From contig JANXAF010000006.1 in assembly GCA_025062045.1 (NCBI GenBank), positions 62,326 to 126,325 on the forward strand: a stretch of 64,000 bases of DNA, in the 5' to 3' direction. The translations under genes were made by a program, and so were the position numbers. Source of the DNA: Thermodesulfobacteriota bacterium. GTDB taxonomy: Bacteria > Desulfobacterota > Syntrophorhabdia > Syntrophorhabdales > JANXAF01. Within the stretch, counting starts at the first letter, position 1; each line of letters opens with the position of its first letter. Positions 1 to 64,000 of this stretch are shown here, piece by piece. Under the pieces are notes generated by a model. That model saw nothing but the letters and a program-made list of their open reading frames with translations, did no database searches and was not told the DNA's origin.

Positions 1-1076
1 CCTCTTGCGAATTCTATTTTGGCTCTGATTTTTTCCAAGAGATTCTCTTTTTCGAAAAGTTCTAGATTTGCCAATCCGAGGTTACAGGCTATGGGATTTC
101 CAGTGTACGTATGGCCGTGAAAGAACGTTTTGAATTCTTCATAACTACCAAGGAAGGCCTCGTATATCTCATCAGTTGTAACGGTTGCGGCAAGAGGGAG
201 ATAACCTCCTGTGATGCCCTTAGCAAGACAAATAATATCAGGCCTTACACCTTCTCTCTCACAGGCAAAAAGTGTTCCTGTTCTACCAAATCCTGTCGCA
301 ACTTCATCGGCGATAAAGAGAAGGTCGTTTTCCTTGGTCACCTTCCAAACCCTTGACAGAAAACCCTCCGGCTGGACTATTATGCCCCCCGCTCCTTGAA
401 CGTAAGGTTCTATAATGACGCCACATAGCTCGTCTTTGTGTTCCATGACAATATGTTCGAAGATTGAGGCACACTCCATTGCACATTTTGACCTGTCCAG
501 CTTCAAAGGACATCTGTAACAGTAAGGCGAAGGCGCCTTGTAAGACTTAAAAAGTAGGGGCCTATAAATCTTATGGAATAGGTCGATGCCGCCTACACTT
601 ACTGCGCCTAGAGTGTCTCCGTGATAGCCGTTTCTAAAACAGACGAACGACCTTCGCTTTTTTTCTCCTTTATGCTGCCAAAAATGGAATGCCATCTTCA
701 AAGCAACCTCAACGGCTGTTGAGCCATTATCCGAATAAAAGACTTTATTTAGACCCTCGGGCAGTAACTCTGTAAGCCTCTTAGCTAGTAATATCGATGG
801 AATATTTGCAAGGCCGAGCAGAGTTGAATGGGGAAGCTTGTATGCCTGCTCAACTATGGCTTTTATGAGTTCCTCTCTTGTGTACCCGAAGACGTTGACC
901 CATATGGATGAAGTTCCATCTATGTATCTTTTGCCATCAACGTCAATTAGGTAAAAGCCATCCCCTCTCTCTATTATTAGGGGATCACTCTCCACGTATT
1001 CCTTCATCTGTGTGAATGGATGCCAGACGTGTTTTTTGTCCCACTCTCGAAGCAGTTCTTTTAAGTTTTCGTCCAT
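1..1076 (-). CDS. bioA: Adenosylmethionine-8-amino-7-oxononanoate aminotransferase (BioA), C-terminus outside window
   Basis: PLP-dependent class III aminotransferase that makes 7,8-diaminopelargonate from KAPA with SAM as amino donor, in biotin synthesis. The minus-strand frame is open from the ATG at 1076 to the window edge, giving about 358 residues of a normal length near 430-450. The N-terminus carries the family signature HVWHPFTQM. Further on are an [15 protein letters not shown] stretch, a [10 protein letters not shown] stretch, and the PLP-lysine region [14 protein letters not shown]. The sequence GGGGAGAT before the ATG is a good ribosome site. It diverges from a biotin-dependent type carboxyltransferase gene at 1251, a sensible neighbour. 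The C-terminal part is not visible. Confidence 0.93.
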
Positions 1077-1101
1077 CCCATCTCCCCAGTTTTTTTTCTT
1101 T

Positions 1102-1129
1102 TTTACAATTTCGCGAGAATAGGTGTCAA
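1102..1129 (-). promoter_or_regulatory. Sigma-70 type promoter for bioA
   Basis: Reading on the minus strand, TTGACA (1129-1124) is followed after 16 bases by TGTAAA (1107-1102). This lies 26 bases upstream of the bioA start and is back to back with the promoter of the carboxyltransferase gene. Confidence 0.5.
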
Positions 1130-1182
1130 CCCGAATTTTCGACAATCTAAGTTCTTGGTTAGAGATTTGGGTACTAAATTTA

Positions 1183-1212
1183 TTGACAAGGGTTTTGTGG
1201 AAATCATATAAT
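1183..1212 (+). promoter_or_regulatory. Consensus sigma-70 promoter for the carboxyltransferase gene
   Basis: TTGACA at 1183-1188 and TATAAT at 1207-1212 both match the consensus exactly, with an 18-base spacer. Transcription would start near 1219. An AGGAGGA ribosome site at 1239-1245 precedes the ATG at 1251. This is the strongest-looking promoter in the window. Confidence 0.8.
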
Positions 1213-1250
1213 ACAATGTGAAAAAAATAACATAATCCAGGAGGAACCTA

Positions 1251-2807
1251 ATGGGAAAGTTCGATAAGATCTACGAAGAATACATGGCCAGAAGACAGAG
1301 AGCGCTTGCTATGGGTGGCGAAGAGGAGTTAAGAAAAAGAAAAGAGAAAGGTCAGACCAACGCAAGGGAAAGAATAGAGCTTTTGTGTGATCCTGGCACT
1401 TTTACTGAGGTTGGGCTCTTTGTCACACACAGACAGACGAAATTTGGAATGGCCGATAGATACATACCCGCAGAAGGTGTGATCACAGGGTACGGCAAGG
1501 TAAACGGCAGGTATGTCGTCATTGCCTCAGAAGATTACACCTCCATGGCCGGTACTTACGGAGAATACCACGGAAAAAAATTTGTCTGGGCGGTCCAGTT
1601 TGCTATGGAGAAAGGTTGGCCTTTCATCGGCATAAATGACTCGGCGGGAGCGAGACTCCAAGAAGGTATGGACTGTCTTGAAGCATACGGATGGCTCTTT
1701 AGAGCCCAGACTCTTGCCTCTGGCGTAATTCCGCAGATTGCCCTCCTTCTTGGACCATGTCTTGGTGGCCAAGCGTACCATCCCATCATGAACGACTTCC
1801 TAATTCAGAGTAAAAAAACCGGATTCATAGGGATAGCGGGACCTGCCTTTGTCAAAACTCAGACCGGTGAAGATATCACACTCGAAGAACTCTGCGGCTG
1901 GGAGCCTCACGCGAAAAAAGCCGGAAGTACCCACATAGTCGGCGAAGACGATTACGAGTGCATAGAGCTTTGTAAAAAGCTTCTCTCGTACCTTCCTTCC
2001 AACAATAAGGAGAAGCCTCCGAGAGGCGAAAGATACGACGATCCCGAAAGAGAGATCCCAGAACTGGATGAGTTCCTTCCCGATCCAAACTTGAGAGTGC
2101 CTTACGATATGAAACCCTTAATCGAGATGGTTGTCGACAAAGGCAGCTTCTTCGAGATTCATAAATACTTTGCCCAAAACCTCATTGTGGGATTTGCCCG
2201 TTTCGACGGAAGGGTAGCTGGTATAGTTGCTAATCAGCCAAAAGTCCTGATGGGCGGGCTTGACTGCGACGCATCTGACAAGCTTGCAAGATTTGTAAGA
2301 TTCTGCGACCTTTTTAACATACCAGTTGTCACTTTCGTTGACTGTCCAGCATTCTGGATAGGTTCTTACCATGAATGGAGAGGTATTCTCCGCCATGGTG
2401 CAAAAACTCTTTTTGCCTGGTCCGAGGCAACTGTTCCTCTAATTTCGGTCATCATAGGCAAGTCTTACGCGGGCGCCCATTACGCGATGCTTGACAAAAG
2501 TATCGGAGCGGATCTCGTGTTTGCGTGGCCAACCGCAAAAATCAACATAGTTGGGGCTGAGACAGCAGCAAGTGTAATTTATGCAAAAGAGATAAAACAG
2601 TCTGAAAATCCGAAAGAGACGGCAAAAAGGCTCATAGAAGAGTATAGATCCAAACTCGAAAACCCGTACCAAGCTGCAGAGAGGGGTTATGTGGATGACG
2701 TCATTATGCCTAGGTACACAAGAAAGTACATATGCAGAGCCTTGGAGGTACTAGAAAACAAAAGAGTCCAAAGACCAGACAAAAAGTACTCAAACATTAA
2801 CCTTTAA
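1251..2807 (+). CDS. Acyl-CoA carboxylase carboxyltransferase subunit (PccB/MmdA-like)
   Basis: A 518-residue protein of the biotin-dependent carboxyltransferase family, the usual length for the beta subunit of propionyl- or methylmalonyl-CoA carboxylases and decarboxylases. It has two crotonase-like halves (about 25-250 and 270-500). The first contains NDSAGARLQEG (129-139) and GPCLGGQAYHP (168-178), where the glycine pair would form an oxyanion hole. The second contains GKSYAGAHYAM, in place of the more usual KAYGGAY-type motif. No biotin carboxylase, biotin carrier or membrane decarboxylase subunit is adjacent, so the substrate and direction are open. Propionyl/methylmalonyl-CoA is the default guess and would fit the epimerase gene at 7767. 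It is monocistronic, with its own promoter and terminator. Confidence 0.88.
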   Translation: MGKFDKIYEEYMARRQRALAMGGEEELRKRKEKGQTNARERIELLCDPGTFTEVGLFVTHRQTKFGMADRYIPAEGVITGYGKVNGRYVVIASEDYTSMAGTYGEYHGKKFVWAVQFAMEKGWPFIGINDSAGARLQEGMDCLEAYGWLFRAQTLASGVIPQIALLLGPCLGGQAYHPIMNDFLIQSKKTGFIGIAGPAFVKTQTGEDITLEELCGWEPHAKKAGSTHIVGEDDYECIELCKKLLSYLPSNNKEKPPRGERYDDPEREIPELDEFLPDPNLRVPYDMKPLIEMVVDKGSFFEIHKYFAQNLIVGFARFDGRVAGIVANQPKVLMGGLDCDASDKLARFVRFCDLFNIPVVTFVDCPAFWIGSYHEWRGILRHGAKTLFAWSEATVPLISVIIGKSYAGAHYAMLDKSIGADLVFAWPTAKINIVGAETAASVIYAKEIKQSENPKETAKRLIEEYRSKLENPYQAAERGYVDDVIMPRYTRKYICRALEVLENKRVQRPDKKYSNINL

Positions 2808-2810
2808 ACT

Positions 2811-2835
2811 AAACCCGGGTTTCCCGGGTTTTTTT
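2811..2835 (+). terminator. Rho-independent terminator of the carboxyltransferase gene
   Basis: A 9-bp stem (AAACCCGGG, 2811-2819, with CCCGGGTTT, 2823-2831) closes a TTT loop and runs into a T-rich tract. It starts four bases after the stop codon. Confidence 0.9.
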
Positions 2836-3159
2836 ATTTTTTCACCCTCAAGCTCCTTATGGGTTATGTTCCACAGCTAATTTGAGCTTTTGGCCTCCCA
2901 TAGAATTTCCGCACATATTCTCTAATCTATCTTTCATGCGGGCCCGGGTCTAATTGGCACACTCCTATTCGTTACCGTAATAAAATATTTCACTCACAAA
3001 AATATGAGTTTTTTTGCTTTTTTTGAGTTTTATCAAATCTTAATTTCTAAAGGTGAGTTTTGGCTATTTTTTCAGTAACGAAAAAGTTTTCAAATTCTAA
3101 GATGATTCTTGATTCCCTTTGAACCGTTTTGATGGCATAAGGTTCATAGCTTTCGCGCT
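2836..3159. other. Gene-poor stretch with a short open fragment
   Basis: No convincing gene. On the minus strand 2857-2937 encodes 26 residues starting MKDRLENMCGNSMGG, which look protein-like but end quickly and have no ribosome site; this may be a gene remnant. The rest is AT-rich with no clear promoter or RNA gene. Confidence 0.4.
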
Positions 3160-3378
3160 TTACGAGCCGAGTCTTTCGGAGATAGAACATTTGCCCATAT
3201 ATCCTTTTTTTGATCTTAGAAAGTTTTTACAGTCCTTGCAGCTAAAAGACACCCATTTCATGACAGCCGCAAAGACAAGACACCTTCTGTAGTGTTTGCA
3301 GTCAAAGTACCTATGAAGATCAACCTCTTCAAGTGTAAGCTCTGCAGAGAGTCTTTGTGGACCCGCCATACTCAGCAA
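3160..3378 (-). CDS. Small cysteine-rich protein of unknown function
   Basis: Up to 72 residues from a TTG at 3378; an ATG at 3369 gives 69 residues and is the likelier start, although neither has a strong ribosome site. Cysteines at 27, 33, 47, 50 and 64 sit in the order CX5C, CX2C, C, within a compact pattern of aromatic residues (LHRYFDCKHYRRC, then FSCKDCKNF). This spacing suggests a small zinc- or cluster-binding protein rather than chance translation. I cannot name a family. It lies alone between the carboxyltransferase gene and a flavin reductase-like gene on the same strand, about 90 bp downstream of the latter, and could be cotranscribed with it. Confidence 0.55.
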   Translation of the reverse strand: MLSMAGPQRLSAELTLEEVDLHRYFDCKHYRRCLVFAAVMKWVSFSCKDCKNFLRSKKGYMGKCSISERLGS

Positions 3379-3471
3379 CGTAGATATTAAACATTTAAAG
3401 TAGGATTAAGTCCAGTCCTTCTGTCTTTATGTTCATGTCCGATCTTTTACTCAAACAAAAGATTTTTCACC

Positions 3472-4131
3472 TTATTGACGTCGCTCCCCGCACATTCCCC
3501 TGATTAAAGCTTCATTTCCGCCGGGAATCACCATTTCGAAAAGATTATTCACAAAAGTATAATCGTTATAACCGAGCCGGGCAAGGGGTTTTATCTTGAG
3601 AACGTCTACCTTTCCATCTTGTCCTATCACACCATCATCTATGTGGATCATTACAACTCTGCCTATTACAACATCGATTGTGCCCATAGGACTCCTTCCC
3701 GGTATCCTTATGAGCTGGTGTAAGACACATTCGAATTTTATAGGCGATTCTGCAACAAGACTGGGCTTTATTTTTAAAGATGGTTCCTTCGAAAGACCCG
3801 CAAGTTCAAATTCATCGATTTCAAAAGGAACCTCCATTGCTGTGATGTTGACTTTTTCCCTTAAGTCGTAGGTAGCCATGCTGTATCCGAACTCTCCAGT
3901 CCTTTCTATATTTATGATCGTGTCCTTCTTTTGGCCCTTTGTGTTTTGATTAGCCGAGAAGATAACGTAAGGGGGATCAAAGTTGAGGCTTTGAAACTGA
4001 CTGAAGGGAGCCAAGTTGTGAATACCCTCGGGGCTAACGGTCGATATCCAACCGATCGGTCTTGGTATAACGCAGGATTTGTACGGATTGTAAGGTAATC
4101 CGTGGTCGTTAAGCTCTGGGTCATAGCGCAT
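3472..4131 (-). CDS. Flavin reductase-like FMN-binding split-barrel protein
   Basis: A 219-residue protein of the flavin reductase-like (DIM6/NTAB) family. The N-terminal motif PRPIGWISTVSPEGIHNLAPFS is typical of the FMN-binding split barrel, as is the later KDTIINIERTGEF stretch (replacing KDT..NI...GEFVVN). Such proteins bind FMN and use NAD(P)H or act as electron carriers; the partner here is unknown. A strong AAAGGAGG ribosome site precedes the ATG at 4131. It is transcribed divergently from the zinc ribbon/ParB-like operon, sharing the palindrome at 4173-4190 in the gap. Confidence 0.85.
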   Translation of the reverse strand: MRYDPELNDHGLPYNPYKSCVIPRPIGWISTVSPEGIHNLAPFSQFQSLNFDPPYVIFSANQNTKGQKKDTIINIERTGEFGYSMATYDLREKVNITAMEVPFEIDEFELAGLSKEPSLKIKPSLVAESPIKFECVLHQLIRIPGRSPMGTIDVVIGRVVMIHIDDGVIGQDGKVDVLKIKPLARLGYNDYTFVNNLFEMVIPGGNEALIRGMCGERRQ

Positions 4132-4172
4132 CTTTAGCCTCCTTTACTTTTGTTCGGATGGTGATTTATCGG

Positions 4173-4190
4173 CAATAACCCCCGTTATTG
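4173..4190. promoter_or_regulatory. Palindrome overlapping the -35 box, possible operator
   Basis: CAATAAC (4173-4179), four C, then GTTATTG (4184-4190) form a perfect 7-bp inverted repeat between divergent genes. Its right arm runs into the -35 element of the plus-strand operon, so a protein bound here could repress that promoter. As RNA on the plus strand it would also form a hairpin followed by seven T, but no gene ends here for it to terminate. Confidence 0.45.
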
Positions 4191-4216
4191 ATTTTTTTGG
4201 TAAGGGGGATTATACT
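4188..4216 (+). promoter_or_regulatory. Promoter of the zinc ribbon/ParB-like/radical SAM operon
   Basis: TTGATT (4188-4193) and TATACT (4211-4216) with a 17-base spacer. Transcription would begin near 4223. Confidence 0.6.
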
Positions 4217-4284
4217 TAGACTAGGGTACATTGAAAAAATCTCCTTTTTCAACAAAAATCTTTTTAAAGATCGAAGGAGGTATG

Positions 4285-4476
4285 GTGAGGAGATTTTTAG
4301 AAGAATATACGTGCAATCTGTGCGGCTTCTCTTTTTACTGCTTCGACAGGAAGAATCTCTTCTGTCCCGAGTGTGGAAGTAGTGTGGTAACAAGGGAGAT
4401 AACAATAGACGAATTCCTAGAAGATGAGAATTTCGAATACTTTTTCAAAGATTACAATCTGACCCGAACCTTGTAG
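4285..4476 (+). CDS. Small zinc ribbon protein
   Basis: About 63 residues with CNLCG and CPECG knuckles 16-20 residues apart, followed by an acidic tail; this is a single zinc ribbon of the FmdB/regulatory-protein type. An AAGGAGG ribosome site at 4274-4280 favours the GTG at 4285; an ATG at 4282 and a distant TTG at 4231 in the same frame are less well placed. It is the first gene of a five-gene operon and could be a regulator or a scaffold of that set. Its exact role cannot be deduced from sequence. Confidence 0.65.
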   Translation: MRRFLEEYTCNLCGFSFYCFDRKNLFCPECGSSVVTREITIDEFLEDENFEYFFKDYNLTRTL

Positions 4477-4492
4477 AGTCCGGAACCAGATT

Positions 4493-5425
4493 TTGAAGGA
4501 GCATGGCGATCTAGTTTACGTAGACATTTCCGACGTAGATTTAACCGACAATACCTATACTATCTCCTTTCCTCATGATGATCCAAGACTCGAATGGTAC
4601 ATCGGAAAGACCCGTTTAATAACTCCTGTCCTCCTTTTAGCTGGAAAGCCTCTTAAAGTCATTGATGGTTTAAGAAGAATAAGGTACGCTTCGAAATTAG
4701 AGTTAGAAGCCGTTCCAGCGTACGTACTCTCAGTTGAGCCTTATCGGGCGCTTATGATTGCTATCCTTGCCAATATCGCACGGGGCTTAAATATAGTAGA
4801 AAAGGCACATGCTATTGCAAAAATGTGTGAGTTCGGGTTCTCGGATGATGAGATATTCGAGCTTATGGGTTTTTTTGGTCTTGGAAGAAGTCAAAAAATA
4901 AAGAGTCTTTGTATTAAGATAGCGAGTGAGGAAGAAACGATCAAGTTCTATTTTTGTCAAAATTCCCTCTCTATGAAAACAATAGGCTACTTTTTCGATC
5001 TTACAGAGGAAAGCAGGAAAAAACTACTTAACTTTCTTCAAAATAAAAAAATAACTGAAAGTTCGCTACGGGAATTTTTGGAGCTTGTTCTCCTTGCGGA
5101 AGTAAAATTCGGTGATATCCCATTTTCTACATTCGAGCAAGCTCAGACGATTGACGAAGCCAAATTTTTACTCAAAAAAGAAGTTTCTCCTTCAATTTCC
5201 GCGCTCTGCACGGAATTTTTTGGAATCTTGGGTATGATAAAGTTGCCAAATACCACAAAGATAAAGGTGGATCCCTTCTTCGAAAAAGAGGAGATGGAAA
5301 TATCGATCTTGGCCAAATCTGTCGAAGATGTCGATCTAGCTTTAAAAAAATTACAAGTAGCTTTAGGAAGGGGGTACTTTGAAAAAATCTTCGCCCTTAC
5401 ACAGGGTAAGATTAGTCGAGCCTAA
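4493..5425 (+). CDS. ParB/sulfiredoxin-like domain protein
   Basis: A 310-residue protein. The first 90 residues resemble a ParB N-terminal domain, including the VIDGLRRIRYA box (compare VxDGxxRxxA in ParB). A helical segment follows (about 95-140: NIVEKAHAIAKM, then FGFSDDEIFELMGF) that looks like the ParB helix-turn-helix. The C-terminal 150 residues are unassigned. TTG at 4493 is the only plausible start visible, since the AAGGAG at 4496 lies inside the gene and has no start codon at the right distance. The gene overlaps the next by 47 bp. There is no ParA gene nearby, so chromosome partitioning is unlikely. A DNA-binding or nucleotide-dependent role linked to the adjacent lyase is an inference. 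Confidence 0.7.
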   Translation: MKEHGDLVYVDISDVDLTDNTYTISFPHDDPRLEWYIGKTRLITPVLLLAGKPLKVIDGLRRIRYASKLELEAVPAYVLSVEPYRALMIAILANIARGLNIVEKAHAIAKMCEFGFSDDEIFELMGFFGLGRSQKIKSLCIKIASEEETIKFYFCQNSLSMKTIGYFFDLTEESRKKLLNFLQNKKITESSLREFLELVLLAEVKFGDIPFSTFEQAQTIDEAKFLLKKEVSPSISALCTEFFGILGMIKLPNTTKIKVDPFFEKEEMEISILAKSVEDVDLALKKLQVALGRGYFEKIFALTQGKISRA

Positions 5426-6338
5426 GGGGCATATCGTAAGGGATTGTCCCGGTACGAAAAATCATATATGTTGCGGTTTGAAGATAATCGACATGATCGA
5501 GGGTTGTGTTCTTTTCTGCTCCTACTGCGTTTTGAGGACTTATTTGAATTCTAGTGAAATCAAGGCCGTAAATGATATTAGGTACATTATTTCCCAGATA
5601 GATGCCGAGATTGAAAATGAACCTAACCAAGTTATGAGATTCTGTACCGGTGAACTCTCTGACAGTCTCGCCCTTGATAGGATTTTGAGGCTTAATGTCC
5701 CGCTTATAGAATTTTTCGGTACTCGGAGGAGGGCTATATTAGAACTTAAGTCAAAATGGGCGTATATTGACCATCTTCTGCCGTATCTGAACAGATACAC
5801 TGTGATATCGTTCTCAGTTGCACCAGAAAAGATCATAAAAAACGAAGAAAAAAGGACAAGTCCGTTAAGGAAAAGGTTGCTCGCTTTAAAAAAAGCAATA
5901 GATGTGGGTCTTTATGTAGGCTTACATTTCGATCCCATAATAATATATCCAGGTTTCGAAAAGGATTACGGAGCATTAATAGATGATATAGCAAGAACAA
6001 TCGACTTAAAAAGGGTCATATGGGTCAGTCTAGGTGCACTTAGATTTCCAAGATCGTTATTTAGGGTTCTACTCGAGGAAAAGAGAAAAAACCTGTTCTT
6101 TGGTGAATTCATTCTTGGCGAAGACGGAAAAATGAGGTATTTAAAGGCTCAAAGAATAAATGCTTATAAACACATTTACGAATGTCTCAAAGAAAAGGAC
6201 TCTGATCTTTTCATTTACCTTTGCATGGAAAGACCATTTGTGTGGAAGTCGGTTACAGGTGAGGATATAACAAAAAATGCGGATCTTATCTGTAAATTTG
6301 ATGAGAGAGTCAGATCTTTCTATGGAGGGGAAATATGA
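5379..6338 (+). CDS. Spore photoproduct lyase-like radical SAM protein
   Basis: A 319-residue radical SAM enzyme. The cluster motif CVLFCSYC (CxxxCxxC, about 43-50), followed directly by VLRTYLN, matches the CxxxCxxCYLQTYLN signature of the SplB (spore photoproduct lyase) family. Later stretches on substrate geometry (FCTGELSDSLALD, VISFSVAPEKI, GLHFDPII) also fit. SplB repairs the thymine dimer of spore DNA; non-sporulating bacteria carry homologues of unknown or DNA-repair function. The TTG start is well supported by AGGAAGGGGG at 5365-5374. The gene overlaps the ParB-like gene upstream and, by ATGA, the SDR gene downstream, so the three are translationally coupled. Confidence 0.82.
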   Translation: MKKSSPLHRVRLVEPKGHIVRDCPGTKNHICCGLKIIDMIEGCVLFCSYCVLRTYLNSSEIKAVNDIRYIISQIDAEIENEPNQVMRFCTGELSDSLALDRILRLNVPLIEFFGTRRRAILELKSKWAYIDHLLPYLNRYTVISFSVAPEKIIKNEEKRTSPLRKRLLALKKAIDVGLYVGLHFDPIIIYPGFEKDYGALIDDIARTIDLKRVIWVSLGALRFPRSLFRVLLEEKRKNLFFGEFILGEDGKMRYLKAQRINAYKHIYECLKEKDSDLFIYLCMERPFVWKSVTGEDITKNADLICKFDERVRSFYGGEI

Positions 6339-7126
6339 GGTTCAAAGACAAAGTAGTTTTTGTAACTGGTGGATCTAGGGGTTTAGGGAAAGCGCTCGTT
6401 TCAGCTTTCTTAAAAGAGGGAGCTATAGTAGGTACAAACGGAAGGGATAAAGGAAGGCTCGAAGCATTAAAAAATGAGTACGCAGAGAAGGGAAATCTTG
6501 TGGTATATGAGGGGGACATTTCAGATTATCAGAGGATTGAAGAGATTAGCGAAGACTTTGCAGGAAGGCACGGAAGGGTTGATGTTCTTATTAACAACGC
6601 AGCGGTGATAAACCCCATTCTTCCATCTGAAAAACTGAAAAAGGAGGATTTCGAAAGAGTAATAGACGTAAACATTAAGGGGACCTTTTATGTAACCTAC
6701 CACTTTGGTAAAAAGATGCTCGAAAGAAAAAGAGGCCGAATAATAAACATCGCATCTCAAGCAGCTTTATTCGGCGAAAAAGGGTTCCTTCCCTACGCAG
6801 TAAGTAAGGCTGCAATAATCTCAATGACCAGAATTCTGGGTTACGAGTGGGCGCAGAAAGGCGTCACCGTATGTGCGTTGGCACCCGGTTTTATAAAGGG
6901 AGGAATGAACGAAAGTCTGATTAAAAGAGAAATTTTCGTCGATTTTCTTTCCAAACGTACACCATTAGGGAGAATGGCAGAGATCCATGAATTCGTGTCC
7001 CTCGTTCTTTTTCTTGCCTCGGAGGAAGCACAATACATAAACGGAGAAACTATAGTTCTTGATGGCGGAATGACAGGTTACACCGGACAGCCATTTCTGG
7101 ATTTCTTAGAATCTCTAAAAAAGTAA
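6335..7126 (+). CDS. Short-chain dehydrogenase/reductase (FabG-like)
   Basis: A 263-residue classical SDR with the NAD(P) motif TGGSRGLG near residue 11, NNAA near 88, a catalytic serine in INIASQAA, and YAVSK as the YxxxK active site. The length is typical. It is closest in style to 3-oxoacyl-ACP reductase/gluconate 5-dehydrogenase members, but the substrate cannot be read. An ATGA overlap couples it to the radical SAM gene. Confidence 0.88.
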   Translation: MRFKDKVVFVTGGSRGLGKALVSAFLKEGAIVGTNGRDKGRLEALKNEYAEKGNLVVYEGDISDYQRIEEISEDFAGRHGRVDVLINNAAVINPILPSEKLKKEDFERVIDVNIKGTFYVTYHFGKKMLERKRGRIINIASQAALFGEKGFLPYAVSKAAIISMTRILGYEWAQKGVTVCALAPGFIKGGMNESLIKREIFVDFLSKRTPLGRMAEIHEFVSLVLFLASEEAQYINGETIVLDGGMTGYTGQPFLDFLESLKK

Positions 7127-7135
7127 AGGCAAATT

Positions 7136-7750
7136 ATGAACCTTTTGACCTTCGTTCGGTATACGTTCGATTCAAAGTACCTCATTCGCTGGGTCCTTCC
7201 GGGTCTTGCGATCTATATCCCCATTCTCAATTTCTTTTCCATAGGTTACGTAGTGAAGATGGCAAAAACGTTTCTTTTTGGCAATATAGGAATTCCAACA
7301 TGGGAAAACAAATCCCAGATCTGGGTTGAGGGCCTAAGGATAGTTATTATATGTGTTATCTATTTCGCCCTTCCCTCTTTCATTCTCTCTATAGGTTACT
7401 TTTTCTCGAACATGGAAGGCATTGTCGGTTTTATAGGAAAGGTTCTGACATTTTTTTCCTACCCTCTTTTTTTCATCTTCAGTTTTCCACTTCCCTTCGC
7501 CTTTTCGGTCTACGCTCAGAAGATGCACATAAAGGATGCCTTCGATTATGAAAAAATACTTGTGGCCATAAAAGAAGTATCTGTCCCATACATTACGGGT
7601 TTTATCTGTGCCTTTTTTGCTCTTTTTGTATCAAAAGCTTTGATTGCTATCCCTTATATCGGCTTTATTATTTCTTCCCTTACGACTTATTACACCTTTC
7701 TTCTCTCTTCTTATTTTTTTGCAACCCTTTTTAAAAGAGCCACTCTTTAA
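7136..7750 (+). CDS. DUF4013-like integral membrane protein
   Basis: A 204-residue protein with about five hydrophobic segments. The N-terminal section, with GLAIYIPILNFFSIGYVVKMA followed by a GIPTWEN motif, resembles the DUF4013 family of bacterial and archaeal membrane proteins, whose function is unknown. It ends the operon that begins at 4285. It is convergent with the epimerase gene, with only 16 bp between them. Confidence 0.7.
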   Translation: MNLLTFVRYTFDSKYLIRWVLPGLAIYIPILNFFSIGYVVKMAKTFLFGNIGIPTWENKSQIWVEGLRIVIICVIYFALPSFILSIGYFFSNMEGIVGFIGKVLTFFSYPLFFIFSFPLPFAFSVYAQKMHIKDAFDYEKILVAIKEVSVPYITGFICAFFALFVSKALIAIPYIGFIISSLTTYYTFLLSSYFFATLFKRATL

Positions 7751-7766
7751 GGCGTGGAGATGGGAT

Positions 7767-8201
7767 TTACTCTTTTTCTATCAGTTCCACAAGTAGGAAA
7801 TTTGGGATGAAAAGAAAAGCGATCTTTGTTGTCTTTTTTGGATTTCTTCCCAGATTTATGTCGTAAGCCTCACATTCCCTCGGTTCTACGACAACTCTGA
7901 ATCCTGCTTGGACAAAGATCTTTTTCGCCTCTTCGATATCTTCCACTTCAAAACAGAGATGGTGTAGTCCCGGTCCTTTTTTTTGAAGAAAATTAGATAT
8001 GGGTGAATCGGAAGAGGTTGGCGTTAAAATCTCAAGGTATACCCTGTCATTCTCTCCTATATCAGCAAAAGAAGCCGAAACTTTCTGAATTTCATCTGGC
8101 ACATGCTTAGTGATCGATTCCAGCCCTATCCTTCTTAATATGCTTTCCACTCTTTCCCTCTCTGTCGTCACGAACCCTATGTGATCAAGCTTGAGTTTCA
8201 T
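7767..8201 (-). CDS. mce: Methylmalonyl-CoA epimerase
   Basis: A 144-residue vicinal-oxygen-chelate protein that interconverts (S)- and (R)-methylmalonyl-CoA. Metal ligands are seen in LDHIGFVT (His near 6), GPGLHHLCFEV (His near 76-77) and the C-terminal LVELIEK (Glu). The intermediate VYLEILTP and SPISNFLQKKG stretches are also family hallmarks. The ATG follows the mnmE stop after one base, so it is the last gene of the mnmE operon. It implies a propionate/methylmalonyl-CoA route in this organism. The two mutase sets at 43641-49318 do not look like classical methylmalonyl-CoA mutases, so the partner mutase is probably elsewhere. Confidence 0.88.
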   Translation of the reverse strand: MKLKLDHIGFVTTERERVESILRRIGLESITKHVPDEIQKVSASFADIGENDRVYLEILTPTSSDSPISNFLQKKGPGLHHLCFEVEDIEEAKKIFVQAGFRVVVEPRECEAYDINLGRNPKKTTKIAFLFIPNFLLVELIEKE

Positions 8202-8202
8202 C

Positions 8203-9576
8203 TCACTTACCGATGCAGAATCTTGTGAATATTTCGTCTAAAATTTCGTCAGTGTAGATTTCTCCTGTGATCTCTCCAATCTTAGACAACGCCTCGTTTA
8301 GCTCGAATGCTAAAAATTCCTCAGAAAGGCCAGTTTTTACACCTAATATGGCCCGCTCTAAACATTCTTTCGCTCTTTCCAGTGCGTTTTTGTGCCTAAG
8401 GCTCGTTATTATGACTCTTCCTCTTTTTTGCGTTTTTCCTATGATTCTTCTGTATATCGCCTCTTTGAGCTCTCCTATTCCTTCACCCGTGAGGGCTGAA
8501 GTCTTTACATAATCGACCCCATTTTCTTCGAAAGATCTCAAATCTAGCTTCACTTCAAGATCGATTTTATTGACCACTGCAATTACATCCGATCCTTTCA
8601 GCTCTTCGTAAATTTTCAGGTCTTGATCTGTAAGAGGCGAAGAACCATCTATAACCCAAAGGATGAGATCAGCCTCCGAAATTTTCCTTTTCACTCTCTC
8701 TATACCCTCTTTCTCTACGAGATCCTGGGGCTCTCTTATTCCCGCCGTATCTACGATCCTAACCTTTATCCCTTTTAGATTTATCACATCCTCAATTAGA
8801 TCCCTTGTTGTTCCTGGAATCGGAGTGACGATAGCCCTTTCTTTTAGGACGATTTCGTTTAGAAGGCTCGATTTACCCACATTCGTTCTACCGTAAAGCA
8901 GAACCAGATACCCTTCCCTTATTATCTTTCCCCTGCTATATGACTCTAAAAGATATGCGATATGCCTCTTTGCCCTTTCCGCTAAAGAAAGGATCTCTTC
9001 TAGGTCGACTGGGATTTCCTCCTCCGGGAAATCTATTTTAGCTTCCACAAGGGCAAGGGCCAGTTTTATGTCGTCTTTTATTTTTCCGATCCTTTTAGAC
9101 AGTTTTCCATCAAGCTGGGCAAGAGCACAATCGAGTTCCTCTTCACTTTCGCTCTGGATGATGTTTATGACAGATTCGGCCTGCAAGAGATCGATCCTGC
9201 CGTTGAGGAAAGCCCTTTTTGTGAATTCCCCTGGTTCCGCAAGTCTTGCGCCGCAGTTTAAGACAACGCTCAAAATCCTCTGTTCTACGAAATATCCGCC
9301 ATGGGAGTGGATCTCAACTACGTCTTCCCGCGTATAAGTCTTAGGAGCTTTCATGTAGACGGCGAGAACCTCGTCTATTTGCTTTTCCGTATGTGGGTCG
9401 ACTATTTTTCCCAGATAGAATCTGTGTGAAAGAAATTCTTTTGCTTGAGATTTTGGTCTGAAGATCTTTTTCAAAATAGGATAAGCGAGTGGCCCGCTTA
9501 TCCTTATAATGCCAATTCCTGATTCTCCTGGTGGAGTTGAAATCGCACAAATTGTATCATCTCTTCCCGTCATCAT
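8203..9576 (-). CDS. mnmE: tRNA modification GTPase MnmE
   Basis: A 457-residue protein that, with MnmG, builds the 5-carboxymethylaminomethyl group on U34 of certain tRNAs. The N-terminal folate-binding domain includes CAISTPPGESGIGIIRISGP. The helical domain carries an inserted G domain with GRTNVGKSS (229-237), DTAG and NKID. The protein ends in FCIGK, with the essential C-terminal cysteine. The length is standard. It overlaps jag by 20 bp; the start is ATG-ATG and either codon could serve. Confidence 0.97.
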   Translation of the reverse strand: MMTGRDDTICAISTPPGESGIGIIRISGPLAYPILKKIFRPKSQAKEFLSHRFYLGKIVDPHTEKQIDEVLAVYMKAPKTYTREDVVEIHSHGGYFVEQRILSVVLNCGARLAEPGEFTKRAFLNGRIDLLQAESVINIIQSESEEELDCALAQLDGKLSKRIGKIKDDIKLALALVEAKIDFPEEEIPVDLEEILSLAERAKRHIAYLLESYSRGKIIREGYLVLLYGRTNVGKSSLLNEIVLKERAIVTPIPGTTRDLIEDVINLKGIKVRIVDTAGIREPQDLVEKEGIERVKRKISEADLILWVIDGSSPLTDQDLKIYEELKGSDVIAVVNKIDLEVKLDLRSFEENGVDYVKTSALTGEGIGELKEAIYRRIIGKTQKRGRVIITSLRHKNALERAKECLERAILGVKTGLSEEFLAFELNEALSKIGEITGEIYTDEILDEIFTRFCIGK

Positions 9577-10222
9577 CTCGTTTCTCTTTTCTTAAGCTTA
9601 TCACCACTCTCTTTGTCGGACCTTCGCCTTCGCTACGTGTCTCAATCCCTTTGTCGTTCTTAAAGAAGGTATGTATTGTCCTTCTTTCATAGGCGTTAAG
9701 TGGCTCAGTCTTTACTGGCTTTCCTGTGCGTTTGACTTTAATCGATAGTCTTTTAGCCATATCGATTAGAGCTCTTCTCCTTCTCTCCCTGTAACCGTTT
9801 ATGTCGAATAAGAGTTTAAAGTTTTGCTTAAATTTTTTAGCAATCACAAGCCTCAAGATGTACTGAAAAGCTTCCATCACCTCTCCGTTTTTCCCGATGA
9901 AAATGTTGCCTTCTTTTGAGGAAAGGCTAAACACAATCCTGTCCTTGATTTTTTTTGTTGTGACCTCAGAGGCCAGCCCTAGCATATCCATCAAAGTCTT
10001 TATAAATTTCTTCCCGTACTCTTCCGGAGTCTCCAGTTCATCATGTTTCGTTTTCAGCTTCGCTATTATACGAACTTTTTTTGATCCAAGAATACCGAGT
10101 ATCCCTTTTGTATCTATCTCCTTAACTTCTATATCAAGGTCTTCTTCTTTTGCGTTCAGTTCAATGCAAGCTTTTTTTACTGCCTCTTCGTAGGTTTTTC
10201 CTTCCACTTCAACGTAATTCAT
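9557..10222 (-). CDS. jag: RNA-binding protein Jag (KhpB/SpoIIIJ-associated)
   Basis: A 221-residue protein with the usual three parts: a Jag-N domain (YVEVEGKTYEEAVKKA, with the KGILGILGSK loop), a KH domain (FIGKNGEVMEAFQYI) and a C-terminal R3H domain (LNAYERRTIHTFF, with a GEGPTKRVVIS tail). It lies between yidC and mnmE, its conserved position. In Gram-positives the protein binds RNA and affects cell division and envelope; its role in this lineage is inferred only from the family. Confidence 0.95.
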   Translation of the reverse strand: MNYVEVEGKTYEEAVKKACIELNAKEEDLDIEVKEIDTKGILGILGSKKVRIIAKLKTKHDELETPEEYGKKFIKTLMDMLGLASEVTTKKIKDRIVFSLSSKEGNIFIGKNGEVMEAFQYILRLVIAKKFKQNFKLLFDINGYRERRRRALIDMAKRLSIKVKRTGKPVKTEPLNAYERRTIHTFFKNDKGIETRSEGEGPTKRVVISLRKEKRDDDGKR

Positions 10223-10232
10223 GTTTTTCCCC

Positions 10233-11774
10233 CTATTTTACTTTTTTGTTGATGATTAACTGCTGGAATATGGAGACCACGTTATTTACTAGCCAGTATA
10301 GGACAAGCCCAGAAGGAAACCCCCAAAAAAGAAATGTGAAAAAAATTGGCATAAGAAGCATTATCTTTTCCTGAAGTGGGTCACCTCCTGTAGGTGTCAT
10401 CTTTTGTTGAATGACCTGCGTGATTCCCATAACGAGTGGAAGAACCCTAACGGGGATCGAAAATCCCGCAATCTCTATGGAAAAGAGATCCTCCGGCTCT
10501 GATAGATCTTTAATCCAAAGCACGAAAGGAGCATGTCTTAGTTCTATAGCACCCGTCAATGCCTTATAGAGAGCAAAGAAGACCGGAATCTGGATGAGGA
10601 TCGGGAGACAACCGCTCATAGGATTTATCCCTCTTCTCCTATAAAGCTCCATAAGCTCCTGGTTGAGCTTTTCTCTGTTATCTTTATACTTTTCTCTCAG
10701 CTTAGCAATCTGGGGCTGAAGTTTTTGCATCTCTTTCATCGATTTATAGCTCTTCACTGTAAGGGGATGGAAAAGAATCTTTATGAGGATGGTGAGGATT
10801 ATTATGTCGACGCCGTAGTTACCGGTCAGTTTGTGGGAAAAATTAAGGATTGCAACGAGAGGTTTTGCTATTAAGTCGAACCATCCAAAGTCGATTATCT
10901 TTTCTGCTTTAACGTTGAGGGCCTTTAAGATTTCAGTCTTTTTTGGACCAAAAAAAAGTTTACCCGATATATCTTCGCCTTTAGGCAATAATCTCACAGC
11001 CGGAACGTTTTCCTCGGTCTTCGTGATGAGAAGTTCGGGCTTTTTATCTTCCGGTATCCATATGATGGCAAAATAGCCCTCATCGAGCCCAGCGTACTTA
11101 TAATCTTTCTTAGGGGTTATCTTCCTTTCAACCTTTTCTATCTGTTCCAAATTTTTACCATCAAATACAAACGGTCCTTTGAAAGTGTGTGTCTTTTTTG
11201 TGGCAGAAATGGCCGCAATATCAAGGCCCAGTGTTGATTCAGTTTGTGTGTCCGTGTCGATTTTAAAATCCATATAGTACTCTGACGGGTATATCTTATA
11301 AGTCTTTGTCACGGAACCGCCATTCGAAAGCGAACAGACAAATGTTATTTCCTTTGGAGAATCTTTGACAACTAAACCATGAGAGGGTCCTTGACACACT
11401 GGCTCCTCTTGAAGCCTGTCTTCTACGAGAAATCCCAGAGCCGGAATAGAAGAGTAAGGCTTTATGTCTTCTATTAACTCTTTTTCCTTCTCTTCCTTTA
11501 TGCTCTCTTTGTACCCTTTGAGCTTTACGCTTTTAATTCCACCGCCTGCCTCCGTAAAAGTCACTCTGAATACTGAATTCTCAACAACTATCTCTTTCGG
11601 GGAAAACCTTAAGGGTGTAACCTTTTTAGGGAACCTTTCACCTTCAATCTTTTTTTCGACTGGCTTCTTCTCCGTTTTTTTGGAGGGCTCCTGAGGCTTG
11701 GGTGTAAAATAAACCTGGAAGATGAATAGCACGAGAAGCATCAGTATAAACGCAAGTATGACTCTCTTTTCCAT
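10233..11774 (-). CDS. yidC: Membrane protein insertase YidC
   Basis: A 513-residue Gram-negative type YidC. It has an N-terminal membrane anchor (residues 4-22), a lysine/glutamate-rich linker, a large periplasmic P1 domain (about 60-320) and five C-terminal membrane segments. The conserved cytoplasmic loop follows GVDIIILTILIKILFHPLT and contains YKDNREKLNQELMELYRRRGINP. It inserts and folds inner-membrane proteins alone or with Sec. The large periplasmic domain supports a diderm host. The gene sits directly after yidD in a conserved operon. Confidence 0.97.
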   Translation of the reverse strand: MEKRVILAFILMLLVLFIFQVYFTPKPQEPSKKTEKKPVEKKIEGERFPKKVTPLRFSPKEIVVENSVFRVTFTEAGGGIKSVKLKGYKESIKEEKEKELIEDIKPYSSIPALGFLVEDRLQEEPVCQGPSHGLVVKDSPKEITFVCSLSNGGSVTKTYKIYPSEYYMDFKIDTDTQTESTLGLDIAAISATKKTHTFKGPFVFDGKNLEQIEKVERKITPKKDYKYAGLDEGYFAIIWIPEDKKPELLITKTEENVPAVRLLPKGEDISGKLFFGPKKTEILKALNVKAEKIIDFGWFDLIAKPLVAILNFSHKLTGNYGVDIIILTILIKILFHPLTVKSYKSMKEMQKLQPQIAKLREKYKDNREKLNQELMELYRRRGINPMSGCLPILIQIPVFFALYKALTGAIELRHAPFVLWIKDLSEPEDLFSIEIAGFSIPVRVLPLVMGITQVIQQKMTPTGGDPLQEKIMLLMPIFFTFLFWGFPSGLVLYWLVNNVVSIFQQLIINKKVK

Positions 11775-11786
11775 GCGCTTCCTCCA

Positions 11787-11996
11787 TCATGGAACAGGAT
11801 CGTAACCTCCGGGAAAAAAAGGATTACACCTGAGTATCCTTTTTAGAGCAAGTAGAATCCCTTTTACTATCCCCTTTTTTTCTATAGCCTCTTTTGCGTA
11901 CGCGGAACACGTAGGATAATATCTGCACTCACAGGGAAGAAAAGGTGAAACGAAGATTCTGTAAAGCTCTATAAGGTGAACCACTATTCTTCTCAT
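11787..11996 (-). CDS. yidD: Membrane protein insertion efficiency factor YidD
   Basis: A 69-residue protein with the complete family pattern: Y-cluster and cysteine motif CRYYPTCSAYA, then LKRILRCNPFFPGGYDPVP at the C-terminus. It assists YidC/Sec insertion at the inner membrane. The start overlaps the rnpA stop by 4 bp (ATGA), implying coupled translation. Confidence 0.95.
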   Translation of the reverse strand: MRRIVVHLIELYRIFVSPFLPCECRYYPTCSAYAKEAIEKKGIVKGILLALKRILRCNPFFPGGYDPVP

Positions 11997-12346
11997 CCCT
12001 GCCTTTCCCCTTTAAAGAGCGCCAAAAATTCGCTCTCCAGTGTCGTAAGACCAGGGTTTTCTGGGATCTTCTTCACCTTAATAAGCACTTTTTTTTGGGC
12101 TGGCAAAAGGTCCCTGTGGAGTCTTAAAAATTCTCTGGTTATCCTCTTAATCCTATTCCTCCTTACCGCATTGCCTACTTTTTTACTAACAGAAACGTAA
12201 AAAGGCGTCATTTCACCGTCATCATCCGTCTCAAAAAGCCGAAAATGTTCCGTCTCTCTAATTCTCACCCAGTTTTTTTTGTTCGAGTTTAAAAGCTTTT
12301 GTTTTTTTTTGCGTCCAGATTCCTCTTTGGGGAAGATAGAGGACAT
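11993..12346 (-). CDS. rnpA: Ribonuclease P protein component
   Basis: A 117-residue basic protein. The diagnostic motif VGNAVRRNRIKRITREFLR occupies roughly 57-75. The N-terminal FPKEE start and central FYVSVSKKVG strand are recognisable, although the lysine-rich 10-30 region is unusual. It is the protein subunit of the tRNA 5'-processing ribozyme. It lies 29 bp downstream of rpmH, the near-universal arrangement. Confidence 0.93.
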   Translation of the reverse strand: MSSIFPKEESGRKKKQKLLNSNKKNWVRIRETEHFRLFETDDDGEMTPFYVSVSKKVGNAVRRNRIKRITREFLRLHRDLLPAQKKVLIKVKKIPENPGLTTLESEFLALFKGERQG

Positions 12347-12375
12347 GGACTGAGATAGATCCTAAGAATCGTCCC

Positions 12376-12510
12376 TTAAACGGTAAGCTGTTTTCGGCCT
12401 TTGGCCCGTCGCCTATTTATAACCTTTCTTCCGCCTTTAGTCCTCATTCTCACTAAAAACCCGTGTGTCCTCTTTCTTCTTACGTTGTGTGGCTGATACG
12501 TCCGCTTCAT
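12376..12510 (-). CDS. rpmH: 50S ribosomal protein L34
   Basis: A 44-residue ORF from the ATG at 12510 to the TAA at 12376. It begins [18 protein letters not shown], continues [21 protein letters not shown] and ends QLTV, a textbook L34. An AGAGGTGG ribosome site lies upstream. It is the first gene of the rpmH-rnpA-yidD-yidC-jag-mnmE-mce operon. Confidence 0.97.
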
Positions 12511-12537
12511 TTTCCACCTCTTTCCGTTTTGTGGAAT

Positions 12538-12567
12538 AAAATATCAACAAAGGCCGACTTATGTCAA
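12538..12567 (-). promoter_or_regulatory. Promoter of the rpmH operon
   Basis: On the minus strand TTGACA (12567-12562) is followed after 18 bases by TATTTT (12543-12538). The -35 is perfect and the -10 weak. It is located 28 bp before the rpmH start. Confidence 0.55.
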
Positions 12568-12655
12568 ACTCCTCGAATTGAGAGAAACTCTTAGGAGTGA
12601 TTCCTATAAGGTTTCAATTCTACCGGCTCTACTTGTAGCCGCTTTTCCAAAACTT

Positions 12656-12820
12656 TTACTTGAACAAATTAAAAAAAGCCCGTTCGACAAAAGGTTTAGG
12701 TAGGCTTCGGCGCTCTCGGTATTTAATCTCAACTTTTCTATTAAGTCCGGAAACAAAGTATGGTACAATCACGTCAAGAATGCTTTTTGCGTGATTCATC
12801 GGATAATAAACGCTTACCAT
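12656..12820 (-). CDS. Possible 54-residue protein or gene remnant
   Basis: The minus-strand frame from an ATG at 12820 to a TAA at 12656 translates to a protein-like sequence starting MVSVYYPMNHAKSILDVIVP and ending RAFFNLFK. The amino-acid mix is balanced and the frame stays open a little upstream. Arginine codons here include CGA, CGC and CGG, unlike the AGA/AGG of neighbours, and no ribosome site is visible. It could be a foreign remnant. I recognise no family. The remainder of the 12511-12903 gap holds only the two promoters listed. Confidence 0.3.
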   Translation of the reverse strand: MVSVYYPMNHAKSILDVIVPYFVSGLNRKVEIKYRERRSLPKPFVERAFFNLFK

Positions 12821-12875
12821 AAGGTATGTGATTGGCTCAGTTTATTCTTAACGTACAAAATGTAGAAGTTGCAGA

Positions 12876-12884
12876 TGATAAAAT
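12876..12884 (+). promoter_or_regulatory. Extended -10 promoter for the FecR-domain gene
   Basis: TGATAAAAT at 12876-12884 is an extended -10 element (TG, one base, TAAAAT) without a clear -35. It would give a leader of about 13 bases with AGGA at 12892-12895 before the ATG at 12904. Confidence 0.4.
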
Positions 12885-12903
12885 ACGAAATAGGACTGTT
12901 TAG

Positions 12904-13962
12904 ATGGTCCTCAAATCTGTAGTACTAGTTTTGAGTACAGCTTTACTGTTAGTTTGTCTTTCAACGGAAGTGACCTCGAAGACTTTAGCAATCTGGCTTT
13001 CCATATATTTTGACATCCAGAATATGAAAACAAGAGTTAAGGAAAAAATAAGAGAAGTCGACCTAAAGATAGCCAAAAATGAGGAAAATTTAAAGGAAGT
13101 AACCAAACTTCTTGCCGACATTCAGAAAGCAAAGGCTACAGGAACCGAAGAACAGAAAAAGAATGCCATGCTTGCTGAACCCCTTGCCCAGAAATCCTAT
13201 CTTACGGCAAAAGAAACCCAAAAAAAATTGAGCACTCAAAGAATGGAACTCCTTATGGAGTTGGAGAGGTTAAATATCGAAGAAAGAAGGCTAAAATCAG
13301 ACTATGAGACGATAATTTCGCAAAAAACCGTTGGAGTCGTAAAAAATTGCTCAGGTGAAGTAAAGGTTATAAATGTAAACGATAAGAGTTCCGCTCAATG
13401 TAAAATATACTCGACTTTTCGAGAAGGAGACATGATAATTACAGGCCGTGATGGAAGAGCTGAGATTGTCTTTCTTGAAGGTAGAGGTAAGCTTAAGCTT
13501 GAGCCGGATACGAGTTTTATCATCACTAAAGACGATCCTTCGGAAGAGATCTTTGAATTCTTAAAGGGAAAAATCCATGTCCAGATCGAGAATCAAAAAA
13601 GATATTTGGAGAAACTTGAAAGGATCATCGATGAGTACAAGGAGGATCTAAGAACTATAAAGGGATGGATGGAGGAAAAGATAGGAAAGGAAGAGCAAAA
13701 GAGATTCTATATATGGGTTTGCGAGTTTTTTCATCCTGGTTATGTATGCACTCCCTCCGGCCCAATCTCACCCTACGCCACATTTGGTGCGCGGGGAACG
13801 GAGTTTATATGTGAAGCGGATGGGAGCAAATTAAGACTTCTAGTATTTCAAGGAGAGGTGGAAGTAACAATAACCAAAACTAACGAGACTCTCATAATCC
13901 CTAAAGGCACCGAGGCATTGATCGAGCCTTCGGGCAGGATAACTCAGTATAGGTTTAGATGA
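12904..13962 (+). CDS. Exported coiled-coil protein with FecR-like domain
   Basis: A 352-residue protein. Residues 1-25 form a signal or membrane anchor. Residues 38-135 are rich in K, E and L and are predicted to form a coiled coil (KEKIREVDLKIAKNEENLKEV and on). The C-terminal half has FecR-type features: VGVVKNCSGEVKV, FREGDMIITGRDGRAEIVF, then ARGTEFICEADG and VFQGEVEV. FecR domains occur in sigma-factor regulators and in periplasmic structural proteins. There is no TonB or ECF sigma gene next to it, so a signalling role is not supported. The gene stands alone, flanked by gaps of about 390 and 640 bp. Confidence 0.75.
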   Translation: MVLKSVVLVLSTALLLVCLSTEVTSKTLAIWLSIYFDIQNMKTRVKEKIREVDLKIAKNEENLKEVTKLLADIQKAKATGTEEQKKNAMLAEPLAQKSYLTAKETQKKLSTQRMELLMELERLNIEERRLKSDYETIISQKTVGVVKNCSGEVKVINVNDKSSAQCKIYSTFREGDMIITGRDGRAEIVFLEGRGKLKLEPDTSFIITKDDPSEEIFEFLKGKIHVQIENQKRYLEKLERIIDEYKEDLRTIKGWMEEKIGKEEQKRFYIWVCEFFHPGYVCTPSGPISPYATFGARGTEFICEADGSKLRLLVFQGEVEVTITKTNETLIIPKGTEALIEPSGRITQYRFR

Positions 13963-14045
13963 TGGACTTACTCACCTTTGCCCAATTGATCCGTAATAAG
14001 TAATTGTCTATCAAAATCGTTTTACAAAAATAACGTTAAGCCTAA

Positions 14046-14240
14046 TCAGTAGCTGAGGCCTATCAGGTGGTTGAGCTTCATCTCTACGTTTGTCAAATCG
14101 CCAAGGCGATCCCAACGGGTCTTCAATCTCCTTGCTATTTGCATAAGTTTTCACAAATCTTGTTCATCATCATCAAAACCTTCCACTGGCGTTTCTATCC
14201 CTTTCAATTTGGCCTCAAAAGATGAATGTTTTTCAAAACC
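14046..14240 (-). pseudogene. Decayed gene fragment with an in-frame TGA
   Basis: One minus-strand frame reads as protein on both sides of a single TGA (14153-14151). The upstream part includes FEAKLKGIETPVEGFDDDEQ; the downstream part includes RRLKTRWDRLGDLTNVEMKL and ends NHLIGLSY at a TGA (14048-14046). No start codon or ribosome site precedes the upstream part, which itself follows a TAA. This is best read as the tail of a dead gene. A selenocysteine reading was considered but no stem-loop or redox motif supports it. Family unknown. Confidence 0.4.
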
Positions 14241-14545
14241 TTAAATTAAGGGACAGGTTTTTGCATCGTGCCGACTTCGATAAAGTTTCACAAGAGACAC
14301 CAAATCCATGTGTCAGCCATTTGTATTCGGTTATCGTACGCGCCCCTACGGTATATAGAACGGAGGTTTATAATTTCAAATTCCACAAAAATAGGATTCC
14401 TCGTCTGGACCGTACTTTTTAAGATTCATTCATCGACCTTGTAAGTCACGGTTACATGATGGTTTCAGTAAGAAAGATCTAAACGTTTAACTGATTTTTC
14501 GGGCAGAAAAGATAGGATGACCGGATTTAAAAAAGACTCAATTTC

Positions 14546-14574
14546 TTGACTTGTGCCTCGAGATGTATTAAACT
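14546..14574 (+). promoter_or_regulatory. Promoter of the rplM-rpsI-argC operon
   Basis: TTGACT (14546-14551) and TAAACT (14569-14574) with a 17-base spacer, about 27 bp before the rplM ATG. Confidence 0.5.
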
Positions 14575-14600
14575 ACGGGCTACTTTAAAGGTTAATCATC

Positions 14601-15047
14601 ATGAGGACGCACTTTCCAAAAAAGGAAGAGATAAAGAGGGACTGGTACCTTATAGATGCAAATGGATTGACCCTCGGTCGGCTTGCATCGAAGATTGCCA
14701 CAATGCTTATGGGAAAAACAAAACCATCTTACACCCCGCACCTCGACTGCGGGGATTATGTGGTGGTAATAAATGCTGAAAAGATAAAGGTTACGGGGAA
14801 AAAGCTCCTTAGCAAATTCTATGCGCGTCACAGTGGCTATCCGGGAGGCATAAAACTCACGAATCTAAAGACAATGTTAGAAAAGAAGCCAGAAGAAGTG
14901 TTAAAGCTTGCCGTTAAAGGAATGTTGCCCAAGGGAAGCTTGGGGAGAAAGATGTTAAAAAAATTAAAAGTTTATAGAGGTAGCCAACATCCACATTTTG
15001 CCCAGAGTCCCAAGCCCCTTGACATGAAGGAGGTAATCTGTGGCTGA
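14601..15047 (+). CDS. rplM: 50S ribosomal protein L13
   Basis: A 148-residue L13 with [16 protein letters not shown] near the N-terminus, then [27 protein letters not shown] and [12 protein letters not shown], all family landmarks. It binds early to 23S rRNA during 50S assembly. Its stop overlaps the GTG of rpsI by 8 bp. The ribosome site is weak (AAAGG at 14587-14591). Confidence 0.97.
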
Positions 15048-15432
15048 GAAGAGATACTACGCAACTGGTAAGAGGAAAACAGCCGTTGCGAGAGTGTGGA
15101 TAAAACAGGGACAAGGAAACTATCTTATCAATGGGAGGAGCTTGGAGGAGTACTTTCCCGTCTACGAGTGGCGGTACTTGGTCAATAGGCCATTCATAGT
15201 CACAAATACTCTTGCAAAATTTGATGTCATAGCAAATGTCCGGGGAGGAGGACTTACTGCCCAAGCTTGGGCAATAGGTCACGGCATAGCTAAAGCCCTT
15301 GTTGAGTACAATCAGAATTTGAGGCCGGCGCTGAAAAAGGAGGGTCTCCTTAGAAGGGATCCAAGGGTAAAAGAGAGAAAGAAGTACGGAAGAAGGGGAG
15401 CAAGAAGGGGCTTCCAGTTCTCCAAGAGATAG
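15040..15432 (+). CDS. rpsI: 30S ribosomal protein S9
   Basis: A 130-residue S9 beginning with GTG after GGAGGTAATCT. It has the [15 protein letters not shown] start, the [21 protein letters not shown] core and the [18 protein letters not shown] tail ending in FQFSKR, where the terminal SKR reaches the P site. It is translationally coupled to rplM. Confidence 0.97.
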
Positions 15433-15440
15433 AAGCCTCC

Positions 15441-16463
15441 ATGTATCGGGTGGGAGTTGTCGGAGCAACAGGGTATACTGGACAAGTGCTCCTCTCCATA
15501 CTTCTTAACCACCCCGATGTCGAAATAGTTTTTATAACCTCCAATACTTACGAGGGACAAAAAGTATCTCAGGTCTTTCCCTCTTTTTTTAAGCTTTTCG
15601 AAGAAAGGCTTATAAAGACTGATCAGGATCTCAAAGGAAAATGTGATGTCTTTTTTTTGTGCCTTCCCCACGGTTCATCAATGGAGAAAGCTAAGGAGCT
15701 TTACGACGGAAAGTGCCTCATTATAGATCTCAGCGCGGATTTTAGGTTCGAAGATCGGGCTCTCTATGAGCGTTACTATACCTTTCATAAGGCTCCAGAG
15801 CTTTTATCCGAGAGCGTTTACGGATTACCAGAAATATACAGAGACACCATAAGAAAAAAAAAGCTCATCGCTAATCCCGGCTGCTATGTGACATCGGCGT
15901 TGCTTGCCCTTTACCCATTGCTCAAGCGGGGTCTTATTGATGGGCAGGTATTTATAGATTCCAAATCCGGTGTTAGTGGAGCCGGGCGTGAATTAAAATT
16001 GGGAAGCCTCTTTTGCGAAGTGTCGGAAGGGATTAGAGCGTACAACGTAGGTAACCACAGACATGAACCGGAGATTCAAAAAGAGGTTAACAAATTCCAA
16101 AATGTGAAAATTACGTTCGTCCCACATCTGGTACCCATGAACAGGGGGATTTTGACGTGCGTATACGGAAAGCTAAAAACTAAAATCTCAACGGAGGAGC
16201 TCTTAGATATTTTTAGAACCGAATACATGTCCCACCACTTCGTAAGGGTCCTAGATAAAGACTTATTTCCTGATACAAGGTTTGTTAGGTTTTCAAATTT
16301 CTGTGACATTGGCGGAAAGGCCTTCGAGGATGGGAGATTCATTGTAATTTCAGCAATAGATAATCTAGTCAAAGGGGCATCCGGACAGGCTGTCCAGAAT
16401 ATGAATATAGCTTTGGGGCTGGACGAAAGGACCGGACTTACATCTTTGCCTCTTTATCCTTAA
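15441..16463 (+). CDS. argC: N-acetyl-gamma-glutamyl-phosphate reductase
   Basis: A 340-residue enzyme of arginine synthesis that reduces acetylglutamyl phosphate to the semialdehyde. It has the NADP motif GATGYTGQ (8-15), LPHGSS, the catalytic cysteine C148 in NPGCYVT, and later a histidine in NHRHEPEI. It is eight bases after rpsI, an arrangement (rplM-rpsI-argC) known from several Desulfobacterota such as Geobacter. No other arg gene lies nearby. It is convergent with the AICAR transformylase gene, four bases apart. Confidence 0.96.
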   Translation: MYRVGVVGATGYTGQVLLSILLNHPDVEIVFITSNTYEGQKVSQVFPSFFKLFEERLIKTDQDLKGKCDVFFLCLPHGSSMEKAKELYDGKCLIIDLSADFRFEDRALYERYYTFHKAPELLSESVYGLPEIYRDTIRKKKLIANPGCYVTSALLALYPLLKRGLIDGQVFIDSKSGVSGAGRELKLGSLFCEVSEGIRAYNVGNHRHEPEIQKEVNKFQNVKITFVPHLVPMNRGILTCVYGKLKTKISTEELLDIFRTEYMSHHFVRVLDKDLFPDTRFVRFSNFCDIGGKAFEDGRFIVISAIDNLVKGASGQAVQNMNIALGLDERTGLTSLPLYP

Positions 16464-16467
16464 AATT

Positions 16468-17757
16468 TCAGTGTTTAAAAAGTCTCTGGCCGGTGAAAAC
16501 CATAGTCACGTTCCTTTCGTTACACGCTTCTATGACCTCAAAGTCCCTTTCCGAACCTCCCGGTTGAATTACGGCCGTTATACCTTCTTTTATAGCCGCA
16601 TCAACACCATCTCTGAAAGGGAAGAAACCGTCCGACACAAGGACAGAACCCTTAAGTCCTGCACACTCAGCTTTAGCCAATTCTTCAATCTCTAGAAGAT
16701 CCTTCAAGTTTCTTTCCCCTCTTTCTGCCTCAAGTTTAAAAACCGCATAAGGTACGCCGTATTTTTTGAAGACCTCTTTGTCGATAAATTTTTTGTACGC
16801 CTTAAATATCGCTATCTCGACAACTCCAACCCTATCTTGCTCACCTGTCCCAATAGATACTGTCGATTCGTCTTTGACGAATAAAACCGAGTTGGAAGTT
16901 ACCCCTACCTCCACATACCATCCAAAAAGCATATCCTCGTACTCTTTTTCAGTAGGAGGTCTATTAATCTTGTATGTCTTCCCCTTGTACGTGGCTTCGG
17001 CTATTTTAAGATCTTCCTTACTTTTTATTTTGAAAGGCTGGGATTCTTGGACGATAAGCCCGCCGTCTATCAAGGTCTTTATATCAAGGAAGCGTTTGAA
17101 TTTATACTCGTAGAGCCTCTCAATCTCTTCAATTTTCAGAATTCTAAGGTTCTTCCATTTCTTTAAAATGTCTAAAGCCCCTCCCTCATAGTCAGGAGCA
17201 CACACAACTTCAAAGTAATTTCTCGCTACTAGTTCGGCAGTCTCTTTATCAACTGTCCTTGTAAGTACTACCGCCCCACCAAACGCAGCAATTCGGTCAG
17301 CCCAAAATGCTTTGTCAAAAGCTTCTGCGAGGGTCGATCCGTATGCAACTCCGGAAGGATTATTGTGCTTCATGATGGCACAGGCCGGCTTTTTATCCAA
17401 AAATTTTAAAATGTTTAGGGCATTGTCCACATCTGTAAGGTTTATCTTTCCGGGGTGCTTTCCAGTCTGTAACATATCCTCCTCTCTTATCTTACTTACA
17501 AGTCCCCTTTCAGGATCGAAAAACCGAACATCCCCAAGAATCACGTTACCGTTTATAAGCTCATAAAGGGCTGCGGGCTGGTCCGGATTTTCTCCGTACC
17601 TTAAGCCCCGTTCCACATTCAATTTTTCGTCCTCGTCGTAAATGTTCCATGTCCTTTTTCTGAATATAAGCTTCTGACCTCCAATGTCGATGGTTATGGT
17701 TTCAGGGAAGTTGTCCTTTACTATCTTTCTGTACATGCTTTTTATTTCCATTTCCAT
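16468..17757 (-). CDS. Stand-alone AICAR transformylase (PurH transformylase domain only)
   Basis: A 429-residue protein matching the C-terminal formyltransferase half of bifunctional PurH. It has the LRYGENPDQPAALYE motif (52-66), the catalytic KHNNPSG (130-136), an AAFGGAVVLTR strand, SVLVSDGFFPFRDGVD and AVIQPGGSERD, and ends TGQRLFKH. The N-terminal IMP cyclohydrolase domain (about 190 residues) is absent, replaced by a 40-residue leader. The cyclohydrolase must therefore be a separate protein elsewhere, as is known for some anaerobes with split PurH. It catalyses the ninth step of purine synthesis. It follows transketolase by seven bases. Confidence 0.9.
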   Translation of the reverse strand: MEMEIKSMYRKIVKDNFPETITIDIGGQKLIFRKRTWNIYDEDEKLNVERGLRYGENPDQPAALYELINGNVILGDVRFFDPERGLVSKIREEDMLQTGKHPGKINLTDVDNALNILKFLDKKPACAIMKHNNPSGVAYGSTLAEAFDKAFWADRIAAFGGAVVLTRTVDKETAELVARNYFEVVCAPDYEGGALDILKKWKNLRILKIEEIERLYEYKFKRFLDIKTLIDGGLIVQESQPFKIKSKEDLKIAEATYKGKTYKINRPPTEKEYEDMLFGWYVEVGVTSNSVLFVKDESTVSIGTGEQDRVGVVEIAIFKAYKKFIDKEVFKKYGVPYAVFKLEAERGERNLKDLLEIEELAKAECAGLKGSVLVSDGFFPFRDGVDAAIKEGITAVIQPGGSERDFEVIEACNERNVTMVFTGQRLFKH

Positions 17758-17764
17758 CCTCCTC

Positions 17765-19663
17765 TTAGAGCCTTGAAAATTCTCGTCTAATTGCTTCCGT
17801 CATGGAATTTACATCAAGACTCTCATAAGTGAGAGTCTCCTCCGTATCACCAGAAACTCCGTACTTTTTTACACCGAAGGAGATAAACTTTCCTCTAAAT
17901 CCTTCCTCAAGGAAAAATTTGCAAAGGACCTGAGCTATGCCGGTATTTACGTTGTGATCCTCGTACGTTATCACAAGGGGAAACGAAATAAAACGTTTAA
18001 ACGTGTCTCTGTCGACTTCAAGGACACAGGGCATGTTGACTACGGCAAGTGATATACCGTGTTTCTCTAAATTTTTCCTTATCCTTATTGCCCGGTCAAC
18101 CATCCCTCCGTAAGTTATTAGAACCGCATCTTTGCCGTCTCGCACAATGTCTGCTTTGCCGTATTCAAACTCGTACGAATCACCGTATAGGGGCCTTCCA
18201 TCCTCAGAGTAAATGACGGGCCATCTACTTCTGCCCATGGCCACTATAAAGTTACCGGGTCTACTTGCGACGTATCTTATCACTCTGTCTGTCTGGTTTG
18301 GATCGCAGGGAACAATCACTCTGTAACTGAAAAGATTGCGGGCGAGTCCTATGTAGTCGATACACTGGTGAGTCTTTCCATCCTGTCCTACATCGAGACC
18401 TACGTGTGTAAGGATGAGCTTGAGATTCGTTCCGTTTATGTCGTTTAACCTATGCTGATTGTAAGTCTCGTCTATCCCGAATACCCCAAAATCGGCAAAA
18501 AATGTGAGAATCCCCGTAATCGAGACGGCCCCGGCTAACGTTGCGGTACTATGTTCCTGGATTCCACACTGAAAGAAGTAATCTGGATACGCCTTGGAAA
18601 AATCTACAGTTTTAACCGATGGTGCGAGATCGCAGTCAAAAACCGAAACGTACCTGCCGTATGGGATATTTCTGTCCGCAATGTCTTTTAAGGCCCGACC
18701 AAACGCCGTTCTATTGTCGATCTTCTCTTCTTCGTGGTAAGTGAAAGGTTTCCCGACATCGTACCTTTGAAAATCCTCTTTTTCGAGTTTGATCTCGAAG
18801 GACCAACATCCCTTCCTTTTTTCCCTGTATTCCTCAAGGTCATCATGGATGCCCAAAATTCTTATGGCTTCTCTGTACTCTTCTTCCGTAAGCGGAGTAC
18901 CATGGTATTTTTCATTGTTTTCCATAAAAGGAACACCTTTACCCATTACTGTATGCGCCAGAATGCAAACCGGGTTTTCTATCTCTAGTGATCTTTTTAT
19001 TGCCGTGTATATCTCTTTGTGATCATGCCCATCTACTTCTAGGACATCCCATCCGTCGGAAAGGTAGTTTTCCACGATATTTTGAGGCATAACCTTATCG
19101 ATCCTGCCACAAATTTGGAGTTTGTTGTAATCTATTATGACTCTGATGTTGTTAAGGCCGTACTTAACGGCGAATCTCCTTGCCTCTGAAACCTGACCTT
19201 TTTGTTGTTCCCCGTCACTCATAATCACAAAGACGTTAATATTCTCTTTTTTGAGCTTTGAAGCTAAAGCGAACCCACAACCCGCAGAAAGCCCCTGACC
19301 CAGATTGCCCGTGGACCAGTCTATAAATGGGATACCCCTTATAACGTGACCTTCGTAGGGACTTCCACCTTTTCTAAAAAAAGCGATGACCTCGTCAAGG
19401 GGAAGATATCCTGTGCGGGCTAGGGCCGCGTAAACTCCTGGCGATGTGTGACCGTGGCTTACCACTATCCTGTCTCTCGGGGATTCCGTAAGTTTTGCGT
19501 ACGAAAAAAGAACTATGTAAATGTCGACTGATGACATTGAACCACCGGGATGCCCAGATTTGGCTAAGGTTGTCATTTTGAGTATGTCACCCCTTGCTAA
19601 GCGGGCAAGTTCTGCAAGACGCAAGCATTCGGCATCGGACAATGAATCTTTATCAAACATCAC
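17765..19663 (-). CDS. tkt: Transketolase
   Basis: A 632-residue single-chain thiamine-diphosphate enzyme of the non-oxidative pentose phosphate pathway. It has the N-terminal KSGHPGGSMSSVDIY motif, STGNLGQGLSAG, and the ThDP-binding region SDGEQQKGQVSEA ending in IDYNK. The pyrimidine domain carries IQEHSTATLAGAVS with the catalytic Glu, and a FADFGVFGIDE stretch. Its overlap with nth is 4 bp (ATGA). Confidence 0.95.
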   Translation of the reverse strand: MMFDKDSLSDAECLRLAELARLARGDILKMTTLAKSGHPGGSMSSVDIYIVLFSYAKLTESPRDRIVVSHGHTSPGVYAALARTGYLPLDEVIAFFRKGGSPYEGHVIRGIPFIDWSTGNLGQGLSAGCGFALASKLKKENINVFVIMSDGEQQKGQVSEARRFAVKYGLNNIRVIIDYNKLQICGRIDKVMPQNIVENYLSDGWDVLEVDGHDHKEIYTAIKRSLEIENPVCILAHTVMGKGVPFMENNEKYHGTPLTEEEYREAIRILGIHDDLEEYREKRKGCWSFEIKLEKEDFQRYDVGKPFTYHEEEKIDNRTAFGRALKDIADRNIPYGRYVSVFDCDLAPSVKTVDFSKAYPDYFFQCGIQEHSTATLAGAVSITGILTFFADFGVFGIDETYNQHRLNDINGTNLKLILTHVGLDVGQDGKTHQCIDYIGLARNLFSYRVIVPCDPNQTDRVIRYVASRPGNFIVAMGRSRWPVIYSEDGRPLYGDSYEFEYGKADIVRDGKDAVLITYGGMVDRAIRIRKNLEKHGISLAVVNMPCVLEVDRDTFKRFISFPLVITYEDHNVNTGIAQVLCKFFLEEGFRGKFISFGVKKYGVSGDTEETLTYESLDVNSMTEAIRREFSRL

Positions 19664-20289
19664 TTCTCTCCTTTTATGAAGAAATTACAGCTATTTTTCA
19701 GCTCACATCTGTTACATTCAGGTTTTCTAGCCTTACAAACGTACCTTCCATGAAGGATAAGGAGTAAAGAGAGGTCTAACCATCTATCCCTAGGCACTTT
19801 CTTTTTCAGATCGATCTCTATTCTTTCCGGATCTTCAAAATCGGTAAGACCGATTCTATTCGCTACCCTTTTTACGTGAGTATCTACAATGAGAGCCGGT
19901 TTCTTATAAGCGCAACCCACTATCATGTTGGCTGACTTTCTTCCAATCCCTTTCACACTCGCAAGGAGATCTATATCTTCGGGTACCTTTCCGGAAAAAC
20001 GGATTTTTATCTCTTCCGCAATGTTTTTCAGCGTCTTCGCTTTGTTTCTGAAAAATCCCGTAGGTTTTATGTCCTCTTCTAGTTCCTCGATCTTAACAGC
20101 AATGTAATCATCGAGTGATCTGTACTTTTTAAACAATTTTTCAGTTACCTTATTTACCCTCTCGTCAGTGCACTGGGCTGAAAGAACCGTTGCCACAGTA
20201 AGTTCCAAAGGATTCGAAAAGTTAAGTTCACACCTCGGTTCTCCGTGCATATTTTTAAGTCGTTCTATGAGTTCTTCTACGTTTTTCAT
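19660..20289 (-). CDS. nth: Endonuclease III
   Basis: A 209-residue DNA glycosylase/AP lyase for oxidised pyrimidines. The helix-hairpin-helix VKGIGRKSANMIVG includes the catalytic Lys118, and VDTHVKR the catalytic Asp136. A [4Fe-4S] site is complete: C185, C192, C195, C201 (CX6CX2CX5C). The gene overlaps polX upstream and transketolase downstream by four bases each, so a repair pair is embedded in a metabolic operon. Confidence 0.96.
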   Translation of the reverse strand: MKNVEELIERLKNMHGEPRCELNFSNPLELTVATVLSAQCTDERVNKVTEKLFKKYRSLDDYIAVKIEELEEDIKPTGFFRNKAKTLKNIAEEIKIRFSGKVPEDIDLLASVKGIGRKSANMIVGCAYKKPALIVDTHVKRVANRIGLTDFEDPERIEIDLKKKVPRDRWLDLSLLLILHGRYVCKARKPECNRCELKNSCNFFIKGEK

Positions 20290-22010
20290 AGGCTGTTTTT
20301 TCTCTTTTTCAAGAAAAACTCCCTCAGTTCAGAAGAACTTCTTGTGTTTAAAACGTCTTTTTTTTCGAGCCATCCCTTTCTCGCAATGGCCACACCGTAC
20401 GCCAAATCCGTAAGCTCGGTTTTAGAGTGGGCGTCGGGATTTATGGAAATCAAAATCCCATTCGATTTTGTCATCTTCAAATAGCGCCAGTCCATATCTA
20501 GTCTATAAGGACTGGAGTTAAGTTCTATCACAATCCCCCTTTCTTTTGCAGTCCTTAAAATCTCCTCCATATCGACGGCATATCCTTTCCTTGATAGAAG
20601 AAGTCTCCCTGTTGGATGGCCGAGCATTGTCACATAAGGATTTTCAAGGGCCTTTTTTATCCTTTCTGTCTGTTCTTTAATTCCGAGATTGAAATGGGAA
20701 TGTACCGAAGCAATAACAAAGTCAAAATTTCTTAAGATTTCTGGAGGGTAATCTAGACTTCCGTCAGGCAGAATGTCACTCTCAATGCCTTTAAAGACAT
20801 AAAAGCTTTCCTCCTTCCTATTTATCTCGTCTATGATCTCCCACTGCCTCTTTAAATCCTCAACTTTTAAACCCCTCGCATAATAAGCGCTTCTACTGTG
20901 ATCGCTTATACCCACATACTCCATTCCCATTTTTTTGCAGAACTCGATAATCTTCTCTATTGGATCGATCCCGTCACTAAAGTCAGAATGGACATGAAAG
21001 AGACCTTTTATGTCCTCTTCTTTTACAAGCTCAGGAAGACCATTCTTTTTTGCCGCTTCTAGCTCTCCCATATCTTCTCGAAGCTCTGGAGGTATAAACT
21101 GGAGCCCTATAAAATTGTAAATCTCCTCTTCCGTATTTAAGGTGATCAGTTTTTCGCCATTTGTGATCGAAGATGGATTAAGACTGAGACCTTCATTTTT
21201 GAAATGGGCTTTCAATTTTTTTATGTGGTTTTCGCTACCTGTCAGATGAAGCAAAAGATGTGCATACTCGGGTGGAGCTGCTATTCTTATCTCCACGTTA
21301 ATTCCCGAAACTGTTTTAAAAACGGCTGAGTTTTCATCTTCAAATATTAGGCCCTGGATTAAGGGGAGCCTCAATAGGTATTCGATTACTTTCTCTTTTG
21401 ATTCTCCCCCAACAAGAACATCTATATCCCTTACAGTTTCTTTTCTTCTACGGATGCTCCCACAAATCTCAACACGGCATAGAGGGAAACGCTCTTTTAA
21501 AATCTCCTTTAGCATTAAAGCTCTCGGTTCAGCATCCACTAGCAAGAACTCATTTTGGTGCTTTTTTAGGAATTCTATACCCGCCAGTATTTTCTCTTGC
21601 GTTTTTTTTCCAAAACCGAAAAGGGTCATCAATCGGTTCTCTTTGATAGCGTATTCCAGTTCTCCCAGGTTCGTTATCCCGAGTTTCTCGTAAATTACTC
21701 TTATCCTTTTCGGACCTAGGTGGGGAACCTTCATAAGCTCAAGGATAGAGGGAGGAAATTCTCTTTTTAACTCTTCATAAAGAGAGATAGTTCCCCTTTC
21801 GTAATACTCTTCTATTTTTCTCGAGAGGCCCTCCCCTATCCCTTCTATCTTTTTAAGCCGCCCTTCAATTATGAGTTCCTCGAGATTGTCAATTTGAGAA
21901 AGTACTTTTGCCGCATTCTGATAAGCCCTAACCTTATAGGGGTTTTCCCCTTTTATCTCCAAAAGAGCCGCGATCTCTTCGAAAATAAGAGGAAGAGCCG
22001 TAAGATTCAC
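20286..22010 (-). CDS. polX: DNA polymerase/3'-5' exonuclease PolX
   Basis: A 574-residue bacterial family X polymerase with the usual fusion. An N-terminal helix-hairpin-helix region (LKIEGIGEGLSRKIEEY) is followed by a nucleotidyltransferase palm with GSIRRRKETVRDIDVLV. A C-terminal PHP phosphoesterase domain begins GLFHVHSDFSDGIDP and contains GISDHSRSAYYA and SVHSHFNL metal-binding motifs. It fills short gaps in base excision repair, and the coupled nth gene supports that role. The start at 22010 is an ATG next to the tig promoter region on the other strand. Confidence 0.94.
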   Translation of the reverse strand: MNLTALPLIFEEIAALLEIKGENPYKVRAYQNAAKVLSQIDNLEELIIEGRLKKIEGIGEGLSRKIEEYYERGTISLYEELKREFPPSILELMKVPHLGPKRIRVIYEKLGITNLGELEYAIKENRLMTLFGFGKKTQEKILAGIEFLKKHQNEFLLVDAEPRALMLKEILKERFPLCRVEICGSIRRRKETVRDIDVLVGGESKEKVIEYLLRLPLIQGLIFEDENSAVFKTVSGINVEIRIAAPPEYAHLLLHLTGSENHIKKLKAHFKNEGLSLNPSSITNGEKLITLNTEEEIYNFIGLQFIPPELREDMGELEAAKKNGLPELVKEEDIKGLFHVHSDFSDGIDPIEKIIEFCKKMGMEYVGISDHSRSAYYARGLKVEDLKRQWEIIDEINRKEESFYVFKGIESDILPDGSLDYPPEILRNFDFVIASVHSHFNLGIKEQTERIKKALENPYVTMLGHPTGRLLLSRKGYAVDMEEILRTAKERGIVIELNSSPYRLDMDWRYLKMTKSNGILISINPDAHSKTELTDLAYGVAIARKGWLEKKDVLNTRSSSELREFFLKKRKNSL

Positions 22011-22063
22011 GGGCTAAAATAATATATGGGCATAGCCACTTTGTCAACAAAGAGGGATCCTGC

Positions 22064-22093
22064 TTGATATAGGGAAGGTTTATCCGGTATAAT
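22064..22093 (+). promoter_or_regulatory. Promoter of tig-clpP-clpX
   Basis: TTGATA (22064-22069) and a perfect TATAAT (22088-22093), 18-base spacer. Transcription from about 22100 leaves a short leader before the tig ribosome site. Confidence 0.65.
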
Positions 22094-22118
22094 TAGGGCG
22101 CCAAAAATGGAGGATGGA

Positions 22119-23384
22119 GTGAAAGTCTCGCTTATCGATGTCGACAAAACGACAAAAAGAATAGAGGTCATTCTTCCCAAGGAGAAGGTTCAAGACATAA
22201 GGGAAAAGACGATTGATGAGATAAGAAAAAAAGTCAGGATAAGAGGATTTAGACCGGGGAAGGTTCCCCGCGCGTTGGTACTCAGTTATTATTCTGATCT
22301 GATCGAAGAAGAGACAAAAAGGAAGGTCATAGATGAGACCATAAGTTCTGCTCTGGAAAAGGCCAATGTCGATCCACTTGTGAGACCGATAGTCGATTTC
22401 ATCGAAACGGAGGACGGTGAAGGTTATGTCATGGATTGTGAGGTAATTCCTGAATTGGAGATCAAAGAATACAAGGGCATTGAGGTAGAGGTAAAAAAGG
22501 CCGATGTAAAAGATGACGAGATAGTAGAAAGATTGGAAAGCTTAAGAAACATGCACGCCTTAATAAGGGAAAAAGAAAAAGACGATCAAGCTAGATTTGG
22601 AGACGTGGCTATAATAAAGTATCGGGGTTATCTTGACGGCAAACCATTAAAAGAGGCAGGAACGGACTTCTATCCACTTGAGCTCGGCAAAGGTATGTTT
22701 TTGCCAGAATTTGAAAATGCGATAGTAGGGATGAAAAAAGGGGAGGAAAGGGACGTAGAGATAGATTTTCCTTTGGATTACCCAGATAAAGAAGTGGCCG
22801 GTAAAAGAGTTCTTTTTAAGGTGACCTTAAAGGAATTGAAGGAAAAGGTTCTGCCAGAGCTTTCAGATGAATTCGCCAAGGATTTGAGTTTTCAAAACCT
22901 GGAGGCACTCAAGGAAGGGATTAAAGAGTCAATTAAAAAGGAAAAGGAAGCACTAAGAAGGGAATACATATATAGGACGGTAATCGACAAGATTCTAGAC
23001 GGAATTGAGATTCCCATTCCGCCTCGTTATCTGAATAAGAGAATCGAAGACGTTCTCGAGGACTTCAAGGAGAAAACGAAGGACAGTAATTTGCTCAAAG
23101 AGGAGGAGGAAAAGCTAAGGGAAGAGGTGGAAAGGAGGGTAAAAGAGGAGCTAAAAGAAGAGATTGTCCTCATAAACGTGGCAAAAAAGGAAGCGATAGA
23201 AGTAAGCGACGAGGAACTGATTTCCGAGATAAAAAAGATAGCAGATGAGATGAAACGGTCCTACGAAGAGGTGAGGTCATTCTTTGAAAAAAATGGACTT
23301 CTGGGTTATATTAGAAGTAAAGTTCTTTTGAGGAAAACAAAGGATTTTCTTATCGAACAGGCTCAACCCAAGGAGATACCATGA
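22119..23384 (+). CDS. tig: Trigger factor
   Basis: A ribosome-bound peptidyl-prolyl isomerase chaperone. It has an N-terminal ribosome-binding domain with the GFRPGKVPR signature, a central FKBP-like domain ([37 protein letters not shown]) and a helical C-terminal domain. An upstream ATG at 22107 is possible (425 residues), but GTG at 22119 sits five bases after GGAGG and gives the family's usual VKVSLIDVD start (421 residues), so I prefer it. The stop overlaps clpP by four bases. Confidence 0.95.
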
Positions 23385-23965
23385 CCCTAATTCCCATAGT
23401 CATTGAAAGGGATGGAAGAGGAGAAAGGGCATACGATATATATTCCCGCCTTTTAAAAGAGCGCATAATCTTTCTTGGCACACCTATAGATGACCAGACG
23501 GCGAATGTTGTGATAGCCCAGTTACTTTTTTTAGAGTCTGAGGACCCAGAAAAAGATATTTACCTTTACATCAATTCGCCTGGAGGATACATAACGAGTG
23601 GGCTTGCCATATACGATACCATGCAGTACATAAAGCCTAACGTATCAACCATCTGCATAGGACAGGCTGCGTCCATGGCGGCGGTACTCCTTGCAGGTGG
23701 AGAAAAGGGTAAAAGGTATGCTCTACCAAATTCCAGGATACTTATCCATCAGCCATTAGGGGCATTTCAGGGTCAGGCAACCGACATCGATATTCAGGCG
23801 AAAGAGATTTTAAGAATGAAAGATAGAATAAACAGAATTCTAACTAAACATACGGGTCAGCCTCTCGAAAAGATAGCGCGGGATACCGAAAGGGATTTTT
23901 ACATGAGTGCCGAGCAGGCTCTCGAATACGGAATTATCGATAAGATCGTGGAGAAGAGGCAATGA
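23381..23965 (+). CDS. clpP: ATP-dependent Clp protease proteolytic subunit
   Basis: A 194-residue serine peptidase with catalytic triad S98 (GQAASMAAV), H123 (RILIHQPLG) and D172 (ERDFYMS). It forms the tetradecameric chamber fed by ClpX or ClpA. It is coupled by ATGA overlaps to tig and clpX, the conserved tig-clpP-clpX order. Confidence 0.98.
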
Positions 23966-25221
23966 GCATGATAAGAAGAAATAACGGAAGAACGATGAAG
24001 TTACATTGCTCGTTCTGTGGAAAAAGCCAGGATGAGGTAAAGAAGCTTATTGCGGGGCCTTTGGTTTACATATGTGATGAGTGTGTGGAGCTCTGTAACG
24101 AGATTATTAAGGAGGAGATGAAAAAAGAAAAGTTCGAGTACATAAGGACGTCGATACCAAAGCCCCACGAGATTATGAAGCAGCTCGATGAATACGTTGT
24201 TGGACAGGAATACGCAAAAAAGATCCTTTCAGTTGCGGTCTATAACCATTACAAAAGGATAGAATCGAAAGCCACAGGTGACGATGTGGAAATCCAAAAA
24301 AGCAATATCCTCCTTATTGGACCTACAGGCTCAGGAAAGACCCTCCTTGCCAAAACACTTGCAAAGATTCTCCACGTTCCCTTTACCATAGCTGATGCCA
24401 CAACCTTGACCGAGGCCGGATATGTTGGAGAGGACGTGGAAAACATAATTCTGTACTTGCTACAGGCAGCGGATTACAACATAGAGAAGGCTGAGAAAGG
24501 GATCGTTTACATAGATGAGATCGACAAGATTTCCAGGAAAAGTGACAGTCCATCAATAACGAGGGATGTATCTGGGGAAGGTGTTCAGCAGGCCCTATTA
24601 AAGATAATAGAGGGTACGATAGCAAATGTACCGCCAAAGGGTGGGAGAAAGCATCCGCAGCAGGATTACATAAAAGTCGATACTACTAACATCCTTTTTA
24701 TATGTGGCGGGGCTTTCATCGGGATAGAAAACATCATTGCAAATAGGATAGGCAAAAAAAGCATAGGTTTTGGTGCGGAGGTTGAAGGTGGCAGGAATAA
24801 AAGGTATTCCGAACTTATACGGGAGATTCAGCCAGAAGATCTCATAAAATATGGTTTGATACCGGAGTTTGTTGGAAGGCTCCCAATCATTGCCCCCCTC
24901 GATGAACTTACAGAGGACCAGCTTGTGGAGATATTGAAAACCCCAAAGAATGCTATTGTCAAGCAGTATAAAAAGTTATTTGAGCTCGACAATGTGACTT
25001 TAACATTCACTGAAGGTGCCTTAAGAGCAATAGCAAGAGAGGCAATGAAGAAAAAGACAGGGGCTCGTGGACTCAGAGCCATTATGGAAAAAGTGATGCT
25101 CGACGTGATGTACGAGATTCCCTCTCTTCCCAATGTCAGGGAGTGCGTAATCAACGAGGATACCATACTTAACAAAGAGCGGCCCATAATGATATATGAG
25201 GAAAAGGCTGAGATCGCATAG
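23962..25221 (+). CDS. clpX: ATP-dependent Clp protease ATP-binding subunit ClpX
   Basis: A 419-residue AAA+ unfoldase. The N-terminal zinc-binding domain has [11 protein letters not shown] and [11 protein letters not shown]; Walker A is [12 protein letters not shown], Walker B is [11 protein letters not shown], and the GYVGEDVE pore loop is present. ATG at 23962 overlaps the clpP stop; a second ATG at 23968 is possible. It is the last gene before a tRNA pair. Confidence 0.98.
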
Positions 25222-25222
25222 A

Positions 25223-25251
25223 TTGATTAGTTTCGCCAAACTTGGTATATT
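25223..25251 (+). promoter_or_regulatory. Promoter of the tRNA-Val/tRNA-Asp pair
   Basis: TTGATT (25223-25228) and TATATT (25246-25251), 17-base spacer. It starts immediately after the clpX stop and lies 11 bp before tRNA-Val. Confidence 0.55.
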
Positions 25252-25262
25252 AAGTTCCACCT

Positions 25263-25337
25263 GGGCGGGTAGCTCAGTGGGAGAGCATCGGCCTTACAAG
25301 CCGGGGGCCGGAGGTTCAAACCCTCTCCCGCCTACCA
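25263..25337 (+). tRNA. tRNA-Val (anticodon UAC)
   Basis: A complete cloverleaf of 75 bases including encoded CCA. The acceptor GGGCGGG pairs with CCCGCCT. The anticodon stem TCGGC/GCCGG encloses CTTACAA (anticodon TAC), and the T arm is GGAGG-TTCAAAC-CCTCT. Confidence 0.96.
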
Positions 25338-25358
25338 TACTCCCAGTAGGGTATATGC

Positions 25359-25437
<79 letters not shown>

Positions 25438-25451
25438 TAAAAAGGACGTTG

Positions 25452-27521
25452 ATGGAATTTATCTTCTGTCTCCACCTCCACCAGCCCGTCGGAAACATCG
25501 AAGATATACTCGAGAAAGCCTATGCTCATGCTTATGGTCCTTTTCTTGATGTTTTTGAGGAATTTGCCAACATAAAACTTAATCTTCACATCTCAGGGTA
25601 TTTGCTGGAATGGCTTATAGATAGGAAGCCAAGTTACATCGAAAGACTTAAGAGACTCGTAAAGTTAAATAGAGTGGAGATTCTAACTGGGGGAATGTAC
25701 GAACCTATTTTAACTATGATTCCTTGGCGGGACGGTATCGGACAGATAAGGATGCATAAAAAGCTCATAAAAGATGTCTTCGACTACGATCCTAAAGGGA
25801 TGTGGGTTGCCGAACGGGTTTACGAACCGCACCTTCCTCTCATTCTTGCAAAGGCTAAAGTGTCCTACATAGTCCTCGATGATCACCATTTTACCGCCAT
25901 AGGGTTTACGGAGCGAGAACTTTACGGATATTATCTCACTGAGTTTGAAAACTATAGGATAGGCGTATTTGCGGGTCTCCAGTACTTAAGATACGCCATC
26001 CCTTTCAAGCAAGTGAACGAAATCGATAGTTACTTTCGACATGTTCAGAAAAACGCAGGAAATCTCTTAGTCTTTGCAGATGACGGAGAAAAGTTCGGAC
26101 TTTGGCCCGGTACTTTCGATCACGTGTACAAAAATGGATGGATAAGGAGTTTTTTTACTTACCTCAGCGACAATAGAGAATGGATCAAAACCACAACATT
26201 CGGAGAATTCATTAAAAATCATAAACCTTCGGGGGTCGCGTATCTTAACTGTAATTCTTACAGGGAGATGGACGAGTGGTGTCTTCCGTCAAAAATGGTG
26301 AACGATTATAACGACTTATTCAACACTTCGAAACCTAATTTGCGACAATTCATAGAAGGGGGGTATTTCAAACACTTCCTTGTCAAGTATGAAGAAAGTA
26401 ATGATATGCATAAAAAGATGCTTTATGTTTCAAAAAACCAGAAGAATAACAAAGAAGTAAAGAGGGCCCTTTATAAGGCACAGTGCAACGACGCTTACTG
26501 GCATGGGGTTTTTGGGGGGCTATACCTTCCACATCTACGCTCCACGGTATACCGAAACCTTATCGAAGCCGAAATATTAGCCGAGGCCAAAAAGGATTTT
26601 CCCGAGGCTTATTTAGAGGATGTAAATCTTGACGGGTTTGAGGAAGTTATCCTCAATACGAAAAATGTCAAAGCTTACTTTCTTCTCAGGGAAGGAGGGG
26701 TTCTTTACGAATTAGACTATAAGCCTAAGAAGGTCAATTTAGTTGCTACTTTGAGGAGAAGATACGAGGCTTATCATGAGAAGTTAAAGCAGGCAATACC
26801 TGCCGAAAAGACAGATGGTACCAAAACTATCCATGAGCTTCTGCTTATTAAGGAGGTGGGACTAGAAAATCTTCTCCATTATGACTGGTATAGAAGGGCA
26901 TGTCTTGTCGACCACGTACTTGGCAAAGATGTCAGTTTTCTAAGTTTTTATAGATGTGAGTATTGCGAGCCAGGAGATTTTGTGAAGGAGCCTTATGAGG
27001 CAAAAATAGATAAGACAGAAGGTGAGTTGATTCTCACTCTCAGAAGAGATGGACATTTCTGGAAAGGGCACGCTGGTATCCCTCTTAGTATCATAAAGAG
27101 AGTAAAATTTCCTTTGTATCAGGATAAGTTCATCGTGACTTATGAAATATTAGGTGAAGTGAAAGAGGCTTTCATTTTGGGGGTCGAATTCAACTTTTCC
27201 TTTCTGGGTTCGGGTGGAGAGAGATATATTGAATTGAACAAAAAGAGATTTCCCCTCACAAAGATGGGCGCAATTGAGCCATCGAGTATAGCGCGCTTCT
27301 TCGATCCGTACCAAGAGGTAGAAATATTCATGAGGATGGAAAAACCGCAAGAGATTTGGACTCATCCTGTGGAAGTAGTTTCCCTCTCTGAGGAAGGCTT
27401 TGAAAGAAACTATCAGTCAACCATGTTTATGCCTCTTTGGCATGTGGATTTAAAAGAGGGTGTTGCGGGGTTCCAAATCGAACTCGAGATAAATGGTCTC
27501 AGCCATAATAACCACGTATAA
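25452..27521 (+). CDS. GH57 alpha-glucan enzyme (4-alpha-glucanotransferase/alpha-amylase type)
   Basis: About 690 residues, the size of Thermococcus litoralis-type GH57 4-alpha-glucanotransferases. It begins with FCLHLHQPVGN. The nucleophile Glu near 122 lies in MWVAERVYEP, and the acid/base Asp lies in FADDGEKFGLWPGT near 210. A DUF1925-like middle segment (NDAYWHGVFGGLYLPHLR) and a DUF1926-like beta-rich C-terminus follow. It acts on stored alpha-glucan or maltodextrin. TTG at 25449 and ATG at 25452 are adjacent; AAAGGA lies just upstream, only a few bases after tRNA-Asp, so the mRNA is probably cut from the tRNA transcript. It overlaps the next gene by 29 bp. Confidence 0.9.
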   Translation: MEFIFCLHLHQPVGNIEDILEKAYAHAYGPFLDVFEEFANIKLNLHISGYLLEWLIDRKPSYIERLKRLVKLNRVEILTGGMYEPILTMIPWRDGIGQIRMHKKLIKDVFDYDPKGMWVAERVYEPHLPLILAKAKVSYIVLDDHHFTAIGFTERELYGYYLTEFENYRIGVFAGLQYLRYAIPFKQVNEIDSYFRHVQKNAGNLLVFADDGEKFGLWPGTFDHVYKNGWIRSFFTYLSDNREWIKTTTFGEFIKNHKPSGVAYLNCNSYREMDEWCLPSKMVNDYNDLFNTSKPNLRQFIEGGYFKHFLVKYEESNDMHKKMLYVSKNQKNNKEVKRALYKAQCNDAYWHGVFGGLYLPHLRSTVYRNLIEAEILAEAKKDFPEAYLEDVNLDGFEEVILNTKNVKAYFLLREGGVLYELDYKPKKVNLVATLRRRYEAYHEKLKQAIPAEKTDGTKTIHELLLIKEVGLENLLHYDWYRRACLVDHVLGKDVSFLSFYRCEYCEPGDFVKEPYEAKIDKTEGELILTLRRDGHFWKGHAGIPLSIIKRVKFPLYQDKFIVTYEILGEVKEAFILGVEFNFSFLGSGGERYIELNKKRFPLTKMGAIEPSSIARFFDPYQEVEIFMRMEKPQEIWTHPVEVVSLSEEGFERNYQSTMFMPLWHVDLKEGVAGFQIELEINGLSHNNHV

Positions 27522-28359
27522 CAGGCGGGATTTCGTAAAAGAGGCAATCGAATCTGTCTTGAATCAGGATCACAGGCCCGAAGAGATAATAGTTGTCGAT
27601 GACGGATCCGACGACGGGACCGAAGAAGAAGTGAAGAAGTATCCCGTCAAGTACGTATGGAAGGAAAATGGAGGGGTAAGTTCTGCTCGAAATTTGGGCA
27701 TAAAGATATCAAACGGTGAATATATTGCATTTTTAGACTCCGATGATCTCTGGCTCAAAAAAAAGGTATCGACACAGGTTCACCTTATGGAGAGTTTGGG
27801 ATACCACGTATCCTACACCGATGAAATATGGATAAGGAACGGAAGAAGGGTCAATCCCAAAAAAAAGCACAAAAAATACTCCGGATTTATATACGATAAA
27901 TGCCTTCCCCTCTGCATCATAAGCCCTTCGTCAGTCATGATAAAAAGGCAAGTTTTCGAAAAAGTTGGCCTATTCGATGAATCGCTTCCCGTGTGTGAGG
28001 ATTACGATATGTGGCTTAGAATTACTGCCCTCTATCCTGTCCTTTTCATTGAAAAACCCTTAATCGTGAAAAGGGGAGGCCATGAGGATCAACTGTCTAA
28101 AAAGTACGAGGCGATAGACCGTATGAGGATCAAAGCCCTTCTCAAAATTTTTGACACAGGAGTTTTAACTCCCCAGATGAAAAAGATCACGCTCGAAGAG
28201 ATTCAACGAAAATCCCTTATTGTGGCAAACGGAGCAAAAAAAAGGAATAAGTTGGAGGAAGCAGAGTACTACTATAGACTTGCCGAGTACTCGGCCCAGG
28301 CTTTAAAAGAAATTGAGTGCGCCCAGCAGGAGTCGAACCTGCAACCTTTGGATTCGTAG
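27493..28359 (+). CDS. Family 2 glycosyltransferase
   Basis: A 288-residue GT-A fold glycosyltransferase. It starts at a GTG with the SAIITTYNRRDFV strand, followed by VVDDGSDDGT, a SARNLGI motif, AFLDSDDLW (the DxD metal site) and CEDYDMWLR near the catalytic base. The nucleotide-sugar donor is unknown. It overlaps the GH57 gene by 29 bp and is probably cotranscribed. The final 14 codons read through the antisense strand of tRNA-Arg, ending in QQESNLQPLDS, so the native tail may have been lost. Confidence 0.85.
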   Translation: MVSAIITTYNRRDFVKEAIESVLNQDHRPEEIIVVDDGSDDGTEEEVKKYPVKYVWKENGGVSSARNLGIKISNGEYIAFLDSDDLWLKKKVSTQVHLMESLGYHVSYTDEIWIRNGRRVNPKKKHKKYSGFIYDKCLPLCIISPSSVMIKRQVFEKVGLFDESLPVCEDYDMWLRITALYPVLFIEKPLIVKRGGHEDQLSKKYEAIDRMRIKALLKIFDTGVLTPQMKKITLEEIQRKSLIVANGAKKRNKLEEAEYYYRLAEYSAQALKEIECAQQESNLQPLDS

Positions 28360-28391
28360 TCCAACGCTCTGTCCTATTGAGCTATGGGCGC
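28318..28391 (-). tRNA. tRNA-Arg (anticodon ACG)
   Basis: A 74-base tRNA on the minus strand. The acceptor GCGCCCA pairs with TGGGCGC, the anticodon stem TTGGA/TCCAA encloses CTACGAA (ACG), and the discriminator is A. No CCA is encoded. It overlaps the 3' end of the glycosyltransferase gene on the opposite strand by 42 bases. Confidence 0.95.
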
Positions 28392-28518
28392 ATCTTTGAT
28401 CTTATACCCAGTCGTATATTATAACGTAAATTTTGGTCTTACGGTGTCTTTTAGTTTTTTCCTTTGCCGATTATCTTGATGGGCGTCCCGGGAAATCCTA
28501 CCACGGGACGCCAACAAT

Positions 28519-30078
28519 TTAAGCGATAATGAACCTTTCGAGTGAGAAATTGCCGTTGACTATGTGGACAGCACAGGCGATACAAGGATCGAACGAACGT
28601 ATAACCCGTACCACGTTTATCGGATTTTTGGGATCGGGAACAGGAACACCTATTAGGGCCTGCTCACACTGCCCTCTTATACCTTTCTCGTCTCTAGGTG
28701 ATATATTCCATGTTGAGGGAACAACAGCTTGGTAATTCTGTATCTTTTTGTCTTTTATCCTTATCCAGTGACCCAGCATCCCTCTCGGTGCCTCAAGGAA
28801 TCCATACCCCATCCCTTCTTTGGGAGGTTCAAAGTGATCCGTATCATGAATCTTGAAACCAGGTTTTGTCATCTCTACGAGAAGCTGGTCGAGCCAATTG
28901 TAACACGCATCCACAATTAACTTAGTTTCAATGGCTCGAGCGTAATGCCTCAGAACCACTCCCGGTTTTGCGCCCTTATTTATAAAATCGAAGACCTTCT
29001 TGTTCTTCGCAATAAGCATTCTCGCAAGAGGCCCGACTTCAAATGCCATACCGTCGTATCTAGGCGCTTTGATGAAAGTGTAAGCTCCCTTCTTTTCGAG
29101 ATGGAAGACCTGTTCACCATCGTACGGATGGACTGGATCCCTCTCTTTGTACCAGGCAGCCTTTACTGACTCTGTTATCTTTGCCTGGTCGAAAGGTAAA
29201 ACTTTAAAGTTCTTCGGATCGAAATTGACTATGACCCCCCCTGGGAATACAAGTTTTTTCCGTTCCGGATCAAGCGGAAAATCACCGCAGGCAAGATAGT
29301 TTCTATGTCCACCACCAACCCCTGCCTTTGCAAGCGGAAACAACGGTCCTTCCGCAAAGGCAATCACATCAGGTATATAGACTTCCTCTATGAATTTCTT
29401 TTGCTCATCGAGCATGGACCTGAATCTTAATACCTGATTCACATCAGGATAGGATGTGACACCCCCGACTATGATGTTCATATAGTGGGGTGTTCTACCT
29501 CCCCAAATGGCACCCATATTTCGCGCCTTGGCATGCATCTTAAGAGCGTCTATGTAGTGCTTAATTGCGTGTATGACAATATCAGGATCCCTAACACAGT
29601 ACTCGTCGGGCTTGTATCTCGGAGTAAAAGGATACGTATCCTTCACCTTCACAAGGTGGAGGATCTTTTCTTTTACTGCGAGAAGATCCTTGTCTTTCCC
29701 TTTGTAGTTGGCCACAGCCATTATATCTATGAAGTCGAGGGCCGAAAGCTGATAAAAATGAAGCGGATGGTCGTATATGTATTCTGCTCCCATAACGAGG
29801 TTCCTTATGAGTTCCCCTCCCCATGGAACCTTTGCACCGAAGGCCATATCCTGTGCCCTTGCGGAGCAAAGCTGATGAACGCTAAAGCAAACCCCACAAA
29901 ACCGGCTTGTCACGTAAGATGCATCCCTAGGATCACGACCAATAAGTAAGGCTTCAAAACCCCTGGCCATCGTACCACTGCTTATAGCCTCTTTTACCTT
30001 TCCACCTTCGATCTCCACTTCAATTGCCATATGTCCTTCTATTCTCGTTACCGGATCTATCTTAATCTTCTGTCCCAT
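28519..30078 (-). CDS. [NiFe] hydrogenase large subunit
   Basis: A 519-residue group 1-type catalytic subunit. Nickel ligands are C61/C64 in SRFCGVC and C499/C502 in DPCIACAVH. His505 marks the maturation cleavage site, so the last 14 residues would be removed by an endopeptidase. It oxidises or produces H2 at the NiFe(CN)2CO site, probably in the periplasm after co-export with the Tat-tagged small subunit. It lies ten bases after the small subunit gene. No maturation (hyp), protease or cytochrome b gene adjoins it. Confidence 0.95.
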   Translation of the reverse strand: MGQKIKIDPVTRIEGHMAIEVEIEGGKVKEAISSGTMARGFEALLIGRDPRDASYVTSRFCGVCFSVHQLCSARAQDMAFGAKVPWGGELIRNLVMGAEYIYDHPLHFYQLSALDFIDIMAVANYKGKDKDLLAVKEKILHLVKVKDTYPFTPRYKPDEYCVRDPDIVIHAIKHYIDALKMHAKARNMGAIWGGRTPHYMNIIVGGVTSYPDVNQVLRFRSMLDEQKKFIEEVYIPDVIAFAEGPLFPLAKAGVGGGHRNYLACGDFPLDPERKKLVFPGGVIVNFDPKNFKVLPFDQAKITESVKAAWYKERDPVHPYDGEQVFHLEKKGAYTFIKAPRYDGMAFEVGPLARMLIAKNKKVFDFINKGAKPGVVLRHYARAIETKLIVDACYNWLDQLLVEMTKPGFKIHDTDHFEPPKEGMGYGFLEAPRGMLGHWIRIKDKKIQNYQAVVPSTWNISPRDEKGIRGQCEQALIGVPVPDPKNPINVVRVIRSFDPCIACAVHIVNGNFSLERFIIA

Positions 30079-30088
30079 CCTTCACCTC

Positions 30089-31051
30089 CTATAGTAGACC
30101 TTTTTCCTTCATAGCGTAAATCTTTCGGGAAGTTTCGCTCTCTGCTGTGTAAATGGGAGACATCTCGCTGTAAAAGCCCGGTTCTGAGCAGCCAACACAA
30201 GGGGCACCACAATCTATGCAGAAGTTTATCCCGTCATTCCATCTTCTGATTGCGCAGTCAGATTTCGCTGCCGGACCTTTACAGCCCCTTTCGATGAGGC
30301 AGTATTCCTTTTGGTTCGGATCATTCCAGTCCGTTAGGAATCTTCCCGCATCGAAATGGGCTCTCCTTCTGCAGTTGTCATGGATGGACTGGCCAAAATA
30401 GATCTTTGGCCTTCCTATCTCGTCAAGTTCTGGTACCTTCCCGGTTGTCAAGAAGTAAACCACGGTTCCGAGAAGATGGTCGGGATGTACCGGACATGTT
30501 GGAAGATTAATTACCGTCTTTCCTTTAACAATTTTTCCAACACCAACACCTTTTGATGGAGTGTCCTTTGGTATACCTCCGTATGCTGCACATGCACCGG
30601 TAGCTATGATAGCAACCGCTTTTTCCGCACATTCTTCAACTATCTTTTTAAAGGATTTGCCCCCTACGTAGCAGAACCGATCATCCGCCTCCGGGATGGA
30701 CCCTTCGACTATTAGTACATGTCCTCCCTTCTTTGCAGTCTCATGTAAGACATCTTCTGCCATCTGACCAGCAGCGGCCATGATCGTCTCGTGGTATCTG
30801 AGCGATATTTTGTCAAGAAGTATAGATGCAACCGGTGGGTCAGTAAGCCCCGTAAACGATATCGTACAGCCGGCACAGTCCTGTCCTTCAAGCCATATTA
30901 CTGGAGGTTTTTTCGACTCAAGGGCATATGCCAGACGACGCCTCACATCGTACTGAGAAAGGCCCAATGAAGCGGCAAGCACTGCACAGTACTTTAAGAA
31001 ATCCCTGCGCGTAACCCCGTATAGTTCGAGCTCCTTTTCGAAATCCCTCAT
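30089..31051 (-). CDS. [NiFe] hydrogenase small subunit with Tat signal
   Basis: A 320-residue electron-transfer subunit. The N-terminus has a twin-arginine signal (TRRDFLKY, 14-21, then a hydrophobic stretch). Cluster ligands begin with CAGC (59-62) and include GACAAYGG, CPVHPDHLLG, and a C-terminal set in INFCIDCGAPCVGCSEPGF. The protein stops about 25 residues after this motif without a C-terminal membrane anchor. This suggests a soluble periplasmic heterodimer that passes electrons to a c-type cytochrome, as in sulfate reducers (inference). It is first in the two-gene operon. Confidence 0.94.
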   Translation of the reverse strand: MRDFEKELELYGVTRRDFLKYCAVLAASLGLSQYDVRRRLAYALESKKPPVIWLEGQDCAGCTISFTGLTDPPVASILLDKISLRYHETIMAAAGQMAEDVLHETAKKGGHVLIVEGSIPEADDRFCYVGGKSFKKIVEECAEKAVAIIATGACAAYGGIPKDTPSKGVGVGKIVKGKTVINLPTCPVHPDHLLGTVVYFLTTGKVPELDEIGRPKIYFGQSIHDNCRRRAHFDAGRFLTDWNDPNQKEYCLIERGCKGPAAKSDCAIRRWNDGINFCIDCGAPCVGCSEPGFYSEMSPIYTAESETSRKIYAMKEKGLL

Positions 31052-31092
31052 TTCAACCCCCTCAAAGATTTTTTGATTTTGCTAGCTTTAAC

Positions 31093-31121
31093 TCTCTAAA
31101 GCAAATCTAAATGAAAGTCAA
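31093..31121 (-). promoter_or_regulatory. Tentative hydrogenase promoter
   Basis: On the minus strand TTGACT (31121-31116) is followed after 17 bases by TAGAGA (31098-31093). The -10 is poor, so this is tentative. The rest of the 31052-31273 gap shows no other clear element. Confidence 0.3.
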
Positions 31122-31273
31122 CAAATTTTTGGGGTTTTCATAAGGAACTAAAGCGCCCGAATAAGTAGCGAGGAGGTAAAAGAAGGTATATCTTCTTTTT
31201 GGTTCAAATCAGTTTGTGTCACTAACTTAACGAACACTTAACTTCCGCCAAAGAAGTAATTTTTTAGAAATTT

Positions 31274-31347
31274 TGGGCCGTGAAGGATTTGAACCTCCGA
31301 CCAACTGATTAAGAGTCAGCTGCTCTTCCGGACTGAGCTAACGGCCC
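31274..31347 (-). tRNA. tRNA-Lys (anticodon CUU)
   Basis: A 74-base minus-strand tRNA. The acceptor GGGCCGT pairs with ACGGCCC, the anticodon loop CTCTTAA gives CTT, the T loop is TTCAAAT, and the discriminator is A. CCA is not encoded. Confidence 0.95.
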
Positions 31348-31460
31348 AACATTTGTCTTGATAACATATAGCCTTAAAAATTTCAAAGGTTTTGTTCAGA
31401 GAAAAAGGTTTGACTAACCCCTCCTCCTGTGTTACAAACATAATGCTCGAAGGGCCAAAA

Positions 31461-31688
31461 ATGAAGGAAAATATAAGGAGTCTTTTAAGTTACAGTTCTT
31501 TGGGAATCGAGATGGGTTTGTCAGTTGCCATTGGGATAGGCATGGGTTTCTTTCTCGACAAAGTTTTTCGGACTTTTCCGTATCTCACCGTTATCTTTTT
31601 AATTTTCGGTGTAGTTTCTGGTTTTCGGACAGTATACAGGGTTATAAAAAGAGTGGAAAAGGAAAGCAGTGAAGGAAGAGATAGTTAG
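31461..31688 (+). CDS. atpZ: AtpZ/AtpI-type ATP synthase accessory protein
   Basis: About 75 residues from the ATG at 31461, which has a GAAGGG ribosome site; the frame is open further upstream to 31392, but the extra residues look non-native. It has two membrane helices with the family's glycine-rich pattern GIEMGLSVAIGIGMGFFLDK followed by a second helix and a basic tail. These proteins assist assembly of the ATP synthase rotor. It overlaps the next gene by 20 bp. Confidence 0.75.
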   Translation: MKENIRSLLSYSSLGIEMGLSVAIGIGMGFFLDKVFRTFPYLTVIFLIFGVVSGFRTVYRVIKRVEKESSEGRDS

Positions 31689-32061
31689 AGATATCGAAAA
31701 GATAAATGTCGGGATTTTAACCATCGGATCCATCGTTATCCTTCTCATTTTCCAAGATTACCGGTATTTTTTGAGCTTTGCTCTCGGAAGCGCGATGATG
31801 AGTCTCAATTTCCGGTTCCTCAAATCGATAATCCTTCGAAGTCTTGCGGACTCCAAAATAGAAAAAAAGGGATTACTTATAAAGCTTCCTCTAAAATTTT
31901 TTGGGCTTCTTTTTGCGGTTTCACTCGTTATTGTGTATGGTGATGTGGATATCTTATACTTCGTCCTTGGCCTTTCTACAGTGTTTTTCTCTATTATCCT
32001 TAGTCAGATCCCCTTAATAAAGCTTCTCTTCGAGGGAGGAAGACACAAAGATGGAACATGA
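31669..32061 (+). CDS. atpI: ATP synthase I chain-like protein (AtpI)
   Basis: A 130-residue membrane protein with about four hydrophobic segments, preceding atpB as in many bacteria. The GSAMMSLNFRFL segment resembles the GxxxxxxNF part of the ATP synthase I family. GTG start; overlaps atpB by 11 bp. It probably helps assemble the c-ring or supplies Mg2+, as proposed for the family. Confidence 0.75.
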   Translation: MKEEIVRDIEKINVGILTIGSIVILLIFQDYRYFLSFALGSAMMSLNFRFLKSIILRSLADSKIEKKGLLIKLPLKFFGLLFAVSLVIVYGDVDILYFVLGLSTVFFSIILSQIPLIKLLFEGGRHKDGT

Positions 32062-32749
32062 AGCTTTTACGTGGGCATCTCTCATTCCTTTCTTGAAGGA
32101 CCTCCCGCCCCATGTGTCAAACGCCATAGTTGTCTCTGCAATACTTATATTCGTTGTAGCCTGCGGTTATAGGCAATTAAAAAGAACCGAGGATGAGATC
32201 GTACCTGAACCGAAATTCACCTTCCGAAACCTAGTTGAAGTGATCGTTGAAGCTATCTCCAAACTTGTTACGGATTCGATGGGACCGAGAGGTAGGGAAT
32301 TCATTTTGATAGTCGGAACTTTGGCCCTTTTTATCCTTTTTAATAACCTTTCTGGCCTTGTGCCTGGATTTTTACCCGCAACCGATAACGTCAATACCAC
32401 CTTTGCATGTTCCCTCACTGTTTTTGTTTTGACCCATTACTACGGGTTTAAGGAACACGGAGTGAAGTACTTAAGGCATTTTACTGGACCTTTCTGGTGG
32501 CTTGCTCCGCTTATGGTCCCTATTGAAATAATAGGTCATTTGGCAAGACCATTATCGTTGGGACTTAGGCTTTTTGGAAACATAACCGGTGACCATCTCG
32601 TAACGGCCATATTTTTTGGCCTTATACCACTCATAATACCTCTTCCAGTTATGTTTCTCGGACTATTCGTTGCTTTTGTTCAGACCTTTGTTTTTATACT
32701 GCTCTCAATGGCTTACTTTTCTGGAGCCATATCCCATGAAGAACACTAA
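32051..32749 (+). CDS. atpB: ATP synthase F0 subunit a
   Basis: A 232-residue integral membrane subunit forming the ion half-channels. The essential arginine is in RPLSLGLRLFGNITGDHLV. The FNNLSGLVPGF segment and the C-terminal FVQTFVFILLSMAYFSGAI helix are standard. F1 genes and subunit b are not adjacent, so the ATP synthase genes are split into at least two loci, as in other Desulfobacterota. Confidence 0.96.
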   Translation: MEHEAFTWASLIPFLKDLPPHVSNAIVVSAILIFVVACGYRQLKRTEDEIVPEPKFTFRNLVEVIVEAISKLVTDSMGPRGREFILIVGTLALFILFNNLSGLVPGFLPATDNVNTTFACSLTVFVLTHYYGFKEHGVKYLRHFTGPFWWLAPLMVPIEIIGHLARPLSLGLRLFGNITGDHLVTAIFFGLIPLIIPLPVMFLGLFVAFVQTFVFILLSMAYFSGAISHEEH

Positions 32750-32774
32750 AATCCAAAGAAAGGGGTGAGACGTG

Positions 32775-33098
32775 ATGAAGAAGGTGCTAAAGCTCGTGGT
32801 TCTTCTTCTGATTCTGGGAATTTCCACCGAACTGGCAATGGCAGCAGAAGAAAAAGCAGCCCTCGATCCCTCTGTAAAACAGATGATCGCTCTTGCCGCT
32901 GGGTTCGGGGTCGCCATTGCAGCTTTCGGGGGAGCACTGGGACAGGCAAGGGGAATCGTATCAGCCCTCGATGGTATCGCCCGTAATCCAGGGGCATCCG
33001 GAAAAATTGTAACCCCGATGATTATAGGGCTTGCCATGATCGAGTCTCTCGTCATATACTCCCTTGTCGTGTCACTCCTTTTAATATTCAAGCTATGA
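32775..33098 (+). CDS. atpE: ATP synthase F0 subunit c
   Basis: About 107 residues. An N-terminal signal-like helix ending in AMA precedes the usual helical hairpin, a feature known from several bacterial c subunits. Helix 1 contains GGALGQARG, the loop is ARNPGASGKI, and helix 2 contains AMIESLVIYSLV with the ion-carrying Glu. The Gln at the position corresponding to Q32, together with the Glu-Ser pair, resembles Na+-binding rings, but the same residues occur in relatives assumed to use H+. GTG at 32772 and ATG at 32775 are both possible. Confidence 0.94.
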   Translation: MKKVLKLVVLLLILGISTELAMAAEEKAALDPSVKQMIALAAGFGVAIAAFGGALGQARGIVSALDGIARNPGASGKIVTPMIIGLAMIESLVIYSLVVSLLLIFKL

Positions 33099-34430
33099 AG
33101 ATTTTTGGAGAGGCAATTTTGCCTCTCCTTTCCCTAGATGGTCCTTAACGATAAAAAGAATAAAAAGGCCAGGAAGGGCAAAGGCCGCACTTATAATAAA
33201 GAAGGGAACCCAGCCTGCGTAGTCGACAACAAAACCGGAGCTTGGAGAAATAATTACCCTTCCAAGTGCTGAAATCGACGAAAGAAGTGCAAACTGAGTG
33301 GCGCTATAGGCTCTGTCACACAAAGACATAAGAAACGCTATAAATGCAGATGTTCCCATCCCGCCTGACAGATTTTCAAACGCTACACAGAGAACGAGAA
33401 GTGTAAGGCTTTTTCCATAGATCGAAAGCGCAACAAATCCAAAATTCGATACCAGCTGAAGAACCCCAAAGTAAAAGAGAGCTTTCCATAGGCTCCATCT
33501 TACCATGATTGCTCCACCGAAAAAAGCACCGACTATAGTAAAGAGAATACCCATAGCTTTCCCGATTGTACCTACTTCAGTTGGGCTGAAGCCGCATCCT
33601 CTAATAAGAAACGGAATAGTCATAGCACCAAGGTATGCATCACCGAGTTTGTAAAGAATAACCAATGCTAGCATAAGTAGCGATTTTTCTCTCCTAAGAA
33701 TGGCACTTAAGGGTTTTACCACCAAATCTTTAATTTCACATATTTGAACTGAAAGTTGCTCTTCTTTCCCAGCTAGAGTCCCTAAAATACCCACAACCAT
33801 CATTAAAGAGAGACACGCGTAAGTCATTTGCCAACCGATTCTTTCTGAGAGGACAAGTGCACCAGCTCCAGCCATAAGCATGGCTACCCTGTACCCCATG
33901 ATAAAGAGAGAGACGCCTGGTCCCCTCTCCTCTTCCTTTAATGAGTCAGTTCTATACGCATCGACTACGATATCTTGGGATGCAGAGATAAAAGCAAGAA
34001 GAACAGCAATTATTCCCAAAAGCCTTAGTTTTGCTTTAGGGTCGATAAAAGGAAAGGTAAAGATTAAGATAGCAAGTACGATCTGTGTCAGAAGGATCCA
34101 TCCCCGTCTCCGCGAAAGTATAGGAACACTGAAACGGTCAAAAATGGGAGCCCAAAGAAACTTTAATGTGTAAGGAAGCCCAACGAGGCCAAATATCCCT
34201 ATCGTCTTTATGTCAACGCCAAAGATCGAAAGATAAGCCTGAAGCGTACCAGAACTAAGGGGTAGAGGAAGCCCAGAAGAGAAACCTAAAAAACTCATAA
34301 CAAGCATCTTTCTCTTTAAGAAAGGGTAAAATAGAAGGCTTTTCGTTTTTATAACGGAGTTTTCAGTTCGACTTGTCTTGAACTGCACAGAGAAGTTTTC
34401 CTTTGTGGAGGCGAACGTAGATCTCTTCAT
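33093..34430 (-). CDS. ampG: AmpG-like muropeptide MFS transporter
   Basis: A 12-helix major facilitator of the AmpG/PAT type, which imports anhydromuropeptides for cell-wall recycling. The hallmark SFLGFSSGLPLPL is followed by STLQAYL, LVGLPYTLKFLWAP, SQDIVVDAYRTD and GYRVAMLMAGAGAL. The start is uncertain: TTG at 34439, ATG at 34430 and an internal ATG just before the first helix (34307) are in frame, and none has a good ribosome site. The 5' end overlaps xseA. The 3' end overlaps atpE by six bases on the other strand. Confidence 0.85.
   Translation of the reverse strand: MKRSTFASTKENFSVQFKTSRTENSVIKTKSLLFYPFLKRKMLVMSFLGFSSGLPLPLSSGTLQAYLSIFGVDIKTIGIFGLVGLPYTLKFLWAPIFDRFSVPILSRRRGWILLTQIVLAILIFTFPFIDPKAKLRLLGIIAVLLAFISASQDIVVDAYRTDSLKEEERGPGVSLFIMGYRVAMLMAGAGALVLSERIGWQMTYACLSLMMVVGILGTLAGKEEQLSVQICEIKDLVVKPLSAILRREKSLLMLALVILYKLGDAYLGAMTIPFLIRGCGFSPTEVGTIGKAMGILFTIVGAFFGGAIMVRWSLWKALFYFGVLQLVSNFGFVALSIYGKSLTLLVLCVAFENLSGGMGTSAFIAFLMSLCDRAYSATQFALLSSISALGRVIISPSSGFVVDYAGWVPFFIISAAFALPGLFILFIVKDHLGKGEAKLPLQKSS
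33107..33130 (+). terminator. Terminator after atpE
   Basis: A 10-bp stem (GGAGAGGCAA with TTGCCTCTCC, 33107-33128) with a two-base loop and a short TTT tail. It lies within the coding end of the convergent ampG gene. Confidence 0.6.
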
Positions 34431-35568
34431 CAAGTGCAACCTGGTCTACGTCTTTTATTACTTTTCCTGTCTCTTTTTTGATCGCTATGCTATAGCCCCT
34501 TCTTAGAACAGATTCCGGATTTAAGCTTTCTAGCCTGATGGAGAAAGAAAGGAGCTTGTCCCTTTTTTCCTTAATGTATTCCGAGATGGCAACCGAAAGA
34601 GCGTTACTCAGCTCATCTAAGTAAATCTTTTGCCTTTCAAAGAAAACTTTGTTCTCCCTTAGCTCCATAAATAGACATAGAAGACTCGCTTTTGCCTTCT
34701 CTAAGAAAAGTTCCATACCCCTTTTAAGCCTCTGTTTTAAGCTTTTTAAGTTTTCTTTGAGTAATCCCTTATCAGGAACTACAGAATCGGCAGCCGCAGT
34801 TGGAGTTGGTGCCCGTAAGTCTGAAACGAAGTCTGCTATAGTGAAATCAATCTCGTGCCCTATTCCTGTTACTACTGGGATTTTTGAAGCAAAGATCGTA
34901 CGGGCGAGTCTTTCATCGTTAAATGGAGCAAGATCTTCTAAAGAACCACCGCCTCGGGCAAGGATGATAACATCGACTTCTTTTACTCTGTTGAAGTATT
35001 CCAATCCTTCGATTATTTCATTGGCAGATTCGTCTCCCTGAACCCTAACGGGGTATATTAGAACGTGCATGTTGCAGAACTTTCTATCTATTATTTTCAA
35101 CATATCCCTTATTGCAGCTCCGTGGGGAGATGTTATGATGCCTACCTTTTCTGGCAGAAGAGGGATCCTTTTTTTCCATTTTGCGTCAAACATTCCTTCT
35201 TGTTTGAGTTTTCTCTTTAGCAGCTCGAACTTAAGCGCTAAAAGTCCAATCCCTCTCGGTTCCACATCTTCAACCACAAACTGATACTCCCCCCTTTTCT
35301 CGTAAACATCGACTCTTCCTCTTAAAATCACACTAATTCCATCTTTTAACTCCTCTCCAAAGTACCTATCCAAAAAGTTGAACATGACACACTTTATGAC
35401 GGAATTTTGGTCTTTTAGAGAGAAATAGAGATGACCAGACGGGTAAAGTCTAAGGTTGGATATTTCTCCTTCTACAAGGACATCTTTAAGCTCTGAAGTG
35501 ATTAATTTTCTTATTTCGTAAGTAAGCTCCGAGACGGTGTATATCCTTGTAGGCCAAAAAAAAGCCAT
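34363..35568 (-). CDS. xseA: Exodeoxyribonuclease VII large subunit
   Basis: A 401-residue XseA. It has an N-terminal OB-fold (YTVSELTYEIRKLI through GHLYFSLKDQNSVIKCVMF) and a catalytic core with GIITSPHGAAIRDML, DVIILARGGGSLEDLAPFNDE and GIGHEIDFTIADFVSDLRAPTP-type motifs. A coiled-coil C-terminus ends in the VLRRGYSIA strand. The frame is open further upstream, but the ATG at 35568 starts the domain and forms TAATG with the thiC stop. The small subunit gene xseB is not adjacent. Confidence 0.95.
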   Translation of the reverse strand: MAFFWPTRIYTVSELTYEIRKLITSELKDVLVEGEISNLRLYPSGHLYFSLKDQNSVIKCVMFNFLDRYFGEELKDGISVILRGRVDVYEKRGEYQFVVEDVEPRGIGLLALKFELLKRKLKQEGMFDAKWKKRIPLLPEKVGIITSPHGAAIRDMLKIIDRKFCNMHVLIYPVRVQGDESANEIIEGLEYFNRVKEVDVIILARGGGSLEDLAPFNDERLARTIFASKIPVVTGIGHEIDFTIADFVSDLRAPTPTAAADSVVPDKGLLKENLKSLKQRLKRGMELFLEKAKASLLCLFMELRENKVFFERQKIYLDELSNALSVAISEYIKEKRDKLLSFSIRLESLNPESVLRRGYSIAIKKETGKVIKDVDQVALDEEIYVRLHKGKLLCAVQDKSN

Positions 35569-36851
35569 TAAGATTTCAAGTGGTCTTGAACCACCTTCAT
35601 TGCGCAGAACTCGCCACACATGCTACAAACGTCGTTTTTAAGCTTTCTGTTCCTCCTGAAGCTTTTTATTTTTTCCGGATCGATGGCATACTTCATCTGG
35701 CCTTCCCAGTCTAGGGCCTTCCTCGAGATCGACATGTTCCGGTCTTTCTCTAAAGCCTTTTTATTTCCCCTCGCAATGTCAGCAGCATGGGCTGCAATTT
35801 TCGTTACTATAACCCCTTCCCACACATCCTGAGGCGTGGGTAGACCTAGGTGCTCCGACGGGGTTACGTAGCAAAGGAAATCGGCCCCATAAAAACCTGC
35901 CAGGGCTCCACCTATTGCCGATGTTATATGGTCGTATCCAGGTGCTATATCCGTTACGACTGGACCAAGCACGTAGAACGGGGCACCATCACAGATTTTC
36001 TTTTGAAGAAGTATGTTCGTCTCTATAAGATTTATCGGAACATGTCCCGGACCTTCTATCATCACCTGCACTCCGTTTTGTCTTGCGACTTGCGCAAGTT
36101 CCCCTAAGGTTAATAGCTCCTCGATCTGGGCTCTATCCGTTGCATCAGCTACGGATCCTGGCCTTAAGCCATCCCCTAAACTTAAAGTTAGGTCGTACTT
36201 TTTCGCAATGGCCAGCAACTTATCGAAATGTTCGTAAAGAGGGTTTTCCTTTCCTGTCACCATCATCCATTCCGCAAGGAATGCCCCACCTCTACTCACT
36301 ATGTCCGTGATCCTTCCTTGTTTTTTCAGCCTTTCTATCGTCTTTTTCGTCACTCCGCAGTGGACGGTTATAAAATCAACGCCATCCATTGCGTGTTTTT
36401 CTATCACTTCGAAGATTTCATCCACCTCCATATATACGATACTCTTCTTTCTTTTTGCAGCATTTATCGCAGCTTGGTAAATTGGGACTGTACCTACAGG
36501 TATCTCTGCGTGCTCAATGATTATTCTTCTTATTTCGTCGAGATCTCCTCCTGTACTCAGATCCATCACTGTGTCAGCACCGGCCTTTTTTGCCATTTCC
36601 AGTTTCTCAAGCTCTAACTTTATGTCGCAAATTTCCGGGGACGTTCCAATATTGGCATTGACTTTAATTGAAAGCCCCTGACCTACGCCTTTTGGGGTGA
36701 AGTTTTTATGCCTATTATTGGCGAGGATCACGATCCTTCCCTGTTTTACACCCTCGCGGACAAATTCGGGGTCAACCCCTTCATCTTGGGCAATTTTCTT
36801 CATCTCTTCAGTTATAATTCCGTTTCTTGCTTCAATTATTTGGTTTCTCAT
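35568..36851 (-). CDS. thiC: Phosphomethylpyrimidine synthase ThiC
   Basis: A 427-residue radical SAM enzyme that converts aminoimidazole ribotide to HMP-phosphate. It has the NANIGTSP motif, GADTVMDLSTGGD, TVPIYQA, IEGPGHVPINLIE and the C-terminal cluster motif CSMCGEFC (CxxCxxxxC). It is the shorter bacterial/archaeal form. It is coupled to thiDN upstream by ATGA and to xseA downstream by TAATG. Confidence 0.97.
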   Translation of the reverse strand: MRNQIIEARNGIITEEMKKIAQDEGVDPEFVREGVKQGRIVILANNRHKNFTPKGVGQGLSIKVNANIGTSPEICDIKLELEKLEMAKKAGADTVMDLSTGGDLDEIRRIIIEHAEIPVGTVPIYQAAINAAKRKKSIVYMEVDEIFEVIEKHAMDGVDFITVHCGVTKKTIERLKKQGRITDIVSRGGAFLAEWMMVTGKENPLYEHFDKLLAIAKKYDLTLSLGDGLRPGSVADATDRAQIEELLTLGELAQVARQNGVQVMIEGPGHVPINLIETNILLQKKICDGAPFYVLGPVVTDIAPGYDHITSAIGGALAGFYGADFLCYVTPSEHLGLPTPQDVWEGVIVTKIAAHAADIARGNKKALEKDRNMSISRKALDWEGQMKYAIDPEKIKSFRRNRKLKNDVCSMCGEFCAMKVVQDHLKS

Positions 36852-38185
36852 CGTAGTAATTTCTCCATTTTTTCAAGCAATTCAAAAGGGTTTCTAGCAA
36901 AAAGCCTTATCATAGGTTCCTTTCCTATGTCTCCCTCATCGTATATAATGTCTGGCACAAAATTGGCTGAAGATAAGGACTTTTCTACGAGAAACTCCAA
37001 GCTTCTTCCTTCCTTCTCTTTTATACTTTCCGGCTCAGATTTCCTATCGGCAAGTACAACTTTTAGCCCGTTTTTTTTTGCCTTCTCCAAAAGACTCTTG
37101 TCAAACTTAACATTTGCACAGCTTCTCATCTCCGGGAAAAACTTCATAAAAGCGAGAAGGGTTCGGGCCACATGGCTTGAGGCTCCAAACTCAGGGTCCG
37201 ATTTTATGAGTATCCTCCCTTTGTGCTTTGAGATTCTACCGGGATAAGCACAAACATCCTCAACAGTTCTTGCATCTGGTATAGCGTAACATATGTTCAT
37301 CTGAACCTCTGGAATAAGTTCAACCGGATTTAATCTTTCAAGTCTTTCCCTTATCTCTCTGAGGGAGCTTATAGCCTCGAATCTTTCTGCGTTGGTCCTT
37401 AGGCGCTCATAGAGTGACGGATAGTAATAACCGTCTGCATTTATCCTGTATGAATCTTTAATGAGTGAAAAAGTCAAATTCTCGGCCTCAAAAAAGGCCT
37501 CCCTCGGATTAAGTCCGCGGGCCAGAAAACCAAGTAAAGATGAAGAAAATACACAGCCCGTTCCGTGTACCTCCTTTTCGAGCCTCACTTTCTCTTTCTC
37601 TATAAAAGAATGTCCATCGTAATAGACGTCTACAGGGTCCCCACTCAAATGGCCACCTTTTATGATTACGACCTCTGGTCCGAGATCCTTTAACCTCTTT
37701 GCACATTCCCTCATATTGTCTAAATCCTCAATCTTAGAATCGGCCAAAATCTGAGCCTCTTCTACGTTGGCCGTCAATATGGTGCATTTTGGGAGAACAA
37801 AACCTTTGAGCGCCTCGATGCCTTCTCTACTCAGTAACTCGTAACCGTTTTTGGCCTTTAGGACCGGGTCCACAACTACTGGTTTTCCTGCCTTTTTTAG
37901 GTTGGAAAGCATTCCGCTTATAGTTTTTACGTACTCTTCTCCCACAAGAACCCCTGTCTTTACACCTGAGAGTTCTATTTCTTCGCTTTCAAAGACTTTC
38001 AACATTTCTTCAAATGTGCCTAAGGGTATTCGGCTTATGGATTTAACTCCGCCGGGTCCCTGGACTACGATCGATGTTGGAATTCCGATACCGTGAAACC
38101 CCAAACCCGCAAAAATCTCCAGGTCCTTTGTTATTCCCGCTCCTGATGTGGGATCAAGACCTGCAACCGAAACAAGGCTCTTCAT
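36848..38185 (-). CDS. ThiD-ThiN fusion: HMP(-P) kinase / thiamine-phosphate synthase
   Basis: A 445-residue bifunctional protein. Residues 1-255 are ThiD ([18 protein letters not shown] at the start, [23 protein letters not shown]). Residues from about 275 form ThiN ([45 protein letters not shown]). ThiN replaces ThiE in joining HMP-PP to the thiazole, mainly in archaea and some thermophilic bacteria. With thi4 and thiC this gives a complete route to thiamine phosphate. ATGA overlaps on both sides. Confidence 0.93.
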
Positions 38186-38955
38186 TTGATCTCACTTAAT
38201 ATAAGATCGGCTACTTTCTTTCCGGAAAGGAGCATACCTCCAAATATTGGTCCCATTCTGTAGGAGCCAAATGTCGCATTCGCACCCATGCCAGCTACGT
38301 AGAGACCAGGGTACACCTCCTTTGTATTCTCAAGGGTCGTATCCTCGGCGACCTCTGCCCACAGGCATCTTTCCCCTTCTACCTTTCCGGAGGGAGTTTT
38401 AAGCTGAACGTTCATCTTTTTCTCCAAAACTCTTACTACCTCTATTGGATGGCCCGTCGCGTCAATTACAGCCTTTGCCATAACTGTAAGAGGATCCACA
38501 TGTAAAGAGGCCATCTCAACCGAGGTCCAGTTTATAACGACTCCTACTACTCGGTCCTTCCTGACTACAAGGTCTTCAACGCTTATAAGGTTGAATACTT
38601 TTGCCCCTGCCTTTATCGCATTGAAACATATTCCGCATATGGCCTCAACCGCATCCGCCGTATAGTATCCGTCTCCGTACTTTTTAGTGCGTATCCCAAA
38701 CTCATCTAAAATCTCTTTTCCTTTTTCTTGCACGACGATTTCGTTGAACATCATCCCTCCACCCCACATTCCGCCTCCTATCGAAAGCTTCCGCTCAAAA
38801 ACTGTGACATTAAGGCCTCCTTTAGCCAGAAAGTAAGAAGCTACAAGCCCGGAAGGACCCCCTCCGCAAACAACCACATCCACATCTAGAACAGAAAGGA
38901 GTTTTTCGGTATACGTTTCGATTATGGCTTTGGTTACAACCCTTTCATCGATCAT
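38182..38955 (-). CDS. Thi4-type ADP-thiazole synthase, His (sulfide-dependent) form
   Basis: About 257 residues of the Thi4/THI1 family, making the thiamine thiazole from NAD and glycine. It has a dinucleotide fold ([20 protein letters not shown]), [13 protein letters not shown], and a C-terminal [21 protein letters not shown]. Where yeast Thi4 has the sulfur-donating Cys205, this protein has a histidine in LHVDPL (His 152 from the ATG). This marks the catalytic, sulfide-using form found in methanogens and anaerobic bacteria. ATG at 38955 is favoured over GTG at 38961 because AAGGAG lies at the right distance. It is first in the thiamine operon. Confidence 0.93.
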
Positions 38956-38981
38956 TCCCACTCTCCTTAGTTTTTTGCATT

Positions 38982-38990
38982 AGTATAACA
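38982..38990 (-). promoter_or_regulatory. Extended -10 promoter of the thiamine operon
   Basis: TGTTATACT on the minus strand (38990-38982) is an extended -10 element with no clear -35. The leader to thi4 is only about 20 bases, too short for a TPP riboswitch, and none was found in the 290-bp gap up to 39245, which otherwise shows nothing clear. Confidence 0.45.
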
Positions 38991-39245
38991 CAGCTATTCG
39001 AATAAAAACCAAAAAAGATCCGACGAAAACAAGGAACAGTCTTTATACCATTTTTGGCTCAGATCTACTTTTCACTCAGAGAAGAAGAGAGCATTTTCCA
39101 ATATAACTTCTCTCTCATCGTTTCGTAGTTTTGGCTTTTTTATTCTGCACTTCTTTTGGATCCAGCTTTCATACTTCTTCTATGTTTCTCTTTCTTAAAA
39201 CTTCAATTACACTTTAGCCTATTTCCATAGGTAGATAGCCTGTCC

Positions 39246-40550
39246 TCAGTAAGTTACAAACTTTGGCAAAAAGGTCGCAATCTCCGGAAATGCTATAAGG
39301 ATAGCCGTACACACAATTAAACCCAGAAGAAAAGGAAATATCCCTTTGAATATAATCTCCATCGGCACATCCGGAGCAACAGATTTAAGCACATAAACGT
39401 TAATTCCCACAGGCGGGGTAATTACCCCCATTTCTGTGACCAGAACTATTATGACCCCAAACCAGATCGGATCAAAGCCGAGCTTCATAACAACCGGGTA
39501 TATTATCGGAACAGTAAGAGTAATTAGTGCCAGAGAATCCATAAAACATCCCCCGATTAAATACCCGAATATAATAAAACTCATAATCACGTAGCGAGAA
39601 ACCTCTAGCCCTCCAACCCATTCGGAAAGAATAAAGGGAACCCTTGTTACAGCCATGAAATGACCGAAGACAGTCGCTCCAAAGAGAATCAAAAATATCA
39701 TGGCTGTAATTCTCGTCGTCTCCGCAAGTGCACTTATAAAATCCGTAAATTTTAACTGTTTCCTGACAATCGCTATGAGTAATGCCCCAAAAGCACCCGC
39801 GGCCCCAGCTTCGGTAGGGGTAAAAATTCCGATGATGAGTCCACCCATAATAACGAGAAAAAGAATTGCGACTTCTAATAATCCACTTATTGCCTTTATC
39901 TTTTCCGTTAGGCTCGTCCTTTCTGCCGGAGGACCAAGCTCAGGTCTTCTTTTGCATATTATGTAGACAGTAAGCGCAAAGATCGTAGCGAGCATTATTC
40001 CCGGGATTATTCCAGCAACGAAGAGCTTTCCAATGGACTGTTCCGTGAGAATTCCGTAGATGATAAGTATAGTGCTTGGTGGAATAAGTATAGCCAATGA
40101 ACCAGCGCTCGCAACACACCCGGAGGATAAAGAGAGATCGTAGTTGTACTTTCTCATGGCAGGAAGAGCAACCTTTCCCATAGTTGCAGCAGCCGCTGTC
40201 GTAGAGCCGCAGCAGGCACCGAATGCGGCACAGGCATAGCAAGTAGCTATGGCAATACCTCCCGGAAGCTGACCGAACACTTTATGAGCTGAATTGTAGA
40301 GCCTTTCAGCAATACCAGAATACGAGATCAAAGATCCCATAAGGATAAACATCGGTATTACTGTCAAAGCATAGGAAGAAAAATTAGCCCATATATCCTT
40401 ACTCAGTATACCCAAAGCGGCTTTAAAAGAAGTCATAGCAGCAAATCCAAAAAAACCAACAAGTCCCATCGCGAAAGCAACAGGCATCCTAAGTAAAAAG
40501 AGCCCAACAAGGGCAATGATTCCAATCAAAGCTATTTGTCCTGGGGTCAT
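39246..40550 (-). CDS. dctM: TRAP transporter large membrane subunit (DctM)
   Basis: A 434-residue permease with about 12 membrane segments. Typical motifs are LRMPVAFAMGLVG, IPMFILMGSLI, AFGACCGSTTAAAATMG, IPPSTILIIYGI and GIFTPTEAGAAGAFGA. It couples import to the Na+ or H+ gradient. It is the last gene of a dctP-dctQ-dctM set and follows dctQ by four bases. Confidence 0.95.
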   Translation of the reverse strand: MTPGQIALIGIIALVGLFLLRMPVAFAMGLVGFFGFAAMTSFKAALGILSKDIWANFSSYALTVIPMFILMGSLISYSGIAERLYNSAHKVFGQLPGGIAIATCYACAAFGACCGSTTAAAATMGKVALPAMRKYNYDLSLSSGCVASAGSLAILIPPSTILIIYGILTEQSIGKLFVAGIIPGIMLATIFALTVYIICKRRPELGPPAERTSLTEKIKAISGLLEVAILFLVIMGGLIIGIFTPTEAGAAGAFGALLIAIVRKQLKFTDFISALAETTRITAMIFLILFGATVFGHFMAVTRVPFILSEWVGGLEVSRYVIMSFIIFGYLIGGCFMDSLALITLTVPIIYPVVMKLGFDPIWFGVIIVLVTEMGVITPPVGINVYVLKSVAPDVPMEIIFKGIFPFLLGLIVCTAILIAFPEIATFLPKFVTY

Positions 40551-40554
40551 CCCG

Positions 40555-41049
40555 TCACCTCGACAACTTTTTAGCCGATTTTATTACGTCCACAATAAGT
40601 ACGACGCAGAGGAGAGCGCACATAACCGATACCAGGTATATAAACGGATAAAACTCAAGATGGGCCGACATGGAAACCTCTCCAGACCTTTTAACCTCTG
40701 TACCTAAAACAAAGGTTTGCCACGAAACTATCACAAAAAATACAAGACTCAAAATTCCCATGATGGCATCTATTGCTGCCTGGGCCCGGGACGGCAACTT
40801 TGAAACGAAGATTTCCACTTGAACATGACCTTTTTGCACAGCACTGAAGGGAATAGCAAGCGAAATGATTGCCGCACCAAGAAGTGAGACGTAGTCGTAA
40901 AGACCGGGAATAGGCCAAAGCGGTCTTCTTATGATTATGTCCGTAACGACGAGAGCCATCATCACGAACACACCTAGGCGCGCGGCGAAATCGAAAAATT
41001 TTGACACAATAACCGTTCCTCTCTCAAACAAGCCCATTTTAACCCCCAC
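40555..41049 (-). CDS. dctQ: TRAP transporter small membrane subunit (DctQ)
   Basis: A 164-residue protein with four hydrophobic segments, the second carrying VSLLGAAIISLAIPFSAVQKGHVQVEIF, where the (A)xxxGHVxVD-like motif is characteristic of DctQ. It pairs with DctM in the membrane. Confidence 0.88.
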   Translation of the reverse strand: MGVKMGLFERGTVIVSKFFDFAARLGVFVMMALVVTDIIIRRPLWPIPGLYDYVSLLGAAIISLAIPFSAVQKGHVQVEIFVSKLPSRAQAAIDAIMGILSLVFFVIVSWQTFVLGTEVKRSGEVSMSAHLEFYPFIYLVSVMCALLCVVLIVDVIKSAKKLSR

Positions 41050-41050
41050 G

Positions 41051-41075
41051 AAAAGAAGGGGGTATTACCCCCTTC
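41051..41075 (-). terminator. Hairpin between dctP and dctQ (partial terminator)
   Basis: On the minus strand GAAGGGGGT-AAT-ACCCCCTTC is followed by TTTT (41054-41051). It lies between the dctP stop and the dctQ start. Such hairpins often protect or terminate part of the message so that the binding protein is made in excess. Confidence 0.6.
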
Positions 41076-41087
41076 TCTTTTCCAGAT

Positions 41088-42143
41088 TTAAGGCTTCCAG
41101 ACCGGATATGTGAGTTTGTTGTATTTTTCGACCAGATCTTTTGCTGTCTTTATGATCCTATCTGCATCTAGGCCCTTTTCTCTTAGAGATTTAGCATATT
41201 CTGTCTCAACAGGTTTTAGAAGTTCTGCGAGTTTTTTAACTTCCGCATCGGGAAGGGTCAAAAACTCATGACCGCCAGGTTTCTTCTTCGCAAATTCTAT
41301 CCCTCTCTGCTGCTGGTACTGCCATATCTGTCCTGCCTCCTTCATAGCTGCCTCTGCGACACTTTCGAATGCATCCTGAAGATCCTTAGGTAAAGATTTC
41401 CACTTGTCAAGGTTCATGGCTACCCAGAAGTACTCGGAGTAAAAGTAGGGCATGAAGGTGGAGTATTTGAAAACCTCGGCATGCTTCCAACCTTCAAGGG
41501 TCTCAGCTGGAGAAACCAATGCGTCGATTATACCCTTGGAAGCTGCGAGGTAAACTTCACTCATAGGCATAGCGACAGGCTCTCCTCCAACAGCTCTAAC
41601 ACCTAAAACTCCAGCACCGGTTACCCTTATCTTCATTCCTTTGAGCTGGTCGATTCTGGTTATCGGCTTGTTTGAATGGAGCCAACCAGGACCGGTTGCG
41701 TAGACATATAAAATCTTTACAGTGTCCAGTTCCTTAGGCCTCATGATCTTATAGAATTCCCATCCCGCATGGGCCGCCGCATCCGAACTATTAGGTGGAG
41801 CGATTCCGGGCTGTGTAAGTGTGAGCATAACAGGGAACTTTCCAGGATTATACCCGAAACTTGCCGTTCCCGTATCCGCGATACCTTTCTCAACACCTCC
41901 TATCAAATCCGCAGCTTTAAGCAAGCTTTCAGCCGGGTACCACTTGATGTCCAGTACATACTTTCCTTTGGTTGCTTCCTCAACCATTTTGAAATATCTT
42001 GGAAACTGATGCACGTGGATGTAGTGCGTTGCCGGCCAGAAGTGAGCAAAACTCAGTGTGACTTTGTGCTGGGCGAAACCTTTAGGGACGTAAAATGTGA
42101 AAATGACCGCAAAAGCTAAAGCTGCAATCAATAGTTTCTTCAT
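41088..42143 (-). CDS. dctP: TRAP transporter substrate-binding protein (DctP)
   Basis: A 351-residue periplasmic receptor with a signal peptide (MKKLLIAALAFAVIFTF, cleaved near GFAQ). It has the DctP fold landmarks: LSFAHFWPATHYIH, a GVEKGIADTG stretch, and GMKIRVTGAG, whose arginine normally binds the substrate carboxylate, then PMSEVYLAASKGIIDAL. The ligand is therefore probably an organic acid, but its identity is unknown. It is located 152 bp downstream of the mutase cluster on the same strand. A TTGACA on the minus strand near 42201 hints at its own promoter. Confidence 0.92.
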   Translation of the reverse strand: MKKLLIAALAFAVIFTFYVPKGFAQHKVTLSFAHFWPATHYIHVHQFPRYFKMVEEATKGKYVLDIKWYPAESLLKAADLIGGVEKGIADTGTASFGYNPGKFPVMLTLTQPGIAPPNSSDAAAHAGWEFYKIMRPKELDTVKILYVYATGPGWLHSNKPITRIDQLKGMKIRVTGAGVLGVRAVGGEPVAMPMSEVYLAASKGIIDALVSPAETLEGWKHAEVFKYSTFMPYFYSEYFWVAMNLDKWKSLPKDLQDAFESVAEAAMKEAGQIWQYQQQRGIEFAKKKPGGHEFLTLPDAEVKKLAELLKPVETEYAKSLREKGLDADRIIKTAKDLVEKYNKLTYPVWKP

Positions 42144-42295
42144 AGCGACCCCCTCTTCTTTTTTTACAAAAATTTTTCACTATAGGCACCGTTTTGTCAA
42201 GCATATTCAACGATTTTTTTGAAATTTGTTCCAATTTTTACCTCTTTTCTAATGACCTGAATTTTGAGCCTTATGTACTGACTTTTTGTAACTAT

Positions 42296-43651
42296 TTAGT
42301 GGCTTAGATATCCGATCAACTCTCCCACATCCTCTTTTTTCTCTACGCTTTTTACAAAATCTATGATCCTTTCCGCTCTATCTTTTCCTATCTTTGCGTA
42401 ATCCGCCAAATTAAGAAACCTTTTTACATGCTCCTCATCGCTTAGAGGATTGCCCGGAAAGCCCGGGGCTATGTCTATTGCCATAAAGTACTCTTTTTTA
42501 TCCTTGCATATTATTTTGACCCGTACTGCCGTATGGTCCACGTAATCGAGTTCACTCTTGGGTGTCACCTGGATCTTCTGGATTAGCTCACCAATGGATG
42601 GATCCCGTAAAGCTTTTTCCTCAAAATCTTCAAGCCTTAAGCTTCCTTTTGTGAGAGCGCTTGCTACACAATATCTTAGACTAAACTGAGCATCCACTCT
42701 GGGATTATCTCCGATCTTGAACTCACGTCCCACAAGCCGAAAAACGTAAGGCGTTACTTCGATTTCTATCCTATCAACGTAAGATGGTTCGATTTCGTGC
42801 TCTTTTTTAAGGTTAAGAATCGCCTCTACGCTACTTTGGATTGCTCCGCATGCTGGATATTTTTTAAAAACTGTCCTTTTTAACAAAAAGCTTTCGCCTA
42901 TATCCTTTATCGCATCTTCAGGCCGAAAAAGATCTTTTCCATAAAGATGGTAGAATCCGTAAATACCTCCCAAAAAGTTTTTCGGACCAGTAATTCCTTC
43001 CTTCGCGTACCTTGCGCACATAATTCCTGTTTGGGCGGTCCATCCCTGAATTACGCGAACCGCAAGTGTTCCGTCTATGTTCGACTGGAAGCTTCCCCCG
43101 GATCTATTAAAAGCAAGACCCAGTGCGTTTAAACACGCTGAATGTTCAAGCCTCAAAAGCCTTGCGGCAACTGACGTCCCAACAAAGGTACTCACAACAC
43201 CTGTCGGGTCGAATCCGTCATAAGCCTTCTCACTAAGATTGAGTCTCGATCCAACCTCCAATCCCACAGTTACGGCAGTAACAAACTCTTTTCCAGAAAC
43301 GTAGCCTACAAGTTCGGAGGCGGCCAAAGCGCAAGGAATGGCCGTTGAGCCCATATGTAGCCCCGGAACCATGGCATCACAGAAATCCAAAGCCCTTGCC
43401 ATCGCTCCGTTTATGAGAGCACTGTTTTCGGCAGGAAGACGGTCGTTAAACCTAAAGACCGTTGCCTCAGGTATACCACCCATCCTTCTGTAGTAATCGT
43501 AGAGAGTTTTTATACCCTCTTCTTTAGCACCGGCCACTATGGTTCCACACACGTTGAGGATTACGTTTTTGACGACGGTTAGAACGTCATTCGGAATCTC
43601 TTCAAAGGAAAACTTACGTATAAACTCGACGAGTCTATCCTCAGTTCTCAT
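42296..43651 (-). CDS. MmgE/PrpD family protein
   Basis: A 451-residue member of the family that includes 2-methylcitrate dehydratase PrpD, cis-aconitate decarboxylase and related enzymes on small branched acids. It has ALINGAMARALDFCDA near the N-terminus, PGLHMGSTAIPCALAASE, and later FKKYPACGAIQSSVEAI, all typical. The reaction cannot be fixed: hydration/dehydration or decarboxylation of a di- or tricarboxylate are options. It overlaps the cobalamin-binding subunit gene by 11 bp, so it belongs to the mutase operon. Confidence 0.88.
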   Translation of the reverse strand: MRTEDRLVEFIRKFSFEEIPNDVLTVVKNVILNVCGTIVAGAKEEGIKTLYDYYRRMGGIPEATVFRFNDRLPAENSALINGAMARALDFCDAMVPGLHMGSTAIPCALAASELVGYVSGKEFVTAVTVGLEVGSRLNLSEKAYDGFDPTGVVSTFVGTSVAARLLRLEHSACLNALGLAFNRSGGSFQSNIDGTLAVRVIQGWTAQTGIMCARYAKEGITGPKNFLGGIYGFYHLYGKDLFRPEDAIKDIGESFLLKRTVFKKYPACGAIQSSVEAILNLKKEHEIEPSYVDRIEIEVTPYVFRLVGREFKIGDNPRVDAQFSLRYCVASALTKGSLRLEDFEEKALRDPSIGELIQKIQVTPKSELDYVDHTAVRVKIICKDKKEYFMAIDIAPGFPGNPLSDEEHVKRFLNLADYAKIGKDRAERIIDFVKSVEKKEDVGELIGYLSH

Positions 43652-44045
43652 CTCGCTCCCCTATCATACTTTCAAGCTTTGAGATTATGATCTCTCTTGG
43701 CGTTCCTGGAAGAAATACCTCAGTAACTCCGATCTCCTTTAACCTTTCCACATCATCCGGAGGGATAACTCCTCCAAAGACCAGCTTCTTGCCCTCTATT
43801 CCGTAAGACTTCATAACCTCGATTACCCTTTCCGCATAATAGATGTGAGAACCCTCAAGAAAACTTAGACCGATTATGTCAGCATCTTCCTCAATTGCAG
43901 CTTTTACTACCTTTTCAGGTGTATTGTAAAGGCCCATGTATATAACTTCGAACCCGGCTTCCATAAGCCAGCTGGCTACTATCTTTATCCCATTTGTGTG
44001 ACCATCAAGGCCGAGTTTTGCAAGGATAATCCTTTTTTTTGTCAT
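43641..44045 (-). CDS. Cobalamin-binding subunit of B12-dependent mutase, set 1
   Basis: A 134-residue Rossmann-type B12 domain like the C-terminal domain of methylmalonyl-CoA mutase, here a separate protein. The lower-ligand motif is LDGHTNG (DxHxxG, D14-G19, His16). GLSFLEGSH provides the SxL loop and FGGVIPPDDVE the GG motif. It pairs with the large subunit encoded 16 bp upstream (44062). Confidence 0.93.
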   Translation of the reverse strand: MTKKRIILAKLGLDGHTNGIKIVASWLMEAGFEVIYMGLYNTPEKVVKAAIEEDADIIGLSFLEGSHIYYAERVIEVMKSYGIEGKKLVFGGVIPPDDVERLKEIGVTEVFLPGTPREIIISKLESMIGERDEN

Positions 44046-44061
44046 AATCTTCCTCCCCCAT

Positions 44062-45690
44062 CTACCCTATGCGAAGCTCAAAATCGTATGCCCTCCTTAG
44101 AGCTTCGCAGATCTCACCAAGCGTTGCCATACTTTCTACGGCATCGAGAATCGGAAAAAAGACATTAGATCCTTTTTTCGCCTCTCGATAGACGCTTTCG
44201 AGGGCCCGTTTTACTTTGGATGTGTCTCTTCGCTTTTTGTATTCTCTTACGTAATCGATTCTACTCTTTTGCATGGTGCTGGAGTAAACTTTGGAGATAC
44301 TAATGGGCGGTTTTTCTTCATCATCTTCAAAGATGTTCACCCCAACGATCAAATCTTCTTTTTTTTCGATACGTTCTGCGTACCTTTTCCTTCCTTTCGC
44401 TATTCTCTCATCGACCCAGCCTTTCTTGTAACATTCGAGAAAGCCACCTTCTTTTTCGACTTCTTCCATAAGCTTTAAGATCTCTTCTTCCAATTTGTCG
44501 GTAAGCCATTCTACAAAGTAAGAACCGCCAAGCGGATCTGCAACTTTTGTTATTCCCGTTTCATAAGCGAGTATCTCTTGGATTCTGATTGACAATTTTT
44601 GCGCTTCCTCTGTGGGTAAAGCGTAAGCCTCATCGTATGAAGTGGTGTGGATTGATTGAGCCCCTGCCAATACCGCAGCTAAGGTCTGTATTGTTGCCCT
44701 AGCTATGTTATTTAGAGGCTCCTTTGCCGTCAAAGCTAGCCCTGAAGTCTGGATTGCGGTTCTAAACCAAAGACTCCTTTCCTTTTTTACTTTGAATTCT
44801 TCTTTTAGCATTTTGGCCCATATTCGCCTCATCGCCCGGATCTTTGCTATCTCTTCGAAGAAATCCATGCCAATGTCAGAGAAAAAGCCTATCCTTCCTG
44901 CAAAGTCATCTATGTCCAATCCTCGCTCGATGAGCCTTTTTATGTATTCTTTAGCGATACACATGGCAAAAGCAGCTTCTTCCTTTGCATCAAGACATGT
45001 CTCCCTCATGTTATAAGCATTCACATTTAGAATGTTCCATTTCGGAATCCTTTTTACACAGTATTCCATCAAGTCAATTCCTATCTTTATGTTTGCCTCT
45101 ATTGGAAATAGTGGAAGTTCCGCCTCTTTTGTGGGACCCACAAGTTGATTGAAACTGTCGTTCATGACCGTGCCCATAAGCGCATCCTCTGGAATCCCAT
45201 TTTTTCGAGCAAGCAGAATGTACATAGCCATTATGACTAAAGAGGCAGGAGGTGACACAATTAGAGTAGTACTTACTTTATCGAGGGGGATTCCATCGAA
45301 TAGCTTTTCCATGTCCTCGAAAGTAGAGATACTCGTGCCAACGAGACCTATGTCTCCAAAGGCCAAAGGATGGTCCGGATCGAGCCCAAGTTTAACAACC
45401 ACATCCACATCTATATTTAGACCCGTCTGACCCGCTCTAAGGACCGCTTTCATCCTTCTGTTACTCTCTTCCGGGGTCCCGTAACCTGTCTGCTGTCTTC
45501 TTGTCCAAAACCGCCCCCTATACATATCTCGATGAATGCCTCTTGTGAAAGGGTACTGACCGGGGATCTCTGATTTATCTTTTACGTCTTCGATCGTATA
45601 GAACTCCTTAACTTCGATTCCGGATGCGGTTTTGAAGTTTTTCGGTCTTTCTCCCCTTATGTATGCGTCAAAATCTATTTCCCTCTTCAT
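44062..45690 (-). CDS. B12-dependent acyl-CoA mutase large subunit, set 1 (non-canonical active site)
   Basis: A 542-residue TIM-barrel subunit of the methylmalonyl-CoA mutase family, ending before any B12 domain. Family landmarks are YPFTRGIHRDMYRGRFWTRR, GTPEESN, QTSGLALTAKEPLNNIAR, AQSIHTTSYDEAYALPTE and DPLGGSYFVE. By manual alignment to the Propionibacterium enzyme, Tyr89 becomes Gln67 (RRQQTG), Arg207 becomes Pro186 (QLVGPT) and His244 becomes Asn227 (NAYNM). The first two grip the methylmalonyl carboxylate, so another substrate is likely (inference). The start is well defined by GGAGGTC before the ATG and overlaps the ligase gene by 23 bp. Confidence 0.9.
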   Translation of the reverse strand: MKREIDFDAYIRGERPKNFKTASGIEVKEFYTIEDVKDKSEIPGQYPFTRGIHRDMYRGRFWTRRQQTGYGTPEESNRRMKAVLRAGQTGLNIDVDVVVKLGLDPDHPLAFGDIGLVGTSISTFEDMEKLFDGIPLDKVSTTLIVSPPASLVIMAMYILLARKNGIPEDALMGTVMNDSFNQLVGPTKEAELPLFPIEANIKIGIDLMEYCVKRIPKWNILNVNAYNMRETCLDAKEEAAFAMCIAKEYIKRLIERGLDIDDFAGRIGFFSDIGMDFFEEIAKIRAMRRIWAKMLKEEFKVKKERSLWFRTAIQTSGLALTAKEPLNNIARATIQTLAAVLAGAQSIHTTSYDEAYALPTEEAQKLSIRIQEILAYETGITKVADPLGGSYFVEWLTDKLEEEILKLMEEVEKEGGFLECYKKGWVDERIAKGRKRYAERIEKKEDLIVGVNIFEDDEEKPPISISKVYSSTMQKSRIDYVREYKKRRDTSKVKRALESVYREAKKGSNVFFPILDAVESMATLGEICEALRRAYDFELRIG

Positions 45691-47251
45691 AAAGACCTCC
45701 CAGCCTTGAGTACTTGGCTCTAAGCTTCGGTTTTTCTATTTTCCCAGAGGGGCTTCGGGGAATTTCATCGAAAAAGAAATGGCGTGGTCTTTTGTACCTT
45801 GGCAGATTGGCTTCACAGTATGCTTTCAATTCATCTTCCGTTATTCGTTCACCAGGTTTTGGAGCTATTATGGCAGCGACTGTTTCACCGAGCCTTTCGT
45901 CTGGTACACCGATAACTGCCACATCAAAGATTTTAGGATGCTTATGGAGACAAGACTCTATCTCAGCAGGATATATGTTTTCTCCTCCAGAAATGATAAC
46001 GTCTTTTTTCCTATCAACTATGTAGATATAGCCGTCCTCGTCTACTTTAGCCAAATCCCCAGTGTATAGCCAACCGTCCTTTATAGCCTGGCTTGTGGCC
46101 TCTCGGTTTTTATAGTACTCCTTCATTATGCCATTCCCTTTTACGATTATTTCCCCTACTTCCCCAATCTTTACATCCTTTCCTTCTTCATCCACTATTC
46201 TTACGTCCCAAAGAATGGTGGGTTTTCCTATGGATCCGAGCTTCGAATCGGGAGCCTTACCTAGGTGGGTAATGCCTGGGCCACCCGCCTCACTTAACCC
46301 GTAAGTCGTGTCGTAAGCAACGTAAGGAAAGTATGTTTTGAGTCTTCTTATGAGGGCAGGAGGGATAGGTTGTGCTCCCATATGGATCAGCCTTAGGCTT
46401 TTAAGATCATACATGGCGAGGTCTATCTCATTTCCTTCAATCGCTTTTACTATGTCTAAAGCCCATGGAACTAAAAGAAAGACGAGTGTACACTTCTCTT
46501 TGGATATCGTCTCGATCACAATGTCCGGTCTTATAAGCTCTGTTAAAAGCACATTAGTACCTCCCACAATAAGTCCACCGAGCAAATGACCTATCGCTAA
46601 ATGGTAAAGGGGGGGCATCATGAGTTGTATGTCGTTTGGCCTCCACTCGTGGCATATCGCTTCAGCCAGGGCAGAAACCATAAGCGTCCTGTGGGGATGT
46701 AAGACTGCCTTCGGGGTGCCAGTTGTACCCGACGTGAAGTAAAGGGCACATTCGTCTTCGTCTTTTAGCTCAACTCTTAAAGGTTCTGGAGGTATTTTTT
46801 CGAGTACAGTTTGTAGTAAATCCACACCCTCTACTTCTTTCTTTCCTAAGGAGACATAGGTATTTACCGTACTTAGCGAATCCCTCATCGCCATTATTCG
46901 CTCTAAATACTCCTCGTCGAAGAAGAATGCTTGGGGCTCGGCAGTGTCTAAACAGTACTTTATCTCCTCGTCCGTGAATCTGTAATTTAGCGGACAGATC
47001 CATGCCCCTGATGCCAAGACTCCGAAATAGACTGAGAGCCATTCTATTGAGTTTCTTCCAAGCAAAGCAACTCGCTTCCCCTTTTTTATGCCTTTTTGCC
47101 TCAAGTAAGTCGCAATCCTTCTTATGTCTTCATAAAATCTGGACCAGCTTATCTCTTTTCTCTTTTTGGTTAAGGGCCTTACCTCAACGTAGGCTATCTT
47201 TTGAGGATAAAGCCTCGCATTTTTCACGACGAGATCAACGATCGTGAACAT
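45668..47251 (-). CDS. Acyl-CoA synthetase (AMP-forming)
   Basis: A 527-residue ANL-family ligase. It has the P-loop YFTSGTTGTPKAVLHPH (around 170-185), YGLSEAGGPGI, YTGDLAKVDEDGYIYIVDRKKD and the C-terminal PSGKIEKPKLR with the adenylation lysine. ATG at 47251 follows AAAGGGGG and is preferred over an earlier in-frame start at 47272. It lies between the two mutase sets and probably makes the CoA thioester of the acid brought in by the downstream TRAP system (inference). It resembles medium/long-chain ligases, but specificity cannot be read. Confidence 0.93.
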   Translation of the reverse strand: MFTIVDLVVKNARLYPQKIAYVEVRPLTKKRKEISWSRFYEDIRRIATYLRQKGIKKGKRVALLGRNSIEWLSVYFGVLASGAWICPLNYRFTDEEIKYCLDTAEPQAFFFDEEYLERIMAMRDSLSTVNTYVSLGKKEVEGVDLLQTVLEKIPPEPLRVELKDEDECALYFTSGTTGTPKAVLHPHRTLMVSALAEAICHEWRPNDIQLMMPPLYHLAIGHLLGGLIVGGTNVLLTELIRPDIVIETISKEKCTLVFLLVPWALDIVKAIEGNEIDLAMYDLKSLRLIHMGAQPIPPALIRRLKTYFPYVAYDTTYGLSEAGGPGITHLGKAPDSKLGSIGKPTILWDVRIVDEEGKDVKIGEVGEIIVKGNGIMKEYYKNREATSQAIKDGWLYTGDLAKVDEDGYIYIVDRKKDVIISGGENIYPAEIESCLHKHPKIFDVAVIGVPDERLGETVAAIIAPKPGERITEDELKAYCEANLPRYKRPRHFFFDEIPRSPSGKIEKPKLRAKYSRLGGLYEEGNRF

Positions 47252-47261
47252 CTTTCCCCCT

Positions 47262-47666
47262 TTAGTTTTCATCGAATGACTTTTTTATAACGTTTAGGAT
47301 ATCCTCTTTTCTCGAGCCCGGCGTGAAAACAGCACTAACACCCATTTTTTTTAGCTTTTCTACATCGAAAGGCGCTATGATCCCTCCTACGAAGATCTTA
47401 ATGTGCGTTAGATTGTGGGTTTTTAAAAGCTCGATAAGTCTTGAAGTGTGGTATAGGTGCTCTCCACCGTGAAAGCTAAGCCCAATCGCATCTGCATCTT
47501 CCTCGATAACCATCTTTAGGATTTTTTCCGGAGAGTTGTAAAGGCCCGCGTATATGATTTCGTACCCGGAATCTTTTAACCACTTTGAAACTATCCTTAG
47601 GGCATTGTCGTGTGCATCCAAACCCATCTTTGCCATAATTATCCGCTTTTTTGTCACCCCATCCAT
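47262..47666 (-). CDS. Cobalamin-binding subunit of B12-dependent mutase, set 2 (altered DxHxxG motif)
   Basis: A 134-residue B12 domain parallel to the one at 43641 and clearly its paralogue (KKRII.AK.GLD.H start, GLYNSPEKIL, IGLSF, VGGI). The cobalt-ligand histidine (His19) is kept, but the motif reads LDAHDNA: the final glycine of DxHxxG is Ala22. The SxL loop is SFH. These changes may alter B12 binding. It lies 20 bp downstream of its large subunit. Confidence 0.9.
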   Translation of the reverse strand: MDGVTKKRIIMAKMGLDAHDNALRIVSKWLKDSGYEIIYAGLYNSPEKILKMVIEEDADAIGLSFHGGEHLYHTSRLIELLKTHNLTHIKIFVGGIIAPFDVEKLKKMGVSAVFTPGSRKEDILNVIKKSFDEN

Positions 47667-47686
47667 TTACCGATCCCTAAATCGCC

Positions 47687-49318
47687 TTAATGCGGAATTT
47701 CGAATCCTAAAGCATCTCTCATGGCATCGCATATCTCTTGCAAGGTCGCCCTTTGTCTAGTAGCCTCCATAATAGGTAAGACAAGGTTTTCTCTTGGTAC
47801 CCTTTTTGTTGCCAGATACAAATCTTTAAGAGCCCTAAATGCTGAATCTCTGCCTTTTTTATTTTTGTAGTTTATCGCATATTCTATCCTCTGTCTCTGC
47901 ATGTCAGGTCTTTGGGTGAATATCTCGATGTCTGTATTAGCCTCTTCATCCCTAAATATGTTTAGGCCCACAATTGGAAGCTCCCCACTTTCAATCTGCT
48001 CAGCGAATCTGTACCTTGCTTCATTTAGGACGTTTTCGACAAAACCACTTTTAAAACATTCTATAAACCCTCCTCTTTTTTCGATATCTTTTACAAGTTC
48101 CCAAATTTTTTCCTCCAACTCATCAGTTAAGGCCTCTAAAAAATATGAGCCACCCAAAGGATCAACAACTTTCGCACATCCTGTTTCGTAAGCTAAGATC
48201 TCCTGAGTTCTAAGTGCCAGTTTTTGGGCTTTTTCTGTCGGTAAGCAGTAGGCCTCGTCGTAGCATGTTGTATGAATCGATTGAACCCCGCTTAGAATCG
48301 CGGCAAGTGTCTGAATAGAAGCTCTCACTATATTGTTCAATGGTTCTTGTGCTGTAAAAGTGAGAGAGGACGTTTGAACTGCACATCTAAATTGCATGCT
48401 TTTTTCACTTTTTGCACCAAAAATCTCCTTCATAACTCTAGCCCATATCCGCCTCATGGCCCTAAACTTGGCAACTTCTTCAAAAAGATCCATATGGACG
48501 GCGCAGAAAAACCCTATCCTTTGCGCAAAACTATCCACATGGAGCCCCCTCCTTATAAGCCTTCTTACGTAATCCATGCCTAAGGAAATACCGAATGCGG
48601 CCTCCCACACTGCATCTACACCGCATTCCCTTATGTTCCTTGAGTTTACGTTGAGCACATTCCATCTGGGAGCTACCTTTAAAAGATACTCCACAAGGTC
48701 AAGTCCTATCTCCAAAGCGACATCTATCGGAAAAAAAGCCGTGTTGGCTTGATAGGTCGGCCCAACAAGCTGTGTGAAAGGACAGTTCATTATCGTGCCC
48801 TGGAGTTGATATGCAGGGATGCCCCTTTCTTCGGCCATAAGTAGGTACTGAGCCATCATAACAGCGGAAGATGGGGGCGGAAAAATAAGGGTTGTACTTA
48901 TCCTATCGATCGGTATATCCTTGAAAAGGACGGTCATATCTTCATAAGTACACATTGAAGTACCCTGGAGACCTACATCCGCCTGGGCCAAAGGATAGTC
49001 TGGGTCTAGACCGAGTTTTGAAGCTATATCTGAGTCTATGTTTATTCCAGTCTGCCCCATTTTGAATAGGAACTTAAGTAGTTCGTTACTCTCTTCTGGA
49101 GTTCCAAATCCACTTTGCTGCCTTCGCGTCCAAAGCCTACTCCTGTACATGTCCTTGTAAATTCCCCTTGTGAACGGGTACTCGCCTGCATCTGGAAGCT
49201 TCTTGTTCCAGCATTTCTCATCGTAGATTCTTTTGTACTCGATTCCAGATAGGGATCTAAAATGGGGAAGTCTCTCACCAACTGTGTGATCATACGTGGT
49301 TACGAACTTATCAGGCAT
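47687..49318 (-). CDS. B12-dependent acyl-CoA mutase large subunit, set 2 (non-canonical active site)
   Basis: A 543-residue paralogue of the subunit at 44062, aligning without gaps through the N-terminal half. It also lacks a B12 domain. Equivalent positions are Gln68 for Tyr89 (RRQQSG), Pro187 for Arg207 (QLVGPT) and Asn228 for His244; the preceding residue is Arg227 (NSRNI) where set 1 has Tyr226, so the two enzymes differ within the pocket. Motifs YPFTRGIYKDMYRSRLWTRR, QSIHTTCYDEAYCLPTE and DPLGGSYFLE confirm the family. The ribosome site AGGAGG is strong. It overlaps the TetR gene by 8 bp. Confidence 0.9.
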   Translation of the reverse strand: MPDKFVTTYDHTVGERLPHFRSLSGIEYKRIYDEKCWNKKLPDAGEYPFTRGIYKDMYRSRLWTRRQQSGFGTPEESNELLKFLFKMGQTGINIDSDIASKLGLDPDYPLAQADVGLQGTSMCTYEDMTVLFKDIPIDRISTTLIFPPPSSAVMMAQYLLMAEERGIPAYQLQGTIMNCPFTQLVGPTYQANTAFFPIDVALEIGLDLVEYLLKVAPRWNVLNVNSRNIRECGVDAVWEAAFGISLGMDYVRRLIRRGLHVDSFAQRIGFFCAVHMDLFEEVAKFRAMRRIWARVMKEIFGAKSEKSMQFRCAVQTSSLTFTAQEPLNNIVRASIQTLAAILSGVQSIHTTCYDEAYCLPTEKAQKLALRTQEILAYETGCAKVVDPLGGSYFLEALTDELEEKIWELVKDIEKRGGFIECFKSGFVENVLNEARYRFAEQIESGELPIVGLNIFRDEEANTDIEIFTQRPDMQRQRIEYAINYKNKKGRDSAFRALKDLYLATKRVPRENLVLPIMEATRQRATLQEICDAMRDALGFEIPH

Positions 49319-49943
49319 CCCCCCCTCCTAAAGCACTGCTCTTTCTTATGCCCTTTAGGCCATTCATGAAAAGATTAAACACAATCGCTGAAAGCTCTTC
49401 TGGTTTTAACGGTCCTTTAGGATCGTACCACTTGTAGATCCAGTTCATCATGGCAAAAAGACTGAAAGTCAAAGCTACGGCGACTTCTTTTTTTGTCCCT
49501 TCACCGACTAGATCGCTGACAATCTCTAGAACCATCTCATAATATCTCCTCTCTTTTGCCTTTATATCGGCAAGGTACTTCCTGGGCAAATTATACGATT
49601 CGTGTAGGAGTGTTTTAGCGTAGTTTTTTTGCTTTGCGTAGTGGCCTATATGGAGATCCACTATATACTTAAGTTTTTTTTCGCTGTCTTGGATCCTTCC
49701 GACCTTTTCTTCTAGCGCCTTTATGTCGGCCTCTACGTAACTTAAACATATCCTGTAAAGGATATCCGCCTTTGAATCGAAGTAGTAATACACCCCACCT
49801 TTTGTAACTCCGGCAAGATTCGCAATCTCATCTATTGTTGTCTCAACGTAACCCTTTTTGCTGAAAAGGTTGCTCGCCGCATTCAAGATTTCCAAGATTT
49901 GAGCGCCATTTGTATTTTTTTTGGAAAATTTTCGTCTTTTCAT
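49311..49943 (-). CDS. TetR family transcriptional regulator
   Basis: A 210-residue regulator. The N-terminal helix-turn-helix reads TTIDEIANLAGVTKGGVYYYFDSKADIL (helices around 35-63). The C-terminal half is a ligand domain of the kind that senses acyl-CoAs in fatty-acid and branched-acid operons. It is the first gene of the mutase operon, with the palindrome at 49963-49974 between its -10 box and its start, so autoregulation plus control of the downstream genes is likely. The inducer may be the acyl-CoA made by the pathway (inference). Confidence 0.92.
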   Translation of the reverse strand: MKRRKFSKKNTNGAQILEILNAASNLFSKKGYVETTIDEIANLAGVTKGGVYYYFDSKADILYRICLSYVEADIKALEEKVGRIQDSEKKLKYIVDLHIGHYAKQKNYAKTLLHESYNLPRKYLADIKAKERRYYEMVLEIVSDLVGEGTKKEVAVALTFSLFAMMNWIYKWYDPKGPLKPEELSAIVFNLFMNGLKGIRKSSALGGGDA

Positions 49944-49962
49944 AAACTTAGATTCAGAAACC

Positions 49963-49974
49963 TACCAGTTGGTA
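49963..49974. promoter_or_regulatory. TetR operator candidate
   Basis: TACCA-GT-TGGTA is an inverted repeat with 5-bp arms placed two bases downstream of the tetR -10 element, across the expected transcription start. This is a classical repressor position and a sequence type common for TetR proteins (ACCnnnnGGT). Confidence 0.6.
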
Positions 49975-49976
49975 TC

Positions 49977-50005
49977 TTTATATCCTTAACTTTAAGAAGT
50001 GTCAA
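49977..50005 (-). promoter_or_regulatory. Promoter of the tetR-mutase operon
   Basis: On the minus strand TTGACA (50005-50000), 17 bases, then TATAAA (49982-49977). This is a near-consensus promoter. The rest of the 49944-50252 gap towards motA shows no further clear signal. Confidence 0.75.
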
Positions 50006-50252
50006 TAGAATAATCTTTTTGATGCAACCTACTCTGCACTACCAAAACTTTGTCATCCTCCAACTGTAAAGACCGTAGTTTTAGACCCATCGGAGCCTGA
50101 ATAGAAATGCTTTAGGAGCACAAAGAAGCATTTATTTTAGCAAAGCCTATCGGGTCATTTTTCGAAAAAGTTTTACCCGGAGAATGATCTCAAGAATTTT
50201 CCATATTTGACGATAATCATTTTAGAGTTACAGCCAGACCGGAGGTTGGCCA

Positions 50253-51128
50253 ATGCTTGTCATGTTTGGATTTATTGTAGTTCTAGGGGCAGTTTTAGGC
50301 GGTTTTGCAGAGGCCGGTGGTCCTTTTCCCGTCCTCTTACAGGTTGGGGAATTCATAATAATTGGCGGAGCTGCCCTCGGCGCACTGCTGATTTCGGCCC
50401 CGCCGAATCTTTTAAAAAAAATTGGAAGAAGAGTCGTAAGTCTTATCAAGGGTAATAGGATAAACAAAACGGTGTACCTAGAACTACTTAAGCTCCTATA
50501 CGAACTCTTCCAAGTCATAAGAAAGGATGGTCTTATCGCTCTGGAGGCGCATATCGAAAGACCTAAAGAGAGTCCAATATTCCAAAAATACCCGAGGTTT
50601 CTTAACGACCAGCACATCATGAATTTCTTGACCGACACATTAAGACTTATAATCATGGGAGGTGTTTCTGCACATGAGATAGAAATGATAATGGATCAGG
50701 ACATAGAGATTCACCATACGGAAGGTGCGAAGCCAGGCGTCATTCTCTCAAAAATAGGAGATTCGATGCCCGGACTCGGAATCGTCGCAGCAGTTTTGGG
50801 CATTATAATAACCATGCAGGCAATAGGGGGACCGGCAGAACAAGTAGGGAAGAAGGTTGCAGCAGCTCTAGTAGGAACTTTCTTGGGGGTTTTTATGTGC
50901 TATGGCTTTTTGCAACCAATAGCAACCAATATCGAGATAACCAATGAAGATGAGACACGACTATTCGAGGTGATAAAAAATGGAATAATATGCACCGCGA
51001 AAGGTTTTAATCCGTTGGTCGCTATAGAGTTCGCAAGACGATCTATTTCTAGTGATTTCAGGCCTACATTTGAGGAGATGGAAGCGTATGTAAAAGGGCT
51101 TCAAGGAGGACAGAAAAGTGAAGGATAG
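50253..51128 (+). CDS. motA: Flagellar motor stator protein MotA, set 1
   Basis: A 291-residue MotA of the longer proteobacterial type. It has four membrane helices; the ion-path prolines are in DSMPGLGIVAAVLG and YGFLQPIA. The cytoplasmic loop carries the charged segment LIALEAHIERPKES that meets FliG. GGAGG precedes the ATG by seven bases. It overlaps motB by 11 bp. Confidence 0.94.
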   Translation: MLVMFGFIVVLGAVLGGFAEAGGPFPVLLQVGEFIIIGGAALGALLISAPPNLLKKIGRRVVSLIKGNRINKTVYLELLKLLYELFQVIRKDGLIALEAHIERPKESPIFQKYPRFLNDQHIMNFLTDTLRLIIMGGVSAHEIEMIMDQDIEIHHTEGAKPGVILSKIGDSMPGLGIVAAVLGIIITMQAIGGPAEQVGKKVAAALVGTFLGVFMCYGFLQPIATNIEITNEDETRLFEVIKNGIICTAKGFNPLVAIEFARRSISSDFRPTFEEMEAYVKGLQGGQKSEG

Positions 51129-51939
51129 CGAAAGGGTACCCCCTATAATCGTTGTCAAAAAGAAAAAAGGTCACGGAGGGCATCACGGTGGAGCTTGGAA
51201 GGTTGCGTACGCAGACTTTGTGACAGCGATGATGGCGCTATTTATAGTCCTTTGGATAATGAGCCAGAATCAACAGATAAGAGAGGCAGTTGCAGCTTAC
51301 TTTCGCGAGCCAGGTGTTTTCACTTCCCAAAAAAAAGCTGGGATTTTAACCGGTGAACCACTGCTCTTTCCCAAAAACCCTCCAATTACTGCTGACCCAC
51401 AAGAAAAGGAATTAGAGAAACTGAGGGAGCAAGGGAAAAAAATCGGCGAGATTGTTGCTTCATACCCAGAATTCAAAAAATTCCGAGACAAAGTTGAGAT
51501 CAAAGTGACCGAGGAGGGGATGCGGATAGAGTTAATTGAGACATCGGAAGGTCTTTTCTTCGATGTAGGAAGTGCAAAAGTAAAAAAGGAGACAGAAGAG
51601 CTACTCAAAATGATCGCGGCTGAGCTCGGTAAACTCGACAATGAGATCATTATTGAGGGACATACCGATGCGAGACCGTATATAACCGTCGGCTACTCAA
51701 ACTGGGAACTAAGTGTAGACAGGGCCAATGCGGCAAGAAAGATCCTCGAAGAGAATGGACTTAAGAAAAACCAAGTAATAATGGTAAAAGGTCTTGCAGA
51801 CAGGGCCCTAAAAAATCCTGATAAACCGTTCGATTTCTCCAACAGGAGAGTGGCAATTATAGTTACCACTTCGAAGGGGAAAGCGGAGCCTAAGAAGGAA
51901 AAATCTTCAATCGGCGTTAAGCTTCAAGAATTCAAGTGA
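51118..51939 (+). CDS. motB: Flagellar motor stator protein MotB, set 1
   Basis: A 273-residue MotB starting at GTG. A basic, glycine/histidine-rich N-terminus precedes the single helix YADFVTAMMALFIVLW with the ion-binding Asp33, close to the E. coli H+-type sequence. A plug/linker and a C-terminal OmpA-like peptidoglycan-binding domain (IIEGHTDARPY, NWELSVDRANAARK, NRRVAIIV) follow. Its stop overlaps the next gene. Confidence 0.94.
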   Translation: MKDSERVPPIIVVKKKKGHGGHHGGAWKVAYADFVTAMMALFIVLWIMSQNQQIREAVAAYFREPGVFTSQKKAGILTGEPLLFPKNPPITADPQEKELEKLREQGKKIGEIVASYPEFKKFRDKVEIKVTEEGMRIELIETSEGLFFDVGSAKVKKETEELLKMIAAELGKLDNEIIIEGHTDARPYITVGYSNWELSVDRANAARKILEENGLKKNQVIMVKGLADRALKNPDKPFDFSNRRVAIIVTTSKGKAEPKKEKSSIGVKLQEFK

Positions 51940-53108
51940 TGAACGAGAAAGGAAAATACAGGGTTGCTGTATTCAGCGGAAAGCTTAGCGTAAAAACGAG
52001 GCTTGCCGGAGGGGATTTATCCAAATTTCATTTCTCTGTGTCTGAAAAACCAAACGAATTTCTTCTTATAGTTAAGACCATAAGACCTGAAGTTATCTTG
52101 CTTGATGAAACTGCGCTTGCTTATTCGCCAGGAAACCTTTTGGGTAAGGGAATCGATGAAAAAGAGATGCCCTTTTCTATCCTTTTTCTCTATTTGGACC
52201 CAGAAAAGGTATCATGCACAAAGTGGATGGACTATATATCGGATTTTGTGCGTATGGATGAATTATTGTTACCCGTTTTTGAGAAAAAATTGCTCCTTCA
52301 TGCTGAAAGCCAGAGACTTAAATCGAAGGTTATGGAACTTGAAACGCTCCTTATAAAGAACAGAAGCTTTGTGCGGGACCTCGAGGAACTCATCCTCACC
52401 ATCCTTGATCTAAAGGTACCGGGAATAAAGGATAGGGCCTATGCCGCCAGAGATCTAGCCTACTTTCTATCAGAAAAAATCGATCTCAATGAGCAGGAAA
52501 AGGAGGAACTGACATTAGCAGCTTTACTACATGAAGTCGGAAAGATTGAACTGCCTGACCAAATTCTACATAAAGGCCAGGAGGCAACTTCTCTTGAGGT
52601 AATACGGCAATATAGGTCACATGCCCTGATAGGTAGGAAGATTTTATCATGCCTTAAGGACTTCCAAAATGTTTCACTTCTTGTTGGAGAACAGTACGAG
52701 AGGTTCGATGGGGAGGGTTTTCCCGAAGGCCTAAGGGGTAATCAGATGTCGAAAAAAGCCTTAATCCTTCAGGCCATAGTATTTTACGAGGAAGTTTTAG
52801 CAAAAGAGTTAGAAAAGGATGCCATTTTAGAATACATTTACTTCGCCTCCGGAAAAGTCCTAGATCCTTCCATCGCATGTTATCTCGCAGAATACGTAAT
52901 GGAAAAAGAGGTAGTGACGGATTCTAGGATCTCAAAGACCCCTATTTATGAGCTGAAACCCGGAATGGTAATAGCGGAGGATTTGTATTCAGTGAACGGG
53001 ACAAAGATTCTTTCAAAAGGATCAAGGATAACGGAGCATGTATTGGAAATCATAGAAAGGAGAAAAAACGTCGACCCAGTTGTCGGATCGGTTTACGTGT
53101 ATAAGTAA
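51939..53108 (+). CDS. Degenerate HD-GYP domain protein
   Basis: About 389 residues. The first 120 resemble a receiver domain without clear phosphorylation residues. The central part matches HD-GYP but with altered catalytic motifs: LLHEVGKIELPD has His-Glu in place of His-Asp (199-200), YERFDGEGFP replaces HHERxDGxGYP, and the upstream metal-ligand histidine is missing. It probably does not hydrolyse c-di-GMP and may bind it or act as a scaffold. The ATG overlaps the motB stop (TGATG; a GTG at 51936 is also possible), tying it to the stator. Confidence 0.8.
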   Translation: MNEKGKYRVAVFSGKLSVKTRLAGGDLSKFHFSVSEKPNEFLLIVKTIRPEVILLDETALAYSPGNLLGKGIDEKEMPFSILFLYLDPEKVSCTKWMDYISDFVRMDELLLPVFEKKLLLHAESQRLKSKVMELETLLIKNRSFVRDLEELILTILDLKVPGIKDRAYAARDLAYFLSEKIDLNEQEKEELTLAALLHEVGKIELPDQILHKGQEATSLEVIRQYRSHALIGRKILSCLKDFQNVSLLVGEQYERFDGEGFPEGLRGNQMSKKALILQAIVFYEEVLAKELEKDAILEYIYFASGKVLDPSIACYLAEYVMEKEVVTDSRISKTPIYELKPGMVIAEDLYSVNGTKILSKGSRITEHVLEIIERRKNVDPVVGSVYVYK

Positions 53109-53132
53109 CCTTTGGAAATCTTATCATATGCA

Positions 53133-53234
53133 ATGGACAAAGTCCTGGGTGGATTTTATCTTCCAACGAGAAGTGAAAGTCTTATTTCGGCTAAGTCTGT
53201 TTTGGAATATCTTTACAAAAAAATGGACTTTTAA
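53133..53234 (+). CDS. Possible 33-residue protein
   Basis: A short ORF in the gap between the HD-GYP-like and PilZ genes. It starts MDKVLGGFYLPTRSESLISA and ends YLYKKMDF, with codon choice like its neighbours (AGA, GGA, CTT). No good ribosome site precedes it and no family is recognised. It lies within an otherwise colinear motility operon. Confidence 0.3.
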   Translation: MDKVLGGFYLPTRSESLISAKSVLEYLYKKMDF

Positions 53235-53250
53235 CGAATGAGAGTGAAAA

Positions 53251-53922
53251 ATGCTTGGTCCAGGAAGACCTGTCAAAATCGTATATGACGTAGACATAAT
53301 AAGAGAAGAAATTTACGTAAGGAACTCTTTTACGCACGAAATAGAAGGAAACAGTATTTTGGTTTTTCAGACTGATCCTCCCTTCACACCAAAAGACATA
53401 GGAAAATTTGTAATTGTCACCTATCTGGAAAAAAAGGAGAAAGATCATCCAAGATTTGGGTTTACTGGCCAATTGAGAGAAATAAGAAAAAGTGTGAAAT
53501 TCGAAAACGGTGCAACAGCCGATCTCATTCTCATAGAAAAATTGAGCGACCCTTTTCCATACAACCTCCGTAGGTATGTTAGGGTCCAAATTCCTTCCTA
53601 TGTGAACATAAGATTTTACTTGAACGGTGAAATGATTCCGCTGATAGACCTTTCAGTTGGAGGAGCATCTTTCGTTTATAATAAGATACCTGGCTTTTCG
53701 GAGGGAGAGGTCTTAAAGGCCCGTATTGTCACTCCCGTAAGATCGATCGATCTGGAAACGAAGATTTTAAGGATAGAAGATAGAGATTTTGGGAGACAAA
53801 AAGTATTCCATATCTCCTCCGAATTTGTAAATACTCCGGCCCATGTAAAGAACACTTTAACCACTATTCTTTTTGAGGTCGAAAAAGCACTAAGATCTTA
53901 TCCTGAACGTTCCAACGAATGA
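53251..53922 (+). CDS. PilZ domain c-di-GMP-binding protein (YcgR-like)
   Basis: A 223-residue protein with an N-terminal YcgR-type beta domain (1-100) and a PilZ domain. The c-di-GMP motif RxxxR is in NLRRYVRVQ (about 107-115) and the DxSxxG motif in LIDLSVGGASF. YcgR proteins act as a brake on the stator when c-di-GMP is high. Its position after motAB supports that role here. Confidence 0.88.
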   Translation: MLGPGRPVKIVYDVDIIREEIYVRNSFTHEIEGNSILVFQTDPPFTPKDIGKFVIVTYLEKKEKDHPRFGFTGQLREIRKSVKFENGATADLILIEKLSDPFPYNLRRYVRVQIPSYVNIRFYLNGEMIPLIDLSVGGASFVYNKIPGFSEGEVLKARIVTPVRSIDLETKILRIEDRDFGRQKVFHISSEFVNTPAHVKNTLTTILFEVEKALRSYPERSNE

Positions 53923-54030
53923 GTAAATTATTCTTGATCTTTCACTCCCGCTCTATCTGACCGGTTTAAAGACTCATTAGAAGAGGAACCTTAAAAACCT
54001 ACCATAGCGATCTAATAATTTTTGCTAGGA

Positions 54031-54048
54031 AGAGGGGTAATCCCCTCT
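54031..54048. terminator. Hairpin between convergent pilZ and rhodanese genes
   Basis: AGAGGGG-TAAT-CCCCTCT, a 7-bp GC-rich stem followed by a weak TTT on the plus strand. It lies eight bases beyond the rhodanese stop, so it may serve both converging transcripts. Confidence 0.5.
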
Positions 54049-54055
54049 TTCCGTC

Positions 54056-54535
54056 TTAGAACTCAAATGGGCTTGCACCAAGACTCCTTCCCACTTCCTT
54101 TGCGAGCTCCGCAATTCCGCCTCTAAACTGAAATGCCTGTTCAAAACCGATTGCCCTTAAAGCCACAACCGCAGCAGCAGCCCTATCCCCTGTATGGCAG
54201 ATTACGACTATCTTTTTGTCCTTTGGTAGCTTTGCAAGGTTTTCGGGTTTGAAAATCTCATGCAAGGGTATCTCCAGTTTATCCCTCCAGGTAACACCGA
54301 CTATCGCCACCTCTTGGGGTGTTCTCACATCGAGTATGACGAAAGGTTCCCTCTTTTTGATCATGTCAAGGAGCTGAGTGGTTGTTACCTGGCAAGGCCT
54401 TTTAGCTATCATCTCAGGTGTGAACATGGAAAACATGGTGTTAAACTTTTTTGCTAGCTCCCTGTCGTAGCCGAAGGCCGCAAAAGATATTGCCAGCAGA
54501 GTTACAACAAAAAATACTGTGAGAGATTTTTTCAT
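54056..54535 (-). CDS. Periplasmic rhodanese-domain protein
   Basis: A 159-residue exported protein. The signal peptide is MKKSLTVFFVVTLLAISFAAFG. A single rhodanese domain follows with FVILDVRTPQEV and the active-site cysteine in VVICHTGDRAAAA, then ALRAIGFEQAFQFRGGI. It probably handles sulfane sulfur or a thiol in the periplasm. AAGGAGG six bases before the ATG at 54535 fixes the start; an upstream in-frame start at 54568 lies ahead of it. It is monocistronic with its own promoter. Confidence 0.88.
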   Translation of the reverse strand: MKKSLTVFFVVTLLAISFAAFGYDRELAKKFNTMFSMFTPEMIAKRPCQVTTTQLLDMIKKREPFVILDVRTPQEVAIVGVTWRDKLEIPLHEIFKPENLAKLPKDKKIVVICHTGDRAAAAVVALRAIGFEQAFQFRGGIAELAKEVGRSLGASPFEF

Positions 54536-54570
54536 AAGCATCCTCCTTTTTCTGGGTTTTAACGTCATTT

Positions 54571-54599
54571 ATCTTATGGCTTTACATTCTCCTTGTCAA
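54571..54599 (-). promoter_or_regulatory. Promoter of the rhodanese gene
   Basis: On the minus strand TTGACA (54599-54594), 17 bases, then TAAGAT (54576-54571). Confidence 0.65.
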
Positions 54600-54730
54600 C
54601 TACTTCCTTTAATTCTCCGATTTTTCACAGAAATTCTGAGGTCAAGTGCGTAAATATCTTCTTCGAGTTGCGCTTGATGCTACTTTTAACTACTTAGTAT
54701 TACTTCCATCCATAACGTTAAATGATCCTC

Positions 54731-54760
54731 TTGACAGAAAGGGTACAAATAAAGTATAGT
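54731..54760 (+). promoter_or_regulatory. Promoter of the TonB receptor-FmdE operon
   Basis: TTGACA (54731-54736), an 18-base spacer, and TATAGT (54755-54760). No Fur-box-like palindrome was recognised around it. Confidence 0.65.
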
Positions 54761-54828
54761 GCTACCAATATCGTAGAAATATTATGAGCATCAATGAAGA
54801 CATGTATTTAACAATTGGGAGGTTGGTT

Positions 54829-56856
54829 ATGCTCATTTTTGCACTTTTGGTTATTGGTGCCCTTTCTCTTTCTTTTTTTAGTCCTTCAAACGCCGAGATG
54901 CTTATTGAGAAAAAACTCGAAGAGATAGTCGTCACCGCAACAAAAATCGAGAAACCGTTGGATCGTATTCCAGCTCGTGTGGATGTCATAACTAGAGAAA
55001 GAATAGATGAAACACCATACATTAAGATCGACGATATCTTAAGGACGATCGCTCATGTAAACGTTGTAAGAACACTGGGTATATACACGCTCGTTCCAAC
55101 AGTCACACTGAGAGGCCTCTCCGACGAGCAGGCAAGAACTCTTGTACTTCTTGACGGTATTCCTTTAAACAAGGCGGATACTGGCAACGTAAATTTTAAC
55201 AGGATAAACGTGGAGGAGATAGAAAGAGTAGAGATTTTTAAAGGACCTGCATCATCAATCTACGGAAACAATGCGATGGGCGGTGTTATACATATAATCA
55301 CAAAAAAACCTGATAAACCCTTTTATGGTTTCATCCAGGGGTTTTCCGGCTCTTTCGGAACGTACGGCGGAGACCTTCTCCTCTCGGGAAAGAAAAAAAA
55401 GGTTTTTTACAGAATTACGGCAAGGAATCTAAATAGCGATGGGTATATATCAGTTCCTCCGTATAGGAGGACAGCCGATACCGTAAAAAGATTTGCCATT
55501 GAGAATGCTGGAACACTCCTTGTCGGATACGAGCCTACCGACGAAAACACATTGACCTTTCGCGCGGAAACTTATGACGATAAAAGGGGTGAAGGCAGAA
55601 AGATAAGGCATGTGAGAGGCATCCACAGGGACTTTGATACAACCTCATACGCAATAAACTACAAAGGACAGATCCAAAATTTCACGATAAGAGGAAACGC
55701 ATTCTATACAAACGAAAATTATAGGAGAGTAAGTGAGACGATAAGGCGTGGCAGTTACGTAAGATTTGATGTGGACTCTGAAAGAATCGATAGTGGAATC
55801 GATCTTTCTTTTTCATTTGGAGTAGGAAAATCCTCGACCCTAACAGTTGGTGGTGATCTGCGAAATGGGAGCGTTGATGGAAAGGATATATATATTACAT
55901 CGCCGGATCTGACGTTAAATAAAGGAAAGATAAGACTCGTAGGGACCTGGGTTCAGCACGAAGTACCATTTTCGGAGGGAAAACTAAACTTCCTTATGGG
56001 CATAAGGTACGACCATGCGCACTTTTACGATGGCGAATTCTTCTCCACCCTTTCTGAATTTAAAGCATATAGTGGAAAGATACGATCAAACACATGGGAT
56101 GCTATCTCGCCGAGGTTCTCCGTAAAGTACCACTTCCATCCAGCTTTGAGTGGTTACTTTTCATATGGAAGAGGTTTTCGCGCATCCATCTTAGACGATC
56201 TTTGCAGGACCGGTATCATGTGGGGACTCTACAAGGAGGCAAACCCAGACCTCAAGCCAGAAAAAATTGACACGTACGAAATAGGTTTCGACTGGAGATC
56301 CAACGAAAAATTTAAACTATCAGGTAGTCTTTATTACTCACTGGGCAAGGACTTTCTCTACTATGTTCCAACAGGTAGGGTTCTTTCTGGCAGGGCCCTC
56401 TACCGGAGGGAGAACGTAGGAGAAGTAGAATCTAAAGGATTGGAGGCCTCCTCATCGTACAACCCACATAAAAACCTATCCTTTTCGTTAAATTACACCC
56501 TAAGCTACGCTGAGATAAAAGAATTCAAAAAAAGGCCCGACATGGAGGGGAAGGAACTTACGAGAACCCCAAGATATCAGATAAAAGGGAATATAACCTA
56601 TTTGGGCGGACCTTTAGCTATAAGCCTACTTCCAGCGTATAAATCCTACCAGTGGATCTATACAAACGAAATAACTCAAACTATGAAAAGACTCGGCGGA
56701 TACTTCGTTCTAGATGCCAGGGTCTGGAAGAATTTCGGAAAAACTGTGCAGGCATCCGTCGATTTCATGAACATCTTCGACAAAAAGTACATGGAATCGG
56801 CAGATGAAAGAAGCCCGGGATTCACTGTAATTGGAAGGTTAAAATACTCTTTTTAG
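54829..56856 (+). CDS. TonB-dependent outer-membrane receptor
   Basis: About 675 residues. The signal peptide MLIFALLVIGALSLSFF ends near SNAEM. A TonB box-like EEIVVTATK is followed by the plug domain (VLLDGIPLNKAD, VEIFKGPASSIYGNNAMGGVIHI) and a 22-strand barrel ending in the usual terminal phenylalanine (RLKYSF). ATG at 54829 has GGGAGG at the right distance and begins the signal peptide; an in-frame ATG at 54784 would add 15 residues. It imports a scarce ligand such as a metal chelate, cobalamin or heme; the ligand is unknown. It is cotranscribed with the FmdE-like gene. Confidence 0.92.
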   Translation: MLIFALLVIGALSLSFFSPSNAEMLIEKKLEEIVVTATKIEKPLDRIPARVDVITRERIDETPYIKIDDILRTIAHVNVVRTLGIYTLVPTVTLRGLSDEQARTLVLLDGIPLNKADTGNVNFNRINVEEIERVEIFKGPASSIYGNNAMGGVIHIITKKPDKPFYGFIQGFSGSFGTYGGDLLLSGKKKKVFYRITARNLNSDGYISVPPYRRTADTVKRFAIENAGTLLVGYEPTDENTLTFRAETYDDKRGEGRKIRHVRGIHRDFDTTSYAINYKGQIQNFTIRGNAFYTNENYRRVSETIRRGSYVRFDVDSERIDSGIDLSFSFGVGKSSTLTVGGDLRNGSVDGKDIYITSPDLTLNKGKIRLVGTWVQHEVPFSEGKLNFLMGIRYDHAHFYDGEFFSTLSEFKAYSGKIRSNTWDAISPRFSVKYHFHPALSGYFSYGRGFRASILDDLCRTGIMWGLYKEANPDLKPEKIDTYEIGFDWRSNEKFKLSGSLYYSLGKDFLYYVPTGRVLSGRALYRRENVGEVESKGLEASSSYNPHKNLSFSLNYTLSYAEIKEFKKRPDMEGKELTRTPRYQIKGNITYLGGPLAISLLPAYKSYQWIYTNEITQTMKRLGGYFVLDARVWKNFGKTVQASVDFMNIFDKKYMESADERSPGFTVIGRLKYSF

Positions 56857-56866
56857 GAGGTGCGAC

Positions 56867-57826
56867 GTGAAAAGGGTCTTACTTAAAAATCTCATTCTCA
56901 TTCTATTTGTTTTCTCATCCGGTCTTTCTTTAGCCGGAGATTTAAAATTACCTTCCTTATTTGAGGAGGCAAAAAAGAGTATAGGAAGGATCGATTACGT
57001 CATAACAAACGTGGGATATACCTCTGGCTCTTTGGCATACCTGGACGGTCTCGTTCGAGTAATCGAAAATCACAAAATCTCTTTGAAAAATGTCCAGTAT
57101 GTGCACAGTGATTTCTCAAAACCTCTCTTTTTCGCATTCATCAATAGGGATTCAGGAAATCTTTTTTACTATGACTCTCTTGGAAAGAGAGGACTTTATT
57201 CTGTGGCTTTTGATGATATTGTAAAACAGGCACACGAGTGGCAAAAAAGAATCACTGAAAGAGTCTTTTCTGGCTTTGAATTCTCGATCCTCACAATCTC
57301 ACAGATGCTCATGAGGAATGCTCCCTACGAGCTTATGAAGGCAGCGGAACTTCACAATCACGTGTGTCCCGGGCTTTGGACCGGCTACTTCATATCTAAA
57401 TTCATCACAAAAAGCATAAGCCCCGACGAAGAGCTTACGATCTTTGCTATCCCTCCATCTTGTAAAGACGATGCCTTACAGACTATGCTTGATAAAACTG
57501 TAGGAAAGAGAAATCTGTATTCCCGGGAGCTTACCGAAGAAGAAAAGAAGCTTTATCCCGATCTAGCGGGAGTCTATGTTTTTTGGGACAAAAAGAAAGA
57601 GACAATGAGGGCGGTTTTTTTAAAGTACCCACTCGGAGAGTTGAGAAAAGCAGCTGGAATTGACGAAAAAGAGTATCCATGGCTTTGGAGAATGAAATTG
57701 AACGAGTGGATAGTCAAAAACTTGTCTACTGCAGAAAAAGCTGTTGAGATAATAAAGGAAGTTCCAATAGACAAAAAGAAGCTTGATGAATTGAAGATGA
57801 TGAAAATCTCTCTTAAGGACCTTTGA
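56867..57826 (+). CDS. Exported FmdE family protein
   Basis: A 319-residue protein with a signal peptide (1-23). The C-terminal half has the FmdE motif: ELHNHVCPGLWTGY with His163, His165 and Cys167, then IPPSCKDDALQTMLDKTVGKRNL. FmdE was named for formylmethanofuran dehydrogenase, but these metal-binding domains occur widely in bacteria. In the periplasm beside a TonB receptor it may bind or reduce an imported metal (inference). It follows the receptor by ten bases with AGGAGGTG as ribosome site. Confidence 0.82.
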   Translation: MKRVLLKNLILILFVFSSGLSLAGDLKLPSLFEEAKKSIGRIDYVITNVGYTSGSLAYLDGLVRVIENHKISLKNVQYVHSDFSKPLFFAFINRDSGNLFYYDSLGKRGLYSVAFDDIVKQAHEWQKRITERVFSGFEFSILTISQMLMRNAPYELMKAAELHNHVCPGLWTGYFISKFITKSISPDEELTIFAIPPSCKDDALQTMLDKTVGKRNLYSRELTEEEKKLYPDLAGVYVFWDKKKETMRAVFLKYPLGELRKAAGIDEKEYPWLWRMKLNEWIVKNLSTAEKAVEIIKEVPIDKKKLDELKMMKISLKDL

Positions 57827-57840
57827 GAAATACTAAAGAG

Positions 57841-57857
57841 GGCCCATTCCTTGGGCC
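57841..57857 (+). terminator. Possible terminator of the receptor-FmdE operon
   Basis: GGCCCA-TTCCT-TGGGCC hairpin 15 bases after the stop, followed by a pyrimidine-rich but not pure T tract. Confidence 0.45.
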
Positions 57858-57901
57858 TTCCCTTCTTCAAAGGAGTTTGCACTGACTAACGTTTTTTACC
57901 A

Positions 57902-58579
57902 TCAATCGGATTTAAGGATCACTATTTCAATCCTTCTATTTAATGCCCTACCTTCCTCTGTTTCGTTGCTCGCAATGGGTCTAAATTCCGCAAAACCTGA
58001 TGCGGAAAGTCTATTTGGTGGAATCTTTGCTTTTTCGATGAAGTATCTTACGACTTCCGTTGCACGTCTAACCGATAGTTCCCAATTCGATCTGAAATAT
58101 TCGTTGTGAATGGGAACATTATCGGTATGGCCCTCTATCATTACCGGATTTCTAATCCTTTTTAGCACAGGTGCTATCTTATCTATCGTTTTTTTTGCGT
58201 TTTCTTTAAGGTCTGCCCTCCCTTCGTCAAAAAAGGCTCTGTCAAGGATCCTGATAACAACACCCCTTTCATCCCTTAGTATCTGTATCTGGTTTGCCCC
58301 TTGACTTCTTTTTATGTCTTCAAGCTCTCTTTCCAGTTCACCTCTTAAAGCGTCAAGCTCGTCGATTACGCCACCAAAACCTTCCCCTTCCAGTATCCTT
58401 GAGCCTGAAATGAAGATGCTTTTTAAGTGTCTCGAGACCTCTTTGTATTTTTCTGCATCCGTTTTAGAAAATGAGTACATCATGATAAAGAGTGCAAGAA
58501 GGAGCGTTATAACATCGGCATAAGTTATGAGCCACCTTTCTACGTTTTCGTGTTCTTCTGTTCTTCCTTTCTTTCTCAT
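57902..58579 (-). CDS. Flagellar motor stator protein MotB/MotS, set 2
   Basis: A 225-residue MotB-like protein, shorter than that at 51118. The membrane helix TYADVITLLLALFIMMYSFS holds the ion-binding Asp22 and resembles the MotB/MotS/PomB branch rather than the E. coli type. The OmpA-like domain includes VMIEGHTDNVPI, NWELSVRRATEVV and NRRIEIVI. It is the last gene of a minus-strand regulatory operon, five bases after its MotA partner. Confidence 0.92.
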   Translation of the reverse strand: MRKKGRTEEHENVERWLITYADVITLLLALFIMMYSFSKTDAEKYKEVSRHLKSIFISGSRILEGEGFGGVIDELDALRGELERELEDIKRSQGANQIQILRDERGVVIRILDRAFFDEGRADLKENAKKTIDKIAPVLKRIRNPVMIEGHTDNVPIHNEYFRSNWELSVRRATEVVRYFIEKAKIPPNRLSASGFAEFRPIASNETEEGRALNRRIEIVILKSD

Positions 58580-58584
58580 TATTA

Positions 58585-59352
58585 TTAACTCTCTCCTCTT
58601 TTTTCAGGAACAAGGAAAGACAGTAACTTCATTTTTATCACATTCGGGTTCTCCCCTGTCGCAAGGGAAATCACACCTTCCTTTATCAATTCAAGATGTA
58701 GCGCTTCTTCTTGATGTTTGGCTCTAAGTTTGTCAGAAATGGGAAGGTAAATGAGGTTCGCCATCGCAACACCCCATAGTGTTGCTATAAATGCGGCCGC
58801 GATGGCGGATGCCATGTTCGACGCGTTATCCATATTCGAAAGAGCGTGTATGAGACCCAGAACGGTTCCCATAATTCCCAAGGTAGGTGAAAAACCGCCG
58901 AGCTTCTGAAAAAATATAGCTCCCGATCGGTGCCTCTCTTCAATGTATGAGATTTCTATGTCGAGAATCTCTCTGATCTTTGTAGTGTCAAATCCGTCTA
59001 TCGCAAGCTGAAGAGCTTTTCTGAAAAACGGGTCCTTTATTTTTTGTAGGTCTGCTTCGAGACTTAAAAGCCCGGATTTTCTCGTCTTTTGGGCGAGTTC
59101 AAATATTGTTTCTATAAGCTCGTGGGAATTCAAATTTTTGTCTGAAAAGGCGACTCTCAATAGCGCGGGTAAACTCACTAATTGACGAAAAGAGGTCGTT
59201 ATCGTAGCAGCTCCAAAAGTCCCGAAGACAACGAGTATCACTGCAGGAAGCTGAAATAGGGACGTTATCTTTCCTCCCTCCAAAACGAATGCTACTATCA
59301 CTGCTCCAATTCCCAAAAGAAGACCGAATACTGTCGTTACATCCATAATCAC
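58585..59352 (-). CDS. Flagellar motor stator protein MotA/MotP, set 2
   Basis: A 255-residue MotA of the MotP/PomA type. The N-terminal helix VFGLLLGIGAVIVAFVLEGG is characteristic, as are the GFSPTLGIMGTVLGLIHAL and NLIYLPISDKL prolines. Only moderate similarity to the set-1 MotA is visible, so the two are not recent duplicates. GTG at 59352 overlaps the PilZ gene stop; an ATG two codons later is an alternative. Confidence 0.92.
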   Translation of the reverse strand: MIMDVTTVFGLLLGIGAVIVAFVLEGGKITSLFQLPAVILVVFGTFGAATITTSFRQLVSLPALLRVAFSDKNLNSHELIETIFELAQKTRKSGLLSLEADLQKIKDPFFRKALQLAIDGFDTTKIREILDIEISYIEERHRSGAIFFQKLGGFSPTLGIMGTVLGLIHALSNMDNASNMASAIAAAFIATLWGVAMANLIYLPISDKLRAKHQEEALHLELIKEGVISLATGENPNVIKMKLLSFLVPEKRGES

Positions 59353-59921
59353 TCATCGTCCCTTGTCTTTTTCATTATTTCTCTCTGTCTCCTAAAAATG
59401 TAGCTTACGAGCATATCCCTTGCCTCTTCCGTTATTTCCACATATCGTGCCGCAATCTCCCAAAACAGTTGGCCATCTACAGGTTCCTCCTTAAATCTTA
59501 CAATCTCCGCTATCGTCCTGATTTTTGCTTCAGAGCTTCCCGGAAGACTGATTACGAGTTCCAAATATCTCTTCTCGGGCTTACTCCTAGATAAAAACCG
59601 AACACCTGAACCGCTTATATCTAACGTTGTTGATGACAAAAGATAGACAGGGCTTTCGGTTTTCGACTCAATCCGTTCAACTATCATATCTAACTTCTTA
59701 TCTATTACGTCGAGGTAGCTTAATATAATGTTAAAATCGCTTACGGGTTTTAAACTCCTTAAATCGCCCAACTGGCGTTTCAAAGTTTCTAGGGTGACTT
59801 TTTGAGAATCATAAAGTATCCTTTTTCTTACGACTCCAAACTCACTCTCATCAATTTCCCGATATTCTACAGAAAGACCATCTTTTAGTCTGAAATACTC
59901 TCTTCTTTCAGAATCAAGCAT
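59349..59921 (-). CDS. PilZ domain protein, set 2
   Basis: About 190 residues. RREYFRLKDG supplies the RxxxR-like c-di-GMP motif at the very N-terminus (R..YFR) and TLDISGSGVRF the DxSxxG motif, separated by an unusual inserted helical segment of about 90 residues. ATG at 59921 overlaps the preceding gene's stop by 8 bp and starts the domain. A longer frame to 59990 exists but would overlap the upstream gene by 77 bp. It is coupled to the stator pair downstream. Confidence 0.78.
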   Translation of the reverse strand: MLDSERREYFRLKDGLSVEYREIDESEFGVVRKRILYDSQKVTLETLKRQLGDLRSLKPVSDFNIILSYLDVIDKKLDMIVERIESKTESPVYLLSSTTLDISGSGVRFLSRSKPEKRYLELVISLPGSSEAKIRTIAEIVRFKEEPVDGQLFWEIAARYVEITEEARDMLVSYIFRRQREIMKKTRDDE

Positions 59922-61404
59922 ACCAATTTTGACTGGATTTTTCTTCCCCACTGATAATTTCAAGAAAGGCTTCCACAACTTCAGGGTCAAATTGAGTTCC
60001 GCTACATCTTTTTACCTCCATCAGCGCTTCTTCCCTTGTCATCCCTTTTCTATACGGCCTATCAGTAACCATGGCGTCATACGAATCACAAACAGCCAAA
60101 ATTCTGGCTCCAATGGGAATCTCGTCTGAGCTTAGGTGATCGGGATAACCCTTTCCGTCGTATCTTTCATGGTGGTATCTCACAAGTCTTGCCTCTTTTA
60201 AGAGAAGGTCAAACCTGCTTAAAATTTCTTCACCAAATACCGGGTGTTTCTTCATCAATTCGTACTCTTCTTCTGTAAGGCGACCAGGTTTTAAAAGGAT
60301 ACTATCAGGAATCCCTATCTTTCCCAAATCGTGAATGGGACCAACCAGTTCCAGTCCGTGTCTTTCGCACTCAGGAATACCCATAAGGGTAGCAACTCGT
60401 AAGCTTAATTTTGCAACCCTTTGGCAATGGCCCTGGGTGTAAGCATCTCTTCTGTTTATTGAAATTATTAGGGAATTAAGCGTCTGCATGAGACTTTCGA
60501 AAAGGCTTTCGTAAAGCATCATGTTTTCTATCTGCACTGAAGCATTTTCGGCTATGAGCTTGAGGAGAAAAACATCTTCCGATAGGGTCTTTTCCTTGGT
60601 CTTATCTTTTTTCTCGAGACCCAAAAATCCTATGCACTCCTTTTTTATTAAAACTGGAACCAGAAGGAGCTCATCTAACTCTACGTACTTTTCCGAAACG
60701 TTTTGGTCTTTAGCGAGATGTCCATTAAGAAATATCCTCTTTTCCATTTTTTCTTTCTCACCCATCACCTTAAAGGGTATGATCTCCTTACTGTCCATGT
60801 CCACTGTGTAATAAGCAACGGATCTACCTTCGAATACATCCCGTGTTACTTCCAAAACCTTTTCAAAGACATCTTCACCCACCTTAATAGCGTTGAAACG
60901 GGTAGCTATCCGATACATTGCCGTAAGTTCTTTTATTCTATTCTGTAGTTCCCGATTGAGGAGCATTATTTTCTTTTTGTCTTCAAGGGATTGGTGGTTT
61001 TTTAGATTTTCCCCAAGGAGTTCCTTTTCCCTTTTGGCCCTCAAAAGACTGAGCCAAAGTTTATCGAATTCGATTGGCTTTAATATGAAATCGGAAGCAC
61101 CTTTTTTCATCGAGCTTATTATCACATCAGGCTCAAGATACCCCGTGACCATTATGACGGGAATCGTTGGGTCTTTGAGCTTTATTTTCTCGAGTAATGA
61201 AACCCCGTTTATGTCAGGAAGCTTTACGTCCGCCAAAACGATGTCAATCCTTTCTGCATCTAGAATCTTCATACCCTCTAACCCGGTGTATGCCTTAAAT
61301 ACCTCACACCCATTGAGCTTTAGGAATTCCGAAAGCATTTCGACTATTGCGGGCATATCGTCTATTATCAGAACCCTTGTTCCTTCAAGCATTATAAACC
61401 CCAC
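59914..61404 (-). CDS. Response regulator with GAF-like and HD-GYP domains (c-di-GMP phosphodiesterase)
   Basis: Up to 496 residues. The receiver domain (1-125) has VLIIDD, the phospho-acceptor Asp in VLADVKLPD and the conserved KPIE lysine. A GAF-like region (about 160-310) follows a short coiled coil. The C-terminal HD-GYP domain is canonical: GHCQRVAKL, GPIHDLGKIGIPD, YHHERYDGKGYP. It should hydrolyse c-di-GMP under two-component control. ATG at 61392 with AGGTGGGG upstream is likelier than GTG at 61404. No histidine kinase is adjacent. Confidence 0.93.
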   Translation of the reverse strand: MGFIMLEGTRVLIIDDMPAIVEMLSEFLKLNGCEVFKAYTGLEGMKILDAERIDIVLADVKLPDINGVSLLEKIKLKDPTIPVIMVTGYLEPDVIISSMKKGASDFILKPIEFDKLWLSLLRAKREKELLGENLKNHQSLEDKKKIMLLNRELQNRIKELTAMYRIATRFNAIKVGEDVFEKVLEVTRDVFEGRSVAYYTVDMDSKEIIPFKVMGEKEKMEKRIFLNGHLAKDQNVSEKYVELDELLLVPVLIKKECIGFLGLEKKDKTKEKTLSEDVFLLKLIAENASVQIENMMLYESLFESLMQTLNSLIISINRRDAYTQGHCQRVAKLSLRVATLMGIPECERHGLELVGPIHDLGKIGIPDSILLKPGRLTEEEYELMKKHPVFGEEILSRFDLLLKEARLVRYHHERYDGKGYPDHLSSDEIPIGARILAVCDSYDAMVTDRPYRKGMTREEALMEVKRCSGTQFDPEVVEAFLEIISGEEKSSQNWYA

Positions 61405-61410
61405 CTAAAG

Positions 61411-61980
61411 TTACTCGATTCGAAGCATCTTCAATCTCAATCCTTCAAGCCTTTTGATTTCGTCAACTAGGTGTTCCGTATCGCTGGGTAGCGATCTCTT
61501 AGGCTCTTCTTCCGTCTTTTTTCCGACGTTTTTGTACCTTTCTATCTCTTGATAAAGCTTTTGAAGCTTGAGGAAAAGTTCCCTGTTTAGCTTCTTAAGC
61601 CTAACCTTCTCTTTCGCATTTTTCACAATGACCCTCAACTCCTCGAGCCTAAAAGGCTTAATTAAATAGTCAAATGCCCCTAGTCTTACCGCATCGATTG
61701 CCGTGTCTATCGACGCGTAAGCAGTTATTATGACGAATTCGGTAAGATCATCTATCTCCCTTATCTTTTGAATAAGCTCAATACCTGACATACCTGGCAT
61801 GCTAAGATCCGTAATTATGAGGTCATACCTGTGATTTTTATACCTTTCGAGGGCCTCTATTCCGTCCCTGGCACCGTCTACTGTGTCCGCCTCATCCCTT
61901 AAGTACTCTCTAAGAAGGGAAACAGTCTCGGTATTATCATCGACTATAAGGATGCTAAAATACTCACTTTTCTGATTCAT
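61411..61980 (-). CDS. Single-domain response regulator with C-terminal coiled coil
   Basis: A 189-residue protein. The receiver domain has ILIVDDN, the acceptor Asp in LIITDLSMPGMSG, a T/A switch (VIITAYAS) and the lysine in LIKPFRLEEL. The remaining 65 residues are charged and helical with no output domain. It precedes the HD-GYP regulator by seven bases, so one kinase may serve both. Confidence 0.9.
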   Translation of the reverse strand: MNQKSEYFSILIVDDNTETVSLLREYLRDEADTVDGARDGIEALERYKNHRYDLIITDLSMPGMSGIELIQKIREIDDLTEFVIITAYASIDTAIDAVRLGAFDYLIKPFRLEELRVIVKNAKEKVRLKKLNRELFLKLQKLYQEIERYKNVGKKTEEEPKRSLPSDTEHLVDEIKRLEGLRLKMLRIE

Positions 61981-62173
61981 GTCTTCTTGCTTTGTTGGCT
62001 ACCTTCGCCCCTATCCTCTCGAAAAGAACTTTTTTCATTGCCTCTTCTGAAATTACTACCCGATCCTCCGAGACTTCCGGAGTGGTCACCTTTTCTTGTG
62101 ACTTGGGCCTAATCTTCATGTGCTTAACATAGGTTCTGATTATGGCTGTAATTCGTAAGTCAGTGATGGTCAT
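61964..62173 (-). CDS. Small flagellar-operon protein, possibly DVU0524/FlgM-associated type
   Basis: A 69-residue basic protein. It has the layout MTITDLRITAIIRTYVKHMK, a short linker, then EDRVVISEEAMKKVLFERI. An N-terminal IxxVLRTY-like helix followed by a V-x-I-S-x-E-A motif recalls the small proteins encoded near flgM in Desulfovibrio and relatives, but I am not certain. It overlaps the receiver gene by 17 bp. The start lacks a strong ribosome site. Confidence 0.5.
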   Translation of the reverse strand: MTITDLRITAIIRTYVKHMKIRPKSQEKVTTPEVSEDRVVISEEAMKKVLFERIGAKVANKARRHESEK

Positions 62174-62227
62174 CTTGGAACTCTAGATTCTATATCGGCA
62201 GGCCAAAAAAAAACTTAAGGGACTCCC

Positions 62228-62551
62228 CTACTCCTCCTTATCTAGAAATGCAGGCATGGGAGGGAAGGGAAATTTTGGTTGATACGATGCGATGGCTCTC
62301 TTTTTCATTGAGAGATTATCCATCTCTTTTAGAACTTTCGTCTTTATAGATTCTAGCCTTCTTAGAATCTCTTTTTCCATCTCTACGTGTTCCTTCTTAA
62401 CCCACGGAAAATCGACACTTTTTTCCATTATAGACTCTAAAAGTCCGTCTCTCGCTTTGATAATCTCTATGAATGCCTCATCGTCCGGCTCGGATAAAGC
62501 ATCTTCGGTAAGCCTCACAAATTGGGATATAAGCTCTTCCACGTCCATCAC
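62228..62551 (-). CDS. FliT-like flagellar protein
   Basis: A 107-residue helical protein beginning MMDVEELISQFVRLTEDAL. Two charged amphipathic helices are followed by a proline-rich tail containing SYQPKFPFPP. This layout, and a place downstream of a flagellin-modification type gene, suggest a FliT-like chaperone or secretion regulator. Similarity is too weak to be sure. The GTG-ATG start overlaps the stop of the preceding glycosyltransferase frame (TGATG). Confidence 0.5.
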   Translation of the reverse strand: MMDVEELISQFVRLTEDALSEPDDEAFIEIIKARDGLLESIMEKSVDFPWVKKEHVEMEKEILRRLESIKTKVLKEMDNLSMKKRAIASYQPKFPFPPMPAFLDKEE

Positions 62552-64000
62552 GCGAAAAGCAAAAAAACGTCATCCGGAAATTGCTCGGATATCCGATTGA
62601 GATCTACATGAGTCACAATGAGGTACTTTCTCCCTTTTAAATCGTTTAGGAGCTCTTCCTTTTTTCCATCGTATAGCACAATCTCTGGAGCCTCGGTAAA
62701 GCTTTTCTCTTTCATGTATGATTCAAGTTGTGCTTGTACAAATTCGATCTTTTCCCCGTTAGGGTGTACTATAAGTTCGGCTATTCTTACATAGGGGTGA
62801 TTCAAGTAGTAGTCAAACTTTTTTAGCCAGCTTTTCTTATCCCACTCAATGATGAAAAAAGTATCGCTCAATATGGGAAAAACCAGTTTTTCGTCCGTGA
62901 TTTCCGCCTTTGAAGCTTTTTCTATCAACTGGTCTTTTGTTAAAAAATGGTAGATACCCCACTTGTCCTGTAATTTTCTTAGATTTTTTTGTATTGAAAG
63001 CTCGTAATCTGCCACTTCATTCATGAAGGTTCTATTTCCAAAATGGTACACAAAGGACTCGCAAGAGATCAAAGTCTCGTATCCTGCGTGCTTTGCCCTT
63101 ATGCAAAAATCGTCATCTTCAAAATTCCCAGGAAAGAAATTTTCATCAAATCCCCCTATCTTTTCGATCACCTCCCTCTTTATTGCCATACAAAGCCCAA
63201 TTATGTAATTCTGCTTATGTAGAGACCCTTATTCTCCTCCTTTAGTTTTACGGCGTACGCGGAAAGTTTCCCAAAATCCACCTTTAGCGGATCATCAAAC
63301 CTTAAAGGACAATCCTCGATCATTTGCCCACCGTATACGTAATTGGAGAGGGGACCCGTTATTCCTATCTTGCCTTTATCGAGGAGTGGTTTTATAAGGC
63401 CCTTAAGCCAGCCGGGACTTACTAAAGCATCGTTGTTAAGTATTAAAACGTAGTCTCCTTTCGATACCTCAATCCCCCTATTACATCCTCTTGCAAAACC
63501 CTGATTCTTCTGAGCCCTAAAGTATTTTATCTCTGTCCCTTTCCATCTCTCCTTAAACTTCAAAACCTTACCCAAGAAGGGTTTTTCAGAGCCATTGTCC
63601 ACAAGGACGATCTCATAGGGAAGATCAGTATACCGTGCTAACGATTCAAGACATGCCCTTGTGTACTGCCAGTTCTCTTTGGCAAGTACAATTACGCTTG
63701 TCATGCCAAAGGGCTGAGCTGGCTCTCTAAATTCTATCTTTTCTTTTTTCAGTCCCTTTTGTCTTTGAGGAACCGTATGTCGGATCGCCATTTCTGTAAA
63801 GATAGACCGAACTTTTTTTACCTTCTTTGGGGAATAATTCTGCTCAATAAACTGTTTCCCATTACGGGATAAGGTCTCCCAAAGATTTCTGTCATTGTAT
63901 ACACGTATGACCTCCTCCGCAAACCTTTCCGCATCATCGGCTATTAAAATGTTCACTCCGTGAGTAAGTCCCATCGCTTAAACTTCAATAGATGCCGTAA
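62548..64000 (-). pseudogene. Disrupted glycosyltransferase (GT4-type tail fused to GT2), frameshift and nonsense
   Basis: Three pieces of one protein. At the window edge the frame reads TASIEV, then TAA (63980-63978), then AMGLTHGVNILIADD, which is the end of a family 1/4 glycosyltransferase domain; the TAA sits where an acidic residue is normally found. A GT2 domain follows (SVIVLAKENWQYTRACLESL, VLVDNGSE, FARGCNRG, VLILNNDALVSPG). That frame ends at 63201, but the sequence continues one frame over as HKQNYIIGLCMAIKREV and EDDDFCIRAKHAGYE to the stop at 62548. The shift lies near the CTCT at 63221-63224. The 5' end is outside the window. Either a true pseudogene or consensus errors. Confidence 0.75.

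Follow-up and report, generated by a model that had tools for sequence, protein, structure and literature searches.

What may an enzyme related to spore photoproduct lyase (SPL) do in a non-sporulating bacterium when its gene overlaps that of a ParB-like protein? The window, meaning the whole stretch of 64,000 nucleotides of DNA that was analyzed, contains five plus-strand genes at positions 4285 to 7750 that raise this question. They encode a small zinc-ribbon protein (4285 to 4476), a ParB-like protein (4493 to 5425) composed of a ParB/Noc nucleotide-binding fold, a helix-turn-helix (HTH) domain and a C-terminal helix-strand-strand-helix region, an SPL-like radical SAM enzyme (5379 to 6338), a short-chain dehydrogenase/reductase (SDR; 6335 to 7126), and a DUF4013 membrane protein (7136 to 7750). 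The genes for the ParB-like and SPL-like proteins share 47 bp (5379 to 5425), those for the SPL-like protein and the SDR overlap in ATGA, and 9 bp separate the SDR from the DUF4013 gene, which bears out the five-gene operon with its two overlaps proposed in an earlier reading of the sequence alone. TTG is the start codon of the ParB-like and SPL-like genes. The zinc-ribbon gene may start with ATG at 4282 or GTG at 4285, and the latter is favored because of its spacing to an AGGAGG motif and a GTG in the aligned relative L033, so that three TTG or GTG starts, as suggested earlier, are plausible. The gene set had been thought to begin at 4173, but its first gene starts at about 4285; positions 4173 to 4190 form an inverted repeat that has a T-run and lies just 5' of a predicted sigma-70-like promoter on the plus strand (TTGATT-17-TATACT, 4188 to 4216). 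A pattern scan of the window gave no clear excess of promoter-like sites over shuffled sequences; similar hexamers are found at the same place in L032 and L033, the remaining two members of this family.

This operon is not a chance arrangement, because the order ParB-SPL-SDR-DUF4013 recurs throughout the class. The SDR gene was present in the operon on 27 of the 30 class contigs examined, and DUF4013 was the last operon gene on 27 of 30. An SDR gene also lies 3' of the SPL-like gene at five loci outside the class (L149, L152, L155, L157, and L158). The zinc-ribbon gene is linked to the operon in the window's own family only (three of three genomes), and a single unlinked homologue was found, in L086.

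By score and fold, the radical SAM protein is a member of the wider SPL family (PF20903), confirming the kinship proposed from the sequence: it reached 83.2 bits with the Pfam SPL model at a cut-off of 27, and its structural model (pLDDT 91.2) matched spore photoproduct lyase 4fhf as the best solved fold over 276 residues (Z score of 28.9, rmsd of 2.7). Its designation as a photoproduct lyase was not supported. The score with the specific model TIGR04070 was 89.5 bits (88.6 in the genome search), compared to a cut-off of 400. The radical SAM motif CxxxCxxC (C43, C47, and C50), Y49, K126, and D95 were kept in all 138 SPL-like homologues, so that the protein shares with SplB (TIGR04070; 4fhc to 4fhg, 4k9r, and 4rh0) a radical SAM fold of about 276 residues, the cysteine motif and the tyrosine at Y96(Gt). 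In contrast to SplB, the position of the donor cysteine, C141(Bs)/C140(Gt), is Glu92 in the window and glutamate in 135 of the 138 homologues, and the relay tyrosine, Y99(Bs)/Y98(Gt), is replaced by isoleucine or valine (Val51 in the window), with tyrosine retained in only 6 of 138. In the available text of PMC5368176 and PMC3742179, C141 is the hydrogen donor in the enzyme of Bacillus subtilis. Judged from these residues, with the B. subtilis-type donor cysteine and one relay tyrosine missing, the SPL-like protein does not appear to be a standard spore photoproduct lyase. Further differences from SplB are the additional cysteines at the N and C termini, a short N terminus in the class, the partner protein, and the non-sporulating hosts.

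Alternatively, the protein may be a genuine lyase of the spore photoproduct type, acting on UV damage with another cysteine as donor. The clostridial enzyme, according to the accessible part of PMC5368176, uses such a donor, C74, and C31/C32 of the SPL-like protein, as candidate equivalents, are located in the same upstream segment, just before the first core strand and near the position mutated in S76C as given in a PDB title. The close SPL fold and the invariant K126 and D95 would also agree with this explanation. It is nevertheless quite improbable considering the glutamate at C140(Gt), the rarity of tyrosine at Y98(Gt), and the TIGR04070 score far below its cut-off. Moreover, many record titles refer to sediments, digesters, or marine samples with little UV exposure, and the host lineages are not known to form spores. 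The additional conserved cysteines C23, C32, and C282 occur together in 131 of 138 homologues; a shared auxiliary Fe-S cluster formed by them could not be established, since C23 and C32 are lost but C282 is retained in five of the remaining seven.

The single-sequence Pfam score of the ParB-like protein was 18.5, below the cut-off of 26.3, and its relationship is visible from the AlphaFold model (mean pLDDT of 94.9). This model matched ParB, Noc, KorB, and PadC, and also the Noc DNA-binding domain alone, with a Z score of 11.9 for 5k5d (rmsd of 6.8, 200 residues) and of 11.8 for 6ryk (rmsd of 2.2, 96 residues). The ParB N-terminal domain and the HTH domain fold, which together define the ParB-CTPase fold, are thus both present. 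A glycine of Box II and the asparagine, arginine, and glutamate of Box III (N94, R97, and E103) were invariant in 47 aligned rows. The acidic Box III residue preceding N94 is an alanine in the protein of the window, and the canonical GERR motif has lost its glutamate; because of these two changes, the ability to hydrolyze the nucleotide may have been lost.

The protein resembles ParB, Noc, KorB, and the orphan ParB-CTPase-fold proteins of PMC12704722 in its nucleotide-binding fold, the partly kept Boxes II and III, and the HTH fold; the available portion of the main text of that publication contains neither the word “radical” nor “photoproduct.” It differs from these proteins in being tied to a radical SAM gene, in the missing ParA, and in its position in the tree, where 60 ParB-like and 8 canonical ParB rows were split by a branch with 100/100 support. 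With no ParA in the operon and the protein outside the canonical ParB group, the locus does not belong to the chromosomal ParABS systems. At the loci read, ParA precedes canonical ParBs and not the ParB-like proteins, and the earlier view of a ParB-like protein without ParA holds for this locus, while a separate ParA-ParB locus (L264) exists elsewhere in the genome.

The earlier reading would have been refuted by a pair not conserved in relatives, and this pair is in fact kept far beyond the close ones. Among the 46 genomes of the class, 40 contained both genes and 4 neither, and the 2 mismatches were at contig ends; the genes were adjacent in 39 of the 46, with overlapping matches in 36 of those 39. 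Within the phylum (297 genomes), the SPL-like gene was also present in 152 of the 156 genomes with a ParB-like gene, and 3 of the 4 exceptions end at a contig edge where the SPL-like gene is expected. Among the 150 SPL rows listed, a ParB-like gene was directly upstream in 81 across 27 families when profile A4 was used (55 with the narrower profile A2), and both genes were far apart in 48. Of 20 genomes from other lineages (SAR324, Nitrospinota, Sumerlaeota, and others), selected for carrying an SPL-like gene, 17 contained the ParB-like gene, apart from the SPL-like gene in 16 of these 17. The Saganbacteria genome G344 possesses the SPL-like and glycosyltransferase genes but only a weak ParB match. 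Equal amounts of both proteins, which had been deduced from the coupling, do not follow, because the genes are in many genomes without overlap and often apart. Some of the neighborhood readings left out L158, L187, and L109, where the genes were not placed. A PurC gene, with no evident link to DNA, was a neighbor at 15 of 62 loci.

A family 2 glycosyltransferase of a distinct type, encoded at 27493 to 28359 on the plus strand and outside the view of the sequence-only reading, co-occurs with the pair and is in other families often encoded directly upstream of the ParB-like gene. The SPL-like gene was present in 163 of the 170 genomes with this glycosyltransferase, and the latter in 18 of the 20 outside genomes picked for SPL. 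Several genomes with both the SPL-like and ParB-like genes lack it, for instance the three f4 genomes. A GH57 gene used as control did not track with the others (38 of 82; Jaccard index of 0.17 for this neighbor versus 0.82 to 0.86 for the tracking genes). These co-occurrence tables include all 182 SPL-positive genomes and ignore kinship in the counts; 13 weak SPL matches and 7 weak glycosyltransferase matches were each set aside in one comparison.

The genes may also be functionally unrelated, with clades inheriting or losing all of them together. Among 95 families, 31 were uniformly SPL-negative and 50 uniformly positive, which indicates that many of the counts are not independent. Within the varying families, however, all three genes were missing in 17 of the 23 SPL-negative genomes, and such joint absence recurred in 8 of 12 of these families. 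Together with the low index of the GH57 neighbor and the overlapping matches retained by 36 of the 39 class genomes, this makes common descent as the only cause highly doubtful, and a functional link between the ParB-like and SPL-like proteins is well supported. Open reading frames of 420 to 806 codons near the matches at 14 loci were considered as fusion proteins but looked like open frames running into neighboring genes, mostly in GC-rich DNA, and no fusion of the SPL-like or ParB-like protein was seen at these 14 loci. Four of the proteins gave no match to a defense system in PADLOC, and the check for mobile carriage yielded only distant SPL-like matches in three plasmid records and one phage record.

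A ParB-like protein that serves solely as transcription factor of the operon, with no part in the enzyme action, would be in line with its relatives KorB and VirB, which regulate genes. No operator-like palindrome upstream of the ParB-like gene was common to the relatives in genera g15 and g6, and the conserved upstream element in g15 was a plain promoter (TTGACA with TACAAT). Since the genes co-occur even at a distance from each other (the 48 of 150 listed rows and 16 of 17 outside genomes), such a purely regulatory role is hardly to be expected. SOS regulation, as in SOS-regulated SplB repair genes, was rejected. With three patterns derived from the upstream regions of lexA in the class (TAGWACANNNGTTCTA, TAGAACANNTGTTCTA, and TATACANNTGTATA) and up to two mismatches, none of 28 class loci had a LexA-like box within 450 bp upstream of the operon; the same search matched boxes at four lexA loci as positive control. 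In the whole window, the TAGWACANNNGTTCTA pattern matched less often than in shuffled sequences.

The explanation we prefer, with a confidence that stays somewhat short of even, is that the ParB-like protein and the SPL-like enzyme belong together in one conserved machine, in which a nucleotide-dependent switch delivers a radical enzyme with SPL fold to DNA. The ParB-like protein, with its nucleotide-pocket fold, HTH, and C-terminal domain, would most likely be a nucleotide-switched DNA loader or clamp not tied to ParA, which may bind its nucleotide, form a complex with the SPL-like enzyme, and bring it onto DNA. There, the 5'-deoxyadenosyl radical could attack a pyrimidine-type lesion or a base. 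Because other residues occupy the positions of the usual hydrogen donor and one relay residue, this chemistry would differ from that of the classical lyase. The glycosyltransferase may take part as well, with the product or a common precursor as its possible substrate, and the SDR and DUF4013 proteins could be helpers in some lineages. A glycosyltransferase would be unexpected in a simple reversal of a lesion, and this counts against the explanation, as do the two changes in the ParB-like protein that may have cost it hydrolysis, the missing LexA-like boxes at the 28 loci, the genomes that lack the glycosyltransferase or a clear ParB match, and neighbors such as PurC.

The glycosyltransferase resembles polysaccharide enzymes such as chondroitin synthase and TuaG. 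The three genes may instead produce a glycosylated metabolite or envelope component, with the SPL-fold enzyme acting on a nucleoside or small molecule, the glycosyltransferase decorating it, and the ParB fold serving as a small-molecule kinase or regulator and not as a clamp. The SDR and membrane protein in the class operon would fit, and so would the free serine kinase and SbnI, which use a ParB fold and were both among the fold matches of the ParB-like protein. These kinase matches cover only about the first 80 residues, however, while the ParB-like protein keeps the HTH and the C-terminal region, and no recognizable biosynthetic cluster is near the pair in other families. We regard this metabolite pathway as possible but rather doubtful.

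Returning to the DNA-directed machine, a parallel to it is the archaeal pair of NreB and SplB in the accessible text of PMC4929162, in which a SplB-like gene adjoins or overlaps one with a link to DNA metabolism. The present pair differs from it by a ParB-fold partner instead of a Nre protein, the bacterial hosts, and the co-occurring glycosyltransferase. In bacteria, SplB homologues are paired with SRAP or ImuB-C repair genes, as far as the available parts of PMC4929162 and PMC3765255 describe.

A more specific version of the machine would be an oxygen-independent modification of chromosomal bases in Desulfobacterota, SAR324, Nitrospinota, and others, with loading and spreading of the ParB-like protein, functionalization of thymine or another pyrimidine by the SPL-fold enzyme, and addition of a sugar by the glycosyltransferase to yield a glycosylated base. 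We consider this version unlikely. It would share functionalization of thymine followed by glycosylation with the Base J pathway, which uses oxygen-dependent dioxygenases.

An undescribed gene set for a ParB-like protein, an SPL-like enzyme, and a sugar-transferring enzyme thus exists in many bacteria that do not form spores. If the preferred explanation is true, the ParB switch would here have a new use, as it would target an enzyme to DNA instead of moving chromosomes. The set also offers a handle on the standing question of the role of SplB-like proteins in non-spore-formers. With the glycosyltransferase as third partner, it could represent a pathway for repair or a type of DNA modification that has yet to be seen in bacterial chromosomes.

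The five-gene operon proposed in the sequence-only reading was recovered in full at positions 4285 to 7750 (+) of the window, in a genome of 1.76 Mb in 29 contigs with a completeness of 97%. It encodes a zinc ribbon, a ParB-like protein, a radical SAM protein of the spore-photoproduct-lyase family (SPL-like), an SDR, and a DUF4013 protein. Both overlaps of that reading were also seen, one of 47 bp that joins the ParB-like and SPL-like genes, and the ATGA shared by the SPL-like gene and the SDR gene. A TTG start codon is located at position 5379, with GGAAGGGGG just before it.

Within the class Syntrophorhabdia, an SPL-like protein and a strong ParB-like match were each present in 41 of 46 genomes, both together in 40, and adjoining on one contig in 39, with overlapping matches in 36 of these 39 pairs. 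In the 40th genome, G003, the ParB-like gene was divided over contig ends; the two mismatches, genomes G017 and G019, were likewise at contig ends, and four genomes contained neither gene. The order ParB-SPL-SDR-DUF4013 was maintained as far as the contig extended in 30 public class contigs, with the exception of L078, which was without the SDR. The zinc ribbon was linked to the operon only in the window's own family (3/3 genomes); an unlinked homologue is located in a genome of another family (L086:15124-15288, −).

In the phylum Desulfobacterota, the SPL-like profile identified 182 of 297 genomes at E values up to 1e-20. Because the ParB-like profile also picks up canonical ParB, strong matches alone were counted, which yielded 149 genomes among the matches listed and 156 once those of the genome table were added. 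The SPL-like protein was present in 146 of the 149 genomes among the matches listed; the exceptions, G111, G199, and G294, possess a ParB-like gene without SPL-like, but at a contig edge where SPL-like would come next. For the 156 genomes, the number was 152, with G154 as the fourth exception. A ParB-like gene directly upstream of SPL-like, on the same strand and within 2.5 kb, was found for 81 of the 150 SPL rows among the matches listed, spanning 27 families. Both genes were present but apart in 48 of these rows, and 21 had no strong ParB-like match, some of them with a weak one beside SPL-like. A single locus, L275, showed the reversed gene order.

SPL-like homologues also occurred in records labelled SAR324, Nitrospinota, Nitrospirota, Sumerlaeota, Saganbacteria, Margulisiibacteriota, and Chitinivibrionales, mostly without a neighbouring ParB-like gene. 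Nevertheless, 17 of 20 outside genomes with SPL-like contained a ParB-like match of at least 98 bits (adjacent in one case), while canonical ParB scored at most 90 bits with this profile. One branch of the tree parted 60 ParB-like rows from 8 canonical rows with a support of 100/100, the bootstrap being not fully settled. The ParB-like and SPL-like proteins very likely have one common function because their genes overlap in the class, adjoin in 27 families, and co-occur even far apart across several phyla. Other neighbours were seen as well. In SAR324 (L090-L114), a same-strand gene for a LON substrate-binding domain followed SPL-like in 14 loci forming one cluster. In family f13 (L210-L214), a ThiI/NFACT-R-like gene followed SPL-like in several genomes, a THEP1-type NTPase preceded it in some, and ParB-like, where found, was elsewhere in the genome.

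Upstream of ParB-like, 62 non-class loci with upstream room contained one distinct family-2 glycosyltransferase in 22 cases and PurC in 15. In the window, this glycosyltransferase is encoded at 27493-28359 (+), 20 kb away from the operon. In the loci examined, its profile scored orthologues at 297 bits or more versus 48 bits or less for other glycosyltransferases; for the genome count, E values below 1e-70 were used, excluding seven weaker matches. It was present in 170 of 297 phylum genomes, 163 of them with SPL-like and 148 with ParB-like. All outside genomes except G338 and G350 contained it too (18 of 20, at 311 to 448 bits). G350 also has no strong ParB-like match, and its SPL-like protein does not carry the extra Cys. 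Eight genomes with ParB-like but no glycosyltransferase (G046, G085, G120, G121, G123, G125, G150, and G152) count against a third partner. The control, the neighbouring GH57 gene of the window, occurred in 82 of 297 genomes, 38 of those with SPL-like, which gave a Jaccard index of 0.17 versus 0.82 to 0.86 among ParB-like, SPL-like, and the glycosyltransferase. Fisher tests for the three genes gave p < 1e-45, values that ignore shared ancestry. Twelve families vary in SPL-like, and 17 of their 23 SPL-negative genomes, over 8 families, were without all three genes; the other six retain one or two, both ParB-like and glycosyltransferase in G294, G111, and G154, and glycosyltransferase only in G091, G155, and G268.

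Positions 23381 to 28359 of the window harbor clpP, clpX, a gene resembling GH57 4-alpha-glucanotransferases, and the glycosyltransferase gene in an unbroken series. In loci of family f10, clpX (L155, L157) or GH57 (L149, L152) precedes the ParB-SPL pair by a few genes, which suggests that this series and the pair were once one ancestral block. Upstream of the glycosyltransferase or PurC gene ahead of ParB-like, 14 loci (L149:8873-9265 and 13 more) encode a small protein that has a Rho_N domain and a basic C-terminus.

The predicted SPL-like model (pLDDT 91.2) matched the solved SPL with Z 28.9 and an rmsd of 2.7 over 276 residues, the next radical SAM folds reaching only 15.4. Invariant in 138 distinct homologues were C43, C47, Y49, C50, D95, K126, K251, R253, and E284, and C23, C32, and C282 were jointly present in 131. 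The position of C140(Gt) was Glu in 135 of the 138, and that of Y98(Gt) was Tyr in 6. PMC5368176 and PMC3742179 describe roles of C141, Y97, and Y99(Bs) in spore photoproduct lyase and another donor, C74, in a clostridial enzyme. A second member of the SPL family, about 380 codons long and with Phe at C23 and Ala at C32, is encoded in four Syntrophorhabdia genomes (L194-L197). The ParB-like model (pLDDT 94.9) matched ParB, Noc, KorB, and PadC folds, better by single domains than by the whole chain as judged by rmsd; G59, N94, R97, E103, and E264 were invariant in 47 rows.

In six loci of genus g15, the region ahead of ParB-like shares a promoter-like element, TTGACA-TACAAT. SOS control of splB is predicted in other proteobacteria (PMC3323433); a search of 28 loci yielded no LexA-like box. 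The lexA upstream regions of the class (L234-L263) contain at least two palindromes, TAGAACA..TGTTCTA and TATACA..TGTATA, and since these differ, LexA specificity may be split within Syntrophorhabdia. A large ORF of the window (20286-22010, −), by eye a PolX-PHP-type DNA polymerase look-alike, adjoins an endonuclease III-like gene.

In the literature outside subscription papers and supplements, no paper mentioned spore photoproduct lyase alongside both ParB and radical SAM, and none that named ParB-like proteins, radical SAM, and CTPase dealt with such a link; the sole match for photoproduct lyase and ParB was an apparently unrelated Clostridium genome paper. The terms radical, photoproduct, and lyase are absent from the main text of a 2025 ParB-fold survey (PMC12704722).

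The ParB-like protein combines the ParB fold with a DNA-binding domain, and known SplB-like genes pair with DNA-linked partners, NreB in archaea and SRAP and ImuB-C in bacteria (PMC4929162 and PMC3765255), which points to DNA as the target of the ParB-like/SPL-like pair. The glycosyltransferase fits better with a modification than with the reversal of a lesion. The gene set may function in repair, in modification, or in a non-DNA pathway.
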